Shown here one piece after another: positions 1 through 64,000 of a stretch of DNA of 64,000 nt. The notes below the pieces were generated by a model. That model had not been told where the DNA came from. It saw only the letters and a list, made by a program, of their open reading frames with translations, and searched no databases. This DNA is from Pseudooceanicola sp. HF7 (GTDB lineage: Bacteria; Pseudomonadota; Alphaproteobacteria; Rhodobacterales; Rhodobacteraceae). The DNA lies in NCBI RefSeq assembly GCF_011806405.1, contig NZ_JAATOW010000001.1, positions 62,001-126,000 of the forward strand. Reading direction: 5' to 3'. A program made the position numbers and the translations under genes. Numbering within the stretch: position 1 is the first letter of the stretch; every line of letters begins with the position of its first letter.

Positions 1-785
1 TGCTGGGCACGGACTACGTCTATCCCCGCACCACGAACAACATCCTGAACGCCTACCTGCAGGACAAGGGCATCGCGGAAGAGGACATCTTCGTCAACTA
101 CACCCCCTTCGGCCACTCTGACTGGTCCACCATCGTCTCCGACGTGGTCGAACTGGGTGCGGACGGCAAGAAGGTCGGCGTGATCTCCACGATCAACGGC
201 GATGCCAACGTCGGCTTCTACAAGGAACTCGCAGCCCAGGATATCTCGGCTGACGACATCCCCGTCGTCGCCTTCTCCGTGGGCGAGGAAGAGCTCTCCG
301 GCCTGGATACCTCCAACCTCGTGGGGCACCTGGCCGCCTGGAACTACTTCCAGTCCGCCGACACGCCCGAGAACGAGGAATTCATCGCCGCCTGGAAGGA
401 ATTCGCGGGCGAAGAGCGCGTGACCAACGACCCGATGGAAGCCCATTACATCGGCTTCAACATGTGGGTGAACGCGGTTGAGGAAGCCGGCACCACCGAT
501 ACCGACGCCGTAATCGAGGCAATGGTTGGCCAGACCTTCCCGAACCTCACGGGCGGCACGGCTGAAATGCTGCCGAACCACCACCTGACCAAGCCGGTGC
601 TCATCGGTGAGATCCTGGAAGACGGCCAGTTCGACATCATCTCCGAAACCGATCCGGTTCCGGGCGATGCATGGACCGACTTCCTGCCGGAATCCGCGGT
701 GCTCAAGTCCGACTGGGTCGAACTGGACTGCGGCATGTACAACACCGACACCGAGACCTGCGTCCAGCGCGAGTCCAACTACTGA
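1..785 (+). CDS. urtA: Urea ABC transporter substrate-binding protein, 3' part
   Basis: This is the C-terminal 260 residues of a periplasmic urea-binding protein; the signal peptide and first lobe lie outside the window. The visible part opens with LGTDYVYPRTTN, typical of UrtA in the leucine-binding-protein fold, and continues as a soluble two-lobe binding domain that ends in an acidic, Cys-containing tail. Identity rests mainly on context, because urtB, urtC, urtD and urtE follow in the same direction. The protein would deliver urea to the UrtBC channel for use as a nitrogen source. A general amide-binding protein is the main alternative, but the five-gene order strongly favours urea. Confidence 0.93.
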   Translation, partial: LGTDYVYPRTTNNILNAYLQDKGIAEEDIFVNYTPFGHSDWSTIVSDVVELGADGKKVGVISTINGDANVGFYKELAAQDISADDIPVVAFSVGEEELSGLDTSNLVGHLAAWNYFQSADTPENEEFIAAWKEFAGEERVTNDPMEAHYIGFNMWVNAVEEAGTTDTDAVIEAMVGQTFPNLTGGTAEMLPNHHLTKPVLIGEILEDGQFDIISETDPVPGDAWTDFLPESAVLKSDWVELDCGMYNTDTETCVQRESNY

Positions 786-792
786 TCGACAC

Positions 793-829
793 CGGGATCC
801 GGGGGGCCTGATGCGCGCCCCGGATCCCG
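793..829 (+). terminator. Intercistronic hairpin between urtA and urtB
   Basis: A perfect 12-bp inverted repeat (CGGGATCCGGGG paired with CCCCGGATCCCG) encloses a 13-nt loop 8 bases after the urtA stop. No T-run follows, so it is unlikely to be a full terminator. Such a structure could stabilise the urtA message or cause partial termination, giving more binding protein than permease. That role is inferred. Confidence 0.6.
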
Positions 830-908
830 CCCGATCCCCGCCTGGAGAGGGGGCGCTTCCCCCGCCCGGCGCTTTCTTCGGAACCACTTATTCCGCTTGC
901 AGGATCTT

Positions 909-2873
909 ATGATCAAAAGATTTTTTTTGGGTCTGACCCTCGTCCTCGGCACCGCATTGCCCGCGATCTCCACCGCCCAGGATGCAAGGTCCATTCAGCC
1001 GATCCTCCAGGACAACGCAGAGCTTCTTCTGGAAAGCTCGCGCCGGACGATCCAGCCCGCCATTGACGCCATCGCCGGCTCCGGGCTGCCCCAGGCGGTC
1101 TTCGTGCTGGAAACCTGGGCCAACCGCGACATGCAGATGCGCGAGGCCGATGGCACCTTCGTCAAGCTCACCCGCGATGGCGCCACCTACGCAGTGACGG
1201 ACCTGGATTCCGGCGCGGTGATCGAAACGCTGGAGGATGACGACGGCTTCGAACAGCTGCGCCCCAATTCCGGCATCCGCGCCCTGATCGCCGTGGCGCT
1301 GGTGCAGTTCCAGCTGTCCGATCCCGATCCGGCCAAGCGTAGCGACGCGCTGGATGCAATCGAACGCAACGGAGAGGCCTCTCACCTGGCGCCGCTGCGC
1401 GCCTCCATCGCCGGCGAACCCGATCCCGCCATCAAGGCGCGCAAGGAACGGCTGGAAACCCTGCTGACCATCCGCTTCGATGAAGATCCCGCGGCCCGTA
1501 TCGCGGCCATCGAAAGCGTCTCCGGCAGCCTCGACGTGACCGTGCGCGCCACGCTGAACCCGCTGGTCGCCACCACGATCCATGCCGGTACGGATATCCC
1601 GGCCAACCGCAATATCGCGCGGGAACTCAAGCCCGGCTCCGAGGCGCTCAGCCGCGTCGATGCCTATGCGCTGCTGGTCGACGAAGACCTTGCGCCGCCG
1701 CTTCTGGATGACAGCGATCTGCGCAACTCCCTGGCGGAGAACATCGTCGGCGATGCCGTGGGCGGCGTGCCCGTGGCAGAGCTGGACAGCCCGCAGGCCC
1801 GCACCCGCGCCTATGCCGCGTTGGTCAGCCAGGGCCTGGCCCAGCCCGCCGCCACCGAAGCCGAGATTGACGAGATCATCGACGACTTCGTCTATTACGC
1901 CACCTATGCCGAAGCCGATGCCAGCGTCACCGACGCGGCAGAGGACGCGCTGTCGGCCATCGATTTCAAGGTCGGTCTGAACCGCTTCATCGACCTGGTG
2001 CTGGATGCGCTCTCGCTTGGCTCGATCTACTTCCTTGCCGCCATCGGCCTGGCCATCACCTTCGGCGTCATGGGCGTGATCAACATGGCCCATGGCGAAT
2101 TCATCATGATGGGCGCCTATACCGGCTACGTGGTGCAGCAGGTGATCCCGAATTACACCGTGTCGATCCTTGTCGCGATCCCGATGGCCTTTGCCGTCAC
2201 CTTCGCCGCCGGGGTGGCGCTGGAACGGCTGGTGATCCGCTACCTCTATTCCCGCCCGCTCGAGACGCTGCTGGCCACCTTCGGCATCTCCATCGCGCTG
2301 CAGCAGCTGGCCAAGAACATCTTCGGCACCCAGGCGCGTCCGCTGACCTCGCCGGAATGGTTGGACGGCTCGCTGATCATCAACGACGTGGTGGGGATCT
2401 CCTATATCCGGATCGCCATCTTCGTGCTGGCGCTGATCTTCCTGGCGGTCTTCCTCTTCATCATGAAGAAGACGCGGCTGGGCCTGGAAACCCGCGCGGT
2501 GACCCAGAACCCGAAGATGGCCGCCTCCATGGGGATCAACCCCGAGTGGGTGAACATGCTGACCTTCGGCCTTGGCTCCGGCATTGCCGGCGTCGCGGGC
2601 GTGGCCATCGGGCTTTATGCCAAGGTGACCTCCGAACTGGGCCAGGACTATATCGTGCAGAGCTTCATGACCGTGGTCGTGGGCGGGGTCGGCAATATCT
2701 GGGGCACGCTGCTGGGGGCCACGATGATCGGCTTCCTGCAAAAGGGGATCGAATTCTTCAACCCCTCCAACACCCTGGCCGCACAGACCTACATGATCAT
2801 CTTCATCATCATCTTCATCCAGTTCCGCCCTCGGGGCATCATCGCCCTCAAGGGCCGCGCAGCAGGAGACTGA
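909..2873 (+). CDS. urtB: Urea ABC transporter permease UrtB with periplasmic N-terminal domain
   Basis: The 654-residue protein has two parts. Residues 1-23 form a signal peptide (MIKRFFLGLTLVLG, cleavage near STAQ). Residues about 24-350 are a soluble helical region typical of long UrtB proteins. From about residue 360 there is a LivH-type permease of 8 or so membrane segments, including GVINMAHGEFIMMGAYTG. It forms half of the inner-membrane urea channel with UrtC. An in-frame TTG at 897 would add four residues, but the ATG at 909 starts directly at the signal peptide and is preferred. It lies 124 bases after urtA. Confidence 0.95.
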   Translation: MIKRFFLGLTLVLGTALPAISTAQDARSIQPILQDNAELLLESSRRTIQPAIDAIAGSGLPQAVFVLETWANRDMQMREADGTFVKLTRDGATYAVTDLDSGAVIETLEDDDGFEQLRPNSGIRALIAVALVQFQLSDPDPAKRSDALDAIERNGEASHLAPLRASIAGEPDPAIKARKERLETLLTIRFDEDPAARIAAIESVSGSLDVTVRATLNPLVATTIHAGTDIPANRNIARELKPGSEALSRVDAYALLVDEDLAPPLLDDSDLRNSLAENIVGDAVGGVPVAELDSPQARTRAYAALVSQGLAQPAATEAEIDEIIDDFVYYATYAEADASVTDAAEDALSAIDFKVGLNRFIDLVLDALSLGSIYFLAAIGLAITFGVMGVINMAHGEFIMMGAYTGYVVQQVIPNYTVSILVAIPMAFAVTFAAGVALERLVIRYLYSRPLETLLATFGISIALQQLAKNIFGTQARPLTSPEWLDGSLIINDVVGISYIRIAIFVLALIFLAVFLFIMKKTRLGLETRAVTQNPKMAASMGINPEWVNMLTFGLGSGIAGVAGVAIGLYAKVTSELGQDYIVQSFMTVVVGGVGNIWGTLLGATMIGFLQKGIEFFNPSNTLAAQTYMIIFIIIFIQFRPRGIIALKGRAAGD

Positions 2874-2876
2874 CCC

Positions 2877-2969
2877 ATGATTATCCGTGGCAACCCCGCC
2901 AACCTCGATCGCCCGCCGATGCCCGTCGTCCAGGGCGGCAAATCCACCAACGTGACGCGGGACGATTGA
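2877..2969 (+). CDS. 30-residue small protein between urtB and urtC
   Basis: The ATG lies 3 bases after the urtB stop. A clear AGGAG Shine-Dalgarno (GCAGGAGAC) sits upstream, inside the end of urtB. The ORF encodes a Pro- and Asn-rich peptide beginning MIIRGNPANLDRPP and ending NVTRDD. It has no signal peptide, membrane segment or cysteine. I recognise no family. Close spacing and a good ribosome site suggest it is translated with the urea transporter. It could be a regulatory or assembly peptide, or a translational coupling device for urtC, which starts 82 bases later. Whether it is conserved is not known from this sequence. Confidence 0.6.
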   Translation: MIIRGNPANLDRPPMPVVQGGKSTNVTRDD

Positions 2970-3051
2970 CCCTTTCCGTGTTCCAGCGCAGCGACAAGGC
3001 ATCCCCGGGGGGCCGCGCGCCCCTTTCCAGCTCCGCCCCAAAGGCCAGGAC

Positions 3052-4281
3052 ATGAAGAACACCTTTATCTATCGAAACCCCTCGATCCTGATCTTCCTCG
3101 CCTGCCTGGCGATCTTCACCCTTGGCGTGACGCTGTTGTCCGAGGCGATGGGCACCGCCTTCCTGTCGACCTCCTTCGTCAAGACCCTGGGCAAGACGCT
3201 GTGCCTGTGCCTGATCGCCGTGGCGATGGACCTGGTCTGGGGCTACTGCGGGATCCTCAGCCTGGGGCATTTCGCCTTCTTTGGACTGGGCGGCTACATG
3301 ATCGGCATGTGGCTGATGTATGAACGCACGCGCCTGATCATCGTGGACTCCATGGCCGCCGCGACCATCCCGCCGACCCCGCAGGAGGTAACGGATGCCA
3401 TCGGGGGCCAGATCTTCGGCGTTGTCGGATCTTCCGAGTTTCCCCTGATCTGGACCTTCGCCCATTCGCTGACCCTTCAGCTGGCGATGGTGGTGATCGT
3501 GCCCGGCCTGCTGGCGCTGGTCTTCGGCTGGCTGGCCTTCCGCTCACGCGTGACCGGGGTGTACCTGTCGATCCTGACCCAGGCCATGACGCTGGCGCTC
3601 TCGCTCTACCTCTTCCAGAACGAAAGCGGGCTGCGCGGCAACAACGGCCTCTCGGGCCTGCAGAACCTGCCGGGGGTAGAGGCCAGCCAGGCCTTCGTGT
3701 CGATCTGGTTCTTCTGGGCCTCGGCCTTCGCACTTGGCGCGGGCTACCTGCTCTGTGCCTGGGTGGTCTCGGGCAAGTTCGGCTCCGTCGTGCGCGGCAT
3801 CCGCGATGACGAGGCCCGCGTGCGCTTCCTTGGCTACTCGGTCGAAGGCTACAAGCTCTTCATCTTCACCTTCACCGCCATCATCGCCGGCGTGGCGGGT
3901 GCGCTTTACTACCCGCAGGCGGGGATCATCAACCCGGGCGAGGTCGCGCCCATCGCCTCGATCTACCTGGCGGTCTGGGTCGCCATCGGCGGGCGCGGGC
4001 GGCTTTACGGGGCGGTGATCGGCGCCGCGCTCGTCTCGCTCATCTCGACCTGGTTCACCGGTGGGCTGGTGCCCTCGGTGCCGCTGGGCTTTTACACCAT
4101 CGACTGGGTGGACTGGTGGCTGGTGCTGCTGGGGCTCAGCTTTGTGCTGGTCACGCTCTTTGCACCCAAGGGCATCGGCGGGCTGTTCGATTACTTCGGT
4201 CATCGCCTGGCGCCCGAGCGCCACGGCGCGGACTACGGGCCTGACAAGGGGTTCCTGCGGCAAGAGGAGGGTCAGGACTGA
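3052..4281 (+). CDS. urtC: Urea ABC transporter permease UrtC
   Basis: A 409-residue LivM-type permease with about ten hydrophobic segments and the family motif DLVWGYCGILSLGHFAFFGLG near residues 60-80. The later EAA-like loop GSVVRGIRDDEARVRFLGY should contact the ATPases. It pairs with UrtB to form the urea channel. The start ATG follows CCAGGAC and begins MKNTFIYRNPS. The stop overlaps the urtD start by one base (TGATG), so the two are translationally coupled. Length and motifs are normal for the family. Confidence 0.95.
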   Translation: MKNTFIYRNPSILIFLACLAIFTLGVTLLSEAMGTAFLSTSFVKTLGKTLCLCLIAVAMDLVWGYCGILSLGHFAFFGLGGYMIGMWLMYERTRLIIVDSMAAATIPPTPQEVTDAIGGQIFGVVGSSEFPLIWTFAHSLTLQLAMVVIVPGLLALVFGWLAFRSRVTGVYLSILTQAMTLALSLYLFQNESGLRGNNGLSGLQNLPGVEASQAFVSIWFFWASAFALGAGYLLCAWVVSGKFGSVVRGIRDDEARVRFLGYSVEGYKLFIFTFTAIIAGVAGALYYPQAGIINPGEVAPIASIYLAVWVAIGGRGRLYGAVIGAALVSLISTWFTGGLVPSVPLGFYTIDWVDWWLVLLGLSFVLVTLFAPKGIGGLFDYFGHRLAPERHGADYGPDKGFLRQEEGQD

Positions 4282-5021
4282 TGGCCACGCTACTTGAGGT
4301 CTCCGGCATCTCCGTCACCTTCGACGGCTACAGGGCCATCCGCAACCTGTCCTTCTCCATCGGGGAACGGGAGCTGCGCGCGATCATCGGGCCTAACGGC
4401 GCGGGCAAGACCACCTTCATGGATATCGTCACCGGCAAGACCAAGCCCGACGAGGGCCGCGTGATCTGGGGCGAGATGTCGCGCAACCTGCTGAAGATGA
4501 ACGAGGCAAAGATCGCCCAGGCGGGCCTGGGCCGCAAGTTCCAGCGCCCCACGGTCTTCGAGGACCAGACGGTAGAGGACAACCTGATGATGGCGCTGAA
4601 GAACCCGCGCGGGGCCTTTCCCTGCCTGTTCTTCCGCCCCGCCTTCAAGGACCGCGCCAAGGTGGAGGAGCTTGCCTCCGAGGTTGGCCTGTCCGACGCG
4701 CTGTCCCGCAAGTCGGGCGAGCTGTCCCACGGCCAGAAGCAATGGCTGGAAATCGGCATGCTGCTGGCCCAGGAACCCCGGCTGATGCTGGTGGATGAAC
4801 CGGCCGCCGGCATGACCCTGGCGGAACGCGAACATACCACCGACCTGCTGGTGAACCTCGCCAAGACCCGCGCGGTCGTGGTGGTGGAACACGACATGGA
4901 GTTCGTCCGCCGCCTGAACTGCAAGGTCACCGTGCTGCACGAAGGCTCTGTCCTGGCAGAGGGCAGCCTGGATCATGTCACCAAGGACCCGCGGGTCATC
5001 GAAGTCTATCTGGGGCGCTGA
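4281..5021 (+). CDS. urtD: Urea ABC transporter ATP-binding protein UrtD
   Basis: A 246-residue LivG-type ATPase. The Walker A motif GPNGAGKT is at residues 37-44, the signature LSHGQ is at 148-152, and Walker B LMLVDEP follows shortly after. The H-loop is in VVVEHDMEFV. LSHGQ instead of LSGGQ is usual for UrtD. It energises urea import together with UrtE. Its start shares a base with the urtC stop, and urtE follows after a 2-base gap, so the operon is tightly coupled. Confidence 0.96.
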   Translation: MATLLEVSGISVTFDGYRAIRNLSFSIGERELRAIIGPNGAGKTTFMDIVTGKTKPDEGRVIWGEMSRNLLKMNEAKIAQAGLGRKFQRPTVFEDQTVEDNLMMALKNPRGAFPCLFFRPAFKDRAKVEELASEVGLSDALSRKSGELSHGQKQWLEIGMLLAQEPRLMLVDEPAAGMTLAEREHTTDLLVNLAKTRAVVVVEHDMEFVRRLNCKVTVLHEGSVLAEGSLDHVTKDPRVIEVYLGR

Positions 5022-5023
5022 GC

Positions 5024-5719
5024 ATGCTGAACGTTGAAGGCCTGACATTGCATTACGGCCAGAGCCAGATCCTGAACGGGATCGACCTGGAGGCGCACAC
5101 GGGGCAGGTCACCTGCATCATGGGCACGAACGGGGTGGGCAAGACATCGCTGCTGAAGGCGATCTCTGGCACGCATCCGCGCTCGGCTGGGACCATGCGG
5201 CTGGACGGCGAGGACCTGGGACGGATGCCGGCGCACCAGCTGGCCCACAAGGGCATCGGCTACGTGCCGCAGGGGCGGATGATCTTTCCGCTGCTGACGG
5301 TGGAAGAGAACATGCAGACGGCCTTTGCCTGCCTGCCGAAGTCCGAGCACCACATCCCCGACGAGATCTACGAGCTTTTCCCGATCCTGAAGGACTTCCT
5401 GCATCGGCGCGGCGGGGACCTGTCCGGTGGCCAGCAGCAGCAGCTGGCGATTGCCCGGGCGATGCTGACCAAGCCCAAGCTTCTGCTGCTGGACGAGCCG
5501 ACCGAGGGCATCCAGCCCAATATCATCCAGCAGATCGGCCGGGTGATCGAATACCTGCGCGACAAGGGCGACATGGCGATCATCCTGGTCGAGCAGTATT
5601 TCGAATTCGCCTATGCGCTGGCGGACCGTTTCTACGTGATGCGGCGCGGGGCGGTGACGGCCTCGGGCACCAAGAGCGATCTGACCAAGGAAGAGCTGAT
5701 GGCGGAAGTGTCTGTCTGA
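5024..5719 (+). CDS. urtE: Urea ABC transporter ATP-binding protein UrtE
   Basis: A 231-residue LivF-type ATPase. Walker A GTNGVGKT is at residues 34-41, LSGGQQQQLAIARA is near 133, and Walker B LLLLDEPTEGIQPN follows. The EGIQPNII sequence is typical of UrtE. It completes the heterodimeric ATPase of the urea importer. It is the last gene of the operon; a GC-rich hairpin lies 24 bases downstream, and the next gene, dtd, is convergent. Confidence 0.96.
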   Translation: MLNVEGLTLHYGQSQILNGIDLEAHTGQVTCIMGTNGVGKTSLLKAISGTHPRSAGTMRLDGEDLGRMPAHQLAHKGIGYVPQGRMIFPLLTVEENMQTAFACLPKSEHHIPDEIYELFPILKDFLHRRGGDLSGGQQQQLAIARAMLTKPKLLLLDEPTEGIQPNIIQQIGRVIEYLRDKGDMAIILVEQYFEFAYALADRFYVMRRGAVTASGTKSDLTKEELMAEVSV

Positions 5720-5742
5720 GCACCTTGGCTGACAGGGCAGAA

Positions 5743-5759
5743 GGGGGGCGCCGCCCCCC
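5743..5759 (+). terminator. GC hairpin after urtE
   Basis: A GGGGGGC / GCCCCCC stem with a 3-nt loop lies 24 bases after the urtE stop. It is followed, after about 24 bases, by a conserved repeat that carries GAAGTATTT. It probably ends the urt transcript, although no direct U-tract follows the stem. Confidence 0.45.
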
Positions 5760-5782
5760 TCGCGCTGGCGCGCTCACCCCCT

Positions 5783-5805
5783 GAAGTATTTCCGGCCAGA
5801 TGAAG
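5783..5805 (+). repeat. Copy A of the 23-bp dispersed repeat
   Basis: The sequence is GAAGTATTTCC followed by GGCCAGATGAAG. The same 23 bp occur, reverse-complemented and exact, at 41786-41808, and with two changes at 41621-41643. Similarity extends a few bases on each side (C-run before, GGGGATC after). This copy sits between the convergent urtE and dtd genes. Confidence 0.8.
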
Positions 5806-5809
5806 GGGA

Positions 5810-6247
5810 TCAGCTTTCGATCCAGATGGTGATCGGACCGTCATTGGTGAGGGTGACCTGCATGTCGGCGCCGAAGCGGCCGGTTTCGACCGGCAGTCCC
5901 TCGGCGGCGAGGGCGCGGGCGAAGTGTTCGTAGAGCGCGCGGCCTTCCTCGGGCGGGGCGGCGCTGGAAAAGCCGGGCCGGTTGCCGCGCGAGGTATCGG
6001 CGGCCAGGGTGAACTGGCTGACCACCAGGGCGGAGCCGCCGACATCCCTGATCGAGAGGTTCATCTTGCCCGCCGCATCCTCGAAGATGCGCTGCTTGGC
6101 GATCCGGGTGGCCAGTTTCTCGGCCTCTGCGGTGGTATCGCCGCGCATGGCGCAGACCAGGATCATCAGACCCTTGCCGCAGCGCCCCACGACTTGCTGG
6201 TCGATGGCGACCTCGGCCCCCGTCACCCTTTGCAATAGTGCCCGCAT
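5810..6247 (-). CDS. dtd: D-aminoacyl-tRNA deacylase
   Basis: A 145-residue cytosolic enzyme that hydrolyses D-aminoacyl-tRNAs, and glycine mischarged on tRNA-Ala, so protecting translation. It starts [13 protein letters not shown]. It contains the invariant SQFTLAAD motif and the C-terminal cross-subunit motif in the form NDGPIT (usual NxGPVT). Length matches the family exactly. It is transcribed toward urtE. Confidence 0.96.
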
Positions 6248-6322
6248 CCCTGTCTCCGTTCTCTGGCTGGTTCTTGGGGCAGGCTAGGGCGGAGCGCGGG
6301 GCGGGGCAAGCAACTGGCCGGC

Positions 6323-7276
6323 CTAGCTGGGGCCGCCGCCCATGAGCTCCTGGGCGATGGTCTGCACCATGGGGCGGGCCTCTGGCAGGGACATGCCGGG
6401 CGAGAGGCGGGGATCGTAGAGCATCTTCAGCATCAGCTCGTCCTGGCTGGTGAGCAGGGCGAATTCCATGTCGTCGTTGAAGATCGAGGGGCGTGCGGTG
6501 CTGTCGTTGCGCAGGCCAAGCCCCTGAGCCAGTTCCTCGTGGATGCAGGCCATGCGCATCAGGGGGGGATGTTCGGCGCGGATGATCGCCACCGCCTGGT
6601 CGTAGACCTCGCTGCCGGGGGCGGCAAAGCCCAGCACCAGGCAATGCACGCCGATGGGCAGGTTGCGCAGCTGGCGTTCGGTGGCAGCGGGCAGGGCGGG
6701 GAAACGGGTCTTGAGGTCCGCGATGGCGGCGGGGCGATCGGCCTCGTCCAGGATCAGGACCAGGAAGTTGGCCTCCGTGCGGCTCATGCGGATGTCATGG
6801 CCGGTCAGCTTGTTCAGCCGCTCCACGTAATGGGCGACGGCCTTGCGATCGCGCGCCTGCACGGCTTTCGGAACCGCCTCTCCGAAGCGGAGGGAGACGC
6901 GCACGGGCACCGTCCAGCGACGCAGGAGGTCGGCCTTGTCCGCGCCGACGAGATGTTCGTCGTGAAAGGCCACCTTCTCGAAATTGCGCACCAGGTCCTG
7001 GGTGTCGAAAGTGGAATCCGGGCCGCCGCCATCGACCCGCAGCAACCCGCGCACCAGCGCATCCTCCTGCTGGCGGGCGTAATAGGCCAGCAAGACCTTG
7101 TCCCGATGGGCGTTGGGATCGACCGTCACCCGTGGGGCGGGGGGTACGGGGCGGGGCGCCTCACTGGGGGCGAGATCGGAGCCGAGGATCCCCTCGCAGC
7201 CAGCAAGGGCCAAGAGCAGCACGAGCGGCAGGGCGCGCCGGGCTGCGTGACGCCAGCCTGAGGCCACCTGGACCAT
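6323..7276 (-). CDS. DUF2927 lipoprotein
   Basis: A 317-residue predicted lipoprotein. A hydrophobic segment ends in the lipobox LALAGC, followed by a Pro-rich linker and then a domain that matches my knowledge of DUF2927. That domain contains the HEELAQGLGL motif near the C-terminus, which resembles a metalloprotease HExxx segment but lacks a second histidine at the usual place. I chose the ATG at 7276 because AAGGCGGGT precedes it and it gives a normal lipoprotein signal; earlier starts at 7291 and 7339 are possible. Function is unknown, probably at the periplasmic face. Confidence 0.75.
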   Translation of the reverse strand: MVQVASGWRHAARRALPLVLLLALAGCEGILGSDLAPSEAPRPVPPAPRVTVDPNAHRDKVLLAYYARQQEDALVRGLLRVDGGGPDSTFDTQDLVRNFEKVAFHDEHLVGADKADLLRRWTVPVRVSLRFGEAVPKAVQARDRKAVAHYVERLNKLTGHDIRMSRTEANFLVLILDEADRPAAIADLKTRFPALPAATERQLRNLPIGVHCLVLGFAAPGSEVYDQAVAIIRAEHPPLMRMACIHEELAQGLGLRNDSTARPSIFNDDMEFALLTSQDELMLKMLYDPRLSPGMSLPEARPMVQTIAQELMGGGPS

Positions 7277-7433
7277 ACCCGCCTTGACCATGGGCCTGCC
7301 CGGATGACCGGGCCAGGGAAGCCGCCGCCCTTTTTGCATGATCGTCTTTCATCCATCCTCTTTGCTGCGGGCGTTTGGCCGGGCCCGGACGACCGGGATC
7401 GGCGCGCGCCCCAGGTCGGCTCTGCCGGTCGCT

Positions 7434-8690
7434 CTATCTGTCGCGCCCTTCCGAGCCCCGCACCGCCTCATCCGCGGGCCGGTCCAGCCGGCTGCCCTGG
7501 GAGCGGGCCGCGGACAGCGCGCTGCGCAGGTCGGCCTCCATCTGCTTGAGGTCCTCCTCCGCCGCGGCGCGCCGGGCCTTGCCCTGGTCGGCGATGGACA
7601 GGCTGTCCTCGATCGTGGCGATCAGCTCTGCATTGGCCTCGCGCACTGCCTCGATGTCGAAGACGCCGCGCTCTGCCTCTTCGCGCACGTTGCGGTTGGT
7701 CTGGCGCAGGGCGCGGGCATTGCCGGTCAGCAGCTCGTTCGTCAGGTCGCTGGCCGCCTTCACCGCCCCCGCCGCCTCTGCGGTGCGCTGCAGGGTCAGG
7801 GTCTGGGCCAGCTGGCTTTCCCAGAGCGGCACGGTGTTGATCAGGGTCGAGCTGATGCGCGTCACCAGGCTCTTGTCGTTCTCCTGCACCAGCCGGATGG
7901 AGGGCAGGGACTGCATCGTCACCTGCCGCGTGAGCTTGAGGTCATGCACCCGGCGGTCCAGGTCATCGCGCGCCGCGCGCAGGTCATGCAGGGCCTGGGC
8001 CGCCAGGGGTTTGTCCTCTTCCCGGGTGGCGGCCAGGGTGGCCTCTGCCTCCGGAATGGCGCTGCGGTCCAGCTCTGCCAGCCGGGCGCTGCCGGCGGCG
8101 ATGTAAAGCGCCAGCGCCTCGTAGAAGCCCAAGGTCTTTTCATAGAGCTTGTCGAGCGCGCGGATATCCTTCAGCAGGCGGTGTTCATGGGCCAGCAGAT
8201 CATCGGTGATCCGGTCGACCTGCTCCTGCAGCCCTTCGAAACGGGCGGTGAAGCGGGCCAGGGGGGCGGCACGTCCGCTCAGCCGGTCCCAGAGCGAGCG
8301 GTCCCGCTTCAGGTCGACTTCAGAAACGGAAAAGCCGCGGATGGCGCTGACGATCTCGCGCAGGCTGTCCCCGGCGGGGCCGGCATCCTTGTTGCGCACG
8401 TCGGCCAGCATCGCCTGGCTGATCTCCTGCAACTCGCTCTGCGCGCCGGAGCCGAAGCTCATGATGGAGGTCGCATCCTCCAGGTCGATCTCCTCCATCA
8501 GCGCGCGGACCTCGGGGCTGAGGGCGGCGTCCTCGGGGGCGTATTCCGTGGGCGAGGGTTCGGGCAGCTCCAGCTCCGCGACCTCTTCGACAAGGGCGCG
8601 GGATTGCTCGGCCCGGGTGCGCGTGCCCGTCCGGTCCGGTCTGTCTGAAAGGGGCGTGTCTGAAACGGGCCTGTCTGAATCGCTTGGCAT
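7434..8690 (-). CDS. TelA/KlaA-family toxic anion resistance protein
   Basis: A 418-residue, largely helical, coiled-coil-rich soluble protein of the TelA family, with typical stretches such as ESQLAQTLTLQRTAEAAGAV. The family was named for tellurite resistance but is often part of general envelope or stress modules. It starts 5 bases after the XpaC-like gene. I prefer the ATG at 8690 to a TTG at 8699, because the AGGTGGA ribosome site is too close to the TTG. Together with the next two genes it forms a three-gene operon. The direct substrate is unknown. Confidence 0.85.
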   Translation of the reverse strand: MPSDSDRPVSDTPLSDRPDRTGTRTRAEQSRALVEEVAELELPEPSPTEYAPEDAALSPEVRALMEEIDLEDATSIMSFGSGAQSELQEISQAMLADVRNKDAGPAGDSLREIVSAIRGFSVSEVDLKRDRSLWDRLSGRAAPLARFTARFEGLQEQVDRITDDLLAHEHRLLKDIRALDKLYEKTLGFYEALALYIAAGSARLAELDRSAIPEAEATLAATREEDKPLAAQALHDLRAARDDLDRRVHDLKLTRQVTMQSLPSIRLVQENDKSLVTRISSTLINTVPLWESQLAQTLTLQRTAEAAGAVKAASDLTNELLTGNARALRQTNRNVREEAERGVFDIEAVREANAELIATIEDSLSIADQGKARRAAAEEDLKQMEADLRSALSAARSQGSRLDRPADEAVRGSEGRDR

Positions 8691-8695
8691 CTCTG

Positions 8696-9565
8696 TCAAT
8701 CCACCTCTTCCGCCTGGACCACCATCCCCTCGCGGCGAAGGCGGTCACGCAGCACTTCGATCTCGATGGTCATGTCCATGGCATCCTCCTGCAGCATCTT
8801 TGCAGCTCTCGCGGCAAAATTCTGTTGTAAATCATGTAACAAGGCCCGGTATTCCTCCCTGTCGGCGGGAGATCGCCGGCGTGCCGCCAGCGCCGCGTAG
8901 CGTTCAGAGGCCTCGCGCGCACCGGTCAGGTAGACGCCCAGCAGGCGGCGCACGGCCAGCAGATCGCGCGGATCCTCCTCGACCAGCGTCAGAAGCCCGC
9001 GCGCGCTGGTGACAAAGGCCTCCACCTCCTCGTTCAGGGTCCGGTCCCGCAGGGGCGTGATGGCGGCGCGCAGGGCGGTCAGCTCTGCCTCGGCCCGCTC
9101 GGTGATGCGCAGGGCGCGGTCATGGGCCATCTCCTCGCCCTCCGGCAGGCGGTCTTGCAGCGGATCGGGACCGAAGGCGGCCAGGTGCAGCGCGGCGGCC
9201 AGACCGGCGCAAAGCAGCGCGGCCCAGGGATCGGCGGCATGGCTGAGCGCGCCAAGGGCGGTGCCCCCGGCAATCAGCCCGCTGGCCATGATCTTGCGCG
9301 GCCAGGCCGGGCGGCGGGCGTATTTGCGCGCGCGGTAGGCCTGCTCCGCGATCAGTCCCTGGCCCGTCAGATGCGCGCCAAAGGCCCAAAGCGCGGCGCC
9401 CGCCAGCCCCAGCCCCAGGCCCAGCGGCGGCGCCCAGATGGCGGTCAGCGCCAGCAGCCCGGCGGGCAGGTACAGCAAGTTCACGCGCGCCCCGGCCGGG
9501 CGCACCTTGGGCGCGCGCGCGCCATCGGCGCCATAACGCCGCGAGGACTCGGAAGGCGGGCTCAC
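8696..9565 (-). CDS. XpaC-like membrane protein (5-bromo-4-chloroindolyl phosphate hydrolysis family)
   Basis: A 289-residue protein with two or three hydrophobic segments in the first 110 residues (LLYLPAGLLALTAIW and LGLGLAGAALWAFG), followed by a long charged helical domain. This layout matches XpaC, which is usually encoded next to TelA proteins. The start is a GTG at 9565, overlapping the stop of the small upstream gene (GTGA). The two partners probably act together at the inner membrane. The XpaC enzymatic name comes from a plate phenotype, not a proven reaction. Confidence 0.8.
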   Translation of the reverse strand: MSPPSESSRRYGADGARAPKVRPAGARVNLLYLPAGLLALTAIWAPPLGLGLGLAGAALWAFGAHLTGQGLIAEQAYRARKYARRPAWPRKIMASGLIAGGTALGALSHAADPWAALLCAGLAAALHLAAFGPDPLQDRLPEGEEMAHDRALRITERAEAELTALRAAITPLRDRTLNEEVEAFVTSARGLLTLVEEDPRDLLAVRRLLGVYLTGAREASERYAALAARRRSPADREEYRALLHDLQQNFAARAAKMLQEDAMDMTIEIEVLRDRLRREGMVVQAEEVD

Positions 9566-9771
9566 TCCGCGCCTCCGATCCCGGTGGCGATGCCGGTCAT
9601 CAGCGCCAGCAGCAACACATAGGCGAAGTTCTGCAAGGGCGTCGATCTGCGCTGCACGATCTCTCCACCGCTACCGCCGCCCCGGCGCCCGCCGCTCAGG
9701 GCGGCGGCCAGCATGGTGGACAGGGCCACCAGGGCTGCGACGATGAAAAGGACTAGGATGATACGGGCCAT
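9562..9771 (-). CDS. Small two-helix membrane protein upstream of xpaC-telA
   Basis: A 69-residue protein beginning MARIILVLFIVAALVALS. It has one hydrophobic helix at each end and a Gly/Arg-rich middle (SGGRRGGGSGGE). The ATG at 9771 is preceded by a near-perfect GGAGGACCTC ribosome site, which rules out longer starts. The gene overlaps xpaC by 4 bases and is first in the operon. I recognise no named family. It may anchor or assemble the XpaC/TelA pair. Confidence 0.75.
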   Translation of the reverse strand: MARIILVLFIVAALVALSTMLAAALSGGRRGGGSGGEIVQRRSTPLQNFAYVLLLALMTGIATGIGGAE

Positions 9772-10012
9772 GAGGTCCTCCGTTTTCCCTAATCTAGGGT
9801 CGCGAAGGGGCCGCTTCCAGTGCTGGTGGGCTCGGCAGTCCCGCGGCACGCGTCATGATCGGGCGCTCAGCAGGGCGCGCCCCACCTCGCCAAAGGGCGC
9901 AAAGCACCGCCCCAGGCGCCCCCGGGGGCACGGCCCCCCGACGCGCGCGGCGCCCTCGATGGGGGCCGCGTGCGTTCCCCCGCAAGGTCGTTTTGGTCAG
10001 GAACCGCGCGGC

Positions 10013-11272
<1,260 letters not shown>

Positions 11273-11334
11273 GTCTCCGGCTCTACCCTGTCCGGCGCTC
11301 TTGCGGAAGCCATGATCTGCGGGCAGGAAGGGGC

Positions 11335-11784
11335 ATGAGCTTCACCTCCCACATGGATCTTGCGCTGGAACAGGCGCGTGCCGCTGCCGCCCGGGGCGAG
11401 GTTCCCGTGGGCGCCGTGATCACCGATCCGCGCGGCCAGGTGGTGGCCATGGCCGGCAACCGCACCCGCGAATTGTCCGATCCCACGGCCCATGCAGAGA
11501 TCCTCGTGATCCGCGCCGCCTGCCGGGCCGCCGGCAGCGAACGCCTGCCGGGCCACCGGCTCTACGTCACGCTGGAGCCCTGTCCCTTCTGTGCCGCCGT
11601 GATCGCGGCTGCCCGGATCGAACGGCTCTATTACGGCGCTGCGGATCCGAAATCCGGCGGCGTGGCCCAGGGCCCGCGCATCTTCAGCCATGCGCAATGC
11701 CACCACGTCCCAGAGGTCTACGACGGCATCTCCGCAGGCCCCGCAGAAGCCCTGCTGAAGGATTTCTTCGCCGCCCGCCGCTAA
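11335..11784 (+). CDS. tadA: tRNA adenosine(34) deaminase
   Basis: A 149-residue zinc deaminase. HAE is at residues 53-55, supplying a zinc ligand and the catalytic glutamate, and PCPFC at 82-86 supplies the two cysteine ligands. It converts A34 to inosine in tRNA-Arg(ACG), allowing wobble decoding. The ATG at 11335 follows GGAAGGGGC. The gene diverges from rluB; the two starts are 62 bases apart and must share a promoter region. Confidence 0.93.
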   Translation: MSFTSHMDLALEQARAAAARGEVPVGAVITDPRGQVVAMAGNRTRELSDPTAHAEILVIRAACRAAGSERLPGHRLYVTLEPCPFCAAVIAAARIERLYYGAADPKSGGVAQGPRIFSHAQCHHVPEVYDGISAGPAEALLKDFFAARR

Positions 11785-11914
11785 GCGTCCCAAACGCCGC
11801 TCTCCAAGCGCACCACCCCGGCCCAGCGGCAAAACCGCCCCCTCCTTCTTCTTGCCAAAAAACTCCCGCCGGAGGCATCCGCCCCCTCCAACCCGCGCGA
11901 CCTCTCCCATTCCG

Positions 11915-12026
11915 CGTGCGTTGCGTTAACCCCGCCCCACCGTACGCTGCGCACCGACATGATACCGACGTGAAACCGACGCGAAACAGATGTCGCACCG
12001 ACGCCCTTCCGGCCCTTGTTAACCAG
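11915..12026 (+). repeat. Copy 1 of the GTTAAC-bounded 11-bp phased element
   Basis: Five contiguous 11-bp units run from 11951 to 12005: GCACCGACATG, ATACCGACGTG, AAACCGACGCG, AAACAGATGTC, GCACCGACGCC. GTTAAC occurs before (11925-11930, within GTGCGTTGCGTTAAC) and after (12018-12023, within CCCTTGTTAACCAG). The copy lies 3' of tadA, same strand, with convergent prs beyond. Homologous copies are at 33.5, 51.5 and 63.8 kb. Confidence 0.9.
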
Positions 12027-12043
12027 GGGATGCACACATGATT

Positions 12044-12076
12044 CGGGGCGGCGGAGCCTTCGCTCCGGCCGCCCCG
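12044..12076 (-). terminator. Hairpin after prs
   Basis: CGGGGCGGC pairs with GCCGCCCCG, and GGAGC/GCTCC continues the stem above a small internal mismatch. It lies about 20 bases after the prs stop on the minus strand. No strong T-run follows, so it may act as a transcript-end stabiliser as much as a terminator. Confidence 0.5.
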
Positions 12077-12095
12077 TTCACACCCTGTTCAGGGA

Positions 12096-13112
12096 TCAGT
12101 TGCGGAAGAAACCCTCGTAGATCGGCTCCAGCGTTTCCGTCGCAAACAGCGAGGACACAGAGGTGCCGTTCCAGATGTTCAGGATCGCCTGGGCGAACAT
12201 CGGCGCGGTGGGCAGGATGCGGATCTTGTCGCAGGCCTGCACCGGGCCGGTGGCGGCGATGGAATCGGTGATCACCAGGTTCTTCATGACGGAGTTGGTG
12301 ATGCGCTCGACCGCCGGGCCCGACAGAACCCCGTGAGAGGTATAGGCGTGGACCTCGGTCGCGCCGTATTCCATCAGCAATTCCGAGGCCTTGCAAAGCG
12401 TGCCGGCGGTGTCGCACATGTCGTCGACGATGATGCAGACCTTGTCGGTCACATCCCCGATCACGGTCATCTCGGCCACTTCACCGGGTTTCTCGCGGCG
12501 CTTGTCCACGATGGAGAGCGGCGCGTTCAGACGCTTGGCCAGCTCCCGGGCCCGGGCCACGCCGCCGACGTCTGGCGAGACGACCATCAGGTCGCCCATG
12601 CGGTCGCCGAACTTCTGCTGGATGTCGAGCGCGAAGATCGGAGAGGCATAGAGGTTGTCGACGGGAATGTCGAAGAAGCCCTGGATCTGCGCGGCGTGCA
12701 GATCCATTGTCAGCACCCGCTCAACGCCCGCTTCGACCAGCATGTTGGCCACCAGCTTGGCGGTGATCGGCGTGCGCGCCTTGGTACGGCGATCCTGGCG
12801 GGCATAGCCGAAATAGGGGATCACGGCGGTGATGCGCGCGGCCGAGGACCGGCGCAGCGCATCGGCCATGATCAGCAATTCCATGAGGTTATCATTGGCC
12901 GGGTTCGATGTCGGCTGGATAAGGAACATGTCCTCCCCGCGGACGTTCTCGTAGACCTCGACGAAGATTTCGCCATCGTTGAAACGCTCGACACGCGCCT
13001 TGACCAGATCCACGCTCATGCCGCGGTGCATGGACATGCGGCGGGCAATGGAACTGGCAAGAGGGGTGTTGGCATTCCCAGCGATCAGCTTGGGCTCGAC
13101 ATAGTTCGGCAT
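12096..13112 (-). CDS. prs: Ribose-phosphate pyrophosphokinase (PRPP synthetase)
   Basis: A 338-residue enzyme that makes PRPP from ribose 5-phosphate and ATP, feeding nucleotide, His and Trp synthesis. Visible motifs are [20 protein letters not shown] (ATP site), [11 protein letters not shown], and the PRPP loop [10 protein letters not shown]. The start [13 protein letters not shown] at 13112 gives the usual N-terminus; an upstream extension of the frame is not family-like. The loop carries MC where II is common, which is seen in alphaproteobacterial Prs. Confidence 0.96.
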
Positions 13113-13214
13113 GGCGCTCTCCGACGCGGGGGCAGTGACAGATTCGTGACGTTGAACCCCGCTTAGCACCCCGCTACGGTCTTGCCAAACCGCCTGCGCA
13201 TCACCGGGAACCCC

Positions 13215-13817
13215 ATGGCACAGCAAATCGACTATTACCTCACCCCCGTTTCCCCTTTCACCTACCTTGCCGGCGACGGGCTGGAGCGGATCGCGGCCGC
13301 CCATGGCGCGCAGGTGACCTACAAGCCCGTCAACCTGGGCCAGGTCTTCGCGGCGACGGGCGGTGTGCCCCTGCCAGAGCGCGCCCCCGCCCGGCAGGCC
13401 TACCGCCTGCAGGAACTGCGCCGCATCGCGGCACGCACGGGCCTGCCCATCAACCTGAAACCAAAGCATTTTCCCACCAACCCCGCACCGGCCTCCTATG
13501 CGATCATCGCGGCGCAGGCGGAGGGGGGCGGGGACCTTGGCAAGCTGGTGCAAAGCCTGCTTGCCGCCTGCTGGGCAGAGGAAAAGGACATCGCCGAGGA
13601 CAGCGTGATCGGCGATTGCCTGGCCGCTGCGGGCTTTGACCGCGGGCTGACCATGTCGGGCCTGCTGACCGGGGCGGAAACCTTTGAACGGTTCACAGAA
13701 GAGGCCATCGCGAAGGGCGTCTTCGGCTCTCCCTTCTACATCGTCGACGAAAAGGAATACTTCTGGGGTCAGGACCGGCTTGGCGATCTTGAGCTCTTCC
13801 TGGAGGGCAAGATCTGA
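13215..13817 (+). CDS. DsbA-fold 2-hydroxychromene-2-carboxylate isomerase family protein
   Basis: A 200-residue kappa-class GST/DsbA-like protein. The N-terminal SPFTYLAG replaces the CxxC of true oxidoreductases; serine at this place is the glutathione-activating residue of HCCA isomerases. The C-terminal [21 protein letters not shown] is highly typical. The reaction is probably glutathione-dependent isomerisation of an aromatic or related substrate, but the physiological substrate is unknown. The ATG at 13215 starts [10 protein letters not shown]. It overlaps the next gene by one base (TGATG), so the two form an operon. Confidence 0.85.
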
Positions 13818-14635
13818 TGCCGACCTCCAATTTCGGCGGCACGCCGACCTTCTGGCGCAGCTGGGGGGACGACCGCTCCGCGCGCCAGATCGTGATGATC
13901 CATTGCTCGCTGGCCCATTCCGGCGCCTGGCAGGGTGTCGCGGCCAGTCTTGAAAGCCTGGCCGAAAGCCGCGCCTTCGACATTCCCGGGCACGGCAAAT
14001 CCGGCGACTGGGATCCCGATCGCGTCTTCCAGGAACAGACCATGGCTATGGCCGTGGACCTGATCCGCGACTGGGGCGGCGGGCCGGTGGACCTGGTGGG
14101 CCATAGTTTCGGCGGCACCGTGGGCCTGCGGCTGGCCGTCGAACACCCCGAGCTGCTGCGCTCGCTCACCGTGATCGAACCGCCCTTCATGACCCCGGGC
14201 TTCCGCTCCTTCCCGGAACTGGAAATCCTGCATGACAAGGAACTTGCGGGCTATGATGCGGCGGTGACGGCGGGGGATGCCGAGGGCGCCGCCCGGGCCT
14301 TCATGGCCGTCTGGGGCGATGGCCGGGCCTGGGAGAAACTGCCGCAGGCGCAGCGCGACAGCTTCGCCGCCCGCATCGGCCTGATCGAGGCGATCCGCGA
14401 TACCAACTACGGCGATCCGGTGGACATGCTGGGGGGCGGGCGACTGGCCGCGCTGGACCTGCCCGTGCTGATCATGGAAGGGGCCGACGGGCCGCTCTAT
14501 GCCAAGCGGATCAACGATGCGCTGATGTCGGAAATGCCCTGGGCAGAGCGCGTCGTGGTGCCCGGTGCGCATATGGCGCCGATCACCCATCCGGTGAAGA
14601 CCGCCGCCGCGATCCGGGCTTTCCTGGAAAGCTGA
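13817..14635 (+). CDS. Alpha/beta hydrolase
   Basis: A 272-residue alpha/beta-hydrolase fold protein. The nucleophile elbow is GHSFGG, the oxyanion region is [12 protein letters not shown], and a likely catalytic histidine is in [12 protein letters not shown] near the C-terminus. An acidic residue in [11 protein letters not shown] completes a plausible triad. The substrate cannot be read from the sequence. It is translationally coupled to the DsbA-fold isomerase, so both may act on one compound. Confidence 0.88.
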
Positions 14636-14689
14636 TCGCCGGGCGGCCGCACGGCAAGGGATCCCGGGCTGCAAGGCCCGGGACAGGCC

Positions 14690-15748
14690 TCAGCCCGCGG
14701 TGGCTTCGGTTTGTGCGGCAATAGCCAGGAAGCGGTCGATCTCTGCGGCGGGCAGGGACCAGTCACAGACGAAACGCGCTTCCAGCAGCTCCTCTGCGGG
14801 GCCCTCGAGCGTGCCGTGCAGGTAATAGACCGCGCCGGCCTCCTGCAGGCGGGCATGCATCGCGCGGGGCAGGCGGGCATGCAGCATGTTGGCCTGCGGC
14901 TCGGCGATGAAGCTGACATCGGGCAGGGCCTTCAGACCGCCCGCCAGCCGCGCCATGTTGTCATTGGCCGCCCGCGCCATCTCAAGCCACAGGTCGTCCT
15001 TCAGGTAGGCAGCCATCTGCGCAGAGAGGTAACGGTGCTTGGAAAACAGATGCGCGCCGCGCTTGCGCCGCAGTTCGAATTCCCAGGCCGCTTCCGGATC
15101 GAAGAAGATCACGGCCTCCACGCCGACGCAGCCGTTCTTGGTGCCGCCGAAGCTCAGCACATCGACACCCGCCCGCCAGGTCATGTCGGCGGGGGAGCAG
15201 TTCTGGGTGACCAGCGCATTGGCAAAGCGCGCGCCGTCCATGTGGGTCTTCTGGCCGGCAGCGGCGGCCACGGCGGCCAGCTCTGCCACCTCGGCGCAGC
15301 TGTAGACGCGGCCCTTTTCCGTGGCCTGGGTGATCGACAGGGGGCCGGGCTGGGCCGAATGCACGCCGATCCGGGCCCGGGTGCCCATGGCGCTGGCCAG
15401 ACGGGCCGGGTCGATCTTGTCGCTCTCGCCCACCAGGGTCAGCTTGGCGCCGCCCATGTAGAATTCCGGGGCGTTGCACTCGTCGTTCTGGATATGGGCA
15501 TCCGGCGCGCAAAAGACGGTCTGGAAGGGCTTGGTCAGCGTCGCCAGGGACAGCACGTTGGCCGCCGTGCCGGTGGCCACCAGGTAAACCGCGGCCTCGG
15601 GCGCTTCGAAGATCTGGCGGATCCGGTCGCGGACCTCGTCCATGATCGCATCATTGCCATAGGGCATGGCATGGCCCTGGTTGGCCTCTGTCATGGCGGA
15701 AAGGATCGAAGGATGGGCGGGCCCGGCATTGTCGGATGCAAAGAACAT
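14690..15748 (-). CDS. ltaE: Low-specificity L-threonine aldolase
   Basis: A 352-residue PLP enzyme that splits L-threonine and L-allo-threonine to glycine and acetaldehyde. It begins MFFASDNAGPAHPSI. The PLP lysine lies in SFGGTKNGCVG, and HMDGARFANA provides the PLP-ring aspartate region. It directly follows the YcgN-like gene with no intergenic space (that gene ends at 15749). Glycine production here links functionally to glyA nearby, but they are separate transcription units. Confidence 0.92.
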   Translation of the reverse strand: MFFASDNAGPAHPSILSAMTEANQGHAMPYGNDAIMDEVRDRIRQIFEAPEAAVYLVATGTAANVLSLATLTKPFQTVFCAPDAHIQNDECNAPEFYMGGAKLTLVGESDKIDPARLASAMGTRARIGVHSAQPGPLSITQATEKGRVYSCAEVAELAAVAAAAGQKTHMDGARFANALVTQNCSPADMTWRAGVDVLSFGGTKNGCVGVEAVIFFDPEAAWEFELRRKRGAHLFSKHRYLSAQMAAYLKDDLWLEMARAANDNMARLAGGLKALPDVSFIAEPQANMLHARLPRAMHARLQEAGAVYYLHGTLEGPAEELLEARFVCDWSLPAAEIDRFLAIAAQTEATAG

Positions 15749-16216
15749 CTATTGCGGCTCCTCTATGATGTGGTCCTCCCAATCGTCTTCGTCGACCTCG
15801 AATTCCGGCACGGTGTTCCCCCGCATCGACACGCCGGCGGCATGAACGGTCTCCGGATCGCCGGAGATCAGCGGATGCCAGTCATGCAGCGGCTTGCCCT
15901 CGTGCAGCAGCTTGTAGGCGCAGGTCTCCGGCATCCAGTACAGATGGCTTTCCAGGTTCTTTGCGGTCAGCGAAATGCACTCGGGCACGAACTGGTGGCG
16001 GATCGGGTACTGGCTGCACAGGCAGGTGCTGTCATCCAGCAGGCGGCAGGCCACGCGGGTCAGGGCGACCTCACCGGTCTCCTCGTCCTCCAGCTTGTTG
16101 AGGCAGCATTTGCCACAGCCGTCGCAAAGCGCTTCCCACTCCGCCTGGGTCATTTTCCTGAGCGGCACGTCCTCCCAGAAGTGCGGGCGCAGGCCGCTGC
16201 GGTCGATACCGCTCAT
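15749..16216 (-). CDS. YcgN-family cysteine-cluster protein (UPF0260)
   Basis: A 155-residue protein with N-terminal CDGCGKCCLNKL and further cysteines (CRLL, CLCSQY, PECISL), the zinc- or iron-chelating pattern of the YkgJ/YcgN family. Biochemical function is unknown. The start at 16216 (MSGIDRSGLRPHFWED) overlaps the ribF stop as ATGA. It is in an apparent ribF-ycgN-ltaE operon. Confidence 0.9.
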   Translation of the reverse strand: MSGIDRSGLRPHFWEDVPLRKMTQAEWEALCDGCGKCCLNKLEDEETGEVALTRVACRLLDDSTCLCSQYPIRHQFVPECISLTAKNLESHLYWMPETCAYKLLHEGKPLHDWHPLISGDPETVHAAGVSMRGNTVPEFEVDEDDWEDHIIEEPQ

Positions 16217-17151
16217 ATCGCCCCCAGGATCGCTTTCGCGCGCGCGCAATCCGCATCCATCTGGCTGATCAGCGCCTCCAGGCTGTCGAACTTTTCCTCC
16301 GGGCGAAGGTAGTCCACCAGCGCGACAGAGACCTCAGAGCCGTAGAGATCACCGCGGAAATCAAACAGAAAGGTTTCCAGATTAGGTTCCTGACCGTTGA
16401 ACATCGGCCGCATGCCAAGCGACGCGGCGCCCTGGTAGCTGCCCTTGTGCGGGCCATCCAGGACATCGACCAGAACCGCATAGACCCCGAACTTGGGTTT
16501 GTGCAGCGATTTCAATGACATGTTCGCGGTGGGGTAGCCCAGATCGCGCCCCCTCTGGTCGCCGCGAATGACCATCCCCTCGATCCGGTGCCAATGGCCC
16601 AGCATCGCGGCGGCGGCCCGGGGCTGTCCGTCGGACAGGGCCTGGCGGATCGCCGTGGAAGAGACCTCTCCGTGGCTGTTCTCGACCAGCGGCGCGACGG
16701 TCACGCCAAAGCCCAGCTCTTCGCCGTAGGTCTTCAGATCCTCGATCCCGCCGGCGCGTGCCTTGCCGAAGTGGAAATCCGCGCCCACGATCACCTGGCG
16801 CAGGCCAAGCCCGGCGCGCAGCACCTTGTCCGCGAAATCGCGCGGGGTGAAAGAGGCGAGGTGGGGATTGAAGTTCAGCTCGTAAAGCACGTCGACGCCG
16901 ATCTTTTCCAGCCGATGCGCGCGGGCGGCGGCATTGGTCAGGCGGAAATCCGGGCTGTCGGGGGCAAAAAGCTGACGGGGGTGGGGTTCGAAGGTGATCA
17001 CGCCAAGAGGCGCGCCCTGGCGGGCGGCTTCTTCGCGGGCCAGCTCGATCACCGAAAGGTGGCCGATGTGAACCCCGTCGAAATTGCCGATCGCGGCGAC
17101 GGCGCCGCGATCGCGTTCTGTGACAAACTGGTAGTCCCGGACGATACGCAT
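16213..17151 (-). CDS. ribF: Bifunctional riboflavin kinase / FAD synthetase
   Basis: A 312-residue enzyme converting riboflavin to FMN and FAD. The N-terminal adenylyltransferase domain has GNFDGVHIGHLSVI; the C-terminal kinase domain starts near residue 185 and has GYPTANMSL and later NLETFLFDFRGDLYG. Length and domain order are standard. It is first gene of the ribF-ycgN-ltaE group. Confidence 0.96.
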   Translation of the reverse strand: MRIVRDYQFVTERDRGAVAAIGNFDGVHIGHLSVIELAREEAARQGAPLGVITFEPHPRQLFAPDSPDFRLTNAAARAHRLEKIGVDVLYELNFNPHLASFTPRDFADKVLRAGLGLRQVIVGADFHFGKARAGGIEDLKTYGEELGFGVTVAPLVENSHGEVSSTAIRQALSDGQPRAAAAMLGHWHRIEGMVIRGDQRGRDLGYPTANMSLKSLHKPKFGVYAVLVDVLDGPHKGSYQGAASLGMRPMFNGQEPNLETFLFDFRGDLYGSEVSVALVDYLRPEEKFDSLEALISQMDADCARAKAILGAI

Positions 17152-17210
17152 GGCGCTGCCCTAAACCCGGTCTGTGCCGGACGCAAGAGGCGCCCGGCGC
17201 AAAGCGGACC

Positions 17211-18494
<1,284 letters not shown>

Positions 18495-18682
18495 GGCAGC
18501 ATCTCCATTGAACAGTTTGAGGCTACCTAACCAATTGCCTGCCGGTGAGGAAGGCTCCAAATCGTCATGATCTTGTTGAAAAGCGGCAGGGCTGGCACAT
18601 GATGGCGGTTTGTGGTTCTTTCGGAACCGAGTGACGGCTTTCGGAAACCCGAAGGCACCGGGGACCTTGGGAACGACCGCCG

Positions 18683-19444
18683 ATGAGCATGAAACTTGCC
18701 TTTACCGCCAGTCGCAGCACGCTTGCGCAGGCGGCGCGGAAAACCCTGAGCGCGCGCTACGGTGCGGTGCCGGAAGCCCAGGCAGAGGTCATCGTGGCCC
18801 TTGGGGGCGACGGCTTCATGCTGACCACGCTGCACCGGACCATGCATCTGAACGTGCCGGTCTACGGGATGAACCGCGGCACGGTCGGATTCCTGCTGAA
18901 CGAATTTTCAGAGGACGACCTGATCGAACGGCTCAGCCAGGCAGAGGAAGCCCTGCTGAACCCGCTGTCGATGCGCGCCACCCGCGCCGATGGCAAGGTC
19001 CAGCAAGCCCTTGCCATCAATGAGGTTTCCCTGCTGCGCGCCGGGCCGCAGGCGGCCAAGTTGCGGATTACCGTGGATGGCAAGGTGCGTATGCCGGAAC
19101 TGGTCTGCGACGGCGCGCTGGTGGCCACGCCCGCGGGATCCACCGCCTACAACTACTCCGCCCACGGGCCAATCCTGCCCATCGGCACGGATGTCTTGGC
19201 CCTGACGGCCATCGCCCCCTTCCGGCCCCGCCGCTGGCGCGGGGCGCTGCTGCAGAAAAGCGCCAATATCCGTTTCGACGTGCTGGAGCCTGAAAAGCGC
19301 CCCGTCATGGCCGATGCCGACAGCCGCTCCGTGACCAATGTCCTCTCGGTCGAGGTGCACTCCGATCCGAAGGTGGAACACCGCATCCTCTTCGATCCGG
19401 GCCACGGGCTGGAAGAACGGCTGATCCAGGAACAATTCGTGTGA
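18683..19444 (+). CDS. nadK: NAD kinase
   Basis: A 253-residue enzyme phosphorylating NAD to NADP. The nucleotide motif [11 protein letters not shown] is near residues 36-46, followed by NRGTVGFL, and by [21 protein letters not shown] with the conserved glycine- and serine-rich loop. It uses an ATG followed two codons later by another (MSMKLAF). Length matches the short alphaproteobacterial form. Confidence 0.94.
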
Positions 19445-19565
19445 CGCTTCGGGCCGCGCTCCCGCCAGTGTGTGGGGGCTTGGTCAGGCCAGGGCGGGCG
19501 CCTTTCGCGGCACCGCGACCATAGGCCATTTGCCGCCGCCCCCTTGCTGCGATCTTTCCGGTCCG

Positions 19566-19591
19566 GGAACCTTGGGCGGGGGTGTCACGTT
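19566..19591 (+). promoter_or_regulatory. Predicted EcfG-type general stress promoter upstream of csbD
   Basis: GGAAC at 19566-19570 and CGTT at 19588-19591 are separated by 17 bases, matching the alphaproteobacterial EcfG consensus GGAAC-N16/17-CGTT. It lies about 48 bases upstream of the csbD start. CsbD-family genes are classic stress regulon members. A matching promoter lies at 52790. Confidence 0.75.
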
Positions 19592-19638
19592 TTATCCTCG
19601 AAGGCGCGATGATGCGTCCTTTGCTAGAGGAGCAAGTC

Positions 19639-19836
19639 ATGAACTGGGATGTAATCGAAGGCAACTGGAAGCAAGTCAAAGGCAAGGCGCAGGAGCATTG
19701 GGGCAAGCTGACCGATGACGACCTCGACGTGGCCGCGGGCAACCGCGAGCAACTGGTTGGCAAGGTCCAGGAACGCTACGGCGTTGCCAAGGATGAAGCC
19801 GAACGCCAGGTGGACGAGTTCGCCGCGCGCCACTGA
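19639..19836 (+). CDS. CsbD-family stress protein
   Basis: A 65-residue, highly charged protein beginning MNWDVIEGNWKQVKGK, with the CsbD repeat pattern GKLTDDDLDVAAGNREQL and VQERYGVAKDEAERQV. The ATG at 19639 has GAGGAG six bases upstream. CsbD proteins are abundant under general stress, with no known reaction. A rho-independent terminator follows. Confidence 0.93.
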   Translation: MNWDVIEGNWKQVKGKAQEHWGKLTDDDLDVAAGNREQLVGKVQERYGVAKDEAERQVDEFAARH

Positions 19837-19899
19837 GCCGCGCTGCTGTGACCTGACCCCCTTCGGACGCTGATCCGAAGAGCGGACTTGAACAGATGA

Positions 19900-19926
19900 A
19901 AAGGGCGGCCCTTGTGGCCGCCCTTT
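19900..19926 (+). terminator. Bidirectional terminator between csbD and prpE
   Basis: AAAGGGCGGCC / GGCCGCCCTTT forms an 11-bp perfect stem with a 5-nt loop, rich in A on the left and T on the right. It sits between two convergent genes and can serve both. A smaller CTTCGGA/TCCGAAG hairpin precedes it at 19861-19880. Confidence 0.85.
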
Positions 19927-19944
19927 GCCTTTGCGCAGAAGGGG

Positions 19945-21846
19945 TCAGGCAGGAGCCTTCTGCGCATATCCAAGGGTTTGAAGGCCCGCGCGGATCTCAT
20001 CCAGAACCGCCGGATCGTCGATCGTGGCGGGCTGCTTGAAGCTTTCGCCATCGGCGATCTTGACCATGGTCGCGCGCAGGATCTTGCCAGAGCGCGTCTT
20101 GGGCAGGCGGTTCACCACGACCGCCTTCTTGAAGGCGGCAACCGGCCCGATCTTGTCCCGCACCATGGCGACGCATTCGCGCACGATCTCTTCGTGATCG
20201 CGTGTCACGCCGCTCGACAGGCACAGGAAACCCACCGGCGTCTGCCCCTTGAGCGCGTCAGACACCCCGATCACGGCGCATTCGGCCACGTCCGGATGCG
20301 CGGCAAGCACCTCTTCCATCCCGCCCGTGGACAGGCGGTGCCCGGCGACGTTGATCACGTCATCGGTGCGCGCCATGATGTAGAGGTAGCCATCCTCGTC
20401 GATCATGCCTGCATCGCCCGTCTCATAGTAGCCGGGGAAGGTGGTCAGGTAGCTTTTCTTGAACCGCTCGCCCGCGTTCCACAGGGTCGGCAGGGTGCCC
20501 GGCGGCAGCGGCAGCTTGATCGCGATGGCGCCCAGTTCGCCCGCTTTTACCGGGTGGCCGGCCTCGTCCAGGACCTGCACGTCATAGCCCGGCATCGGCA
20601 CGGAGGGAGAGCCCAGCTTGATCGGAAGTTGCTCTATGCCAAGCGGGTTGGCCGCGATGGCCCAGCCGGTCTCCGTCTGCCACCAATGGTCGATGACAGG
20701 CACGCCAAAGTACTTCTGCGCCCATTCGATGGTGGCCGGATCGGCCCTCTCGCCCGCCAGGTAGATCGCCTGCAGGTCGTGCTGGGCATAGCGCTTGATC
20801 CAGATCCCGTCCGGATCCTCGCGCTTGATGACACGCAGGGCGGTTGGGGCGGTGAAGAAGCTCTTGATCCGGTTGTTCTGGATCACCCGCCAGAAGACGC
20901 CGGGATGCGGGGTGCCCACGGGCTTGCCCTCGAAGACCACGGTGGTGGCCCCGGCGATGAGCGGCCCGTAACAGATGTAGGAATGCCCCACGACCCAGCC
21001 CACGTCCGAGGCAGCCCAGAAGCGGTCCCCGGCCTCGATGTTGTAGATGTTCTTCATCGTCCAGTTCAGCGCGACAAGGTGGCCCGCGGTGGGCCGGATG
21101 ACCCCCTTGGGCTGGCCCGTCGTGCCGGAGGTATAAAGGATATAGGCCGGGTGGTTGCCCTCCACGGGCACGCATTCGGCCGGTTTCACCCCGTACTGGA
21201 AGCCGTGCCAGGAAAAGTCGCGCCCCTCGATCAGCTTGGCGACTTCCTGTTCGCGCTGGAAGATGACGCAGAACTCCGGCTTGTGAGCGGCCATCTCGAT
21301 GGCTTCGTCCAGCAGCGGCTTGTAATGCACCACCCGGTTCGGCTCCAACCCGCAGGAGGCGGCGATGATGGCCTTTGGCGTGCAGTCGTCGATCCGCACG
21401 GCCAGCTCGTTGGCGGCGAAACCGCCGAAGACCACCGAATGGATCGCGCCCAGGCGGGCACAGGCCAGCATGGCCTCAAGCGCCTCCGGGATCATGGGCA
21501 TGTAGATGATGACGCGGTCGCCCTTTTCCACGCCGCGCATTCGCAGCGCACCGGCCAGGCTGGCCACGCGCTTTTGCAGCTCCGCATAGGTGATGCCCTT
21601 GGTGGAATGGGTGATCGGGCTTTCATGCTGGATGGCGATCTGATCGCCCCGGCCGGCCTCCACGTGGCGGTCGACCGCGTTCCAGCAGGTATTGACCCTC
21701 CCGTCCGAGAACCATTCGTACTGCGGGTCCTCCCCGGTGAACAGCGCCTGGCTGGGTGGCGTCACCCAGTCGATGGCGGTGGCTGCCTCCATCCAGAACG
21801 CCTCGGGGTCCGCTTTCCAGGCGGCATAGGTCTCCTTGTAGCCCAT
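19945..21846 (-). CDS. prpE: Propionyl-CoA synthetase
   Basis: A 633-residue AMP-forming acyl-CoA synthetase. It has the AMP-binding motif YTSGTTGQPKGV, the core DHWWQTETGW, and the C-terminal catalytic lysine in TRSGKILRATM. The N-terminus MGYKETYAAWKADPEAFWMEAA and length favour propionyl-CoA synthetase over acetyl-CoA synthetase (about 650). It activates propionate for entry to the ethylmalonyl/methylmalonyl routes. Upstream is a cluster of TTTGCAAA-like sites expected for an ScfR/PccR-type propionate regulator, which supports the substrate call. Confidence 0.92.
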   Translation of the reverse strand: MGYKETYAAWKADPEAFWMEAATAIDWVTPPSQALFTGEDPQYEWFSDGRVNTCWNAVDRHVEAGRGDQIAIQHESPITHSTKGITYAELQKRVASLAGALRMRGVEKGDRVIIYMPMIPEALEAMLACARLGAIHSVVFGGFAANELAVRIDDCTPKAIIAASCGLEPNRVVHYKPLLDEAIEMAAHKPEFCVIFQREQEVAKLIEGRDFSWHGFQYGVKPAECVPVEGNHPAYILYTSGTTGQPKGVIRPTAGHLVALNWTMKNIYNIEAGDRFWAASDVGWVVGHSYICYGPLIAGATTVVFEGKPVGTPHPGVFWRVIQNNRIKSFFTAPTALRVIKREDPDGIWIKRYAQHDLQAIYLAGERADPATIEWAQKYFGVPVIDHWWQTETGWAIAANPLGIEQLPIKLGSPSVPMPGYDVQVLDEAGHPVKAGELGAIAIKLPLPPGTLPTLWNAGERFKKSYLTTFPGYYETGDAGMIDEDGYLYIMARTDDVINVAGHRLSTGGMEEVLAAHPDVAECAVIGVSDALKGQTPVGFLCLSSGVTRDHEEIVRECVAMVRDKIGPVAAFKKAVVVNRLPKTRSGKILRATMVKIADGESFKQPATIDDPAVLDEIRAGLQTLGYAQKAPA

Positions 21847-21946
21847 AGATCCTCCTCCTTGATCCTGCGCGTTCCTATGGCCTAGCGGGCAAACAGCCCG
21901 CCGGGCAAGCGTCTTGGCGCCGCAGGGTCAAACTGCGGTCAAGAAA

Positions 21947-22035
21947 TTTGCAGGATTTGCAGGGGGAGAGTTGCAAAGTTTTGCAAACCCGCCGGAACTT
22001 TGCAGTTTTCCTGACAGCCCGGACGGGTTTGCAAA
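21947..22035 (-). promoter_or_regulatory. Cluster of TTTGCAAA sites upstream of prpE
   Basis: Two perfect TTTGCAAA octamers (21980-21987 and 22028-22035) are joined by GTTGCAAA (21970-21977) and three TTTGCAG half-like sites (21947, 21956, 21999). TTTGCAAA pairs are the described operator of PccR, the short-chain fatty acyl-CoA regulator of Rhodobacter, and resemble RamB sites. They lie 100-190 bases upstream of the prpE start, with no other gene starting here. Confidence 0.75.
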
Positions 22036-22048
22036 TTCAGCAAAATAT

Positions 22049-22073
22049 CAGCGGAAAACATAGCTTTCCGCTG
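22049..22073 (-). terminator. Terminator of maeB
   Basis: CAGCGGAAA / TTTCCGCTG is a 9-bp perfect stem with a 7-nt loop, ten bases beyond the maeB stop. On the minus strand it is followed by ATATTTTG, a usable U-tract. Confidence 0.8.
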
Positions 22074-22082
22074 AAGAGTGGA

Positions 22083-24362
22083 TCACCCGTAATGGGCGAC
22101 CGGTGTGCCGGCGATGGCGGACATGTTCAGCAGCCCCCGCGCCGTAGTGGAGGGAGAGACGATATGCGCACAGTTGCGCATGCCCATCAGGATCGGTCCC
22201 ACTTCCAGGCCGCCGCCCTTCATCTTCAGGATGTTGCGCACGCCCGAGGCCGCATCCGCATCGCCGAAGATCAGCACGTTGGCCGCACCGCGGAAGCGCG
22301 ACTGCGGGAAGACGCGATCGCGCAGCTCCGCATCAAGCGCGGTGTCCACGTTCATCTCGCCTTCGTAAAGGAAGTCGCGCGGCGCGGAATCCAGGATCTC
22401 AAGCGCCTGGCGCATCCGCGCGCCGGAGCCGCCTTCGAGGTTGCCGAACTGGGAGCGCGCGCAGAAGGCGATCTTCGGTGTCAGCCCGAACCGCTTGACG
22501 TGGCGCGCGGCCCCGATGGCGGTTTCCGCCAGCTGCTCCGGCGTGGGTTCGGCGTGCACATGGGTGTCCGCAAGGAACAGCGGGCCGTCCTCAAGGATCA
22601 TCATCGACAGAGCGCCGACGGGCCGGCGACCGGCGCCGCCAAGGACCTGGGTGACGTAATTCAGGTGCCAGCGGTATTCGCCGAAGGTGCCGCAGATCAG
22701 GCTGTCGGCCTCTTCCCGGTGGACCATGATCGCGCCGATGGCCGTGTTGTTCGTACGCAGGATCGCCCGCGCGCTGTCCGGCGTCACGCCCCGGCGCGCC
22801 ATGAGGCCCAGGTAGGTGGTCCAGTAGTCGCGGTAGCGGGGGTCGTTTTCCGGGTTCACCACCTCGAAATCCTGGCCCGGCTTCAGGGTGATCCCGGCCC
22901 GCTGGCAGCGGCTTTCGATCACCTCGGGGCGGCCAATCAGGATTGGCTGTTCCGTGGTTTCCTGCAGCAGTTGCTGGGCGGCGCGCAGCACGCGCTCATC
23001 TTCGCCCTCGGCAAAGACGATGCGGCGGCTGGCGGTTTGCGCGGCCTCGAAGACCGGCTTCATGAACAGCGCCGACTTGAAGACAGAGGAGTTCAGCTTG
23101 GCCTTGTAGGCCTCGATATCCTCAAGCGGCAGGGTGGCCACGCCCGACTCCATCGCGGCCTGGGCCACGGCAGAGGAGACGACACCGGAGAGCCGGGGAT
23201 CGAAGGGTTTCGGGATCAGGTAGTCGGCACCGAAGGTCAGGGTTTCGCCCTGGTAGGCGGCCGCGGCCTCGGCGCTGGTGGTCTTGCGGGCCAGCTCCGC
23301 GATCCCCTCGATGCAGGCGATCTGCATGGCATCGTTGATCTCTGTCGCGCCCACGTCCAGCGCACCGCGGAAGATGAAGGGGAAACACAGGACGTTGTTG
23401 ACCTGGTTGGGGAAATCCGACCGGCCCGTGGCGATGATCGCATCCGGCGCGACCTCTCGTGCCAGGTCCGGCATGATCTCCGGCGTGGGGTTGGCAAGGG
23501 CAAAGATGATCGGGCGCGGCGTCATCTTCTTCAGCAGCTCGGGCTTCAGCACGCCGGGACCGGAGAGCCCCAGGAACATGTCCGCGCCCTCGATCACCTC
23601 TTCCAGCGTCCGCTTGTCGGAGGCCTGCGCAAAGGCGGCCTTCTGGGGGTTCATATCCTCTTCGCGGCCCTCGTGGACCAGCCCATGGATATCGCACAGC
23701 CAGACGTTTTCACGTTTCACGCCCAGTTTCAGCAGCATGTTCAGGCAGGCAATGCCTGCCGCGCCGCCGCCGGTGGAGACGATCTTGATGTCCTCGAATT
23801 TCTTGTCGGCCACGCGCAGCGCGTTGGTGGCCGCAGCGCCGACGACGATGGCGGTGCCGTGCTGGTCATCGTGGAAGACCGGGATGTTCATCCGCTCACG
23901 GCAGAGCTTTTCGACGATGAAGCAATCAGGGGCCTTGATGTCTTCCAGGTTGATCGCCCCGAAAGAGGGTTCAAGCGCGCAGACGATATCGGCCAGCTTT
24001 TCCGGATCGCTCTCGTTCACCTCGATGTCGAAGCAATCAATGCCGGCGAATTTCTTGAACAGGACGGCCTTGCCCTCCATCACCGGCTTGGAGGCCAGCG
24101 CGCCGATATTGCCCAGGCCCAGCACCGCGGTCCCGTTCGAGACAACGGCAACCAGGTTCCCGCGCGAGGTATAGCGCGCGGCGGTGGCGGGGTCTTTCTG
24201 GATTTCCAGGCAGGCTTCGGCGACGCCGGGCGAATAGGCCAGGCTCAGGTCGCGGCCATTGGCCAGGGGCTTGGTCGCGCGCACCTCGAGTTTGCCGGGT
24301 TTGGGGTTGGCGTGATAGGCCAGAGCGGCGTCGCGCAGGGAGGTCTTGTCACTGTCAGACAT
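22083..24362 (-). CDS. maeB: NADP-dependent malic enzyme with phosphotransacetylase-like domain
   Basis: A 759-residue fusion. Residues 1-430 are malic enzyme (SLAYSPGVAEACLEI, NGTAVLGLGNIGALASKPVMEGK, DDQHGTAIVVGAA), oxidatively decarboxylating malate to pyruvate with NADP. Residues about 440-759 resemble phosphate acetyltransferase and usually act as a regulatory acetyl-CoA-sensing domain. This is the standard MaeB architecture. It diverges from cdd and is followed by its own terminator; the prpE control region lies beyond. Confidence 0.95.
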   Translation of the reverse strand: MSDSDKTSLRDAALAYHANPKPGKLEVRATKPLANGRDLSLAYSPGVAEACLEIQKDPATAARYTSRGNLVAVVSNGTAVLGLGNIGALASKPVMEGKAVLFKKFAGIDCFDIEVNESDPEKLADIVCALEPSFGAINLEDIKAPDCFIVEKLCRERMNIPVFHDDQHGTAIVVGAAATNALRVADKKFEDIKIVSTGGGAAGIACLNMLLKLGVKRENVWLCDIHGLVHEGREEDMNPQKAAFAQASDKRTLEEVIEGADMFLGLSGPGVLKPELLKKMTPRPIIFALANPTPEIMPDLAREVAPDAIIATGRSDFPNQVNNVLCFPFIFRGALDVGATEINDAMQIACIEGIAELARKTTSAEAAAAYQGETLTFGADYLIPKPFDPRLSGVVSSAVAQAAMESGVATLPLEDIEAYKAKLNSSVFKSALFMKPVFEAAQTASRRIVFAEGEDERVLRAAQQLLQETTEQPILIGRPEVIESRCQRAGITLKPGQDFEVVNPENDPRYRDYWTTYLGLMARRGVTPDSARAILRTNNTAIGAIMVHREEADSLICGTFGEYRWHLNYVTQVLGGAGRRPVGALSMMILEDGPLFLADTHVHAEPTPEQLAETAIGAARHVKRFGLTPKIAFCARSQFGNLEGGSGARMRQALEILDSAPRDFLYEGEMNVDTALDAELRDRVFPQSRFRGAANVLIFGDADAASGVRNILKMKGGGLEVGPILMGMRNCAHIVSPSTTARGLLNMSAIAGTPVAHYG

Positions 24363-24548
24363 GATCTGCTTCGTCCTTCATCGGGTAGTTCAGCGCTAAA
24401 CCAAATTCGCTTCGGGGGGAAGACCCCCGCCGGGCCTCGCCGGATCGGCTTTGCCCCGGGCCGCCCCCGCGTTATGGCTTGCAAAGCCCTAACCGGCGCT
24501 GAACACTGCCCACCGGGCCAGCGCCCCCAACATAACACGGAGATGACG

Positions 24549-24941
24549 ATGGATCTGCTAGAGGCCGCCACGGCAGTACGCGAAAACGCCTATGCCCCCT
24601 ATTCCAACTTCAAGGTCGGTGCCGCGATCCGTTCCGCCTCTGGCGTGGTTTACTCGGGCTGCAACGTCGAAAACGTGGCCTATCCCGAAGGCACCTGCGC
24701 CGAGGCCGGGGCCATCGCCGCCATGGTCGCCGCCGGCGAGACGGAGCTGACAGAGGTGCTGGTGATCGCCGACAGCCCCACGCCCACGCCGCCCTGCGGT
24801 GGCTGCCGCCAGAAGCTGGTGGAATTCGGCGGGCCCGAGGTCAAGCTGACCATGGTCACCTCTGGCGGGATCACGCAGGAAACCACCCTGGCCGATATCC
24901 TGCCGGGCAAGTTCGTGGCCGCCCATATGGCCAACAGCTGA
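24549..24941 (+). CDS. cdd: Cytidine deaminase
   Basis: A 130-residue tetramer-type enzyme. C50-A-E52 and P82-C83-G-G-C86 form the zinc site with the catalytic glutamate. It deaminates cytidine and deoxycytidine to uridine forms. The ATG at 24549 has CGGAG six bases upstream; an ATG six bases earlier is too close to that site. It heads the nucleoside salvage operon cdd-deoA-deoB-add-upp. Confidence 0.95.
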   Translation: MDLLEAATAVRENAYAPYSNFKVGAAIRSASGVVYSGCNVENVAYPEGTCAEAGAIAAMVAAGETELTEVLVIADSPTPTPPCGGCRQKLVEFGGPEVKLTMVTSGGITQETTLADILPGKFVAAHMANS

Positions 24942-24952
24942 CAGGCCCTGAC

Positions 24953-26260
24953 ATGGACGCAAGACGGATCATCCTTGACCTTCGGGAGGGGCGCGCGCCC
25001 TCGCGCGCTGCCCTCAACTGGTTCGCGCAGGGGCTCGCCTCGGGCGCGGTCAGCGATGCGCAGGCCGGCGCCTTCGCCATGGCCGCGCTGCTGAAGGGGC
25101 TGGGCGAGGAGGGCCGCGTGGCGCTGACCCTGGCGATGCGGGATTCCGGCCACGTGCTGGACTGGGATCTGCCCGGCCCGGTGCTGGACAAGCATTCCAC
25201 CGGCGGGGTGGGCGATTGCGTCAGCCTGGTGCTTGCCCCGATGCTGGCCGCCTGCGGTGCCTATGTGCCCATGATCTCTGGCCGGGGGCTGGGCCACAGT
25301 GGCGGGACGCTCGACAAGATGGAGGCGATCCCGGGCCTGTCCACCCAGCTCAGCGAGGAGGCCTTTCGCGCCACGGTGGGCGAGGCGGGTTGTGCCATCG
25401 TCTCTGCCACGGGCGATATCGCCCCGGCGGACAAGCGGCTTTACGCGATCCGCGACGTGACCGCGACGGTCGAAAGCCTGGACCTGATCACCGCCTCCAT
25501 CCTGTCGAAAAAGCTGGCCGCCGGTCTGGAAGCTCTTGTTCTGGATGTGAAATGCGGCTCCGGCGCCTTCATGAAGACAGCGCAGGAGGCGCGCGCGCTG
25601 GCGCAGGCGCTGGCCTCGACCGCGACGGCGGCGGGCTGCCCGACAGAGGCCGTGCTGACCGATATGAATCAGCCGCTGGCTTCCTCTCTTGGCAATGCGC
25701 TTGAGGTTGCAGAAGCCATGCGCGTGCTGACGGGCGGGGATCCGGGGCGGCTTGGCCAGCTTTCCATCGCGCTTGGCGCGGGGCTTCTGGTGCAGGGCGG
25801 CCTGGCACAGACCGTGGAGCAGGCCACGACCCGGCTGGAAGAGACACTTTCAAGCGGCGCGGCGGCAGAGCGTTTCGCCCGCATGGTGGCCTGCATGGGC
25901 GGGCCGGGTGACTTCGCCGAAGAGTGGCAGAACGTCCTGCCAGAGGCCAACGTCATCCTGGAGGTGCCAGCCCCGAAGTCGGGCGTGGTCACGGCGATGG
26001 ACGGGCAGGCGCTTGGCTTTGCAGTCGTGGAACTGGGTGGCGGGCGCAAGGTGGAAAGCGATCAGATCGATCCTGCCGTGGGCCTGTCGGACATGGTGCG
26101 CATCGGGGAGACGGTCGAGGAGGGCCAACCGCTGGCGCGCATCCACGCCAGCCGCGAAAGCACCGCCGAAGAGGCGCTGCGCAACTTGCTGGGCGCGCTT
26201 ACCATCGGGGAAGTGGCGCCTGCGCCCGTGCCGCTGGTACTGGAAAGGATCAGGGGATGA
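24953..26260 (+). CDS. deoA: Thymidine phosphorylase
   Basis: A 435-residue enzyme splitting thymidine or deoxyuridine to base and deoxyribose 1-phosphate. Signature DKHSTGGVGDCVSLVLAPM and SGRGLGHSGGTLDKME are intact, and the C-terminal domain has VELGGGRKVESDQIDPAVGL. It starts 11 bases after cdd and overlaps deoB by 4 bases. Confidence 0.96.
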   Translation: MDARRIILDLREGRAPSRAALNWFAQGLASGAVSDAQAGAFAMAALLKGLGEEGRVALTLAMRDSGHVLDWDLPGPVLDKHSTGGVGDCVSLVLAPMLAACGAYVPMISGRGLGHSGGTLDKMEAIPGLSTQLSEEAFRATVGEAGCAIVSATGDIAPADKRLYAIRDVTATVESLDLITASILSKKLAAGLEALVLDVKCGSGAFMKTAQEARALAQALASTATAAGCPTEAVLTDMNQPLASSLGNALEVAEAMRVLTGGDPGRLGQLSIALGAGLLVQGGLAQTVEQATTRLEETLSSGAAAERFARMVACMGGPGDFAEEWQNVLPEANVILEVPAPKSGVVTAMDGQALGFAVVELGGGRKVESDQIDPAVGLSDMVRIGETVEEGQPLARIHASRESTAEEALRNLLGALTIGEVAPAPVPLVLERIRG

Positions 26261-27465
26261 ATCGTGCATTTCTGGTGGTGATGGATTCCGTGGGCATCGG
26301 GGGGGCTGCGGATGCCGACAGTTTCTTCAATGCCGGTCTGCCCGATACCGGCGCGAACACGGTGGCCCATATCGCGCAGGCCTGTGCTGCCGGGCAGGCA
26401 GAGCAGGGGCGCAGCGGCAAGCTGCACCTGCCCAACCTCGTCGCGCTCGGGCTGGGGCAGGCCGTCAGCCTGGCCTCCGGCGCGGAGGCCCCGGGACTTG
26501 AGGGCAAGGTGACGGGCCGCTGGGGCGCGGCGTCCGAGGTGAGCCGGGGCAAGGATACGCCCTCTGGCCACTGGGAGCTTGCCGGCGTGCCCGTGCCCTG
26601 GGATTGGACTTATTTCCCCGATGAAACACCGGCCTTCCCCAGGGAACTGACAGACCAGGTGTGCCGCCTGGCGGGCAGCGACGGGGTGCTGGGCAATTGC
26701 CATGCCTCCGGCACGCAGATCATCGCTGCCCTTGGGGAAGAGCACATGCGCACCGGCTGGCCCATCTGCTACACCTCTGCCGACAGTGTCTTCCAGGTCG
26801 CCGCGCATGAAGAGAGCTTCGGCAACGATCGCCTGCAGGCGCTGTGCCAGGCGCTGGCCCCGACATTGCACGAGATGCGCGTGGGGCGCGTGATCTCGCG
26901 TCCCTTCACGGGCAAACCGGGCGATTTCACCCGCACCGCCAACCGGCGCGACTATGCCCTGGCCCCGCCCAGCCCGACGCTGTGCGACTGGGTCCAGCGC
27001 GCCGGGCGCCCGGTACATGCGGTGGGCAAGATCGGCGACATCTTTTCCATGCAGGGGATCGACGACGTGGTGAAAGGCACGGATGCCGCGCTGATGGATC
27101 AGCTGGACCGGCTGGTGCAGGAGGCAGAGCCGGGCAGCCTGACATTCGCCAATTTCGTGGAGTTCGACAGCCTTTATGGCCACCGGCGCGATGTCGCGGG
27201 CTATGCCCGGGCGCTGGAATGGTTCGATGCCCGCATCGGCGCGGTGGTCGCCGCGCTCAAGCCCGGGGACCTGCTGGTGATCACGGCCGATCACGGCAAT
27301 GATCCCACCTGGACCGGCTCGGATCACACCCGTGAATGTGTGCCCGTGCTGATGGCAGGGGCGGGCACGGGTGCATTGGGGGCTTGCGCCTTCGTCGACG
27401 TGGCGGCATCAGTTGCGGCCCATTTGGAAATACCGGGCGAAGGTCCGGGACGGAGCCTGCTTTGA
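26257..27465 (+). CDS. deoB: Phosphopentomutase
   Basis: A 402-residue alkaline-phosphatase superfamily mutase that converts (deoxy)ribose 1-phosphate to 5-phosphate, the step after DeoA. N-terminal metal motif VVMDSVGIGGAADAD, phosphorylated threonine region GKDTPSGHWELAG, and C-terminal ITADHGNDPTWTGSDHTRE. The ATG overlaps the deoA stop as ATGA. The final bases overlap the TTG start of add. Confidence 0.96.
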   Translation: MNRAFLVVMDSVGIGGAADADSFFNAGLPDTGANTVAHIAQACAAGQAEQGRSGKLHLPNLVALGLGQAVSLASGAEAPGLEGKVTGRWGAASEVSRGKDTPSGHWELAGVPVPWDWTYFPDETPAFPRELTDQVCRLAGSDGVLGNCHASGTQIIAALGEEHMRTGWPICYTSADSVFQVAAHEESFGNDRLQALCQALAPTLHEMRVGRVISRPFTGKPGDFTRTANRRDYALAPPSPTLCDWVQRAGRPVHAVGKIGDIFSMQGIDDVVKGTDAALMDQLDRLVQEAEPGSLTFANFVEFDSLYGHRRDVAGYARALEWFDARIGAVVAALKPGDLLVITADHGNDPTWTGSDHTRECVPVLMAGAGTGALGACAFVDVAASVAAHLEIPGEGPGRSLL

Positions 27466-28454
27466 TTGATTTTGCCGCCATCTCGAAACTGGAACTGCAC
27501 CTTCACCTGGAAGGGGGGGTGCCCGCGGCCTTCCTGCGCCGCATGGCCCAGGAAAAGGGCATGGATGTCAGCCGGCTCTTCAATGAAGAGGGCGAGTATT
27601 TCTACAAGGATTTCCTGTCCTTCCTCAGTATTTACGAGAGCCTGACAGAGGTCTCCCAGACGCCCGAGGATTACGCCCGCCTGACCCGCCAGATGCTGGA
27701 GCAAAGCGCGGCCAATGGCGTGATCTATACAGAGACCTTCGTGTGCCCGGTCCATTGCTGCGCCAATGACGTGGGGGCCTGGAAGGAAGTGAGCGAAGCC
27801 ATGCGCGAAGAGGCCGCCGCCGCCGAGCGCGAGCTTGGCATCACCATGCGCGTCATCGTGTCCTGCCTGCGCCACCACGGGCCGGACATGGTACGCGCCG
27901 CGGCCCGCTGCGCGGCGGAAACGGCGGGGGATTTCATCGTCGGTTTCGGCATGTCCGGGGACGAGGCGCGCGGCAAGTTCCGCGATTTCGCCTATGCCTA
28001 CGACATGGCCAGAGAGGCAGAGCTGGGCCTGACCGTCCATTCCGGCGAATGGGGCCCACCCCGGATGATCCGCGACGCGGTGGAAACCCTGCGCGTCAGC
28101 CGACTTGGCCCGGCGGCCCGCGCCGCGGAGGATCCCGCCGTTGTCACCTTCCTGCGTGAACAGGGCATCGTGATCGAAGCCTGCCCTACGGCGGGCGTGG
28201 CCACCGGCCTGTTTTCCGACCTGTCGGAACACCCGGTCGAAATCCTGCGCCAGAGCGGGCTGAAGCTGACGATTTCCACGGATGACCCGGCCTATTTCGG
28301 CTCTTCGATGGCAACGGAATACGAAGCCCTGCACCGCACCTTCGGCTGGGATGAACAGATCTTTGCCCAGATCACGCAAACCGCGCTCGACGCCGCCTTC
28401 TGCGATGGGGTAACGAAGGAAAAACTGGCGAAGCGACTGGAGACTGCCTCATGA
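27462..28454 (+). CDS. add: Adenosine deaminase (TTG start)
   Basis: A 330-residue metal-dependent amidohydrolase that deaminates adenosine to inosine. Metal-binding HLHLEGG is at residues 13-19, with HSGEWGPP and [10 protein letters not shown] downstream. No suitable ATG exists: the family N-terminus begins directly at the TTG at 27462 ([15 protein letters not shown]), which overlaps the deoB stop as TTGA and has GGAG upstream. A weak start may keep Add below DeoB levels. It could act on adenine or another aminopurine instead; adenosine is favoured by the operon. Confidence 0.9.
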
Positions 28455-29092
28455 CATCCGACACCGACCACCTGACAGTCGTCACCCATCCCCTGGTTCA
28501 GCACAAGCTGACGCTGATGCGCGAGGTAGAGACCTCTACCGCGAAATTCCGCCAGCTCCTGCGCGAGATTTCCCAGCTTCTGGCCTATGAGGTGACGCGG
28601 AACCTGGAGATGACCTCCAAGACGATCGAGACCCCGCTGCAATCCATGGAGGCCCCGGTTCTTGACGGCAAGAAACTGGCGCTGATCTCCATCCTGCGGG
28701 CGGGCAACGGGCTGCTGGACGGTATCCTTGAGCTGGTGCCGGCGGCGCGCGTGGGCTTCGTGGGGCTTTACCGGGACGAAGAGACGCTTCAGCCCGTGCA
28801 ATATTACTTCAAGGTGCCGGAAAGCCTTGAGGATCGCCTGGTAATCGCGGTCGACCCGATGCTGGCGACCGGCAATTCCTCGGCCGCGGCCATCGACCTG
28901 CTGAAACAGGCCGGCGCGACCAACATCCGCTTCCTCTGCCTGCTGGCCGCCCCGGAAGGCGTGGCGCGGATGAAGGAAGCCCATCCCGACGTGCCGATCG
29001 TCACGGCCTCTCTGGATGAGAAGCTGAACGAAAAAGGCTATATCGTTCCGGGTCTTGGCGACGCGGGCGACCGGATGTTCGGCACCAAGTAA
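28451..29092 (+). CDS. upp: Uracil phosphoribosyltransferase
   Basis: A 213-residue enzyme joining uracil and PRPP to UMP. The PRPP loop is [16 protein letters not shown] and the uracil-binding C-terminus is [17 protein letters not shown]. It overlaps add by 4 bases (ATGA) and is last in the salvage operon, recovering the uracil that DeoA releases. The nearby Prs makes its co-substrate. Confidence 0.96.
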
Positions 29093-29096
29093 GGGC

Positions 29097-30116
29097 CTAA
29101 CCCCGGCAGATCCCCTGCAGGCGCAGCCAGTCCCCGTCCGTCATGATGGGGTCCGGCGCGCCTTCGGGGAAGGCATCGCCCGCCAGTAGCGTGCCGATGC
29201 TTTGCCCGCTGGGGTCCACATGCATCGCATAGGGGGCGAGCGGCAGCCCGGCCTGGGCGAAGCCGGCGATGAGCTCTTCGTTGGTCAGGGCGTCCTGGGT
29301 GCCATCGAGAAGCCGCAGCGCCTGGCGCCGCAGCACCTTGTCGGAAAGCTCCCCCGTGGTCAGCAGGCGCAGGACGGTGCCGATCCCGGCCTCGTCCAGC
29401 AGCGCTTCCATCGGATCCTGGGCCCCGGCGCGCAGCCGTTCGGCCAGCAGGTAGCCCGCGGTGATCTCGGGGTCGCCGGTTTCCTCGATCAGGTCGACAT
29501 TCACCAGGATGATCTTGCCGGGCAGGTGGGTGGTCTGCTCGAGCCCGTCGCGCACCACGCGCAGCCGGTAGCCGCCGGGGGCGACCTTGTTGCCCAGCCG
29601 TTGCAGCGCCGCCATGCCGGCGGGATCGCCGCAGGGGGTGCCGGTCAGCTTCTGCACCTCTGCCAGCAGGCGGGTGCCGATCTGTTCGCGCCGGGGGGCG
29701 GGCAGCAGGTTCAGCGCCTGGGCCTCAAGCGCGGGGGGCAGCCAGACGAAGACCGCCAGCAGCAGCAGCACCACGAAACCGCCGATGGACCAGAACCGCA
29801 CGCGCCCCTGGTGGGGGCGGCGGCGTTCCACCGCGCGGCCAAGCTTTTCAAGGGCATCGATGAATTCCGCTTCCGTGGCGCTGAATTCCAGCGTCTCGTC
29901 GGGATCGCCGTCGGGATGGTAGATCGCGGGGCGGGTGCCCGGGTTGGCCCGGTGCAGTGCGGCCAGCGACCAATGCGCCAGCGGCTGGTCCTGCATGTCC
30001 GAGATCACCAGCGTCGCGTCGCCAAGCGAGGCGATGACGTCCTGTCGCTGGCTCTCCGGCGAGGCCCGCCAGAGGGCAGCAGCTTCAAGCCGCTGGTACT
30101 TCTCCAATGCTGTCAT
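29097..30116 (-). CDS. Single-span membrane protein of unknown function
   Basis: A 339-residue protein, convergent with upp (4 bases apart). Residues 1-120 are cytoplasmic and polar. One membrane helix follows (FWSIGGFVVLLLLAVFVWLPP), and then about 190 residues outside the cytoplasm, rich in Leu and charged residues, with GKIILVNVDLIEETGDPEITAGYLLAE. This part recalls the shape of M48-like peptidase domains but lacks an HExxH site, so catalysis is not supported. I recognise no named family. Confidence 0.7.
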   Translation of the reverse strand: MTALEKYQRLEAAALWRASPESQRQDVIASLGDATLVISDMQDQPLAHWSLAALHRANPGTRPAIYHPDGDPDETLEFSATEAEFIDALEKLGRAVERRRPHQGRVRFWSIGGFVVLLLLAVFVWLPPALEAQALNLLPAPRREQIGTRLLAEVQKLTGTPCGDPAGMAALQRLGNKVAPGGYRLRVVRDGLEQTTHLPGKIILVNVDLIEETGDPEITAGYLLAERLRAGAQDPMEALLDEAGIGTVLRLLTTGELSDKVLRRQALRLLDGTQDALTNEELIAGFAQAGLPLAPYAMHVDPSGQSIGTLLAGDAFPEGAPDPIMTDGDWLRLQGICRG

Positions 30117-30290
30117 CGAATTCTGCTCTTCGGGCCTGTGACCGGCGCTATCAGCGGGGACGATAACACGCGCCGCGCACTCGCTGCAATCGGACAAGGC
30201 CGTCTTGAGCGGCAAGTGGGAAACCAACTGGCATTTCAGATCCCGTTAAGACCTGCGCGCTTTCCTTGCCCCAGCGTAAGGAGGAACGTG

Positions 30291-30416
30291 ATGTCGGATA
30301 TCCTGGTGACCCTGAGTTTCGCGGCGGCCATGGCTTCGGAGGGGCTGTGCCTGATGCTGATCCTGGGGGGATCGGCGCATGTGATGCGGGGGCTCGCGGC
30401 CTCTCACCTGGGCTGA
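30291..30416 (+). CDS. 41-residue hydrophobic small protein
   Basis: The ATG has a perfect AAGGAGG site with ideal spacing. The product begins MSDILVTLSFAAAMASEG, continues LCLMLILGGSAHVMRG and ends ASHLG, so it probably spans the membrane once. It stands alone, divergent from the single-span protein gene and followed by a long non-coding stretch. I recognise no family. The strong ribosome site is the main support for expression. Confidence 0.6.
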   Translation: MSDILVTLSFAAAMASEGLCLMLILGGSAHVMRGLAASHLG

Positions 30417-30883
30417 GACGCAGCCTGGCAGGTAGATTGGCGGACGTTTGCACCTTGGCGGTGACAGGCGGATCAGGGCAGGCTGTCACCGGGCGCTGAT
30501 TCGCATCCTCCGGGGCAGAGCCTGGATTTGCCGGCGCATTCTGACGCGCTTGCGTGTCGAAATGCCTGAGCGGTGACGCGGGTCTGCGTCATGGAATTGT
30601 GCTTTTGTGTCAGTGCTGTACAAGATTTACGCAAGCTTAGCCGCGCTCGTGGGTACTAAGCCCGCTGATTTGTCAATAATTCCTTAAAAATCGGCTGACT
30701 ATTGCCACCCCCGGGTGAAATTCAACCGCTTTGCCCTGATCGCCGGTTGCCTGCCCGCGCGTGAGCGTGGATTATGAAAGGGCGGGAAGGGCCTTTCAGT
30801 CGCATGCCTCTTCCTGAATATTTCTGAGCGTAAACAATGGGTTGCCTCTTGGTGGCACATGCTGGTGGGGCGGGTTTGCAAAA
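30417..30883. other. 467-base intergenic region with no convincing gene
   Basis: It holds an unusually AT-rich patch for this genome around 30600-30700 (CAATAATTCCTTAAAAATCGG). I see no rRNA, tRNA or hairpin terminator. It likely contains the promoter and 5' leader of the Hint-domain gene. A 16-codon ORF at its 3' end is listed separately. Confidence 0.5.
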
Positions 30884-30887
30884 ATGA
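30837..30887 (+). CDS. Possible 16-codon leader ORF before the Hint gene
   Basis: ATG GGT TGC ... CAA AAA TGA, whose stop overlaps the Hint-domain start as ATGA. Such coupling would suit a leader peptide. The ribosome site is weak (CTGAGCG), so this is tentative. Confidence 0.3.
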   Translation: MGCLLVAHAGGAGLQK

Positions 30888-31570
30888 TCTACGATGGGCA
30901 CAAGCGACGCGACCGCCCGACCGTCTCGCAAGGCGACACGGTCGTTTCCTTTCGCAAACCCGATGTGACCCGCTCTGCGCATCAGATGCCGGTGCATGAA
31001 ACGGGCATCCTGACGGGCATGAAACTGGCCACCGGAATCGGCTGGCAGAGGGTCGAAACCCTGTGCCCTGGCGATGAGGTGTTGACCGTTGACCATGGCT
31101 TGCAGCGGCTGCTGCGCCGCGACAGCTGGTCTGCCTCTCTGCGGGACTCCAGGATCGCGGCCCCCCGCCGGGTCCGCATTCCGGCCAATGCCGTGGGCAA
31201 CCGCGAAAGCCTGACGCTGTTGCCGCACCAGGGCGTCCTGCTGCGCAGCGAGCTTGCGGAAGAGGCGCTTGGCGATCCCTACGTGATGATCTGTGCCGGC
31301 AACCTGCTGGGCCATTGCGGCGTCTTCCGACTGAACGATGCCGAGGAGCCGACACTTCAGATCCTGACCTTTCGGAGCAGCCAGATGATCATCGGCTATT
31401 CCGGCGTCTTCTGCCCCAGTGCCGGACCCTCTGCCCAGTTTGAGCCGCAAGAGGCCCAGTCCACCTATCGCTGCCTGACCATCCGCAAGGACAGCGCGCT
31501 TCTGCAGACGATCCTGCAGGATCTGGATTGCAAGTGGCGCAGGCGTCAGGACGTTCGGGCCTCCAGCTGA
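30884..31570 (+). CDS. Hint (hedgehog/intein) domain protein
   Basis: A 228-residue protein. From about residue 45 it has the Hint_2 pattern: GILTGMKLATGIGWQRVETL, then CPGDEVLTVDHGLQRLL, and later LLPHQGVLLRSE. Many such Roseobacter genes carry this domain at the end of large secreted repeat proteins; here it stands nearly alone, with only a short basic N-terminus. The nucleophile is not a classical Cys or Ser at the domain start. Autoprocessing is possible but unproven. An upstream TTG would lengthen it by 14 residues. Confidence 0.75.
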   Translation: MIYDGHKRRDRPTVSQGDTVVSFRKPDVTRSAHQMPVHETGILTGMKLATGIGWQRVETLCPGDEVLTVDHGLQRLLRRDSWSASLRDSRIAAPRRVRIPANAVGNRESLTLLPHQGVLLRSELAEEALGDPYVMICAGNLLGHCGVFRLNDAEEPTLQILTFRSSQMIIGYSGVFCPSAGPSAQFEPQEAQSTYRCLTIRKDSALLQTILQDLDCKWRRRQDVRASS

Positions 31571-31690
31571 TCCGGGGTTTGGCGGGCCTGTGCCGGTCTT
31601 CGCCGAAGCTGAGCCGCATGTCCCGCAGGATCGCAGGCGGATCTTCATGAAATCCTGACGGAACGTCCGGGCCGCCCGCGCCGGGGCCGC

Positions 31691-32710
31691 TCAGATCGCG
31701 CGCAAGAGCAGGCCCAGGGCGGTGGCGGCAACCAGCAGCCCGGCGGCGGTCTCTGCCAGCGCCAGAAGGGCCGCGGGGGCCGCGCCGCTTGGCATCCCGC
31801 GCAGCAGGCGTTCCAAGGTGCCGGCCCGCAGGGTGACCGAAAGCAGCGCCACCAGGATCGTGACACAGGCCACGCCCAGACCCATGGCGAAGGTGCCGGC
31901 GATGCCCGCGGCCAGGATGTCCATCCGCCAGGTCAGCACCAACAGGAACAGCGCGCCGGAGCAGGGGCGGGCCGCGATGGCCCCGATCAGCAGCAAGGCA
32001 TCCCGCAGGGAGGTGACCTTTTCCGCCTCTTCCGGGGCAGGGCCGTGGCGGTGGCCGCAGCCGCAGGTCGCCCCACGACCATGATCATGATCATGGTCGT
32101 GGGTGTGGTCATGCGTGTGATCATGGGCATGGTCGGCCCTCTGTCCGGACCCGGGCAGGGTCAGGCTGCGCCGGATATGCAGCAACCCGCGCAAGCCAAG
32201 CCAGAGGCCGATTGCCATGATCGCGGCGTAGGAGGCCGGGGCAAGCCAGGCCTCTGTCACCGTGACAAGGCGGTCGCGCGACAGGTTCAGCAGCGCCAGC
32301 CCGCCGGTCACCAGCAGCACGGCCGTCGCCGATTGCGCCAGGCCCGACAGCAGCGCCAGCACCGACAGGCGCAGGGCCGTCACCCGGCGCGCCACGCCAT
32401 AGCCGCCGATCAGGATCTTGCCATGGCCCGGGCCCGCCGCGTGAAGAAAACCATAGGTAAAACAAAGGCCAAGCAGCAACGCCAGGGCGCCGGGCTGGCC
32501 GCTGTGCAGGGCGCGCAGGGTCCGGGCGATGCCGTTTTGCGCGTCTCTCTGCCCGGCGGTGGCCCATTGCGACAGGTCCGCCATTCCGCCGAACCCCCAG
32601 AGGTAGAGCGCCACGGCGCTGATCATTGCCAGCAGCGCCAGCGGCAGCGCCAGGGCAATCAGGCCAAGCGGCCCGGACGGGCGCAGGATCTGGTCACTGG
32701 AAAAACTCAT
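31691..32710 (-). CDS. NicO/RcnA-type nickel-cobalt transporter
   Basis: A 339-residue inner membrane protein with about seven hydrophobic segments and GPGHGKILIGGY near residue 100, typical of the NicO family. A central cytoplasmic or periplasmic loop is very rich in His (HDHTHDHTHDHDHDHG) and is followed by CGCGHRHG, giving a strong metal-binding site. It overlaps the DUF1007 gene by ATGA. The pair is probably a Ni, Co or Zn transport module; direction of transport is unclear. Confidence 0.88.
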   Translation of the reverse strand: MSFSSDQILRPSGPLGLIALALPLALLAMISAVALYLWGFGGMADLSQWATAGQRDAQNGIARTLRALHSGQPGALALLLGLCFTYGFLHAAGPGHGKILIGGYGVARRVTALRLSVLALLSGLAQSATAVLLVTGGLALLNLSRDRLVTVTEAWLAPASYAAIMAIGLWLGLRGLLHIRRSLTLPGSGQRADHAHDHTHDHTHDHDHDHGRGATCGCGHRHGPAPEEAEKVTSLRDALLLIGAIAARPCSGALFLLVLTWRMDILAAGIAGTFAMGLGVACVTILVALLSVTLRAGTLERLLRGMPSGAAPAALLALAETAAGLLVAATALGLLLRAI

Positions 32711-33360
32711 GAGCCCTCCGGGCAATTGATAAGTATTTCATCGGCAAAGCTTTCGCCGACCTGGGGGTAGTCCATGGCATCGGCGGGCACCTTGGCCATG
32801 GCCTCCATCAGTTCCTGGTAGGCGTCGTCGATTACCGGGGCGGTGATGCCTGCCGTGCAGCCCTGGTCGAGCGTAACGCCGCCCTGCAGATCATAGCCGG
32901 TATAGAAGGAGGGGTCATAGGCCTTGGCAAGCACATCCTGGGCCGCGACCGGCTGGACTAGCGGCCTCCGGTGACGAGAGATGAACTGACCATCCTCCAT
33001 CGCCACGCCCAGGCTTTCCGGCGGACCCAGGGCCAGCGCATCGCCGTCCTTGGACAGGTAGAGATCGCCCTCGAAGCCGGGGATCCAGTTCAGGTCGTAG
33101 CCCTCAAGCTGATCAAGCTCTTCCGGCGTGAGCTTGCCGTCGTAATCCTGGTCCAGCCCCAGCTCATCCAGCAGCAGCATGGTGTAAAGCTCATCATAGG
33201 CCCAGGTGACATCCACCGCTGTCAGCAGGAGATCGGCAGAGATCTCCATGTGCAGGGCGGTGGAGACGAAGATATGCGGATGGGCTCCGGCGCCGAGGGG
33301 GGCGCAGAGCAGGATGCCTGTGCTCAGGGCAAGGGGGGCGCGGGCGATCATGGGGCGCAT
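32707..33360 (-). CDS. DUF1007 periplasmic protein with EF-hand-like loop
   Basis: A 217-residue secreted protein with signal peptide (ALSTGILLCAPLGAGA) and the family motif HPHIFVST at residues 27-34, which may bind metal. Residues 70-81 (DQDYDGKLTPEE) match a canonical EF-hand loop. DUF1007 proteins are typically encoded with NicO transporters and are thought to present metal to them. An internal ATG at 33351 is an alternative start. Confidence 0.85.
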   Translation of the reverse strand: MRPMIARAPLALSTGILLCAPLGAGAHPHIFVSTALHMEISADLLLTAVDVTWAYDELYTMLLLDELGLDQDYDGKLTPEELDQLEGYDLNWIPGFEGDLYLSKDGDALALGPPESLGVAMEDGQFISRHRRPLVQPVAAQDVLAKAYDPSFYTGYDLQGGVTLDQGCTAGITAPVIDDAYQELMEAMAKVPADAMDYPQVGESFADEILINCPEGS

Positions 33361-33492
33361 GATAGGCAAAGCCGCGCGGCTGGGGAAGGTGGCGCGCCGC
33401 CGCGTGGCGAGTTTGCGCCGGGTTCGCAAAAGGTAAAGGCACCGGGCGCAGGGTGGCGGGGCGGGATCCGAGAATCGGCGCGCAAAAGCCTG

Positions 33493-33600
33493 GTTAACAA
33501 GGGGCAGTGGGCGAAATGGCGACGTCTGTATCGCGTCGGTACGACGTCGGTATCACGTCGGTATTCCTGTCGGTATCTGCCCCGGTTAACGCCCCGTGCG
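33493..33600 (-). repeat. Copy 2 of the GTTAAC-bounded 11-bp phased element
   Basis: On the minus strand five units span 33576 to 33521: ATACCGACAGG, ATACCGACGTG, ATACCGACGTC, GTACCGACGCG, ATACAGACGTC, with one extra A after the first. GTTAAC flanks at 33585-33590 and 33493-33498 (CCCCTTGTTAACCAGG). It lies beyond the terminator of the MFS gene and in that gene's orientation, upstream of DUF1007. Confidence 0.9.
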
Positions 33601-33613
33601 GTGGGAACCCATG

Positions 33614-33646
33614 AAAAAGGCCCTTCGCCGGATCGGGCGAAGGGCC
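33614..33646 (-). terminator. Terminator of the Bcr/CflA gene
   Basis: GGCCCTTCGCC / GGCGAAGGGCC is an 11-bp perfect stem, and on the minus strand it is followed by TTTTTCATGG. It sits 76 bases after the MFS stop. Confidence 0.85.
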
Positions 33647-33721
33647 ACACGGGGGCGTGCCAGCAGGGGGAGGATTGCGGCAGCCGGCCCCCGTAAGCGA
33701 AGCCTCGGGTGGTGGCCGGGC

Positions 33722-34927
33722 TTATCGCGCGGGCTGGGGCGCGGTCTCCATATCGGCAGAGAAGGTGAGCGCGCTGACCAGGAAGGCCAGGATCGCAGAG
33801 CCGGACAGCAGCACGGAGATCGGCATCGCGGTGCCATCGGCCAGCATCCCGGCCAGCGCGCTGACCACGGCCCCGGCGCCAAAGCCAAGCGCGCCCATCA
33901 GGGCGGCGGCGGCCCCGGCGTGCTGGCCCTGGCGTTCCAGCGACAGCACCGAACAGCTGGGCATGACGAAGCCAAGCGAGGCGACAAGCAGGAAGCAGAG
34001 CACCACGAAGGCCACCAGCGGCAGCGTCCCGGTCAGGGCCCAGCCGCCCAGCACCAGCCCCACCACGGCGCGGAACAGGTTGGCACGACGGGTGATGCGC
34101 ACCGCGCCCAGCTTCTCTGTCAGCCCGCCACAGATCCGCGAGCAGATGGCCAGGCCAAGCGCATTGCTGGCGAAGACCAGCGCGAAGGCCATGGGCGACA
34201 GGCCATAGACGCTCATCAGCACGACGGAGGCGACAGCGATATAGCCGAAGAAGCCGCCCTGCACGATGGCCATGGTGCCGGCGTAGGGGATGTAATCCTT
34301 GCGAAACAGCAGCATGGCATAGGTGCCAAGGGCGCGGGTGGGGTGGCTCATGGCGCGGGCCTCGGGCGAACGCGTCTCTGGCAGCAGCAGAAACACCGCC
34401 AGCAGGACCAGGCCGGAAAGGCCGGCGAGGGTGGCGAAGATCACCTGCCAGGGCGCGACCATCAGGATGGCAGAGCCAAGGATCGGCGCGATCACCGGGG
34501 CCAGGCCCAGCACCATGACCACCATGGACAGCAGCCGCGCCGCCATGGCGCCGGTGAAGAGATCCCGGATGGAGGCCATGGCGATTACCATGCCGACAGA
34601 GCCGCCGACGCCCTGCACCACGCGCCAGAAGATCAGCTGGTTCAGCGATCCGGCGATCATGCAGCCCAGCGAGGCGGCGCAGTAAAGCGCGATGCCGATC
34701 AGCACGACGGGCTTGCGCCCCGTCCTGTCGGAGACCGGCCCAAGCACCAGCTGGCCCAGGCAGAAGCCGACGAAGAAGGCCATGACGGAAAGCTCGATCC
34801 GGCCATGTTCGGCCCCGAAGTGTGCAGCCATGCTGGGCATGGCGGCCAGGTACATGTCCATCGCCAGCGGCCCGAGGGCCGAAATCGCGCCGAAACAGGC
34901 CGCGAGGACCTTGTGGTGTCTTTCCAT
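33722..34927 (-). CDS. Bcr/CflA family multidrug efflux MFS transporter
   Basis: A 401-residue, 12-span drug:proton antiporter. The motif-A loop GPVSDRTGRKPVVLIG and the proline-glycine motif C region GLAPVIAPILGS are clear. The start MERHHKVLAACFGAIS is typical of the family. It is divergent from a TetR regulator whose paired operators lie between them, so it is probably drug-inducible. Its own terminator follows. Confidence 0.92.
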   Translation of the reverse strand: MERHHKVLAACFGAISALGPLAMDMYLAAMPSMAAHFGAEHGRIELSVMAFFVGFCLGQLVLGPVSDRTGRKPVVLIGIALYCAASLGCMIAGSLNQLIFWRVVQGVGGSVGMVIAMASIRDLFTGAMAARLLSMVVMVLGLAPVIAPILGSAILMVAPWQVIFATLAGLSGLVLLAVFLLLPETRSPEARAMSHPTRALGTYAMLLFRKDYIPYAGTMAIVQGGFFGYIAVASVVLMSVYGLSPMAFALVFASNALGLAICSRICGGLTEKLGAVRITRRANLFRAVVGLVLGGWALTGTLPLVAFVVLCFLLVASLGFVMPSCSVLSLERQGQHAGAAAALMGALGFGAGAVVSALAGMLADGTAMPISVLLSGSAILAFLVSALTFSADMETAPQPAR

Positions 34928-35055
34928 GTCGAAATCCTTGAAGCCGGCGCGGGGGGAGGGGCGCAGCCGGCCGGGGTTAGAAGGGGCCGTTCTGGCCGGG
35001 TTCTTGCGGGCCCATGCGGGCTGGAGGTCTTGCGGGCCCTAATGGCCCCGCGTTC

Positions 35056-35098
35056 GGAAACATCTCCGTTTCGAGCTTTGGGAAACATTTGCGTTTCC
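35056..35098. promoter_or_regulatory. Two tandem GGAAAC-N6-GTTTCC operators
   Basis: A perfect dyad GGAAAC-ATTTGC-GTTTCC at 35081-35098 and a near copy GGAAAC-ATCTCC-GTTTCG at 35056-35073 are 25 bases apart (start to start), between the divergent MFS and TetR genes and just upstream of the TetR start. This is the expected layout of a self-regulating TetR repressor operator. Confidence 0.75.
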
Positions 35099-35111
35099 GA
35101 AAGTCAAGCCT

Positions 35112-35798
35112 ATGATCCCCGATAGGAGCGAGGGGATGAGGGCAATGGCGGATAAAGCAGCAGAGGCGCCGCCGCGCCTGGGACGGCCACCGGCGCTCAG
35201 CCCGCAGGACCGGCGCGCGGCGCTGACCGCGGCGGCGGGGCGGGTCTTCATGAAAGAGGGATTCGCAGGCGCTACGATGGAACGGATCGCGGCAGAGGCG
35301 GGCATGTCCAAGCGCACGCTCTACCGTTTCTTCCCCGACAAGACCGCCGCGCTTGAAGCGCTTCTGTGCGCGCATGAGCAGCGCTTTGCCCTGCCGCCCA
35401 CCAGTGATGCTCCCGGCACCGATCCGCGCGCAGAGATCCGCGCGGTGCTGCTGGCCCTGACGGATTACCTGCTGGGAGAGGACCAGCTGGCCCTGGCCCG
35501 CCTGGTCATCGCAGAGGCCCCGCATCACCCCGCCTTGGCAGAGGGGTTCGAGCGGCTGGAAATCTCCGGCGTGGAACGGCGGGTGCAGGAACGCTTCGCG
35601 CGTCTGGCGCAGCAGGCGGGCCATGATCCGCAGCACTGGCGCGCGCTGGCGGAGCTGATGATCGGCGCGTTGATCGGCCCGGCGCATCTTGCGGCGCTGG
35701 CCGGCCCGCCGGGGCAGACGGGGCGCGGGGAGGCGCTGGAAACGCGCGTCGACCGGGTGATCGCCGCCTTTACCCCGGCCCTTGGCCTGAAGGGATAG
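35112..35798 (+). CDS. TetR/AcrR family transcriptional regulator
   Basis: A 228-residue regulator. The N-terminal helix-turn-helix spans about residues 35-80 (FAGATMERIAAEAGMSKRTLYRFFPDK). The ligand domain is variable, ending TALGLKG-like. An internal ATG (MADKAAEAP) is also possible; the start at 35112 lies 13 bases from the second operator. It should repress the divergent efflux gene and itself through the paired sites. Confidence 0.9.
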   Translation: MIPDRSEGMRAMADKAAEAPPRLGRPPALSPQDRRAALTAAAGRVFMKEGFAGATMERIAAEAGMSKRTLYRFFPDKTAALEALLCAHEQRFALPPTSDAPGTDPRAEIRAVLLALTDYLLGEDQLALARLVIAEAPHHPALAEGFERLEISGVERRVQERFARLAQQAGHDPQHWRALAELMIGALIGPAHLAALAGPPGQTGRGEALETRVDRVIAAFTPALGLKG

Positions 35799-35824
35799 GG
35801 CGTAGGGCGGTCAGAACCGGGCGA

Positions 35825-36664
35825 TCAGGGTCGGGCGGCCAGGTCCCGTGCGGCCTCCGCCGCGGGATGCAGGGCGGCTTCCATATCTTTGACGGCATCG
35901 GCCAGGCTGGTCTGCGGCACGGTCGAGAACCCGTTGGAGGGCCGGTCGAGATCCGCGATGGTGATCAGCACCCCGCTCAGCACGATGGAAAACAGCAGCG
36001 TGCGCCAGGTGGGCGCGCGCCCCTGCAGCCCCGCCCGGTTGCCCAGCAGGAAGGCACCGGAGCCGGCGGCAAAGAACAGCAGGCTCCAGACGGAGGCAGA
36101 GACCGTCTTGGCCGCCGCGGCAAGGCGCCGGGTATGGGCATCCAGCACATCGGTCACCCCGGCGCTCAGGTAGGTCTGCAGGTTCACCGGCACATCCGGG
36201 CCAAGCGCCTGTAGCAGTGCGGGCCAAAGGCGGACCTGTTCGGCCAGCGTGGTGGTCAGGATCGTCTCGCTGTTCAGCGGCGGCTTGGAAAAGCCCGTCG
36301 GGATAACCCGGCTGCGGGCGTAATCCAGCAGCGCCTCCTGCAGGGGGCGGCCGGTGTCACCGGGCAGCAGGTCCGCGCGCAGGAAGGCAGTGCTGATCGC
36401 GGCGGCCTCTTCCACGACCAGGGTGGCGCTGGATTCCCGCCAGCCCAGGGTGGCGCTGAAGGTGAAGCCCAGCAACAGCCCCAGCAAGGCCAGCAGCGCC
36501 CCCAGGGTCGTATCCCCGGAATAGGAAGCCGTGAGCCCGCGCGCTTCGAGCCGGCGCAATTCAAGGCGCCCAAAACGGAAGCCAAGGCTGGAGGCCGCCG
36601 GCAGCACCAGCAGGAAGATCAGGATCAGGGCCCAGAAGGGCAGGTTGACAGATGGGATGAACAC
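35825..36664 (-). CDS. DUF4239-like membrane protein
   Basis: A roughly 279-residue membrane protein with four hydrophobic segments: two near the N-terminus (LPFWALILIFLLVLPAASS and LLALLGLLLGFTFSAT) and two near the C-terminus, with a soluble middle. The layout matches the bestrophin-like DUF4239 family, of unknown role. The only upstream ATG (36898) lies inside the fadJ terminator and would add a low-quality Arg/Pro leader. I therefore prefer the GTG at 36664, which has a CCGAGGCG ribosome site. Confidence 0.65.
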   Translation of the reverse strand: MFIPSVNLPFWALILIFLLVLPAASSLGFRFGRLELRRLEARGLTASYSGDTTLGALLALLGLLLGFTFSATLGWRESSATLVVEEAAAISTAFLRADLLPGDTGRPLQEALLDYARSRVIPTGFSKPPLNSETILTTTLAEQVRLWPALLQALGPDVPVNLQTYLSAGVTDVLDAHTRRLAAAAKTVSASVWSLLFFAAGSGAFLLGNRAGLQGRAPTWRTLLFSIVLSGVLITIADLDRPSNGFSTVPQTSLADAVKDMEAALHPAAEAARDLAARP

Positions 36665-36860
36665 CTTTGACGCCTCGGTTCGGGTGGTGATGCGCCTGCG
36701 GCGCGGGGGATCCCCTGCAAGTCCCGGTGGATCTACTTTCGGATAGTTCACCAATTGCGTGCGTTCGGGAAGAGGCTTCGTTGCGCCGGCGCTGCGGAGC
36801 GGGGCAGGGGCGCCCTGCTGGCAAAGGGGCCGGGTCGCGGGTGGTGCCGGGCTTGCAGAC

Positions 36861-36893
36861 AAAAAAACCGCCCCGGGGGATCCCTCGGGGCGG
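36861..36893 (-). terminator. Terminator of the fadJ operon
   Basis: CCGCCCCG / CGGGGCGG stem with internal GAGGG/CCCCC pairing, followed on the minus strand by TTTTTTTGTC. It is 41 bases after the fadJ stop and is one of the strongest terminators in the window. Confidence 0.9.
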
Positions 36894-36933
36894 TTCATGG
36901 TCAGCGAGCTGACGGATGGTGATGACGTTCTGC

Positions 36934-39123
36934 TCAGGCAGCGGCGGCTTGCGGGCCGAAGCGCTTGTAGAACTCCTGTCCCTTGTCGCCCATCTCGCGC
37001 AGCAGATCGGGGCAGGCGAAGCGCGGCCCATAGGCCTCTGCCAGCTGATCGCAGCGTTCGGCTCCATAGGGCGTACCGATCATGTCCAGCCAGCCGAAGG
37101 GGCCGCCGGACCAGGGCATGAAGCCCCAGCCAAGGATCGCGCCCACGTCGCCCTCTCGGATGTCCTCAAGCACGCCTTCTTCCAGCGCGCGGACGGCTTC
37201 GAGCACCTGGGCGAAGATCAGGCGGTGCTGCACCTCGATCAGGTCGGGCTGGTCGTCCTTCAGCGGGTACTGGGCGGCAAGTCCCTCCCACATGCCGGTG
37301 CGCTTGCCCTTTTCGTCGTAGCTGTAGAAGCCCGCCTTTGCCTTCCGGCCCAGGCGCCCTTCGTCGTAGAGCCAGAACATCAGGTCATCCACGCCCTTGG
37401 CATCCTTGGGATAGGCATCGCCCATGGCTTCCTTGGTGGCCTTGGCGATCTTCACCGCCAGGTCGATGGAGGTCTCGTCTATCAGCTGCAGCGGGCCCAC
37501 GGGCATGCCCAGCATCTTGGCCGCCTGGTCCACCAGCACCGGGCTGACGCCTTCGCTGACCATCCGCGCGCCCTCGTTGAGGTAGGGGATGATGCAGCGG
37601 TTGGCGTAGAAGAAGCGCGCATCATTGACCACGATGGGCGTCTTGCGGATCTGGCGCACGAAATCGAGCGCCTTGGCCACCGCGCGATCGCCGGTGTCGC
37701 GACCCTTGATGATCTCCACCAGCGCCATCTTTTCGACCGGAGAGAAGAAGTGGATGCCGATGAACTGCTCTGGCCGCGACGATGCCTTGGCCAGCCCGCT
37801 GATCGGCAGGGTGGAGGTGTTGGAGGCAAAGATGCAATCTTCGGGAATCACGGCCTCCACGGCCTTGGTGACCTCGGCCTTGATGGCGGGATCTTCGAAG
37901 ACGGCCTCGATGATCAGGTCTGCATCGGCCAGCGCGGCATAATCCGTGGTGGCGGTGATGCGCGACAGGACCTGGTCCTTCTTCTCGGGCGTGGCCTTCT
38001 TGCGCTTGATGCCCGCGTCCAGCCAGCTTTCGGTATAGGCCTTGCCCTTGTCGGCGGCCTCCTGCTTCTGGTCGATCAGCACCACTTCGATCCCGGCATT
38101 GGCCGACACCAGCGCGATGCCCGCGCCCATCATGCCCGCGCCCAGAACGCCCAGTTTCTTCACGCGCTGATCGGGTGCCTCGGGGCGGTTCGCGCCCTTC
38201 TCGAGCGCTTCCTTGTTGATGAAGAGCGACCGGATCATGTTGCCCGAAGAGGGGTTCATGATGACAGAGGTGAACCAGCGCGCCTCGATCTTGAGCGCGG
38301 TGTCGAAGGGCACCATCAGGCCTTCGTAGACAGCGCTCAGCATGGCTTTCGGCGCCGGGTAGGCGCCCGAGGTCTGGGCCATGATCATCGCGTTGGCCCC
38401 CACGAAGGTCTGGAAGCCCGCCGGGTGATAGGGCGCGCCACCGGGCACCTTGTAGCCCTTCTGATCCCAGGGTTTGACGATATCGGCGGGACCGGCAGAA
38501 AGCACCCAGGCCTTGGCGGCCGCAAGCGGATCCTCGGCCACCTCGTCGATCAGCCCGGCCTTGGCCGCGCCCTGCGGGTCGACCATCTTGGCCTGCAGCA
38601 GGAAGGGAGAGGCGTTCATCACGCCCAGCTTGCGCGCCAGCCGCGTGGTGCCGCCCGAGCCGGGGAAGATGCCCACCTGGATTTCCGGCAGGCCGATCTT
38701 GGCCTTGGGATTGTCGGCGGCAAAGATGCGGTGGGTGGCCAGCGGCAGCTCAAGCCCGATGCCAAGCGCGGTGCCGGGCAGGGCGGCGGCCACGGGCTTG
38801 CCGCCCTTCATGGTCTTGGGATCCGCGCCCGCCAGCTCGATTTTGCGCAGCAGGTGGTGCAGGGACATCACGCCCTCGAAGACGCCTTCGGCGCCCTGTT
38901 CCTTGAAGCCGGCGAGCACGTTCAGGTCCATGCCTGCGGCGAAGGTTTCCTTGCCGGAGGTGATGACCACGCCCTTCACGGCCTCGTCGGCCAGCGCATC
39001 GCTGATCGCCGCGTCCAGTTCGTTCGCGCCCTCCATCGAGAGGACGTTCATGCTTTTGCCGGTGACGTCCCAGGTGATCACCGCGACGCCGTCGGCGCCT
39101 TTTTCCATCGTGAATTCAGTCAT
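36934..39123 (-). CDS. fadJ: Fatty-acid oxidation multifunctional protein (enoyl-CoA hydratase / 3-hydroxyacyl-CoA dehydrogenase)
   Basis: A 729-residue fusion. Residues 1-200 are the crotonase domain (GKETFAAGMDLNVLAG, and GTALGIGLELPLATH for the oxyanion hole). From about residue 330 the Rossmann domain has GVLGAGMMGAGIALVSA, and the C-terminal helical domain includes NEGARMVSEGVSP. It performs two beta-oxidation steps. It is last in fadA-cupin-fadJ, overlapping the cupin gene by 4 bases. Confidence 0.95.
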   Translation of the reverse strand: MTEFTMEKGADGVAVITWDVTGKSMNVLSMEGANELDAAISDALADEAVKGVVITSGKETFAAGMDLNVLAGFKEQGAEGVFEGVMSLHHLLRKIELAGADPKTMKGGKPVAAALPGTALGIGLELPLATHRIFAADNPKAKIGLPEIQVGIFPGSGGTTRLARKLGVMNASPFLLQAKMVDPQGAAKAGLIDEVAEDPLAAAKAWVLSAGPADIVKPWDQKGYKVPGGAPYHPAGFQTFVGANAMIMAQTSGAYPAPKAMLSAVYEGLMVPFDTALKIEARWFTSVIMNPSSGNMIRSLFINKEALEKGANRPEAPDQRVKKLGVLGAGMMGAGIALVSANAGIEVVLIDQKQEAADKGKAYTESWLDAGIKRKKATPEKKDQVLSRITATTDYAALADADLIIEAVFEDPAIKAEVTKAVEAVIPEDCIFASNTSTLPISGLAKASSRPEQFIGIHFFSPVEKMALVEIIKGRDTGDRAVAKALDFVRQIRKTPIVVNDARFFYANRCIIPYLNEGARMVSEGVSPVLVDQAAKMLGMPVGPLQLIDETSIDLAVKIAKATKEAMGDAYPKDAKGVDDLMFWLYDEGRLGRKAKAGFYSYDEKGKRTGMWEGLAAQYPLKDDQPDLIEVQHRLIFAQVLEAVRALEEGVLEDIREGDVGAILGWGFMPWSGGPFGWLDMIGTPYGAERCDQLAEAYGPRFACPDLLREMGDKGQEFYKRFGPQAAAA

Positions 39124-39608
39124 GTCTCGCTCCCTTGAGAGGTCCCTTCAGAGGGTCCGTCAATCCTTGTGCCATCGCGGCGGATCAGCCGCCGCGTGCC
39201 GTTTTCGCGAATGAGGATCTTGTCGACATCGGAATAATGGACGATGTCATCCGTCTTGCGCGTGCCCACGACCAGGTAGGCACAGGGCGCCTCAGAGGTG
39301 TTGACCAGGTGATGCCCGTTCGCCACCCCGGCGGGCCAGCAGCAGGCATCCCCCGGGTGCAGCGGATGCGCCCCGTCGTCCTCGATCACCGTCGCCGCGC
39401 CGCTGAGCATGTAGAGGAACTCGTCCTCCTCTTCATGCCAGTGGCGGTCAGAGGAGCGCGCGCCGGGCTGCAGCGTTTCGACGAAGGCGCCGAACTGGCT
39501 GAGACCGCCGGTATCCGAATAGAGCAGGGCCTCGAATGCGCCGAGGGCCGCGGTCTGTTCGGCTGTTCCGGTATCGCGCCGGGCCTCTACCTGACGGATG
39601 ACGGCCAT
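39120..39608 (-). CDS. Cupin-domain protein within the fad operon
   Basis: A 162-residue protein with a central cupin barrel. Motif 1 is RHWHEEEDEFLYMLSG and motif 2 is HPLHPGDACCWPAGVANGHHLVN, with the usual His/Glu metal ligands. A polar C-terminus follows (SDVDKILIREN). The start at 39608 shares a base with the fadA stop (TGATG), and the end overlaps fadJ, so it is co-translated with both. Its role in fatty-acid oxidation is not known; it may sense or modify an acyl compound. Confidence 0.82.
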   Translation of the reverse strand: MAVIRQVEARRDTGTAEQTAALGAFEALLYSDTGGLSQFGAFVETLQPGARSSDRHWHEEEDEFLYMLSGAATVIEDDGAHPLHPGDACCWPAGVANGHHLVNTSEAPCAYLVVGTRKTDDIVHYSDVDKILIRENGTRRLIRRDGTRIDGPSEGTSQGSET

Positions 39609-40819
39609 CAGACCAGCTCGATGATCGTCGCGGCGCCCATGCCGGAGGCGACGCAAAGCGTGGCCAGGCCCGTGGCCTTGCCCTGGCGCTCCATCTCATC
39701 CAGCAGCGTGCCGATGATGATCGCGCCGGAGGCCCCCAGCGGGTGACCCATGGCGATGGCCCCGCCGTTCACGTTCAGCTTGGAATGATCCACGTCGAAG
39801 GCCTGCATGAAGCGCAACACGACGGCGCTGAAGGCCTCGTTCACCTCGAACAGGTCGATATCGCCGATGGTCATCCCGGCGTCCTTCAGGATCTTCTGCG
39901 TGGCCGGAACAGGGCCGGTCAGCATGATCGTCGGATCGGTGCCGATCTTGGCCGTGGCACGAATGCGCGCGCGGGGCTTGAGGCCATGGGCCTCGCCGAA
40001 TTCCTTGGACCCGATCAGGACCGCGGCAGAGCCGTCCACGATGCCCGAGGAGTTCCCGGCGTGGTGCACGTGGTTGATCCGCTCAAGATGCGGGTACTTC
40101 AGCATCGCGACCTTGTCGAAACCGGGCATGACCTCGCCCATTTCCTTGAAGGAGGCCTTGAGGGATCCAAGCGCCTGCATGTCGGTGCCGGGGCGCATGT
40201 ATTCATCATGGTCCAGGATCGGCAGGCCGTTCACGTCACGGATGGTGACGATGGACTTGTCGAAGCGCTTGGCCTCCCAGGCCGCGGCGGCGCGGTTCTG
40301 GCTTTCCACGGCGAAGGCATCGACGTCATCGCGGGAAAACCCGTATTCGGTCGCGATGATATCGGCGGAAATGCCCTGGGGCACGAAGTATTGCTCCATG
40401 GCGACCGTTGGATCCACGGCCACCGCCGCCCCGTCGGAGCCCATGGCGACGCGGGACATGCATTCCACGCCCCCCGCGATATAGGCCTGGCCGGCACCAC
40501 CCTTCACCTGGTTGGCCGCCAGGTTCACGGCTTCCATGCCCGAGGCACAGAAGCGGTTGATCGACAGGCCGGGAATCGACTCGTCCAGGTCAGAGGCCAG
40601 CACGGTCGTCCGCGCCAGGCAGCCGCCCTGTTCGAAGGCCTGGGTGGCATTGCCCCAGATCACGTCCTCCACGGCATGGCCGTGCAGGTCCGAGCGGTCC
40701 CTGATTGCATTGAGCATCTGCTTGCCGAGCGAGACTGCCGTCACCTCGTGCAGGCTGCCGTCCTTGCGCCCCTTGCCGCGCGGGCTGCGCACGGCGTCGT
40801 AGATATAGGCATCGGTCAT
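39608..40819 (-). CDS. fadA: Acetyl-CoA C-acyltransferase (3-ketoacyl-CoA thiolase)
   Basis: A 403-residue thiolase completing beta-oxidation. The active cysteine is in INRFCASGMEAVN, His is in NVNGGAIAMGHPLGASGA, and the second Cys is in TLCVASGMGAA. The start at 40819 begins MTDAYIYDAVRSPRGKGR. It is first gene of the fadA-cupin-fadJ operon. FadI-type naming is equally possible. Confidence 0.94.
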   Translation of the reverse strand: MTDAYIYDAVRSPRGKGRKDGSLHEVTAVSLGKQMLNAIRDRSDLHGHAVEDVIWGNATQAFEQGGCLARTTVLASDLDESIPGLSINRFCASGMEAVNLAANQVKGGAGQAYIAGGVECMSRVAMGSDGAAVAVDPTVAMEQYFVPQGISADIIATEYGFSRDDVDAFAVESQNRAAAAWEAKRFDKSIVTIRDVNGLPILDHDEYMRPGTDMQALGSLKASFKEMGEVMPGFDKVAMLKYPHLERINHVHHAGNSSGIVDGSAAVLIGSKEFGEAHGLKPRARIRATAKIGTDPTIMLTGPVPATQKILKDAGMTIGDIDLFEVNEAFSAVVLRFMQAFDVDHSKLNVNGGAIAMGHPLGASGAIIIGTLLDEMERQGKATGLATLCVASGMGAATIIELV

Positions 40820-40922
40820 GGCGTCCTCCGTCCGTTCCGAAATTTTCCAGGGCCCCTCCGCCCTTTGGCCCTATCTCAATCCGCCGCGCCGACAATTACC
40901 ACCGCGACGTTGCGTTGCGACG

Positions 40923-41561
40923 TCACAGGCCGCGATCGGAAGGGTGCCCGGGCATGAGGTCATAGGGATGCTTCCAGCCCTCCAGCCCCTCGATATTGCC
41001 AAGCCAGCGGTCAATATTGGGCCAGTCGGCGCGGGTGAAGCTGAAGGGCTCGGGGTAGAAAAGATAGCCGCAGTTGGAGAAATCGGCATTGCTGGGTGCA
41101 TCCCCGACCAGCCAGTCGCGCCCCTCCAGCCCCCGCTCCAGCGTGGCCAGAGCCGCTTTCAACCGACCGGCCATGAAACCGATGACGGTCTCGTTGCGCT
41201 TGTCGGCCGGCAGGAAGTTCATCTGGAAGCGCAACATGCCCGCCTGGGAGGACATCTTGTGATTGTCGAAGAAGACCCATTGCATGACCTCGCGCGCCTC
41301 TTGGGGGCTCGCGCCGCCGAACTTGCCGGTCTTTTCAGTGATATACATCTGCATGACGCCGGACTGCGCGATGGTGACATCCCCGTCCACCAGGATCGGC
41401 GCTTCCCCCATCGGGTTGATGCCGAGATAGGCGTCCGAGCGCGTCTCCCCGCTGAAGAAATCCACCTTCACCGGCTCCCATGCCAGCCCCGAAAGTTCCA
41501 GCGGCAGCGCCGCCTTGTAGGAATTACCGCTTTCTCCGAAACAATAGAGCTTGATGGTCAT
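40923..41561 (-). CDS. Glutathione S-transferase family protein
   Basis: A 212-residue GST with thioredoxin-like N-terminus (MTIKLYCFGESGNSYKAAL) and all-helical C-terminus. Serine or tyrosine near residues 11-15 may activate glutathione, and NPMGEAPILVDGDVTIAQS has the cis-Pro and the glutamate/serine that bind glutathione. The substrate is unknown. It lies in the fatty-acid oxidation cluster, upstream of fadA on the same strand, 103 bases apart. Confidence 0.88.
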   Translation of the reverse strand: MTIKLYCFGESGNSYKAALPLELSGLAWEPVKVDFFSGETRSDAYLGINPMGEAPILVDGDVTIAQSGVMQMYITEKTGKFGGASPQEAREVMQWVFFDNHKMSSQAGMLRFQMNFLPADKRNETVIGFMAGRLKAALATLERGLEGRDWLVGDAPSNADFSNCGYLFYPEPFSFTRADWPNIDRWLGNIEGLEGWKHPYDLMPGHPSDRGL

Positions 41562-41610
41562 GTGATCCTCCGTGTCGCGCCCGTGATGTAGGCGGGGGTT
41601 TCACACCCCC

Positions 41611-41819
41611 GCACCCCCGTGAAGTATTTATGGCCAGATGAAGTGGAACCGGTCACCTTCTATTAACCACACATCGCAAAGACTGTCTTCGCGTCACAGG
41701 CTGGAGAGCCGATGGGCGTGCCAGGTGAAGCCCCGATCCGACATATCTGGTAGCCAATCCGGTGGAGCGGATCGGGGTGGATCCCCTTCATCTGGCCGGA
41801 AATACTTCGGGGGGAGTGC
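41611..41819. repeat. MITE-like inverted pair of the 23-bp repeat (copies B and C)
   Basis: Copy B (plus, 41621-41643) and copy C (minus, 41786-41808) form inverted ends about 35-40 bases long when C-run flanks are included (GCACCCCCG... and ...GGGGAGTGC), around a 142-base core. The core has a CCCCGATCCG / CGGATCGGGG stem (41731-41740 with 41768-41777). No transposase is encoded. Copy A at 5783 shares the same end. Confidence 0.65.
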
Positions 41820-41906
41820 GGAACGCGCGGCGGGGGCTGGCCCCCGTGCCCCGCTTGCACCCGGGCGAATGCAGTGGGAACAAAATTCGGAAGGCAGAAA
41901 TGGAGC

Positions 41907-41937
41907 GGGGGAGCGTATCGGCCTGATACGCTCCCCC
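41907..41937 (-). terminator. Hairpin after the acyl-CoA dehydrogenase gene
   Basis: GGGGGAGCGTATC / GATACGCTCCCCC is a perfect 13-bp stem with a 5-nt loop, about 70 bases after the stop. On the minus strand a weak T-rich stretch (CCATTTCTG) follows. Confidence 0.65.
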
Positions 41938-42006
41938 GTCCCGTGAGTGGGGATCCCTTTCGGGAAACCTGCCTGTCAGCCTGGCAAGGCACGGGTTGCC
42001 CCCGGC

Positions 42007-43788
42007 TCAGAAGTTGGCCGCGTCAAGGGCCATGACATCATCCGCCCCGGACAGGATCCGTTGCAGGTGCATGGCAGTCGCTGGAAGGCGGCGGGACATG
42101 TAGTACCGGCCGGTGGCGAGCTTCGTCTCGTAGAACGCGGCGTCACCATCGCCCGCTTCCAGTTTCGACGCTGCGGCAAAGGCCATGCGGGACCACATGT
42201 AGCCAAGGCAAACGTGCCCCATCAGGTGCATGAAGTCGTTGGAGCCTGCCAGGGCGTGGTTGGGATTCTTCATGCCGTTCTGCATGAAGAACATCGCCGC
42301 TTCCTGGAGTTGCTTGGAGGCGGTCTTGAGCGGGTCGAGGAAGGCCTTGTCGAGCTCGGCGTCCTTGCCGGCGTTTTCCTTGCAGAAGTCCTTGATCAGC
42401 TCGAAGAAGGCCATGACCGTCTTGCCGCCCTTCAGGCCCAGCTTGCGCCCCACCAGGTCCAGCGCCTGCACCCCGTTGGCGCCCTCGTAGATCATGGTGA
42501 TCCGGGCATCGCGGGTGAACTGGGACATGCCCCATTCCTCGATATAGCCATGGCCGCCGTAGACCTGCTGGGCCTGCACGGTCATGTCGTAGCCCTCGTC
42601 CGTCAGGAAGCCCTTGAGGACGGGGGTGAGTAGGGAGACCATCGCCTCGGCCTCTTCATCGCCGGCGGAGCGCGCGCGGTCGATCATCGTGCCGCCCCAG
42701 AGGCCGAAGGCACGGGCGCCCTCGATGAAGCTCTTCTGATCCATCAGCATCCGGCGCACGTCCGGGTGGACGATGATCGGATCGGCCGGGCCATCGGGGT
42801 TCTTGGCGCCGGTCACATCGCGGCCCTGCAGGCGGTCGCGGGCATAGTCCACGGCGTTCTGGTAGGCGGCGACGGCCTGGGACAGGCCCTGCATGCCCAC
42901 GCCCAGGCGGGCTTCGTTCATCATGGTGAACATGGCGCGCATGCCCTTGTGGGCCTCTCCCAGCAGGAAGCCTTTCGCGCCGTCGTAGTTCATCACGCAG
43001 GTGGCATTGGCGTGAATGCCCATCTTCTCTTCGACCTTGCCGACGGAAACCGCGTTGCGTTCCCCGACCGAGCCGTCCTCGTTCACCATGAACTTGGGCA
43101 CGATGAAGAGCGACACGCCCTTGATGCCCTCCGGGCCGCCCGGGATCTTGGCCAGCACCAGGTGGATGACATTGTCGGACATGTCGTGGTCACCGGCAGA
43201 GATGAAGATCTTCTGCCCCGTGACCAGGTAGGAGCCGTCGTCCTGCGGTTCGGCCTTGGTGCGCATCAGCCCCAGGTCGGTGCCGCATTGCGGCTCCGTC
43301 AGGTTCATGGTGCCTGTCCATTCACAGGTCACCATCTTGGGCAGATAGGTGGATTTCTGATCGTCCGAGCCATGGGCATGGATCGCCGAATAGGCGCCAT
43401 GGGTCAGGCCCGGGTACATCATGAAGGCCTGGTTGGCGGCCGAGAACATCTCTCCGGTTGCCACGGAAAGGATGTAGGGCATGCCCTGGCCACCGTACTC
43501 CGGATCGCAATCCAGGCCGGTCCAGCCGCCGTCACGGAGCTGATCGAAAGCCTCCTTGAACCCCTTGGGGGTTCTGACAACGCCGTTTTCCAGGGTAACG
43601 CCCGTCTGGTCGCCGTAGGCGTTGAGCGGCGCAAGCACTTCCGAAGAAATCTTGGCCGCTTCGCCGAGGATGGCCGCGGTGAAATCGCGCTCCAGATCCT
43701 CATAGCCCGGCACGTTCTGTGCGGGCACGTCCAGTACATCATGAATGACGAATTGCAGATCGTCGACGGGACCGGTGTAGCTGGGCAT
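42007..43788 (-). CDS. Acyl-CoA dehydrogenase
   Basis: A 593-residue enzyme with the extended C-terminal domain of the long acyl-CoA dehydrogenase group. FAD-binding and active-site regions include [19 protein letters not shown] and [23 protein letters not shown]; a catalytic glutamate is in [14 protein letters not shown]. It catalyses the first beta-oxidation step for medium or long chains. It follows a MerR regulator in the same direction with a 42-base gap, so it is probably controlled by that regulator and by the operator upstream of it. Confidence 0.93.
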
Positions 43789-43830
43789 TCATTCCTCCCC
43801 AATGCCTCTGTCATGGACCGGCCCGCGGGA

Positions 43831-44238
43831 TCATTCCGCCGCGTTCTTCGCTCCCTCGTTGGAAGCAATCACGCTGGCCGCCCATTCCATCTGCTCTTTC
43901 AGTTCCTTGATCGCAACGTCCAGCTCGGCCCGTTGGGTCTCCATCACGTCCAGACGTTCGCGGGCCAGTTCGTAGGCCTTGGAAATCTGGGTCTGTTGCT
44001 GGTCACCCATGTCGTAGAGGTCGAGCAGCTGCCGGATCTCCTCAAGGCTGAACCCGAAGCGCTTGCCGCGCAGGATCAGCTTGAGACGGGCCCGGTCACG
44101 CCGCGTAAAGAGCCGTTTCTGGCCTTCACGGATCGGAAAGAGCAACTCCTTCGCTTCGTAGAACCGCAAGGTACGGGGCGTCACGTCGAACGCATCGCAC
44201 ATCTCGCGGATCGTCATTAGTTCCTGTGTCTCAGTCAT
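43831..44238 (-). CDS. MerR-family regulator, likely of fatty acid or branched-chain acid catabolism
   Basis: A 135-residue regulator. The winged helix has MTIREMCDAFDVTPRTLRFYE and the dimer helix ends EQMEWAASVIAS. It has no cysteine pattern for metal sensing and resembles the LiuR/short MerR group that controls acyl-CoA oxidation genes. It precedes the acyl-CoA dehydrogenase gene, and a MerR-type dyad lies 74 bases upstream of its start, so self-regulation is likely. Confidence 0.85.
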   Translation of the reverse strand: MTETQELMTIREMCDAFDVTPRTLRFYEAKELLFPIREGQKRLFTRRDRARLKLILRGKRFGFSLEEIRQLLDLYDMGDQQQTQISKAYELARERLDVMETQRAELDVAIKELKEQMEWAASVIASNEGAKNAAE

Positions 44239-44794
44239 TTCTTACCCATCGAATTTTTTCCGATCGGTCAGGAATGCAGTCCACAGAATATGAATACAAG
44301 GCCCCTTAGGTTGACGTAAGTCATACGTCACGTCACTTGGATCATTACGTTAGAGAAGTTTCGAATGGCTTCCGGCAAACGTAATTTCCTTCCATTTCAC
44401 AGCTGTTTTCCGCACTCCGTCGTGTCCGACCTTTTGCCTCCTCCAGGGATCCGGGCCCGCGCACCGGGCGTTGCGACCAAGTTGATTCGGCCCAATGGCG
44501 AAAACGGCCCCTCCGGACCCTCCGCTCCCGCACCAGGACGGCCCGGTTTGCACCGATTTTCAGCCGTCCCTGGGAATATACGGTGACGCTGGGGAAGAGT
44601 TGCAAGGCGGATATGGGCAGGGGCGGGGCTGAGCGGCAATATCCGCGCCCCTCGGCGGGATCACGCCCGGATCAAGACGGTTATTCGGGCATATCGCCGG
44701 AAATCCCGCCAGGGCGCGCCCCGAAGGGCGCGGAGACCGGCTGCGCATCGCACGCAGGGTTGAGGCTCAGGGATAGTGTCTCAGGGGTAGGGGC
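44239..44794. other. 556-base gap between two MerR genes
   Basis: The left end holds the promoter and operator for the MerR-acyl-CoA dehydrogenase unit (see 44312). The rest, about 44350-44794, shows no supported ORF, tRNA or clear hairpin. A 73-codon open frame there has Pro/Ala-rich composition and no family likeness, so I do not call it. Confidence 0.5.
44312..44330. promoter_or_regulatory. MerR-type operator TGACGTA-N5-TACGTCA
   Basis: A perfect 7-bp dyad, TGACGTA-AGTCA-TACGTCA, spans 19 bp, the length expected between the -35 and -10 boxes of MerR-regulated promoters. It is 74 bases upstream of the MerR gene start. Binding by that protein is inferred. Confidence 0.7.
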
Positions 44795-45169
44795 TCAGGA
44801 CTCGCCAAGCTCCGCCTTGGTGGTGTCGCGCAGGCGGCGCAGCTCTTCCATGGCCTCGTCGATCTGGCGGCGCTGTTCCTCAAGCTCCAGCATCTGCTTG
44901 TCGGCCATGTCCATCCAGGTGCGCATCTGGGCCTCGTTGCCCTGCTGTTCGCGCATCTCCAGCCATTGCCGGATGCCTTCCAGCGAAAAGCCGAAGCGCC
45001 GACCGCGCATGATCAGCGTCATCCGCGCCACCTCGCGCGGGCCATACCAGCGCGCGCGACCGTCGCGTTCGGGGCGCAGCAGTTCGATGTATTCATAGTA
45101 GCGCAGGGTTCGGGGCGTGACCTCGAACTTCTCGCACATTTCTTTGAAACTGAGCATCTTGTCGGACAT
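44795..45169 (-). CDS. Second short MerR-family regulator
   Basis: A 124-residue protein similar in design to the MerR regulator at 43831, with the helix-turn-helix LSFKEMCEKFEVTPRTLRYYE, the arm LIMRGRRFGFSLEGIRQWLEM, and a long charged dimer helix. It is probably a paralogue of the neighbour. Its target is unclear; it is divergent from a thioesterase gene pair and may control them. Confidence 0.85.
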   Translation of the reverse strand: MSDKMLSFKEMCEKFEVTPRTLRYYEYIELLRPERDGRARWYGPREVARMTLIMRGRRFGFSLEGIRQWLEMREQQGNEAQMRTWMDMADKQMLELEEQRRQIDEAMEELRRLRDTTKAELGES

Positions 45170-45358
45170 CTATGCGGCAGCCTGGTGCTATGACGGGACC
45201 CCCCTGACGGTAATCGGACTGCGCTGGAAGGGCAACAGCGGCGTCTTGCCCTTCGGGTCGATAAGAGTTTCTATGCCAGCTGTCGGGGCCCCGCGATTGC
45301 CCATGCGGTCCGCCGGCGCCCAAGCCATGCACGGCCCCCACAGAAATGAAGACTGCCC

Positions 45359-45835
45359 ATGAACCTGACCGAGCTTGCCCGACAATTTTCCGAAAGCCTG
45401 CCACATGCGCGTGCGCTCGGGATCCGGGCGGTGACGGGCACCCCCGGCACCGTGACCTTCGCGCTGCCCTATGATGAACGCTTCATCGGCGACCCGGCCA
45501 CCGGCATCCTGGCGGGGGGCGTGATCTCCACCCTGCTGGACACCAGCTGCGGGGCCTCGGTGCTCAGCCATCCGCTGTGCGGGGGAACGACGGCCACGCT
45601 GGATCTGCGGATCGACTACATGCGCGCGGCCACGCCGGGGCAGGGGCTGCGGGCAGAGGCGGAATGCTACCACGTCACGCGCTCCGTCGCCTTCGTGCGC
45701 GCCCGCGCCTGGGACGAGGACGGGGACAGCCCCGTGGCCACCGCCGCCGGGGCCTTCACCTTCCAGATGGTGGAAGAGGGGCAGCTCAACATCGCCGGCC
45801 AGCGGCGGCCGTACAGTGACGCGGGGCAGGTCTGA
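45359..45835 (+). CDS. PaaI-family hotdog thioesterase (first)
   Basis: A 158-residue hotdog-fold acyl-CoA thioesterase. The family segment GILAGGVISTLLDTSCGAS contains the conserved GGV and aspartate, and ATLDLRIDYMRAATPGQ follows. It releases free acids from CoA thioesters. It is coupled (TGATG) to a second thioesterase of the same type. Confidence 0.88.
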   Translation: MNLTELARQFSESLPHARALGIRAVTGTPGTVTFALPYDERFIGDPATGILAGGVISTLLDTSCGASVLSHPLCGGTTATLDLRIDYMRAATPGQGLRAEAECYHVTRSVAFVRARAWDEDGDSPVATAAGAFTFQMVEEGQLNIAGQRRPYSDAGQV

Positions 45836-46359
45836 TGAAGAAGACTCCGGAACCCGTCCAGGTCATCAAGCAACGCCGCGACCGGGCGCTGGCCGCCATG
45901 GTCGATGGCGTGCCCTATATCCGTTTCCTCGGCATCCGCTTCGACCGGCGCGGGGATGAGCTGACGGGGATCCTGCCCTATGACGACAAGCTGATCGGCA
46001 ACCCACAGCTGCCGGCGATCCATGGCGGGGTCACGGCCGCCTTCCTTGAGGTGACGGCGGTGATCGGGCTGAGCTGGACGATGATCTGGCAGGATCTCGA
46101 AGCCGGGCGGCTGGACCCGGATCACATTGCCTCGGGCGCGCTGCCGCAGATGCCAAAGACCATCGGGCTGACGGTGGATTACCTGCGCTCGGGCCTGCCA
46201 AGGGATGCCTATGCGCGCGCCTTCGTGCTGCGCTCCGGGCGGCGCTATGCCTCTGTCCGGGTCGAGGCCTGGCAGGACAACGTGGCGCGCCCGATTGCCC
46301 AGGCCTCCGGCCACTTCCGCATGCCCTCTGCCTTCACGCCCCGGACCCGGAGCGCATGA
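45835..46359 (+). CDS. PaaI-family hotdog thioesterase (second)
   Basis: A 174-residue paralogue of the upstream gene. It has PAIHGGVTAAFLEVTAVIG, with His and Gly of the active region and Glu in place of the more common Asp, and GLTVDYLRSGLPRDAYARA. The two neighbouring thioesterases may form a heteromer or cover different chain lengths. It overlaps the MATE gene by 4 bases. Confidence 0.88.
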   Translation: MKKTPEPVQVIKQRRDRALAAMVDGVPYIRFLGIRFDRRGDELTGILPYDDKLIGNPQLPAIHGGVTAAFLEVTAVIGLSWTMIWQDLEAGRLDPDHIASGALPQMPKTIGLTVDYLRSGLPRDAYARAFVLRSGRRYASVRVEAWQDNVARPIAQASGHFRMPSAFTPRTRSA

Positions 46360-47690
46360 GCGACGCGCAGGTGCTGCCGCCGCCCGGCGCCCGGCTGACC
46401 CATGGCCGGGTGCTGAAGATCGCGGTGCCCATCGTGCTGTCCAATGCCACCGTGCCGATCCTGGGCGCGGTGGATACCGGGGTCGTGGGCCAGCTTGGCA
46501 CCGCCGCGCCGATCGGGGCGGTGGGGATCGGGGCGGTGGTGCTGACCGCGCTCTACTGGGTGTTCGGCTTCCTGCGCATGGGCACCACCGGGCTGACGGC
46601 CAATGCCGCCGGGGCCGGTGACCGGGCCGAGGTCGCGGTGCTGCTGACCCGCGCGCTGATGCTGGGGCTGGCGGCGGGGCTGATGATCCTCTGCCTGCAA
46701 GGGGTGCTGTTCCGCGGCGCCTTCCTGCTGTCTCCGGCCTCGCAAGAGGTGGAGGGGCTGGCGCGGCAATACATGGGCATCCGGGTCTGGTCGGCCCCCG
46801 CGGCGGTGGCCACCTATGGCATCACCGGCTGGCTGATCGCGCAGGAGCGCACCGGCGCCGTGCTGGTCATGCAATTGCTGATGAACACGGTGAACATCAC
46901 GCTGGACGTGGTCTTCGTGCTGGTGCTGGACTGGGGCGTGCCCGGCGTGGCGGCGGCGACCTTCATCGCCGAATGGGCCGGTTTCGCGCTTGGGCTCTGG
47001 CTGTGCCGCGCGGCCTTCCGGGTGCCGGACTGGCGCGACTGGGCGCGGGTCTTCGACCGGGCCGGGTTGATCCGCATGGCGCTGGTGAACCGCGATATCC
47101 TGCTGCGCAGCCTGGCGCTTCAGATCATCTTCCTGAGTTTCATGTTCACCGGTGCCCGCTTCGGAGACGTCCAGCTGGCCGCCAACCACGTGCTCTTGCA
47201 GTTCCTTGAGATCACGGCCTTCGCGCTGGACGGGTTCGCCTTTGCCGCAGAGGCGCTGGTGGGCCAGGCCATGGGGCGGCGGGATCGGCCCGCCCTGCGC
47301 CGCTCCGTCCTGCTGTCCAGCTTCTGGGCCGGGCTGATCTGCCTGGCGCTGGCGGCGCTCTTCGCGCTGGCGGGCGGCATGGTGATCGACATCATGACCA
47401 CGGCGGAACCGGTGCGGGCCGCCGCGCGCAGCTTCCTGCCCTGGATGGTGGCGGTGCCGGTGCTGGGCATTCCCGCGTGGATGCTGGACGGGGTCTTCAT
47501 CGGCGCGACGCGGGCCCGCGACATGCGCAACATGATGCTGCTCAGCCTGGTGATCTACGTCGCCGCCGCCTTTGCGCTGGTGCCGCTCTTCGGCAACCAC
47601 GGGCTCTGGGCGGCCTTCCTGATCAGCTTCGTGGCAAGGGGGTTGACCCTGGGCGCGCGCTATCCCGCGCTGGAGCGAGCCGCCGCCTGA
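46356..47690 (+). CDS. MATE family efflux transporter (DinF-like)
   Basis: A 444-residue, 12-span transporter. N-terminal IVLSNATVPILGAVDTGVVGQLG is the typical DinF/MATE opening. Two homologous halves are visible. It is translationally coupled to two thioesterases, an uncommon pairing that suggests export of an organic acid or related product. Cation coupling cannot be read here. Confidence 0.92.
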   Translation: MSDAQVLPPPGARLTHGRVLKIAVPIVLSNATVPILGAVDTGVVGQLGTAAPIGAVGIGAVVLTALYWVFGFLRMGTTGLTANAAGAGDRAEVAVLLTRALMLGLAAGLMILCLQGVLFRGAFLLSPASQEVEGLARQYMGIRVWSAPAAVATYGITGWLIAQERTGAVLVMQLLMNTVNITLDVVFVLVLDWGVPGVAAATFIAEWAGFALGLWLCRAAFRVPDWRDWARVFDRAGLIRMALVNRDILLRSLALQIIFLSFMFTGARFGDVQLAANHVLLQFLEITAFALDGFAFAAEALVGQAMGRRDRPALRRSVLLSSFWAGLICLALAALFALAGGMVIDIMTTAEPVRAAARSFLPWMVAVPVLGIPAWMLDGVFIGATRARDMRNMMLLSLVIYVAAAFALVPLFGNHGLWAAFLISFVARGLTLGARYPALERAAA

Positions 47691-47714
47691 CGGGGGCCGC
47701 GCGCAAGTCCCGGA

Positions 47715-48062
47715 TCACAGGATATCCAGTACCTTTTCCGGCGGGCGCCCGATGGCGGCGCGCTTGTCCTTGAATACGATGGGGCGCTCGATCAGCCTGG
47801 GGTTCTGCGCCATGGCCTGGATCAGCTCTTCCTCGGGGGACTCCTGGCTCAGCCCCAGTTCCTTGAAGAGCGGCTCCTTGGTGCGCATCATTGCTACGGC
47901 GGGCAGGCCCAGCATGGCCAGCGTCACCCGCAGGTCCGTGGGCGAGGGCACGTCCTCAAGGTAGCGGCGCTGCACGATCGTCTCTTCCGTGCCGCGGGCC
48001 TGCAGAAGCTCCAGCGTCTGGCGCGACTTGGAGCACTTCGGATTATGCCAGATGGTGATCAT
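47715..48062 (-). CDS. ArsC-family protein (arsenate reductase type)
   Basis: A 115-residue thioredoxin-fold protein starting [20 protein letters not shown], with the redox or GSH-linked cysteine in NPKCSKSR. The C-terminal [21 protein letters not shown] is the classic GSH-dependent ArsC pattern. It could be a true arsenate reductase or a general YffB-like protein; no ars genes are adjacent. It overlaps pyrD by ATGA. Confidence 0.85.
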
Positions 48063-49123
48063 AGCCAGTCCTCCCGACCTGTTCCGACGGCCTCTGCCAC
48101 CGTGGCGAAACCGTCGCGTTGCAGGCACTCTTCCAGACCCGACAGGATCCGGGGCACAAGGCTCAGACCCTCGTAGACGAGTGCCGAATAAAGCTGCACG
48201 GCAGAGGCCCCGGCGCGGATCTTGGCATAGGCCTGCTCTGCGTTGGAAACCCCGCCCACGCCGATCAGCGGCACCTGGCCGCCCGTCAGCCGGGACAGGC
48301 GCGCCAGCACGCGGGTCGACTTGTCGAACAGCGGCGCGCCGGACAGACCGCCGCCCTGGTCGCGATGCGCGCTGGCCAGCCCGGCGCGGTCCAGCGTGGT
48401 ATTGGTGGCGATCACCGCATCAAGCCCCAGCTCCAGCGCGACCTCGGCGATATCGGCCAGCCCCGCCTCGTCCAGGTCCGGCGCGATCTTGAGGAAGACG
48501 GGCACCCGGCGGGCCAGCCCGTCGCGGGTCTCCAGCACGCCGCGCAGCAGGGCCGACAGCGCCGCCTTGCCCTGCAGGTCGCGCAGCTTTTCTGTATTGG
48601 GGGAGGACACGTTGACCGTGGCGAAATCAAGATGCGCGCCGCAGGTCGACAGCACCTTGCGGAAATCCTCGGCCCGGTCGCTGCTGTCCTTGTTCGCGCC
48701 CAGGTTCAGGCCGATCACGGCCCCCTCGGGGCGTTTGGCCAGCCGCGCGGCGATGGCCTCGGCCCCGTCGTTGTTGAAGCCGAAACGGTTGATCACCGCG
48801 CGGTCCTCGCTCAGACGGAACAGGCGCGGCTTGGGGTTACCCGGCTGGGGGCGGGGCGTGGCCGCGCCCACCTCCAGAAAGCCGAAGCCGGAGCGCGCCA
48901 GCGGCGCCAGCGCCACGGCGTTCTTGTCATAGCCCGCCGCCAGCCCCAGCGGGTTGGGCAGGCTCAGCCCGGCGATGCGGGTGCGCAGCCGGTCGGAGGT
49001 GACTTGCCCGGGCAGCGGCACGACACCGGCGCGCAGGGCGCTCAGCGACAGCCCGTGGGCGCGCTCGGGGTCGACACGATGCAGCAGCGCCAGACCCAGG
49101 CTCTCGATCGCATGTCTGCTCAC
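48059..49123 (-). CDS. pyrD: Quinone-dependent dihydroorotate dehydrogenase
   Basis: A 354-residue class 2 enzyme that oxidises dihydroorotate with the respiratory quinone in pyrimidine synthesis. The catalytic serine is in [15 protein letters not shown], and [32 protein letters not shown] is the FMN phosphate site. It starts with GTG at 49123, overlapping the DUF952 gene stop as GTGA; the N-terminal helix ([14 protein letters not shown]) binds the membrane. Confidence 0.95.
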
Positions 49124-49455
49124 AGGATCCCGTCCGGGAACAGGTGCCGCCCGCCCGAAAGCGCCAGCGGCCAGTGATCCACCACATCCGTCCTGCGCAG
49201 CTTGCGGTAAAGATGCGGGAAGGGGGTGCCGCCGCGAGATTCCTCCCATTTCAGATCCGCGCCAAGGGCGGCGGGATCGCAGGCGGCCAGGATCAGCTCA
49301 TCCTGGTCCTTGAAGTGAAGCGCGGCGGTTTCAGCCACGGTCTCGGCGGATGAGAAATGGATGTAGCCATCTTCCAGGTCGATCGGCGCGCCTGCCGTCT
49401 CTCCCTTTTCGACCAGCTCATCCCATTCTGCTTTGCGAAAGATCTTGTAAATCAT
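49120..49455 (-). CDS. DUF952 family protein
   Basis: A 111-residue protein of the DUF952 family, with [18 protein letters not shown] at the start and [19 protein letters not shown] in the core. Function unknown. The ATG at 49455 gives the normal family length. It overlaps pyrD and forms an operon of DUF952-pyrD-arsC. Confidence 0.88.
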
Positions 49456-49771
49456 GATGGCCTCCGGATGCCCGTTAACGGCTTGGGGGTCAAGGTATCG
49501 CAGTGGGCGCGCCAGACAACCGCAAAGGGTGCGCAGGCTTTGGGCGCGGCGGCGATCCCGCCCCGGTTCGCGCCCTGCGCCGCCCTGGCCACCGCCCGCC
49601 CGGCGAAATCCGACGATCCGGTCAAAATTCCGCCAAGACGCTGACCAGCAACAGCTGCTTTCCGTAGTGTCAGGGGGCCTGCCGCGCCCCGTCACGATAA
49701 TCGGCTTTGACAGGATGGCCGCCGCAAGGGCAGCATCCCTGAATTGAACGCGTTCAGATGAGGACCCGACT
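49456..49771. other. 316-base divergent intergenic region
   Basis: It separates the DUF952 gene from the secreted 5'-nucleotidase gene and must hold both promoters. A TTGACA-like box (GGCTTTGACAGG) near 49705 could serve the nucleotidase. No further gene or strong hairpin is seen. Confidence 0.45.
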
Positions 49772-51340
49772 ATGTCATTCCGCCTTCTCGCCGGCACCGC
49801 CGCGCTCGCCCTGACGGCGAGCGCCGCCATGGCCGATTACTCCCTGACCATCCTGCATACGAACGATTTCCACTCCCGCTTCGAACCGGTCAGCAAGTAC
49901 GATTCGACCTGCGGCGCAGAGGACAACGCCGAAGGGAAGTGCTTTGGCGGCTCCGCCCGCCTTGTCACCGCCATCGCAGAGGCCCGCGACCGGGCAGAGA
50001 ACTCCATCCTTGTTGATGGCGGGGACCAGTTCCAGGGCACGCTGTTCTATACCTATTACAAGGGCAAGCTGGCCGCAGAGATGATGAACAAGGAAGGCTA
50101 TGACGCGATGACCGTGGGCAACCACGAATTCGACGATGGCCCAGAGGTGCTGCGCGGCTTCATGGATGCGGTCGGCTTCCCGGTGCTGATGTCCAACGCC
50201 GATGTCTCCGGTGAGCCGATGCTGGCCGACGCGATCCAGAAATCCACCATCCTTGAGGTGGGCGGCGAAAAGATCGGCCTGATCGGCCTGACCACCGAGG
50301 ACACGCCAGAGATTTCCTCGCCCGGGCCGAACGTGAAGTTCACCGATTCCATCACCGCCGTGCAGGGAGAGGTCGACAAGCTGACCGCAGAGGGCGTGAC
50401 CAAGATCGTCGTTCTGTCCCACTCGGGCTACGGCGTTGACCAGGCCGTTGCCTCGGGCACGACCGGCGTGGACGTGATCGTCGGCGGGCATACCAACACC
50501 CTGCTGGGCGACATGGAGGGGGCAGAGGGGCCCTATCCGACCATGGTCAACGGCGTCGCCATCGTGTCCGCCTATGCCTATGGCAAGTTCCTGGGTGAGC
50601 TGAACGTGACCTTCGACGATGAGGGCAACATCCTGGAAGCCGCTGGTGCGCCGATCATCATGGATGCCGCCGTGACCGAGGATTCCGCCACCCTGGACCG
50701 CATCGCAGAGGCCGCCGCGCCGCTGGATGAGATCCGCAACAAGGTGATCGGTGAGACGGCAGAGGCGATCGACGGCGAACGGACCTCCTGCCGGGCGATG
50801 GAATGCTCCATGGGCAACCTTGTCACCGATGCCATGCTGGACCGCGTGGCCGACCAGGGCGTGACCCTGGCGATCACCAATGGCGGTGGTCTGCGGGCCT
50901 CCATCGACGCGGGCGAAGTGACAATGGGCGAGGTCTACACCGTGCTGCCCTTCCAGAACACGCTGGCCACGTTCGAGGTCACCGGCGCCACGATGATCGA
51001 GGCGCTTGAAAACGGTGTCTCCCAGGTCGAGGACGGCGGCGGGCGCTTCCCGCAGGTCGGCGGCATGAGCTTCACCTTCGACCTTTCGCAAGAGGTCGGC
51101 AGCCGCGTGAGCGATGTCATGGTGGCCGATGGCGAAGGCTGGGCCCCGATCGACCCGGAAGCGACCTACCTGGTGGTAAGCAACAACTTCGTGCGCAACG
51201 GGGGCGATGGCTACGCCATGTTCAAGGACGCCGCCAATGCCTATGACTACGGTCCCGACGTGGCAGAGGTGGTGGCCGATTACCTGGCCGAAAACGCGCC
51301 CTACACGCCCTACACAGAAGACCGGATCACCCAGAAGTAA
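49772..51340 (+). CDS. Periplasmic bifunctional metallophosphatase / 5'-nucleotidase
   Basis: A 522-residue secreted enzyme. Signal peptide MSFRLLAGTAALALTASAAMA. The N-terminal calcineurin-type domain has LHTNDFHSRFEP, GGDQFQGT, GNHEFDDGPEV, LSHSGYG and GGHTN, giving a dimetal site. The C-terminal 5'-nucleotidase domain has NGGGLRASIDAGEVTMGEVYTVLPFQN. It likely frees phosphate and nucleosides from nucleotides outside the cell, which the salvage operon at 24.5-29 kb can then use. Confidence 0.93.
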   Translation: MSFRLLAGTAALALTASAAMADYSLTILHTNDFHSRFEPVSKYDSTCGAEDNAEGKCFGGSARLVTAIAEARDRAENSILVDGGDQFQGTLFYTYYKGKLAAEMMNKEGYDAMTVGNHEFDDGPEVLRGFMDAVGFPVLMSNADVSGEPMLADAIQKSTILEVGGEKIGLIGLTTEDTPEISSPGPNVKFTDSITAVQGEVDKLTAEGVTKIVVLSHSGYGVDQAVASGTTGVDVIVGGHTNTLLGDMEGAEGPYPTMVNGVAIVSAYAYGKFLGELNVTFDDEGNILEAAGAPIIMDAAVTEDSATLDRIAEAAAPLDEIRNKVIGETAEAIDGERTSCRAMECSMGNLVTDAMLDRVADQGVTLAITNGGGLRASIDAGEVTMGEVYTVLPFQNTLATFEVTGATMIEALENGVSQVEDGGGRFPQVGGMSFTFDLSQEVGSRVSDVMVADGEGWAPIDPEATYLVVSNNFVRNGGDGYAMFKDAANAYDYGPDVAEVVADYLAENAPYTPYTEDRITQK

Positions 51341-51433
51341 GCACGCGGGCGGGCAGGGGCCTTGTGGCCTCCGCCCGCCCTCCCGGGGCATCCGCCAGAC
51401 CGACAGGCCCGCGCCCTGGGCCGCAAACAGCAG

Positions 51434-51467
51434 CGCCCGCCGGAAAGGTTCTTCCGGCGGGCGTTTT
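51434..51467 (+). terminator. Terminator of the 5'-nucleotidase gene
   Basis: CGCCCGCCGGAA / TTCCGGCGGGCG is a perfect 12-bp stem with a 6-nt loop followed by TTTTGCG. Downstream is the third copy of the phased repeat element. Confidence 0.9.
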
Positions 51468-51481
51468 GCGCCTTTCGGACC

Positions 51482-51590
51482 GTGCGCTGCGTTAACCCGG
51501 GCAGATACCGACAGAAACACCGACGTAATACCGACGTGATACCGACGCGATACAGACGTGGCTCGGGTGGCTCTTCCCCCTTGTTAACCA
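51482..51590 (+). repeat. Copy 3 of the GTTAAC-bounded 11-bp phased element
   Basis: Units from 51505 to 51560: ATACCGACAG(AA), ACACCGACGTA, ATACCGACGTG, ATACCGACGCG, ATACAGACGTG. GTTAAC flanks are at 51491-51496 (GTGCGCTGCGTTAAC) and 51583-51588 (CCCCCTTGTTAACCAG). It lies after the terminator of the 5'-nucleotidase and in its orientation. Confidence 0.9.
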
Positions 51591-51732
51591 GCGTTTCGGG
51601 GCTGATTCGCCGCCTCCGTGGCACCGCCGTACCGCGCGGCCCGGTCAGATCCCGTTAACCGGCTTCCCGCCGGGGCCGGGGCTGGCTAGAATGGCCGCGG
51701 TCCCGACAAGAACGCGCGCCGGAGGGAAAGCG

Positions 51733-52041
51733 ATGGATCATCCGCTGATCGACCTGATCGATGCCCGGATCCGCGAAGCGGAGGCCCGGGGCGATTTCGA
51801 TGACCTGCCCGGCGCGGGCAAGCCCTTGCCCGAGTGCGATGATCCGGAAAACGCCCTGCTCAACCGCCTCACGAAAGAGGCCGGCGGCGTGCCGCCCCAT
51901 GTCCTTCTGGCCCGGGAACTCGAAGCGCTGCGCCTGCAGCTGCGCGAGGAACCCGACCGCACGGAGCGCCGCCGCGTGATGAAGGAGATCTCCATGATGG
52001 AAGCGCGGATCGACATGGCCAAGAAAAGCTGGTCACGCTGA
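51733..52041 (+). CDS. DnaJ-related DUF1992 family protein
   Basis: A 102-residue protein matching the DUF1992/DnaJ-homologue subfamily group, with DARIREAEARGDFDDLPGAGKPL at its start (the strongly conserved GxFDDLPGxGKPL motif). The ATG at 51733 follows GGAGGGAAAGCG. The role is unknown, though co-chaperone links are proposed for the family. It precedes the SRAP gene by 3 bases. Confidence 0.88.
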   Translation: MDHPLIDLIDARIREAEARGDFDDLPGAGKPLPECDDPENALLNRLTKEAGGVPPHVLLARELEALRLQLREEPDRTERRRVMKEISMMEARIDMAKKSWSR

Positions 52042-52044
52042 ACC

Positions 52045-52701
52045 ATGTGCGGCCGTTTCGCCACCACCCTGCCGCCAGAGGCCATGGCCCGGCTCTTCGA
52101 TGCCGCCCCTGCCAATGACCTGCCGGAGGGCCCTGATTTCAACGTCTGCCCCACCGCCCGGATCAGCGTCGTGCGCGACGGGCGGCGCCTTGTGGCGATG
52201 CGGTGGGGCTTCCTCCCGCATTGGTACAAGAGCCCCACGGATGGCCCGCTGCTGATCAATGCCCGGGCCGAAACCATCGCCGAAAAGCCCGCCTTCCGCG
52301 CCGCCTGTCGCGCGCGGCGCTGTCTGATCCCGACGGCGGGCTTTTACGAATGGAACCGCGACGGGGCTGAGAAACTCCCTTGGTTCATCCGGCGCACCGA
52401 CGGGCAACCGCTTGTCATGGCTGGAATTTTCCAGGAATGGCAGCGCGGAGAGGACCATCTTGTCACCTGCGCCATCGTCACCACATCGGCCAACGAGGTG
52501 CTGGAGCCCATCCATCACCGCATGCCCGTGATCCTTGAGCCGAAGGACTGGCCGCTCTGGCTGGGAGAGGCGGGGAAGGGCGCGGCGCTGCTGATGAAGC
52601 CGGCCGCCGCCGGGGTGCTGGAAAGCTACCGCGTCAGCACCGAGGTCAATTCCAACCGCGCCAGCGGGCCAGAACTGATGGAGCCCGTCGTGGTGGAGTG
52701 A
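52045..52701 (+). CDS. SRAP domain protein (YedK/HMCES type)
   Basis: A 218-residue protein starting MCGRFATTL, where Cys2 becomes the nucleophile for crosslinking to abasic sites in single-stranded DNA. Later conserved residues lie in NARAETIAEKPAFR (Asn and Glu) and HHRMPVIL (His). It protects abasic sites during replication and belongs to the SOS-associated group. It follows DUF1992 by 3 bases. Confidence 0.93.
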   Translation: MCGRFATTLPPEAMARLFDAAPANDLPEGPDFNVCPTARISVVRDGRRLVAMRWGFLPHWYKSPTDGPLLINARAETIAEKPAFRAACRARRCLIPTAGFYEWNRDGAEKLPWFIRRTDGQPLVMAGIFQEWQRGEDHLVTCAIVTTSANEVLEPIHHRMPVILEPKDWPLWLGEAGKGAALLMKPAAAGVLESYRVSTEVNSNRASGPELMEPVVVE

Positions 52702-52789
52702 GCGCCGCTCAAGGGGCTGTTTTCGGGGATCTTTCCGCGAATCCGGGGCAGGGTGCCGGCAGAAAAGATTGCGCTGCGTCAATCATTAT

Positions 52790-52814
52790 GGAACCTTGGG
52801 GCCAAGGCACCGTT
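52790..52814 (+). promoter_or_regulatory. Predicted EcfG-type promoter upstream of the DUF883 gene
   Basis: GGAAC at 52790-52794 and CGTT at 52811-52814 with a 16-base spacer match the EcfG consensus. It is about 39 bases upstream of the DUF883 gene, which begins a stress-associated membrane pair. Confidence 0.78.
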
Positions 52815-52852
52815 GTAACTACAGAATGTGGTTCCCATTGGAGGGTGTTCAA

Positions 52853-53215
52853 ATGGCCGAGGCCAGCGCAACGAAGACTGCCGCGACGACTGTCGCGAAT
52901 GCGAAGAAAACCGAAACGGACTCTGCCGATATCCAGGCGCAGCTGCGTGAGCTGCAAAAGGATGTCTCTGAGCTGACCAAGCTGATCGGCGAATACGGTC
53001 AGGCGCAGAAGTCCTATTACACGGGTGCGGCCAAGGCCAAGGCAGAGCAGCTGCGCGGCGAAGCCGAAGCCCAGTATCACCGGGCAGAAGACCAGGCCCG
53101 CGAAGCCTATGCCCGGGCCGAAGGCAAGGTGCGTGAAAACCCCGCCGCCGCAGTCGCCATCGCCTCCGGTGTGGGCTTCCTGATCGGGCTGCTGATGTCC
53201 AACCGCAAAGGATAA
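52853..53215 (+). CDS. DUF883/ElaB-YqjD family membrane-anchored protein
   Basis: A 120-residue protein with a polar N-terminus, a central coiled coil (DIQAQLRELQKDVSELTKLIG and AKAEQLRGEAEAQ) and a C-terminal anchor, AAAVAIASGVGFLIGLLMSNRKG-like. YqjD proteins tie ribosomes or nucleoid to the membrane in stationary phase. The ATG at 52853 has GGAGGG upstream. Expression from an EcfG promoter fits that role. The next gene, a holin-like protein, starts one base after the stop. Confidence 0.88.
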   Translation: MAEASATKTAATTVANAKKTETDSADIQAQLRELQKDVSELTKLIGEYGQAQKSYYTGAAKAKAEQLRGEAEAQYHRAEDQAREAYARAEGKVRENPAAAVAIASGVGFLIGLLMSNRKG

Positions 53216-53216
53216 C

Positions 53217-53633
53217 ATGTTCGGATCATTGAAATACGCGGTCTCAAGGGCCGCCCGCAAGGCGGGCTACTCCCTTGGGGCCCTGGTCATGATAATGATC
53301 GGGTTGGGCTTCTTGACGGCAGCCGCCTGGCTTTACCTGACAGAGATCCGCTCGTCGCTCTTCGCCGCCTTGGTGATTGGCGGGGTCTACTTCGGGCTGG
53401 GACTGGTGCTGATGGCGCTGGCCTCCATCGACCGCCCGGTGCCCATGGCGCATCCGTCCCATACGGAACCGCCCGCCGCCGGCTCCATGACTGGGATCAT
53501 CACCGCGCTCATGCAGGGTGTCGGCGCCGGGATCGCGGCAGGCAGCGCACGCAAGGCTGCGGCTGCACCGCCGCCTCCGCCGCCGCCACCCCCCGCGGAT
53601 CCCTATGCACCACGGGGCGGGCCCTACAGCTAA
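53217..53633 (+). CDS. YqjE/phage-holin-like membrane protein with poly-Pro tail
   Basis: A 138-residue protein with two membrane helices (SLGALVMIMIGLGFLTAAAWL and FAALVIGGVYFGLGLVLMALA) and a disordered tail ending in nine consecutive prolines. It resembles the YqjE partner of YqjD, and so the pair reproduces the yqjDE stress module. A rho-independent terminator follows. Confidence 0.85.
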   Translation: MFGSLKYAVSRAARKAGYSLGALVMIMIGLGFLTAAAWLYLTEIRSSLFAALVIGGVYFGLGLVLMALASIDRPVPMAHPSHTEPPAAGSMTGIITALMQGVGAGIAAGSARKAAAAPPPPPPPPPADPYAPRGGPYS

Positions 53634-53669
53634 GAATGCTTCGGGACAGGATCGCAAGAGAACCGGAAG

Positions 53670-53691
53670 AGCGCCCCCAGGGGCGCTTTTT
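53670..53691 (+). terminator. Terminator of the DUF883/holin-like operon
   Basis: AGCGCCCC / GGGGCGCT is an 8-bp stem with a 2-nt loop and runs directly into TTTTTCG. Confidence 0.85.
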
Positions 53692-53751
53692 CGCTTTCAA
53701 CGCCGTCCGATTTGCCGTTCCCTTGAGGGATTAGGTGAAAGCGGGGGTGAC

Positions 53752-54987
53752 ATGCAGGTCGCGGTAATCGGCGCGGGCATCATCGGGGTCAGCTGTGCCC
53801 TGGCGCTTCAGGCGCGGGGGGCTGAGGTCGTGATCTATGATCGCGACGGCCCGGCAGCCGGGGCCTCGCGCGGGAATGCCGGGGTCTTCGCCACCTATGC
53901 CGTGGTGCCGGAATTCACCCCCGGCCTGCTGAAGCAATTGCCCCGCATGCTGCTGGACCCGCAGGGGCCACTGTCGATCCGCTTGCGATACCTGCCGTTC
54001 CTTGTGCCCTGGGGGCTGCGGGCCCTCGCGGCTTCTCGCCCCGAACGGGTGGCAGAGGTGACAGAGGCGCTTGGGGCGCTGCTCAGCCGCGTGACGCCGG
54101 ATGCCGATGCGCTTCTGGCCCGCACCGGCACGCAGGACCTGCGGCGCGACAGCGGCGGCTTGCATATCTTCCGCACAGAGGCCGCCCGGCGCAGCCACGC
54201 CGCCGAATGGGAGGAGATGGCGCGCCTTGGCGTAGCCTTCAGGGCGCTCGACGGGGATGGGATCCGCGCGCTGGAGCCCGCGATTTCCGAACGTTATTCA
54301 GCGGGTTACCAGCTTCTGGACCTGCAACAGACGGTGAACCCCGAACAGCTGGTGCGTCGCCTCTTCGCGGCCTTCCTGAAGGCGGGCGGGCGGTTCGAAC
54401 AGGCAGAGGTTCAGGCGCTGGACGGGCAGGGCCTGACCGCCCGGATCACCCTGGCGGGGGGAGAGATCCGTCGGCATCCCCAGGTCGTGGTTGCGGCTGG
54501 CATCCATTCGGTCGCCCTGTGCCGCAGCATGGACCTGCGCCTGCCGCTGCAGGCCGAGCGGGGGTACAACACCACCATTCCCAATCCCGGTGTGCGCCTG
54601 ACCCGCCCGACCTGCGTGGTGGAGTCGGGCTATTACATGAGCCCGATGGACATGGGTCTGCGGATCGGTGGCAAGGTGGAGCTGGCGGGAACGCGGGCCG
54701 GGGCGCGCTGGTCGCGGGCCCGGGTCATGGCGCGCCATGCCCAGAAGGTGCTGCCGGGGCTCTCCGTGGCGAATGGCAGGCCCTGGATGGGTCTGCGCCC
54801 CTCCACCCCGGACAGCCTGCCGGTGATCGGCCCCGTCCCCGGCCATCCCGCCGTCATGCTGGCCTGCGGGCACAGCCACCTGGGGCTGACGCTTTCCGCG
54901 CCCACGGGAACGCTGGTGGCGGATCTGCTGGGCGGCAGGGCACCGGCCATTGATCCCGCACCCTACGGGGTGGAGCGCTTCCTGTAA
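53752..54987 (+). CDS. D-amino acid dehydrogenase-like FAD oxidoreductase
   Basis: A 411-residue DAO-superfamily flavoprotein. The N-terminal Rossmann motif AVIGAGIIGVSCALALQARG binds FAD, and the C-terminal CGHSHLGLTLSAPTG contacts the isoalloxazine. Closest in layout to DadA-type D-amino acid dehydrogenases that pass electrons to the membrane chain. The ATG at 53752 follows CGGGGGTGAC. The substrate is not certain. Confidence 0.87.
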   Translation: MQVAVIGAGIIGVSCALALQARGAEVVIYDRDGPAAGASRGNAGVFATYAVVPEFTPGLLKQLPRMLLDPQGPLSIRLRYLPFLVPWGLRALAASRPERVAEVTEALGALLSRVTPDADALLARTGTQDLRRDSGGLHIFRTEAARRSHAAEWEEMARLGVAFRALDGDGIRALEPAISERYSAGYQLLDLQQTVNPEQLVRRLFAAFLKAGGRFEQAEVQALDGQGLTARITLAGGEIRRHPQVVVAAGIHSVALCRSMDLRLPLQAERGYNTTIPNPGVRLTRPTCVVESGYYMSPMDMGLRIGGKVELAGTRAGARWSRARVMARHAQKVLPGLSVANGRPWMGLRPSTPDSLPVIGPVPGHPAVMLACGHSHLGLTLSAPTGTLVADLLGGRAPAIDPAPYGVERFL

Positions 54988-55012
54988 CAGGCTGATTTGA
55001 TTGGGGGAGAGT

Positions 55013-55086
55013 TGGAGCGGGTAGCGGGAATCGAACCCGCACGACTAGCTTGGAAGGCTAGGGCGCTACCATTACACCATACCCGC
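55013..55086 (-). tRNA. tRNA-Gly (anticodon TCC)
   Basis: A 74-nt tRNA with 7-bp acceptor stem GCGGGTA/TACCCGC, anticodon stem CTAGC/GCTAG enclosing CTTCCAA (anticodon TCC), T-arm GCGGGTTCGATTCCCGC, and an encoded CCA. It reads GGA and, by wobble, other glycine codons. Confidence 0.95.
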
Positions 55087-55182
55087 TCAACGGGGATCAG
55101 ACATATTTCCGACCGCTGTCAGGGTCAAGCGGGTAGTTGCGGCAGGCGCGATCCGAAACCCGTCTGACGGTGCGGATCGGCG

Positions 55183-55205
55183 GACAATTGACAGGGCAAA
55201 TTGTC
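55183..55205. promoter_or_regulatory. Inverted repeat upstream of the GAF-Fis regulator gene
   Basis: GACAATT and AATTGTC are separated by GACAGGGCA (9 bases). It lies 48 bases before the regulator start and includes a TTGACA-like box. It may be an operator of the regulator's own promoter. Confidence 0.4.
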
Positions 55206-55253
55206 AGATGCCGCTTTCCTGTCTATCTATGACGGCAGGGGAGGAGGCTGATC

Positions 55254-56207
55254 ATGGACAAGACACGCCATATCGACACCGTGATGCAGGCCGTGAACTC
55301 GGGCTCCGCGGCTGCGCGGTCCTGGCTGGCGGCCTCCTGGCGGCGCTCGGCAGAGCGGCACGGGCTGGACCCGGCGACGCGCGGCGCGGGCCGCAAGCTG
55401 GATGAAGCGGACCTGCGCGATCATCGCCGGCGGCTGGATCGCTTCATGACCGTGGCCGCCCCGCAGCTGGACCAGCTTTTCGGGCTGGTGGGCAACTCGG
55501 GCTGCGCGGTGGTGCTGACGGACCAGAGCGGGATCGTGCTGGACCGGCGCTGTGCCATGGCGGATGAAGAGGTCTTCAGCCACTGGGGGCTGACCCCCGG
55601 CGCGGACTGGAGCGAGGCGGCAGAGGGCACCAATGGCATCGGCACCTGCCTGACGGAGGAACGCCAGGTCATCATTCACCGCGACGAACATTTCATGGCG
55701 CGCAACATCGGCATGAGCTGCATGGATGCGCCGATCTTCGGCACCGATGGCCAACTTGTTGCCGCGCTTGATGTTTCTTCGGCCCGCGCCGATCAGACCG
55801 AAGGCTTCAACCGCCTGATCGCGGCCACCGTCGAACAGACCGCCCGCGCGATCGAGGCAGAGTATTTCCGCGCCTCCTTCCCGGGTGCGCGCATCGTGGT
55901 GGCCGACAGCGGTGACCAGGCGACCTCCATGTTGCTGGCGGTGGATTCCGATGACATCGTGGTGGGGGCCACGCGCCATGCGCGCAAGGCGCTTGGGCTT
56001 GAGCCGACGGGGGCGCTTAAGCCCCGCCCGGCCTCGGACATCTTCGGGCGCGGCGACGGACCGACAGGGTTTGAAAAGGCCGAACGGGCCGCCGTGGTCC
56101 GCGCCCTGACCCGCGCGGGTGGCAACGTATCAGAGGCCGCAAGGGCGCTTGGGATCGGGCGGGCCACGCTGTACCGGCGGATGAAGCGCCTGGGCATCAG
56201 CGAATAG
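55254..56207 (+). CDS. GAF-Fis transcriptional regulator lacking an AAA+ domain
   Basis: A 317-residue protein with an AcoR-like N-terminal part. Residues about 65-215 are a GAF domain (SGCAVVLTDQSGIVLDRRCA, EGTNGIGTCLTE). The C-terminal Fis-type helix-turn-helix is AGGNVSEAARALGIGRATLYRRMK. The sigma-54 AAA+ ATPase domain that normally sits between (GAFTGA, Walker motifs) is absent, so it cannot activate sigma-54 promoters in the usual way. It precedes an aldehyde dehydrogenase, and a perfect dyad lies between them. The ligand may be an aldehyde or alcohol product. Confidence 0.88.
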   Translation: MDKTRHIDTVMQAVNSGSAAARSWLAASWRRSAERHGLDPATRGAGRKLDEADLRDHRRRLDRFMTVAAPQLDQLFGLVGNSGCAVVLTDQSGIVLDRRCAMADEEVFSHWGLTPGADWSEAAEGTNGIGTCLTEERQVIIHRDEHFMARNIGMSCMDAPIFGTDGQLVAALDVSSARADQTEGFNRLIAATVEQTARAIEAEYFRASFPGARIVVADSGDQATSMLLAVDSDDIVVGATRHARKALGLEPTGALKPRPASDIFGRGDGPTGFEKAERAAVVRALTRAGGNVSEAARALGIGRATLYRRMKRLGISE

Positions 56208-56215
56208 GCGCAACA

Positions 56216-56233
56216 TGTCTCAGCCCTGAGACA
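56216..56233. promoter_or_regulatory. Perfect dyad TGTCTCAG-CC-CTGAGACA
   Basis: An 8-bp perfect inverted repeat with a 2-base spacer, 9 bases after the regulator stop and 105 bases before the aldehyde dehydrogenase start. It resembles the TGT...ACA sites of Fis-type activators. No -24/-12 sigma-54 promoter is visible, consistent with the regulator's missing ATPase domain. Confidence 0.65.
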
Positions 56234-56337
56234 GGTGCGGCCCACCGGCCCGCGCCCCCCTCCTGACGAATCGTCCCCCGCGGGTCCAGATGACCCGGAC
56301 ACCGGGTGGAGGACCCGGCGCAACAGGAGGAGACATC

Positions 56338-57855
56338 ATGAACGAGATGACGCAATTTGCGGGGCACTTCACCTCGCCGTTCAAGACGCGTTACGACAAC
56401 TTCATCGGCGGCAAGTTCGTGGCCCCGGTGGAGGGTCAGTACTTTGACAACATCACCCCGATCACCGGAGAGGTCGTCTGCCAGGTGGCCCGCTCGGGCG
56501 CGGCGGACGTTGAGCTGGCGCTGGATGCCGCCCATGCCGCCAAGGAGGCCTGGGGCAAGACCGCTGCTGCTGAACGGTCCAACATCCTGCTGAAGATCGC
56601 GGACCGCATCGAAGAGAACCTGGATATCATCGCCACGGCAGAGACCTGGGACAACGGCAAGCCGATCCGCGAAACCACCGCGGCAGATATTCCGCTGGCC
56701 GTGGACCACTTCCGCTATTTCGCCGGGGTGCTGCGCGGGCAGGAAGGCTCTATGTCCGAGATCGACGCGGATACGGTGGCCTATCACTACCATGAGCCGC
56801 TGGGCGTGGTGGGGCAGATCATCCCCTGGAACTTCTCCGTCCTGATGGCGGCCTGGAAGCTGGCACCGGCGCTGGCGGCGGGCAATTGCGTGGTGCTGAA
56901 ACCGGCAGAACAGACCCCGGCAGCGATCCTGGTGCTGATGGAGATCATCGCGGACCTGCTGCCCGATGGCGTGCTGAACATCATCAACGGCTATGGCGCA
57001 GAGGTGGGCGGCCCGCTGGCTGAAAGCAACCGTATCGCCAAGATCGCCTTCACCGGCTCCACGGAGACGGGGCGCATCATCATGAAGGCCGCGACCAAGA
57101 ACCTGATCCCGGTCACGCTGGAGCTGGGGGGCAAGTCCCCCAACATCTTCTTCAGCGACGTGATGGCCAAGGATGACGCCTTCCTGGACAAGGCGATCGA
57201 GGGCTTCGTGCTCTTTGCCTTCAACCAGGGCGAGGTCTGCACCTGCCCCTCGCGCGCGCTGATCCAGGAGGACATCTATGAAGCGTTCATCGAACGCGCC
57301 ATTGCCCGCGTGAAGGCCATCAACCAGGGCGATCCCCGTCTGATGGAGACCATGGTGGGCGCCCAGGCCAGCGCAGAGCAGCAGGAGAAGATCCTGTCCT
57401 ACCTGACCATCGGCGTCGAAGAGGGCGCAGAGGTGCTGACCGGCGGCGGCGCGGCCAAGGTCGAGGGGCTGGAGAACGGCTATTACATCCAGCCGACCAT
57501 CCTGAAGGGCCACAACAAGATGCGGGTATTCCAGGAAGAGATCTTCGGGCCAGTCGTCTCTGTCACCACCTTCAAGGACGAAGAAGAGGCCATGGCGATC
57601 GCCAATGACACGATGTACGGCCTGGGCGCCGGCGTCTGGTCGCGCGACATGAACACCTGCTACCGCTTCGGTCGTGGGATCGAGGCCGGGCGCGTCTGGG
57701 TGAACAACTACCACGCCTATCCGGCCCATGCGGCCTTTGGGGGCTACAAGCAGTCCGGCATCGGGCGCGAGAACCACAAGATGATGCTGGACCATTACCA
57801 GCAGACCAAGAACATGCTGGTCAGCTACAACCCCAACAAGCTTGGGTTCTTCTGA
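56338..57855 (+). CDS. Aldehyde dehydrogenase (ExaC/AldB-like)
   Basis: A 505-residue NAD-dependent enzyme. Visible are [25 protein letters not shown], catalytic Glu in [12 protein letters not shown] and catalytic Cys in [15 protein letters not shown], the double-Cys form found in ExaC-type acetaldehyde dehydrogenases. The start at 56338 has AGGAGGAGA. It probably oxidises a short aldehyde and is controlled by the GAF-Fis protein upstream. Confidence 0.92.
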
Positions 57856-58199
57856 TCCGCACGTGACGACCGCGGGGCCCGGTGTGGCCCCGCGCATCAC
57901 CCGGTCCTGAACGGCAGTCTCCCTTGTGCCGCCGGGACCAGGACCGGCGCCGGCCGCGGTTCATCCTCCTTCAGCCCTCCTATGGAGATGACAGCGAAGC
58001 GGCTGCGTTCGCCAGCGGGGCGCCCGGGCCCCGACCACGGGTGCGCAGCTGTGGTTCCTGACCATGCCCCAGGCGCCGCACCCGAGCCCCCGTCGCAAGG
58101 GGGTAACCCCAGGGCCTATCCCCAGGGCAGCCCCGAAGGGGCGAAGCCGTGACAGCGGCTTCGCCCCTTTCCTTGTTTAGGTGGGGGATTTCGACCCGG
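57856..58199. other. 344-base intergenic region between convergent genes
   Basis: It contains a GCGGGGCC/GGCCCCGC hairpin near 57870-57893 and a strong hairpin at 58136-58169. I see no supported gene. A long open frame across the TRAP genes in this direction is an antisense shadow. Confidence 0.55.
58136..58169 (+). terminator. Long hairpin terminator between aldehyde dehydrogenase and TRAP genes
   Basis: AAGGGGCGAAGCCG / CGGCTTCGCCCCTT is a perfect 14-bp stem with a 6-nt loop, followed on the plus strand by TCCTTGTTT. It can insulate both convergent units. Confidence 0.75.
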
Positions 58200-59498
58200 T
58201 TACATGGAGTTGGGCAGGAACAGCACCAGCACCGGGAAGGCGATCAGCAGCGCCACGCGGATGATGTCCATGAAGACGAAGGGCAGCAGCCCCCGGAAGA
58301 TCGTGCCCAGCTCCACGTCCTTGACGACAGAGCGCAGGACGAAGGCGTTCATGCCGACGGGCGGCGTGATGTAGGAAATCTCCGTGATGACGACGACGAA
58401 GATGCCGAACCAGATCAGGTCAAAGCCAAGCGCCTGCACAACGGGGTAGAAGATCGGCACCGTCAGCATGATCATCGACAGCCCCTCCAGCACGCAGCCC
58501 AGCACCAGGTAGATCACCAGGATCGTCAGGATAACCGCCCAGGGACCTTCGCCGAAGAACGTGACGAAATCCTGGATGTCGCGGGTCATGCCCGAGAGGT
58601 TGACGTAGTTGGTAAAGGTCAGCGCCCCGAAGAGGATGAAGAACATCATCGCGGTGGTCTTGGCCGCGTCAAAGAGCGTGGCAAAGGCCGTGGAGATCGA
58701 GAACTTGCCCGACAGGATCGTCAGCAGCAGCGCCCCCGCAGCCCCCATCCCGGCGCTTTCCGTGGGGGTGAAGACGCCCAGGTAGATGCCGCCCATCACG
58801 AAGACGAAAAGCACGATCGCACCCAGCGTGCCGCGCAGCGCCCGGAAGCGCTCGGCCAGGGGCAGCTTGGGTTCGGTTGCCAGCTCAAGCCCGCGGAACT
58901 TCACGGAAATCACCACGGCAAGGGTGTAGCCCAGCACGCCCAGCAGGCCGGGGATGATGCCGGCCAGGAAGAGCTTGCCGATGTCCTGCTGGGTCATGAT
59001 GCCGTAAAACACCAGGATCACCGAGGGCGGGATCAGGATGCCCAGCGTGCCCCCGGCGGCGATGGAGGCCGTGGAAAGCTCATCTGGATAGCCGAAGCGG
59101 CGCATGGAGGGCAGGGAGATCCGCGTCATCGTGGCCGCCGTCGCCATGGAAGAGCCGCAGACGGAGGAGAAGCCGCCGCAGGCGATCACCGTGGCCAGCG
59201 CCAGCCCGCCCTTGCGGTGGCGCAGCCAGGCATGGGCCGCGTCATAGAGATCCCGCGCGATGCCCGATTGCACCACGAAATTGCCCATCAACAGGAACAG
59301 CGGCAGGACGGAAAGCGAGTAGTTGCGCCCCTGGTCGAAGAAGGTCGTGCCCAGCAGCGACAGGGCCGGGTTGAAGCCGATGATCGACACCGTGCCGAAC
59401 AGCCCGATCAGCGTCAGCGCAACGGAGATCGGCAGGCCGACAAGCAGCAGCACCAGCAGGAGCCCCATGCCAAGGGGCCAGGAGGAAAGGAGGGACAT
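58200..59498 (-). CDS. TRAP transporter large permease (DctM)
   Basis: A 432-residue permease of about 12 membrane segments from the IT superfamily, with GGTLGILIPPSVILVFYG and ITPPVGMNAFVLRSV, the two PP motifs of DctM. It drives sodium-coupled solute uptake with DctQ and the binding protein. GGAGGAAAGGAGGG precedes its start. It is last in the dctP-dctQ-dctM operon. Confidence 0.93.
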   Translation of the reverse strand: MSLLSSWPLGMGLLLVLLLVGLPISVALTLIGLFGTVSIIGFNPALSLLGTTFFDQGRNYSLSVLPLFLLMGNFVVQSGIARDLYDAAHAWLRHRKGGLALATVIACGGFSSVCGSSMATAATMTRISLPSMRRFGYPDELSTASIAAGGTLGILIPPSVILVFYGIMTQQDIGKLFLAGIIPGLLGVLGYTLAVVISVKFRGLELATEPKLPLAERFRALRGTLGAIVLFVFVMGGIYLGVFTPTESAGMGAAGALLLTILSGKFSISTAFATLFDAAKTTAMMFFILFGALTFTNYVNLSGMTRDIQDFVTFFGEGPWAVILTILVIYLVLGCVLEGLSMIMLTVPIFYPVVQALGFDLIWFGIFVVVITEISYITPPVGMNAFVLRSVVKDVELGTIFRGLLPFVFMDIIRVALLIAFPVLVLFLPNSM

Positions 59499-59522
59499 GT
59501 GTTACGGCCTTGCGGTCAGCGT

Positions 59523-60059
59523 TCAGCGACGCAGCGCACGGCGAAGATCGCGCAGCGCCACGTACAGCGTGACAAGCACCGCGACGGCGGCGCAGATGGA
59601 GCAGCCCCAGGCGAAGGGAGCCACGGGAATGCGAAGCGAATTGGTGACGCCGTTGTAACCGGCAATCTGGTCTCCGTAGATCCAGAGCCGCCAGGAGATG
59701 ATGGCGAAGATCCCCGAAGAGACGAGCGCCAGAAGCGCCTTGCGCCAGGGCTGGATCCAGGCGGGCATCTGGCTGGTCACCAGGTCCACGGTGACGTGGT
59801 CGTCATCCATGCAGACTGCGGGCAGGCCGATGAAGATCACGGAAACCAGAAGCATTTCCGTCACTTCCGTGGCCCCGAGCAGGGGGGAGTTGAACAGGTA
59901 CCGCCCCAGAACATCGGCCACGGTCAGCGCCATCATGGCCAGCAGGATCAGCCCGCAGACCACCGCCAGCACGCGGCGTGGCCAGCGGTGATGGCCCGCT
60001 CCCGGAGACGTGGACGCCTCCGGGCCGCGGGCAAAGGTTTCAGCCGGGGTCGGGCTCAT
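59523..60059 (-). CDS. TRAP transporter small permease (DctQ)
   Basis: A 178-residue, four-helix protein that scaffolds the large permease. It has ADVLGRYLFNSPLLGATEVTE, the characteristic DctQ stretch. The start overlaps the dctP stop by ATGA. It is separated from dctM by 24 bases. Confidence 0.9.
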   Translation of the reverse strand: MSPTPAETFARGPEASTSPGAGHHRWPRRVLAVVCGLILLAMMALTVADVLGRYLFNSPLLGATEVTEMLLVSVIFIGLPAVCMDDDHVTVDLVTSQMPAWIQPWRKALLALVSSGIFAIISWRLWIYGDQIAGYNGVTNSLRIPVAPFAWGCSICAAVAVLVTLYVALRDLRRALRR

Positions 60060-61072
60060 TCAGTTTCGACCCGGGCGATTTCCTCGCGCATCATCGCAAG
60101 GGCCGCATCGGCATCGACACCGGTGGAGGCGATCTCTGCCATCTTGGCTTCGACGATGGGCTCAAGCGCGACGGTCCAGGCATCTGCCTGTTCCTGGGTG
60201 GCGGAGGTCACGGTGATCTTGCCCTCCATCGCCTCCAGGCCCTTGGCGTCGGCGCGGTCCCACATCCGCCCGGCCAGGCGGGCCAGGGATTCGCCGGTGA
60301 CGCTGTCGATCTGCTCCTGCACCTCGGGGCTCAGGCTTTCCCATTTCGCCTTGTTCATGACGATGTAGAAGGAGGTGTTGTAAAGCCCGCCGGGCACGGA
60401 GATGCCTTCGGAAAGCTGCGGGATCAGGCCGAAGAAGTTCACCGATTCATAGGGGAAGAAGATCCCGTCCGCCACGCCCTGGCTGAGCAGCTCATAGGCC
60501 TTGGAAGAGGGGCCTTCGACCGGGACGGCGCCAAGCGCGGTGGTGATTTCCTGGATGATGCCGCCGCCGACACGCATCTTCTTGCCGTCAAGGAAATCGG
60601 TGGCAGAGACATCGCCTTCCTTGACGAAGATCTCGCCGGGGCCGTGGGTGAAGACGGCCAGGACCTTGACCTCATCATATTCGCCGGCGGGCTTCAGCAT
60701 CTCTTCCCAGGTGCGCCAGTAGGCGACCGAGACGGCCTCTGCGCTGTCCCCGAGGAAGGGCATCTCTGCCAGGTTGGTGGTCTTGAAACGGCCCGGGGAA
60801 TAGCCCTGCACGCCGAAGGTGATATCGGCTACCCCGTTGACGGCAAAGTCATAATGCGCGGGGGGCGGGCCCAGGGGGGCAGGCAGGATATTGGCGGTGA
60901 CGGCGCCTGCGGTAGCTTCCTCGATCTGCTCGGTCATCGGCACGATCACCTCGGACACCAGCGGGTGGGTCGGGGGCAGCCAGTTCGCCACGGTCAGCGT
61001 GGTCTGGGCAAGGGCGGGGGCCGAAAGTGCCATGACGGCACAGGCGGAGAGGCTAAGCTTCTTGAAGAGCAT
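60056..61072 (-). CDS. TRAP transporter substrate-binding protein (DctP)
   Basis: A 338-residue periplasmic binding protein with signal peptide MLFKKLSLSACAVMALSAPALA. The ligand-facing strand has RVGGGIIQEITTALGAVPV, where the Arg salt bridge binds a carboxylate. The start at 61072 has AGGGAAA upstream. The likely ligand is an organic or aromatic acid, to judge by the neighbouring catabolic genes. Confidence 0.92.
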   Translation of the reverse strand: MLFKKLSLSACAVMALSAPALAQTTLTVANWLPPTHPLVSEVIVPMTEQIEEATAGAVTANILPAPLGPPPAHYDFAVNGVADITFGVQGYSPGRFKTTNLAEMPFLGDSAEAVSVAYWRTWEEMLKPAGEYDEVKVLAVFTHGPGEIFVKEGDVSATDFLDGKKMRVGGGIIQEITTALGAVPVEGPSSKAYELLSQGVADGIFFPYESVNFFGLIPQLSEGISVPGGLYNTSFYIVMNKAKWESLSPEVQEQIDSVTGESLARLAGRMWDRADAKGLEAMEGKITVTSATQEQADAWTVALEPIVEAKMAEIASTGVDADAALAMMREEIARVETE

Positions 61073-61116
61073 TGCAGTTTCCCTGTTGAGTTGGAGGTCG
61101 GTTTTGCGAATTATAG

Positions 61117-61136
61117 GAATGTTCACGTGACCATTC
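61117..61136. promoter_or_regulatory. Near-perfect 20-bp palindrome in the TRAP-MarR intergenic region
   Basis: GAATGTTCACGTGACCATTC reads as a palindrome in 18 of 20 bases around a TCACGTGA core. It lies between divergent dctP and MarR genes, where a MarR repressor would control both. The placement is 45 bases from the dctP start and 91 from the MarR start. Confidence 0.72.
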
Positions 61137-61226
61137 TTGGTATTTTTGACGTATTTTCACATAACTTGCCACGTTACGGCAACCTGTGAACGCGGTGCGG
61201 CGCCAAGGGGCGAGAAAAGAGGCAGC

Positions 61227-61712
61227 ATGGACAATCTTCCCGACCCGCAGAGCGATGTCGAGGGCCGATTCCGCAAACAGGACTGGCCCTATTATTGGAT
61301 CACCCGCACCTCTGCGCGCTACTTCCTGACGATGGAAAAGCGGCTGAAGCCGGTGGGCCTGGACGTGCCGCGCTGGCGGGTGCTGATGTCGCTTTACGAG
61401 GACGAGTACCTGAGCGTCTCCGAGATCTCGGACCTTTGCATCATCAAGCTCAACACGGCCACGAAGATCATCCAGCGGATGATGGCGGACGGGCTGGTCA
61501 CCACCCGGTCGCGCCCCAGCGATGCGCGGGTGACGGAGGTGACGCTGACCGCCCTTGGCGATGCGCGCCGCAAGGAGGCACGTGCCATCGCGGACGAGGT
61601 CTTTGCCGCCAGTTTCGGCGATTTCACCACCGATGAGCGCGAGGTTCTCAACAGCCTTCTGCAGCGCGTCTTCACGCGGCTTGGGGAACTGCAGGGCCGG
61701 GGCGAACCTTAG
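61227..61712 (+). CDS. MarR-family transcriptional regulator
   Basis: A 161-residue regulator with the winged helix LSVSEISDLCIIKLNTATKIIQRM and the wing RSRPSDARVTEVTLT. The preferred start is 61227 (MDNLPDPQS), after AAAAGAGGC. It is divergent from the TRAP operon and convergent with flavin reductase; the palindrome at 61117 is its probable target. It may respond to an aromatic acid, as MarR regulators in such clusters often do. Confidence 0.9.
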   Translation: MDNLPDPQSDVEGRFRKQDWPYYWITRTSARYFLTMEKRLKPVGLDVPRWRVLMSLYEDEYLSVSEISDLCIIKLNTATKIIQRMMADGLVTTRSRPSDARVTEVTLTALGDARRKEARAIADEVFAASFGDFTTDEREVLNSLLQRVFTRLGELQGRGEP

Positions 61713-61721
61713 CGTCATCGC

Positions 61722-62222
61722 TTAATCCACTGTCAGGTGGTGAAAATCCCGCCCGAACCAGATCAGGCTTTCCGATGGGCCCTCTGCCAGCTCCATCGCC
61801 TGGACCTCGCAGAAGAAGACCGTGTGGGAGCCCACGGTAGAGCTGTCGGAGATGCGGCAGTCAAAGGCCACGGGCGCATCGCTGAGCAGCGGCGCGCCGG
61901 TGACCATGCGGCGCCATGCGGCGGCGTCAAAGCGTTCCTCTCCGGCGTTGCTGTCGGCGAAGACGCGGGACAGGTCCCGGTGCTTGCCGCCCAGCACGTT
62001 GACCGCGATCACGCCGTTTTCGACAAAGATGTCATGGCTGCGGTTCTGGCGATTCACGCAGACCAGCAGGGTTGGCGGGCTGTCGGTCACCGAACAGACG
62101 GCAGAGGCGGTCATGCCATGCTGCCCGGCCGGGCCATCGGTGGTCAGCACGGTGATCGCGGCCCCGAGGCGGGCCATGCCCTCCCGGAAGGTCTGGATCT
62201 CGATATCGCTCTGGCTCGTCAT
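61722..62222 (-). CDS. Flavin reductase family protein
   Basis: A 166-residue FMN-binding split-barrel reductase that supplies reduced flavin to a two-component monooxygenase. It has ITVLTTDGPAGQHGMTASAVCSV and ENGVIAVNVLGG, both typical of HpaC/IacG-type reductases. Its partner is probably the acyl-CoA-dehydrogenase-like monooxygenase cut off at the window end. Confidence 0.9.
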   Translation of the reverse strand: MTSQSDIEIQTFREGMARLGAAITVLTTDGPAGQHGMTASAVCSVTDSPPTLLVCVNRQNRSHDIFVENGVIAVNVLGGKHRDLSRVFADSNAGEERFDAAAWRRMVTGAPLLSDAPVAFDCRISDSSTVGSHTVFFCEVQAMELAEGPSESLIWFGRDFHHLTVD

Positions 62223-62424
62223 GGGCGCTCCTTAAATGCCGTGGCCCCGGATCTGCCCTGCCCGCGGGATCCCGGGGCGGGCGGCTGGCAGCTTTCCCCC
62301 TGTCTGCCCTGTCCGTCCCCTCAAGGGAAGGGGCAGGGAGGCCGGGGGCTGTTCCTCAAGGACCGCTATTGCCGAAAGGCTTCGGTGTCCGGCGGACAAG
62401 TCCTTGGGTTCTCTTGGTATTTCC

Positions 62425-63186
62425 TCACCGCATGAAGAGCCCGCCATTGACGTCCCAACAGGCGCCGGTGACGAAACTGGCCGCCGGAGAGGCCAGCAGC
62501 GCGACAAGCTGGGCGACGAACTTGGGATCGCCAAGATCGCCGACGGGAATGTTTTTCAGGAACCCCTCCATCCGGTCCGCGCCCACGATATCATGCACCA
62601 TGGGGCTGTCCATCGGGCCGGGAGAGATGCAGTTGCAAGTGATCCCGAAGGGCGCGAGGTCACGGGCAAAGACCTTGGTCAGGGTCATGATCGCGCCCTT
62701 GGAGGCCGCGTAATGCGCCCCCGTCGCGGTGCCGCCGTTCTGACCGGCAAGGCTGGCCATGTTGACGATGCGGCCATAGCCCATGTCTTTGAAATGACGT
62801 GCGAAAATCTGGGATCCGGCGAAGGTGCCGCCAGCGTTCACGGCCATGATCGCGTTGAACTCCTGGGGCGTGATGTCCAGCACCGGCTGGGCCTTGGTGA
62901 GGGCGGCGTTGTTCACCAGCACCTGCACCGCGCCGATCTCTGCGACGGCCTTGTCCAGAACCCTTTGGAAGTCTTCGGGCTTTCCCACGTCGAGCGTTTC
63001 GGCGCGCGCCATGTCCAGCGCCGGGTCAAGCTCTGCCGCGAGCGCCTGGCAGCCGGGTTCATCCACGTCCGTCAGCAGGACGCGGAAGCCGGCGCCATGC
63101 AGGGCGCGGGCGATTTCAGCGCCGACGCCTCTGGCGGCGCCGGTGATGACGGCGGTTTGTACATCCATTGCCGCGGGCGCTGCCAT
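62425..63186 (-). CDS. SDR-family oxidoreductase
   Basis: A 253-residue short-chain dehydrogenase. The cofactor motif is TGAARGVGAEIA, NNAALTKA marks the NNAG position, and the catalytic YxxxK is in GAHYAASKGAI. The start at 63186 shares a base with the stop of a 37-residue ORF (TGATG). It is part of the putative aromatic catabolic operon, perhaps the IacE-like step. Confidence 0.92.
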   Translation of the reverse strand: MAAPAAMDVQTAVITGAARGVGAEIARALHGAGFRVLLTDVDEPGCQALAAELDPALDMARAETLDVGKPEDFQRVLDKAVAEIGAVQVLVNNAALTKAQPVLDITPQEFNAIMAVNAGGTFAGSQIFARHFKDMGYGRIVNMASLAGQNGGTATGAHYAASKGAIMTLTKVFARDLAPFGITCNCISPGPMDSPMVHDIVGADRMEGFLKNIPVGDLGDPKFVAQLVALLASPAASFVTGACWDVNGGLFMR

Positions 63187-63299
63187 CAGTGGGTCCCCCG
63201 CGTGGTGGGCAGGATGCGGGCTGCGGGCGAAGAAACCCTTACCGCGCCGCGCGCTGGCAGGGTCGTCGGGCCGAAGGACGAGAGGTGAACGGGGGTCAT
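63186..63299 (-). CDS. 37-residue ORF before the SDR gene
   Basis: The ATG has AAGGAG six bases upstream and its stop overlaps the SDR start by one base. The peptide starts MTPVHLSSFGPTT and ends ILPTTRGTH; it is basic, Pro- and Ser-rich and has no membrane segment. I recognise no family. Translational coupling supports expression; it could be a leader peptide or a subunit. Confidence 0.5.
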   Translation of the reverse strand: MTPVHLSSFGPTTLPARGAVRVSSPAARILPTTRGTH

Positions 63300-63345
63300 G
63301 GTCCGCTCCTTGCTGGAGTGTGCCCCTTGCGGGGCGGTATTGAGG

Positions 63346-63370
63346 GCCGGAATCTGTGAAAGATTCCGGC
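63346..63370 (-). terminator. Intercistronic hairpin
   Basis: GCCGGAATCT / AGATTCCGGC is a 10-bp stem with a 5-nt loop, 7 bases after the stop of the small-protein gene at 63377. There is no T-run, so processing or RNA stability is as likely as termination. Confidence 0.5.
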
Positions 63371-63376
63371 GGGTTA

Positions 63377-63733
63377 TTACAGGTCGGGGATTTCCAGCGC
63401 GCGGCCCATGCGGGCTTCGACGGTCATGTATTTCCACAGCCGGTCATTGCCCTCGCCCACGACGATGGTGCGCAGCAGGTTGCAGGCGGCCTGCACCGTC
63501 TCGCGATCGGGGAAATCGGCCAGGATGTACCAGGTGAAGGGGAAGCCCTGAGAGGCGCCGACCATGGTCTGATCGTCATCGAAAGTACCAACGATCTCAA
63601 CGCCTTCCAGCTTGGCGATGCCGGACATCAGTTCCTGCGTGGCCTGCCAGACCGGGCCGATCTGGTCAAAGGGCAGGCTGAAAAACGTGCCGTGGTTGTT
63701 GAAGCAAAGCAGCGTGCGAAGTGGGTCGGTCAT
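63377..63733 (-). CDS. Small IacB-like protein of unknown function
   Basis: A 118-residue protein starting MTDPLRTLLCFNNHGTFFSLP and containing TFDDDQTMVGASQGFPFTWY and NDRLWKYMTVEARMGR. Size, lack of membrane segments and its place beside a flavoprotein monooxygenase, flavin reductase and SDR suggest an IacB-like or dimeric alpha/beta barrel protein. The assignment is tentative because I cannot compare sequences here. Confidence 0.55.
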   Translation of the reverse strand: MTDPLRTLLCFNNHGTFFSLPFDQIGPVWQATQELMSGIAKLEGVEIVGTFDDDQTMVGASQGFPFTWYILADFPDRETVQAACNLLRTIVVGEGNDRLWKYMTVEARMGRALEIPDL

Positions 63734-63778
63734 GGGCAATGTCCCTGTCTTTTCTGCCCCGTTTCGGGGCCTGTTTTC

Positions 63779-63833
63779 GGTGTCGGTACGACGTCTGTTT
63801 TGCGTCGGTATCACGTCGGTATTACGTCGGTGC
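63779..63833 (-). repeat. Copy 4 of the 11-bp phased element
   Basis: On the minus strand five units run GCACCGACGTA, ATACCGACGTG, ATACCGACGCA, AAACAGACGTC, GTACCGACACC. It follows the truncated gene at the window end by 38 bases. The flanks are less conserved here (CTTCTTAACACC before it). Register and the ACAGACGT variant match copy 1. Confidence 0.88.
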
Positions 63834-63870
63834 GCTCCGCGCGGGGGCGGAAGGCGGTGTTAAGAAGTCC

Positions 63871-64000
63871 TCAGGGGAAACCCGGAGGGGTGGGCTGGCC
63901 GAACATGCCCGCCCCGGCAGAGGTCCAGCTGCCGGAGTTCATGAAGGCGTGCTGTGCGGCGCAGGCGGTATCCACCATGCAGCGGCCCAGCACATGGCCG
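63871..64000 (-). CDS. C-terminus of an acyl-CoA-dehydrogenase-like flavoprotein (partial)
   Basis: Only the last 42 residues are in the window, ending AGMFGQPTPPGFP, with CMVDTACAAQHAFMNSGSW before. This resembles the C-terminus of acyl-CoA-dehydrogenase-fold monooxygenases such as those of indole-3-acetate or aromatic hydroxylation. The nearby flavin reductase would supply its FMNH2 or FADH2. The call is provisional. Confidence 0.4.
   Translation of the reverse strand, partial: GHVLGRCMVDTACAAQHAFMNSGSWTSAGAGMFGQPTPPGFP

Follow-up and report, generated by a model that had tools for sequence, protein, structure and literature searches.

PHO boxes, as presented in the excerpt of the paper cited, are 11-nt head-to-tail direct repeats with OmpR/PhoB binding and a consensus that differs by species (PMC4415409). 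The parC site of ParMRC plasmids, in the part of the source available, consists of directly repeated ParR sites, which are 11 bp long in plasmid R1; the repeats vary between families and set specificity, and in R1 the ParR protein requires a minimum of two of these 11-bp repeats (PMC9426499). KOPS are described in the section cited as a short motif that points along each chromosome arm from the origin towards the terminus (PMC2680272). REP/REPIN sequences are portrayed, again in an excerpt, as extragenic, dispersed and of high copy number, with inverted pairs that fold into hairpins and a random distribution in extragenic space (PMC3116915).

The arrays reported here were found in a 64,000-nt window (the whole stretch of DNA that was analysed) of Pseudooceanicola sp. 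HF7, and none of the known families tested fits them. Like PHO boxes, they are 11-nt head-to-tail direct repeats whose consensus varies. However, a PHO box unit has 7 conserved and 4 less conserved bases, against about 9 and 2 in the middle units of the arrays of the source genome, and the arrays consist of 4-6 units, occur at about 90-150 sites per chromosome and have a strand that is tied to GC skew. Nor do they share the promoter location of PHO and OmpR sites, being depleted in divergent gaps and enriched in convergent ones. They resemble parC in the anatomy of the 11-bp repeats, but parC is a plasmid site upstream of parM, whereas the arrays occupy many chromosomal sites. The likenesses to PHO boxes and to parC are analogies, not memberships. 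The arm orientation of KOPS recurs in the arrays as a bias, not as an absolute rule, and is not significant in genome G366. A KOPS is a single 8-bp sequence that FtsK reads and that can also lie inside a gene, whereas the arrays are made of 4-6 phased units, lie within a gene in 1 of 85 cases and are regularly spaced. Like REP/REPIN sequences the arrays are extragenic, dispersed and of high copy number, but their core is made of direct repeats oriented by skew instead of inverted doublets forming hairpins, and their distribution departs from random in G282 (six chosen contigs), in the source genome (G000) and on contig C12 of G211, the departure being not significant in G269. The chromosomal parS site, TGTTTCACGTGAAACA, is a separate sequence, found at 2-3 places per genome in 5 genomes with at most one mismatch. 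No description of such arrays was found among the literature matches listed, which were judged by title and start of abstract and came from open-licence papers only, so that this is weak evidence.

The sequence-only reading had noted four copies of a phased 11-bp element bounded by GTTAAC. All four are present in the window (Table 1), and a tandem repeat finder reports period 11 at each of them. The fixed 11-bp register that had been described holds for all units of copies 1 and 4 and for four units of copies 2 and 3; the first unit of the latter two is out of register, standing 12 bp from the second (33574/33562 and 51507/51519). GTTAAC is found at both borders of copies 1-3, and copy 4 has only an upstream TTAAC. 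The proposed rule that a unit ending in GCG or GCA is followed by one reading ACAGACGT or ACAGATGT applies to the four window copies and fails as a genome-wide rule: an ACAGAY unit follows a canonical unit in 78 of 85 elements of the source genome, with GCG or GCA in the preceding unit in 31 of the 78. Another dispersed family, near CCCCTGAAGTATTTCCGGCCAGATGAAGGGG, occurs in the window at 5771-5811, 41615-41650 and 41779-41820, in both orientations.

Table 1. Parts of the four array copies in the window (positions counted from the first base of the window).
Feature	Position	Strand	Remarks
Copy 1, array	11953..12007	+	five units in exact 11-bp register: ACCGACATGAT ACCGACGTGAA ACCGACGCGAA ACAGATGTCGC ACCGACGCCCT
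Copy 1, 5' GTTAAC border	11925..11930	+	subtype I; 25 subtype I elements aligned
Copy 1, 3' GTTAAC	12018..12023	+	subtype I alignment
Copy 1, GATTC (GANTC)	12040..12044	+	21 nt past TTAAC
Copy 2, array	33519..33574	-	first step 12 bp, next four units 11 bp, last ACAGACGTCGC
Copy 2, 5' GTTAAC border	33585..33590	-	
Copy 2, 3' GTTAAC	33493..33498	-	
Copy 2, GATTC (GANTC)	33472..33476	-	21 nt past TTAAC
Copy 3, array	51507..51562	+	first step 12 bp, next four units 11 bp, last ACAGACGTGGC
Copy 3, 5' GTTAAC border	51491..51496	+	
Copy 3, 3' GTTAAC	51583..51588	+	
Copy 3, GATTC (GANTC)	51604..51608	+	20 nt past TTAAC
Copy 3, further module CGGTCAGATCCCGTTAACC	51641..51660	+	resembled in other subtype I copies, by eye
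Copy 4, array (subtype II)	63777..63831	-	five units in 11-bp register, fourth ACAGACGTCGT
Copy 4, palindrome GCGCG-GAG-CGCAC	63830..63842	-	overlaps array start
Copy 4, upstream TTAAC	63859..63863	-	

The family proved larger than the four copies noted. In the source genome (4.27 Mb in 74 contigs) two adjacent units, with at most 3 mismatches, gave 102 forward and 98 reverse matches, and the reversed control gave 0. A profile of 74 columns, built from 26 copies, produced 89 matches, two of them from a single long array, and thus at least 88 elements; four of these lie in the window, and 88 is a lower bound since 150 of 2624 candidates were scored. The genome scan that the sequence-only reading had proposed as a refuting test did not refute its claim, with 88 copies, an empty reversed control and a non-random spacing and strand. 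The 85 elements whose flanks were studied are the 88 minus window copies 1-3. Their arrays contain five units in 63 cases, four in 18 and six in 4; ACCGACG-type units recur at 11-bp steps in every array studied, and the consensus unit of 11 bp is near ATACCGACGTG. The claim that several copies share position-specific units was also borne out, within this genome and between genera.

A structured RNA was rejected as an explanation, since Rfam at gathering thresholds matched tRNA only over the window and no array, and the folding of the copies was unremarkable (z of -1.0 to 1.5 in 6 of 8 strands) apart from copy 2, which fell below -2 on both strands (-3.0 and -3.9). A phage, plasmid or viral origin was rejected as well, none of the phage, plasmid and viral collections searched giving a match. 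DnaA-box-like sequences stand in or beside arrays only occasionally (2 of 10 in G211, at L242 and L246, which end in or adjoin one; 2 of 15 in G282, as TTTTCCAC; 1 of 1 at L204; 1 of 85 in the source genome; three array matches of G366 ending in TTATCCAC, TAATCCAC or TTATCCAG), and DnaA boxes were dismissed as regular partners of the arrays.

Sorted by eye, the flanks of the source-genome elements fall into three types: TTAAC at both sides of the array (subtype I); CTTAAC or similar upstream, often with G(T/C)GCGNNNCGCAC against the array (subtype II); and TGCANNNNTGCACA-like palindromes at both sides (subtype III). The small palindrome G(T/C)GCGNNNCGCAC abuts 45 of the 85 arrays, and GTGCGNNNCGCAC and GCGCGNNNCGCAC were found in 25 and 20 of the 85 elements. 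GTTAAC, which had been taken for the border of the whole family, turned out to mark a subtype, TTAAC lying within 60 nt 3' of the array in just 21 of 85. In 17 of these 21 a GANTC follows no more than 35 nt on (in 13 of the 17 at 19-21 nt), against a chance expectation of 0.04 per site; GANTC occurs 20-80 nt 3' of 8 of the 64 remaining arrays. GANTC is the methylation site of CcrM, and the N varies, 3 of the 17 sites reading GAGTC or GACTC, which fits a CcrM site. According to the excerpt cited, TTAACCAT is the CtrA half-site in a Ruegeria (PMC3692519). Standing in a fixed arrangement beside the array, TTAAC and GANTC suggest that subtype I arrays, about a quarter of the sites, are coupled to the cell cycle, through a putative CtrA-type half-site and a putative CcrM-type site that may be in use there. 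A near-identical hairpin block of about 95 nt is located upstream of seven source-genome arrays (L062, L069, L078, L081, L093, L094 and L096), with variants at L043, L079, L097 and L101. This hairpin, ACGAAACNGGGGGGCATCGAGCCCCCCTGTTTCGT...CAAAGCCCCCC, is a second dispersed repeat that stands before subtype II arrays and has a terminator-like look.

The strand of the arrays follows GC skew in G000, G282 and G211 and weakly in G269, and is therefore probably tied to replication. At the 85 loci of the source genome the gene-strand-corrected third-position skew on the array strand was -0.078 (95% CI -0.093 to -0.062), a value as extreme being reached in 0 of 2000 random flips. It was -0.161 on genes co-oriented with the array and +0.004 on anti-oriented genes, and the intergenic skew, with the array itself excluded, was -0.066. 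The effect remained between -0.063 and -0.093 across six distance bins reaching to 3 kb on both sides, and the corrected skew was negative at 50 of the 58 loci having genes on both strands. Gene strand was rejected as the cause of the link, as the effect stays after the skew is averaged over both gene strands. Within the window, the 8-kb bins that hold arrays have corrected skews of -0.050, +0.134, -0.039 and +0.055 for arrays on +, -, + and -; the corrected third-position skew agrees in sign at all four copies and the intergenic skew at three. Neighbouring arrays of the source genome lie on one strand in 25 of 43 cases (21.3 expected, p=0.16). Coherence along contigs being not significant, the strand of an array here tracks a local skew that flips within tens of kb, with no clean replichore. 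The strand-balanced third-position skew of the window changes sign several times, the changes following one another too closely to reflect replichores. Recent local inversions carrying array and skew together are one possibility for such flips.

Strand coherence was significant in G282, which has at least 149 elements (150 candidates scored). There, neighbouring arrays lie on one strand in 79 of 118 cases (58.9 expected, p=0.0003), and the strand coherence of contigs was matched in 0 of 20,000 permutations. On six contigs, picked for their strand-coherent arrays, array strand and GC skew have opposite signs at 31 of 33 arrays, with mixed gene strands: 12 of 14 arrays at negative skew are '+' and 19 of 19 at positive skew are '-' (p=2.6e-7). 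G269 consists of one 3.6-Mb contig in which parS lies at 2.93 Mb, and its elements of at least 40 bits (n=36) are 5 '+' and 12 '-' to the right of parS and 14 '+' and 5 '-' to the left (p=0.018). All 77 matches gave p=0.021, and the 41 weaker ones alone showed no polarity (p=0.52). In G211, contig C12 has 14 arrays to the left of about 0.9 Mb, 12 of them '+', and to the right four that are '-' and two that are '+'; in five stretches chosen on both sides the total and the intergenic skew agree with the strand in 5 of 5 and the third-position skew in 4 of 5. Strand coherence in G366 was not significant (p=0.15 and 0.24).

The arrays are also spaced more evenly than chance in three of the four genomes tested. 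The coefficient of variation (CV) of the gaps was 0.640 in the source genome, against 0.926 under uniform placement (42 gaps, p=0.0018), 0.586 against 0.94 on the same six chosen contigs of G282 (40 gaps, p=0.0002; all 118 gaps of that genome have a CV of 0.76, given without a null) and 0.515 against 0.930 on contig C12 of G211 (19 gaps, p=0.0018). The value for G269, 0.820 against 0.964, was not significant (35 gaps, p=0.16). Mean gaps are about 18 kb in G282, 36 kb in the source genome, 56 kb in G211 and 91 kb in G269.

A pattern of four degenerate units with at most 3 mismatches, of which single matches may be due to chance, matched 47 of 394 genomes of the family (the source genome included), 19 of them with at least 10 matches. 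The reversed control matched 12 of the 394, reaching 10 matches only in G211 (27 + 19), with 6 + 3 in G145. In these two genomes, which belong to two other genera, the control matches are arrays of other 11-bp units, CAGCCATAGAG-like in G211 and CAGCCATACGC-like in G145, and thus appear as different dialects of the unit. Ten further genomes have 1-4 control matches (G196 with four, G293, G340 and others); since the dialects of G211 and G145 are real, these might be dialects too. Further variants of the unit are ATACCGACGGC in G366 and ATACCGACCGG in G286. The order of units is conserved between genera: the 39-base string ACCGACGTNATACCGACGTNATACCGACGCGATACAGAC occurs in 12 stretches of 5 assemblies of GTDB release 220 (one genome per species), namely two of Boseongicola and one each of Roseobacter, Pseudooceanicola antarcticus (Rhodobacterales, Paracoccaceae in NCBI) and a Rhodobacteraceae bacterium. 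A midpoint-rooted tree built on prs and valS for 22 genomes, of which 21 have matches, places carriers in every main branch sampled; that the distribution is patchy rests on the family scan and not on the tree. G192, the one other genome of the same genus, has no pattern match, and a 500-kb sample of it (4,935 further bases read N) has no 11-bp-phased array at a threshold that recovers 82 of 85 arrays of the source genome but 2 of 4 of G269. Twelve orthologous gene ends in G192 are without an array, several of the gaps there being just a few bases long. A search for hidden dialects 3' of prs found no 11-bp-phased array in 29 other genomes.

Arrays within a coding sequence were found in valS, for which 29 loci from 30 genomes, mostly chosen as carriers, were sampled (G158 was without a locus). 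Among 24 readable linkers, those of G076, G080, G107, G211 and G286 being left out, one common linker carries an array in seven: in one frame in G125, G261, G342 and G151, which come from four genera; in a shorter or degenerate form in G354 and G326; and in another dialect in G145. Pairs with the same residue have identical codons in 50 of 61 cases inside the array and in 1542 of 2703 elsewhere, a comparison without a formal p because the pairs are not independent, and only 2 of 610 windows of 13 codons are as codon-identical as the array. The rare codons ATA and CGA are each kept in four of the four same-frame arrays, and elsewhere in these genes they make up 3 of 175 Ile and 3 of 160 Arg codons. 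In the flanks, 386 columns have an identical residue across the four genes; 17 of these columns have a rare codon in some genome, and in none is one rare codon shared by all four. Rare codons being kept in this way, it is the nucleotide sequence, not the protein, that is conserved. Selection could account for this, as could, less simply, a renewal of these arrays from other ones.

These data bear on the main rival reading, in which the arrays have spread as a non-autonomous mobile repeat of the REP/REPIN or MITE kind, copied by an enzyme of the host or by one that an element carries. At the replication fork, such a repeat would enter one of the two strands preferentially, and it would survive where it is harmless, and the dialects would stem from lineage-specific master copies. 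The reading keeps its weight because the distribution is patchy, with absence from G192 in the same genus, and because seven copies of the source genome have the long upstream hairpin block in common; the strand bias and the avoidance of promoter gaps would be expected from single-strand insertion plus selection as well. We nevertheless judge it unlikely, as the even spacing in three genomes, the unit order conserved between genera and the negative searches of phage, plasmid and viral collections all speak against it, as do the ATA and CGA codons of valS, unless these were renewed by copying.

The position of the arrays relative to genes, called with our own small gene finder based on codon usage, was compared with that of array-free gaps. 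In the source genome 84 of the 85 arrays lie outside called genes, the exception (L124, contig C42) adding a peptide to the variable linker of a gene that appears, from its protein, to be mutL. Where both neighbours were called (n=80), 30 arrays stand between convergent genes, 20 in '++', 19 in '--' and 11 in divergent gaps. Among 112 array-free gaps of at least 120 bp (from the window plus 55 of the loci), 13 are convergent and 41 divergent, so that convergent gaps are enriched (p=4e-5) and divergent gaps depleted (p=5e-4) among arrays. The 33 arrays sampled in G282 are likewise distributed over 19 convergent, 9 '--', 3 '++' and 2 divergent gaps, against 26 convergent and 45 divergent among 135 gaps overall, a count that includes the array-holding gaps. 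The role of a transcript-end element, one of those suggested by the sequence-only reading, was not supported, despite the enrichment between gene 3' ends, since the direction of the source-genome arrays is indifferent to that of the genes and arrays also lie within valS and mutL; its other suggestion, a role in chromosome organisation, gained support as the likelier one from spacing and strand. A promoter or terminator element was rejected on the same indifference of direction.

Positional conservation was sought at individual genes as well. An array lies within 120 nt 3' of prs in G000, G366, G242 and Roseobacter CANLQB, and at 829 nt in G269; the remaining 26 of 31 prs loci are without one (one of them covered for 152 nt only). 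This was set aside as weak evidence of a conserved position because arrays prefer convergent gaps anyway. Homologous reading frames near arrays were found in 54 locus pairs between genomes (L241 and L033 were dropped, the script detecting no array there), but they include multi-copy families, and common neighbourhoods were not accepted as proof of conservation. At L111, L143, L144 and L184 (G000, G282, G269 and G125) a gene for a small protein, about 68 residues long, lies no more than about 1.2 kb from the array; the protein looks like a cold-shock protein and may belong to a multi-copy family.

In a second rival, the arrays are operators of a large regulon, with a response regulator of the OmpR/PhoB type on 11-bp direct repeats, or a block to read-through between convergent genes. 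The enrichment of convergent gaps favours it, and so do PHO boxes, which in the excerpt cited are 11-nt direct repeats with a species-specific consensus (PMC4415409). Yet gaps that bear divergent promoters are depleted in both genomes, the array direction in G000 is indifferent to the neighbouring genes and follows GC skew instead, and no Pfam family is common to the seven neighbours of the window copies, which makes this explanation rather improbable. A mark for self-recognition or DNA transfer, similar to an uptake sequence and read by an uptake, transfer or defence machine, would agree with dialects between genera and regular spacing, but the arrays are far fewer and longer than known uptake sequences, and we consider it very improbable.

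The reading we prefer, with a probability of roughly 0.55, is that the arrays are cooperative binding sites of a putative protein with a role in organising or orienting the chromosome. A DNA-binding protein assembling head-to-tail best accounts for the phasing on the helix, the ordered units, the dialects and the kept nucleotides, and the regular spacing, the strand bias and the scarcity of arrays in promoter gaps suggest a role for the chromosome itself rather than in gene regulation. Each element would be a double-stranded DNA site of a sequence-specific protein, with units of 11 bp corresponding to about one helical turn, so that monomers, for example of the winged-helix or ribbon-helix-helix type, could line up head-to-tail along a single helix face and give the occupied array a direction. 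A chromosome would have about 90-150 of these directed complexes, one to every 20-90 kb or so, as marks of how its arms lie relative to replication. They may help to organise or segregate the chromosome, for example by giving a direction, or a boundary, to a DNA translocase or loop extruder that travels between origin and terminus. Co-evolution of the protein's reading surface with all of its sites would then have produced the dialects. More tentatively, and at somewhat less than even odds, the arrays might represent an undescribed system of the Rhodobacterales in which a dedicated protein reads directed, helically phased arrays marking both arms with respect to replication, and in which all the sites change dialect from genus to genus along with their reader. 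By analogy, such a system might be likened to a bacterial counterpart of directional boundary sites.

Even if the arrays were mobile, regular spacing, strand bias and a nucleotide sequence kept within valS would be unusual for such an element. If the preferred reading is true, the genome carries direction-coded protein sites throughout, and the specificity of their reader shifts from genus to genus. This would raise the testable question of how a hundred sites can change in step with a single reader, and would offer a way to study in bacteria how chromosome arms keep their orientation.
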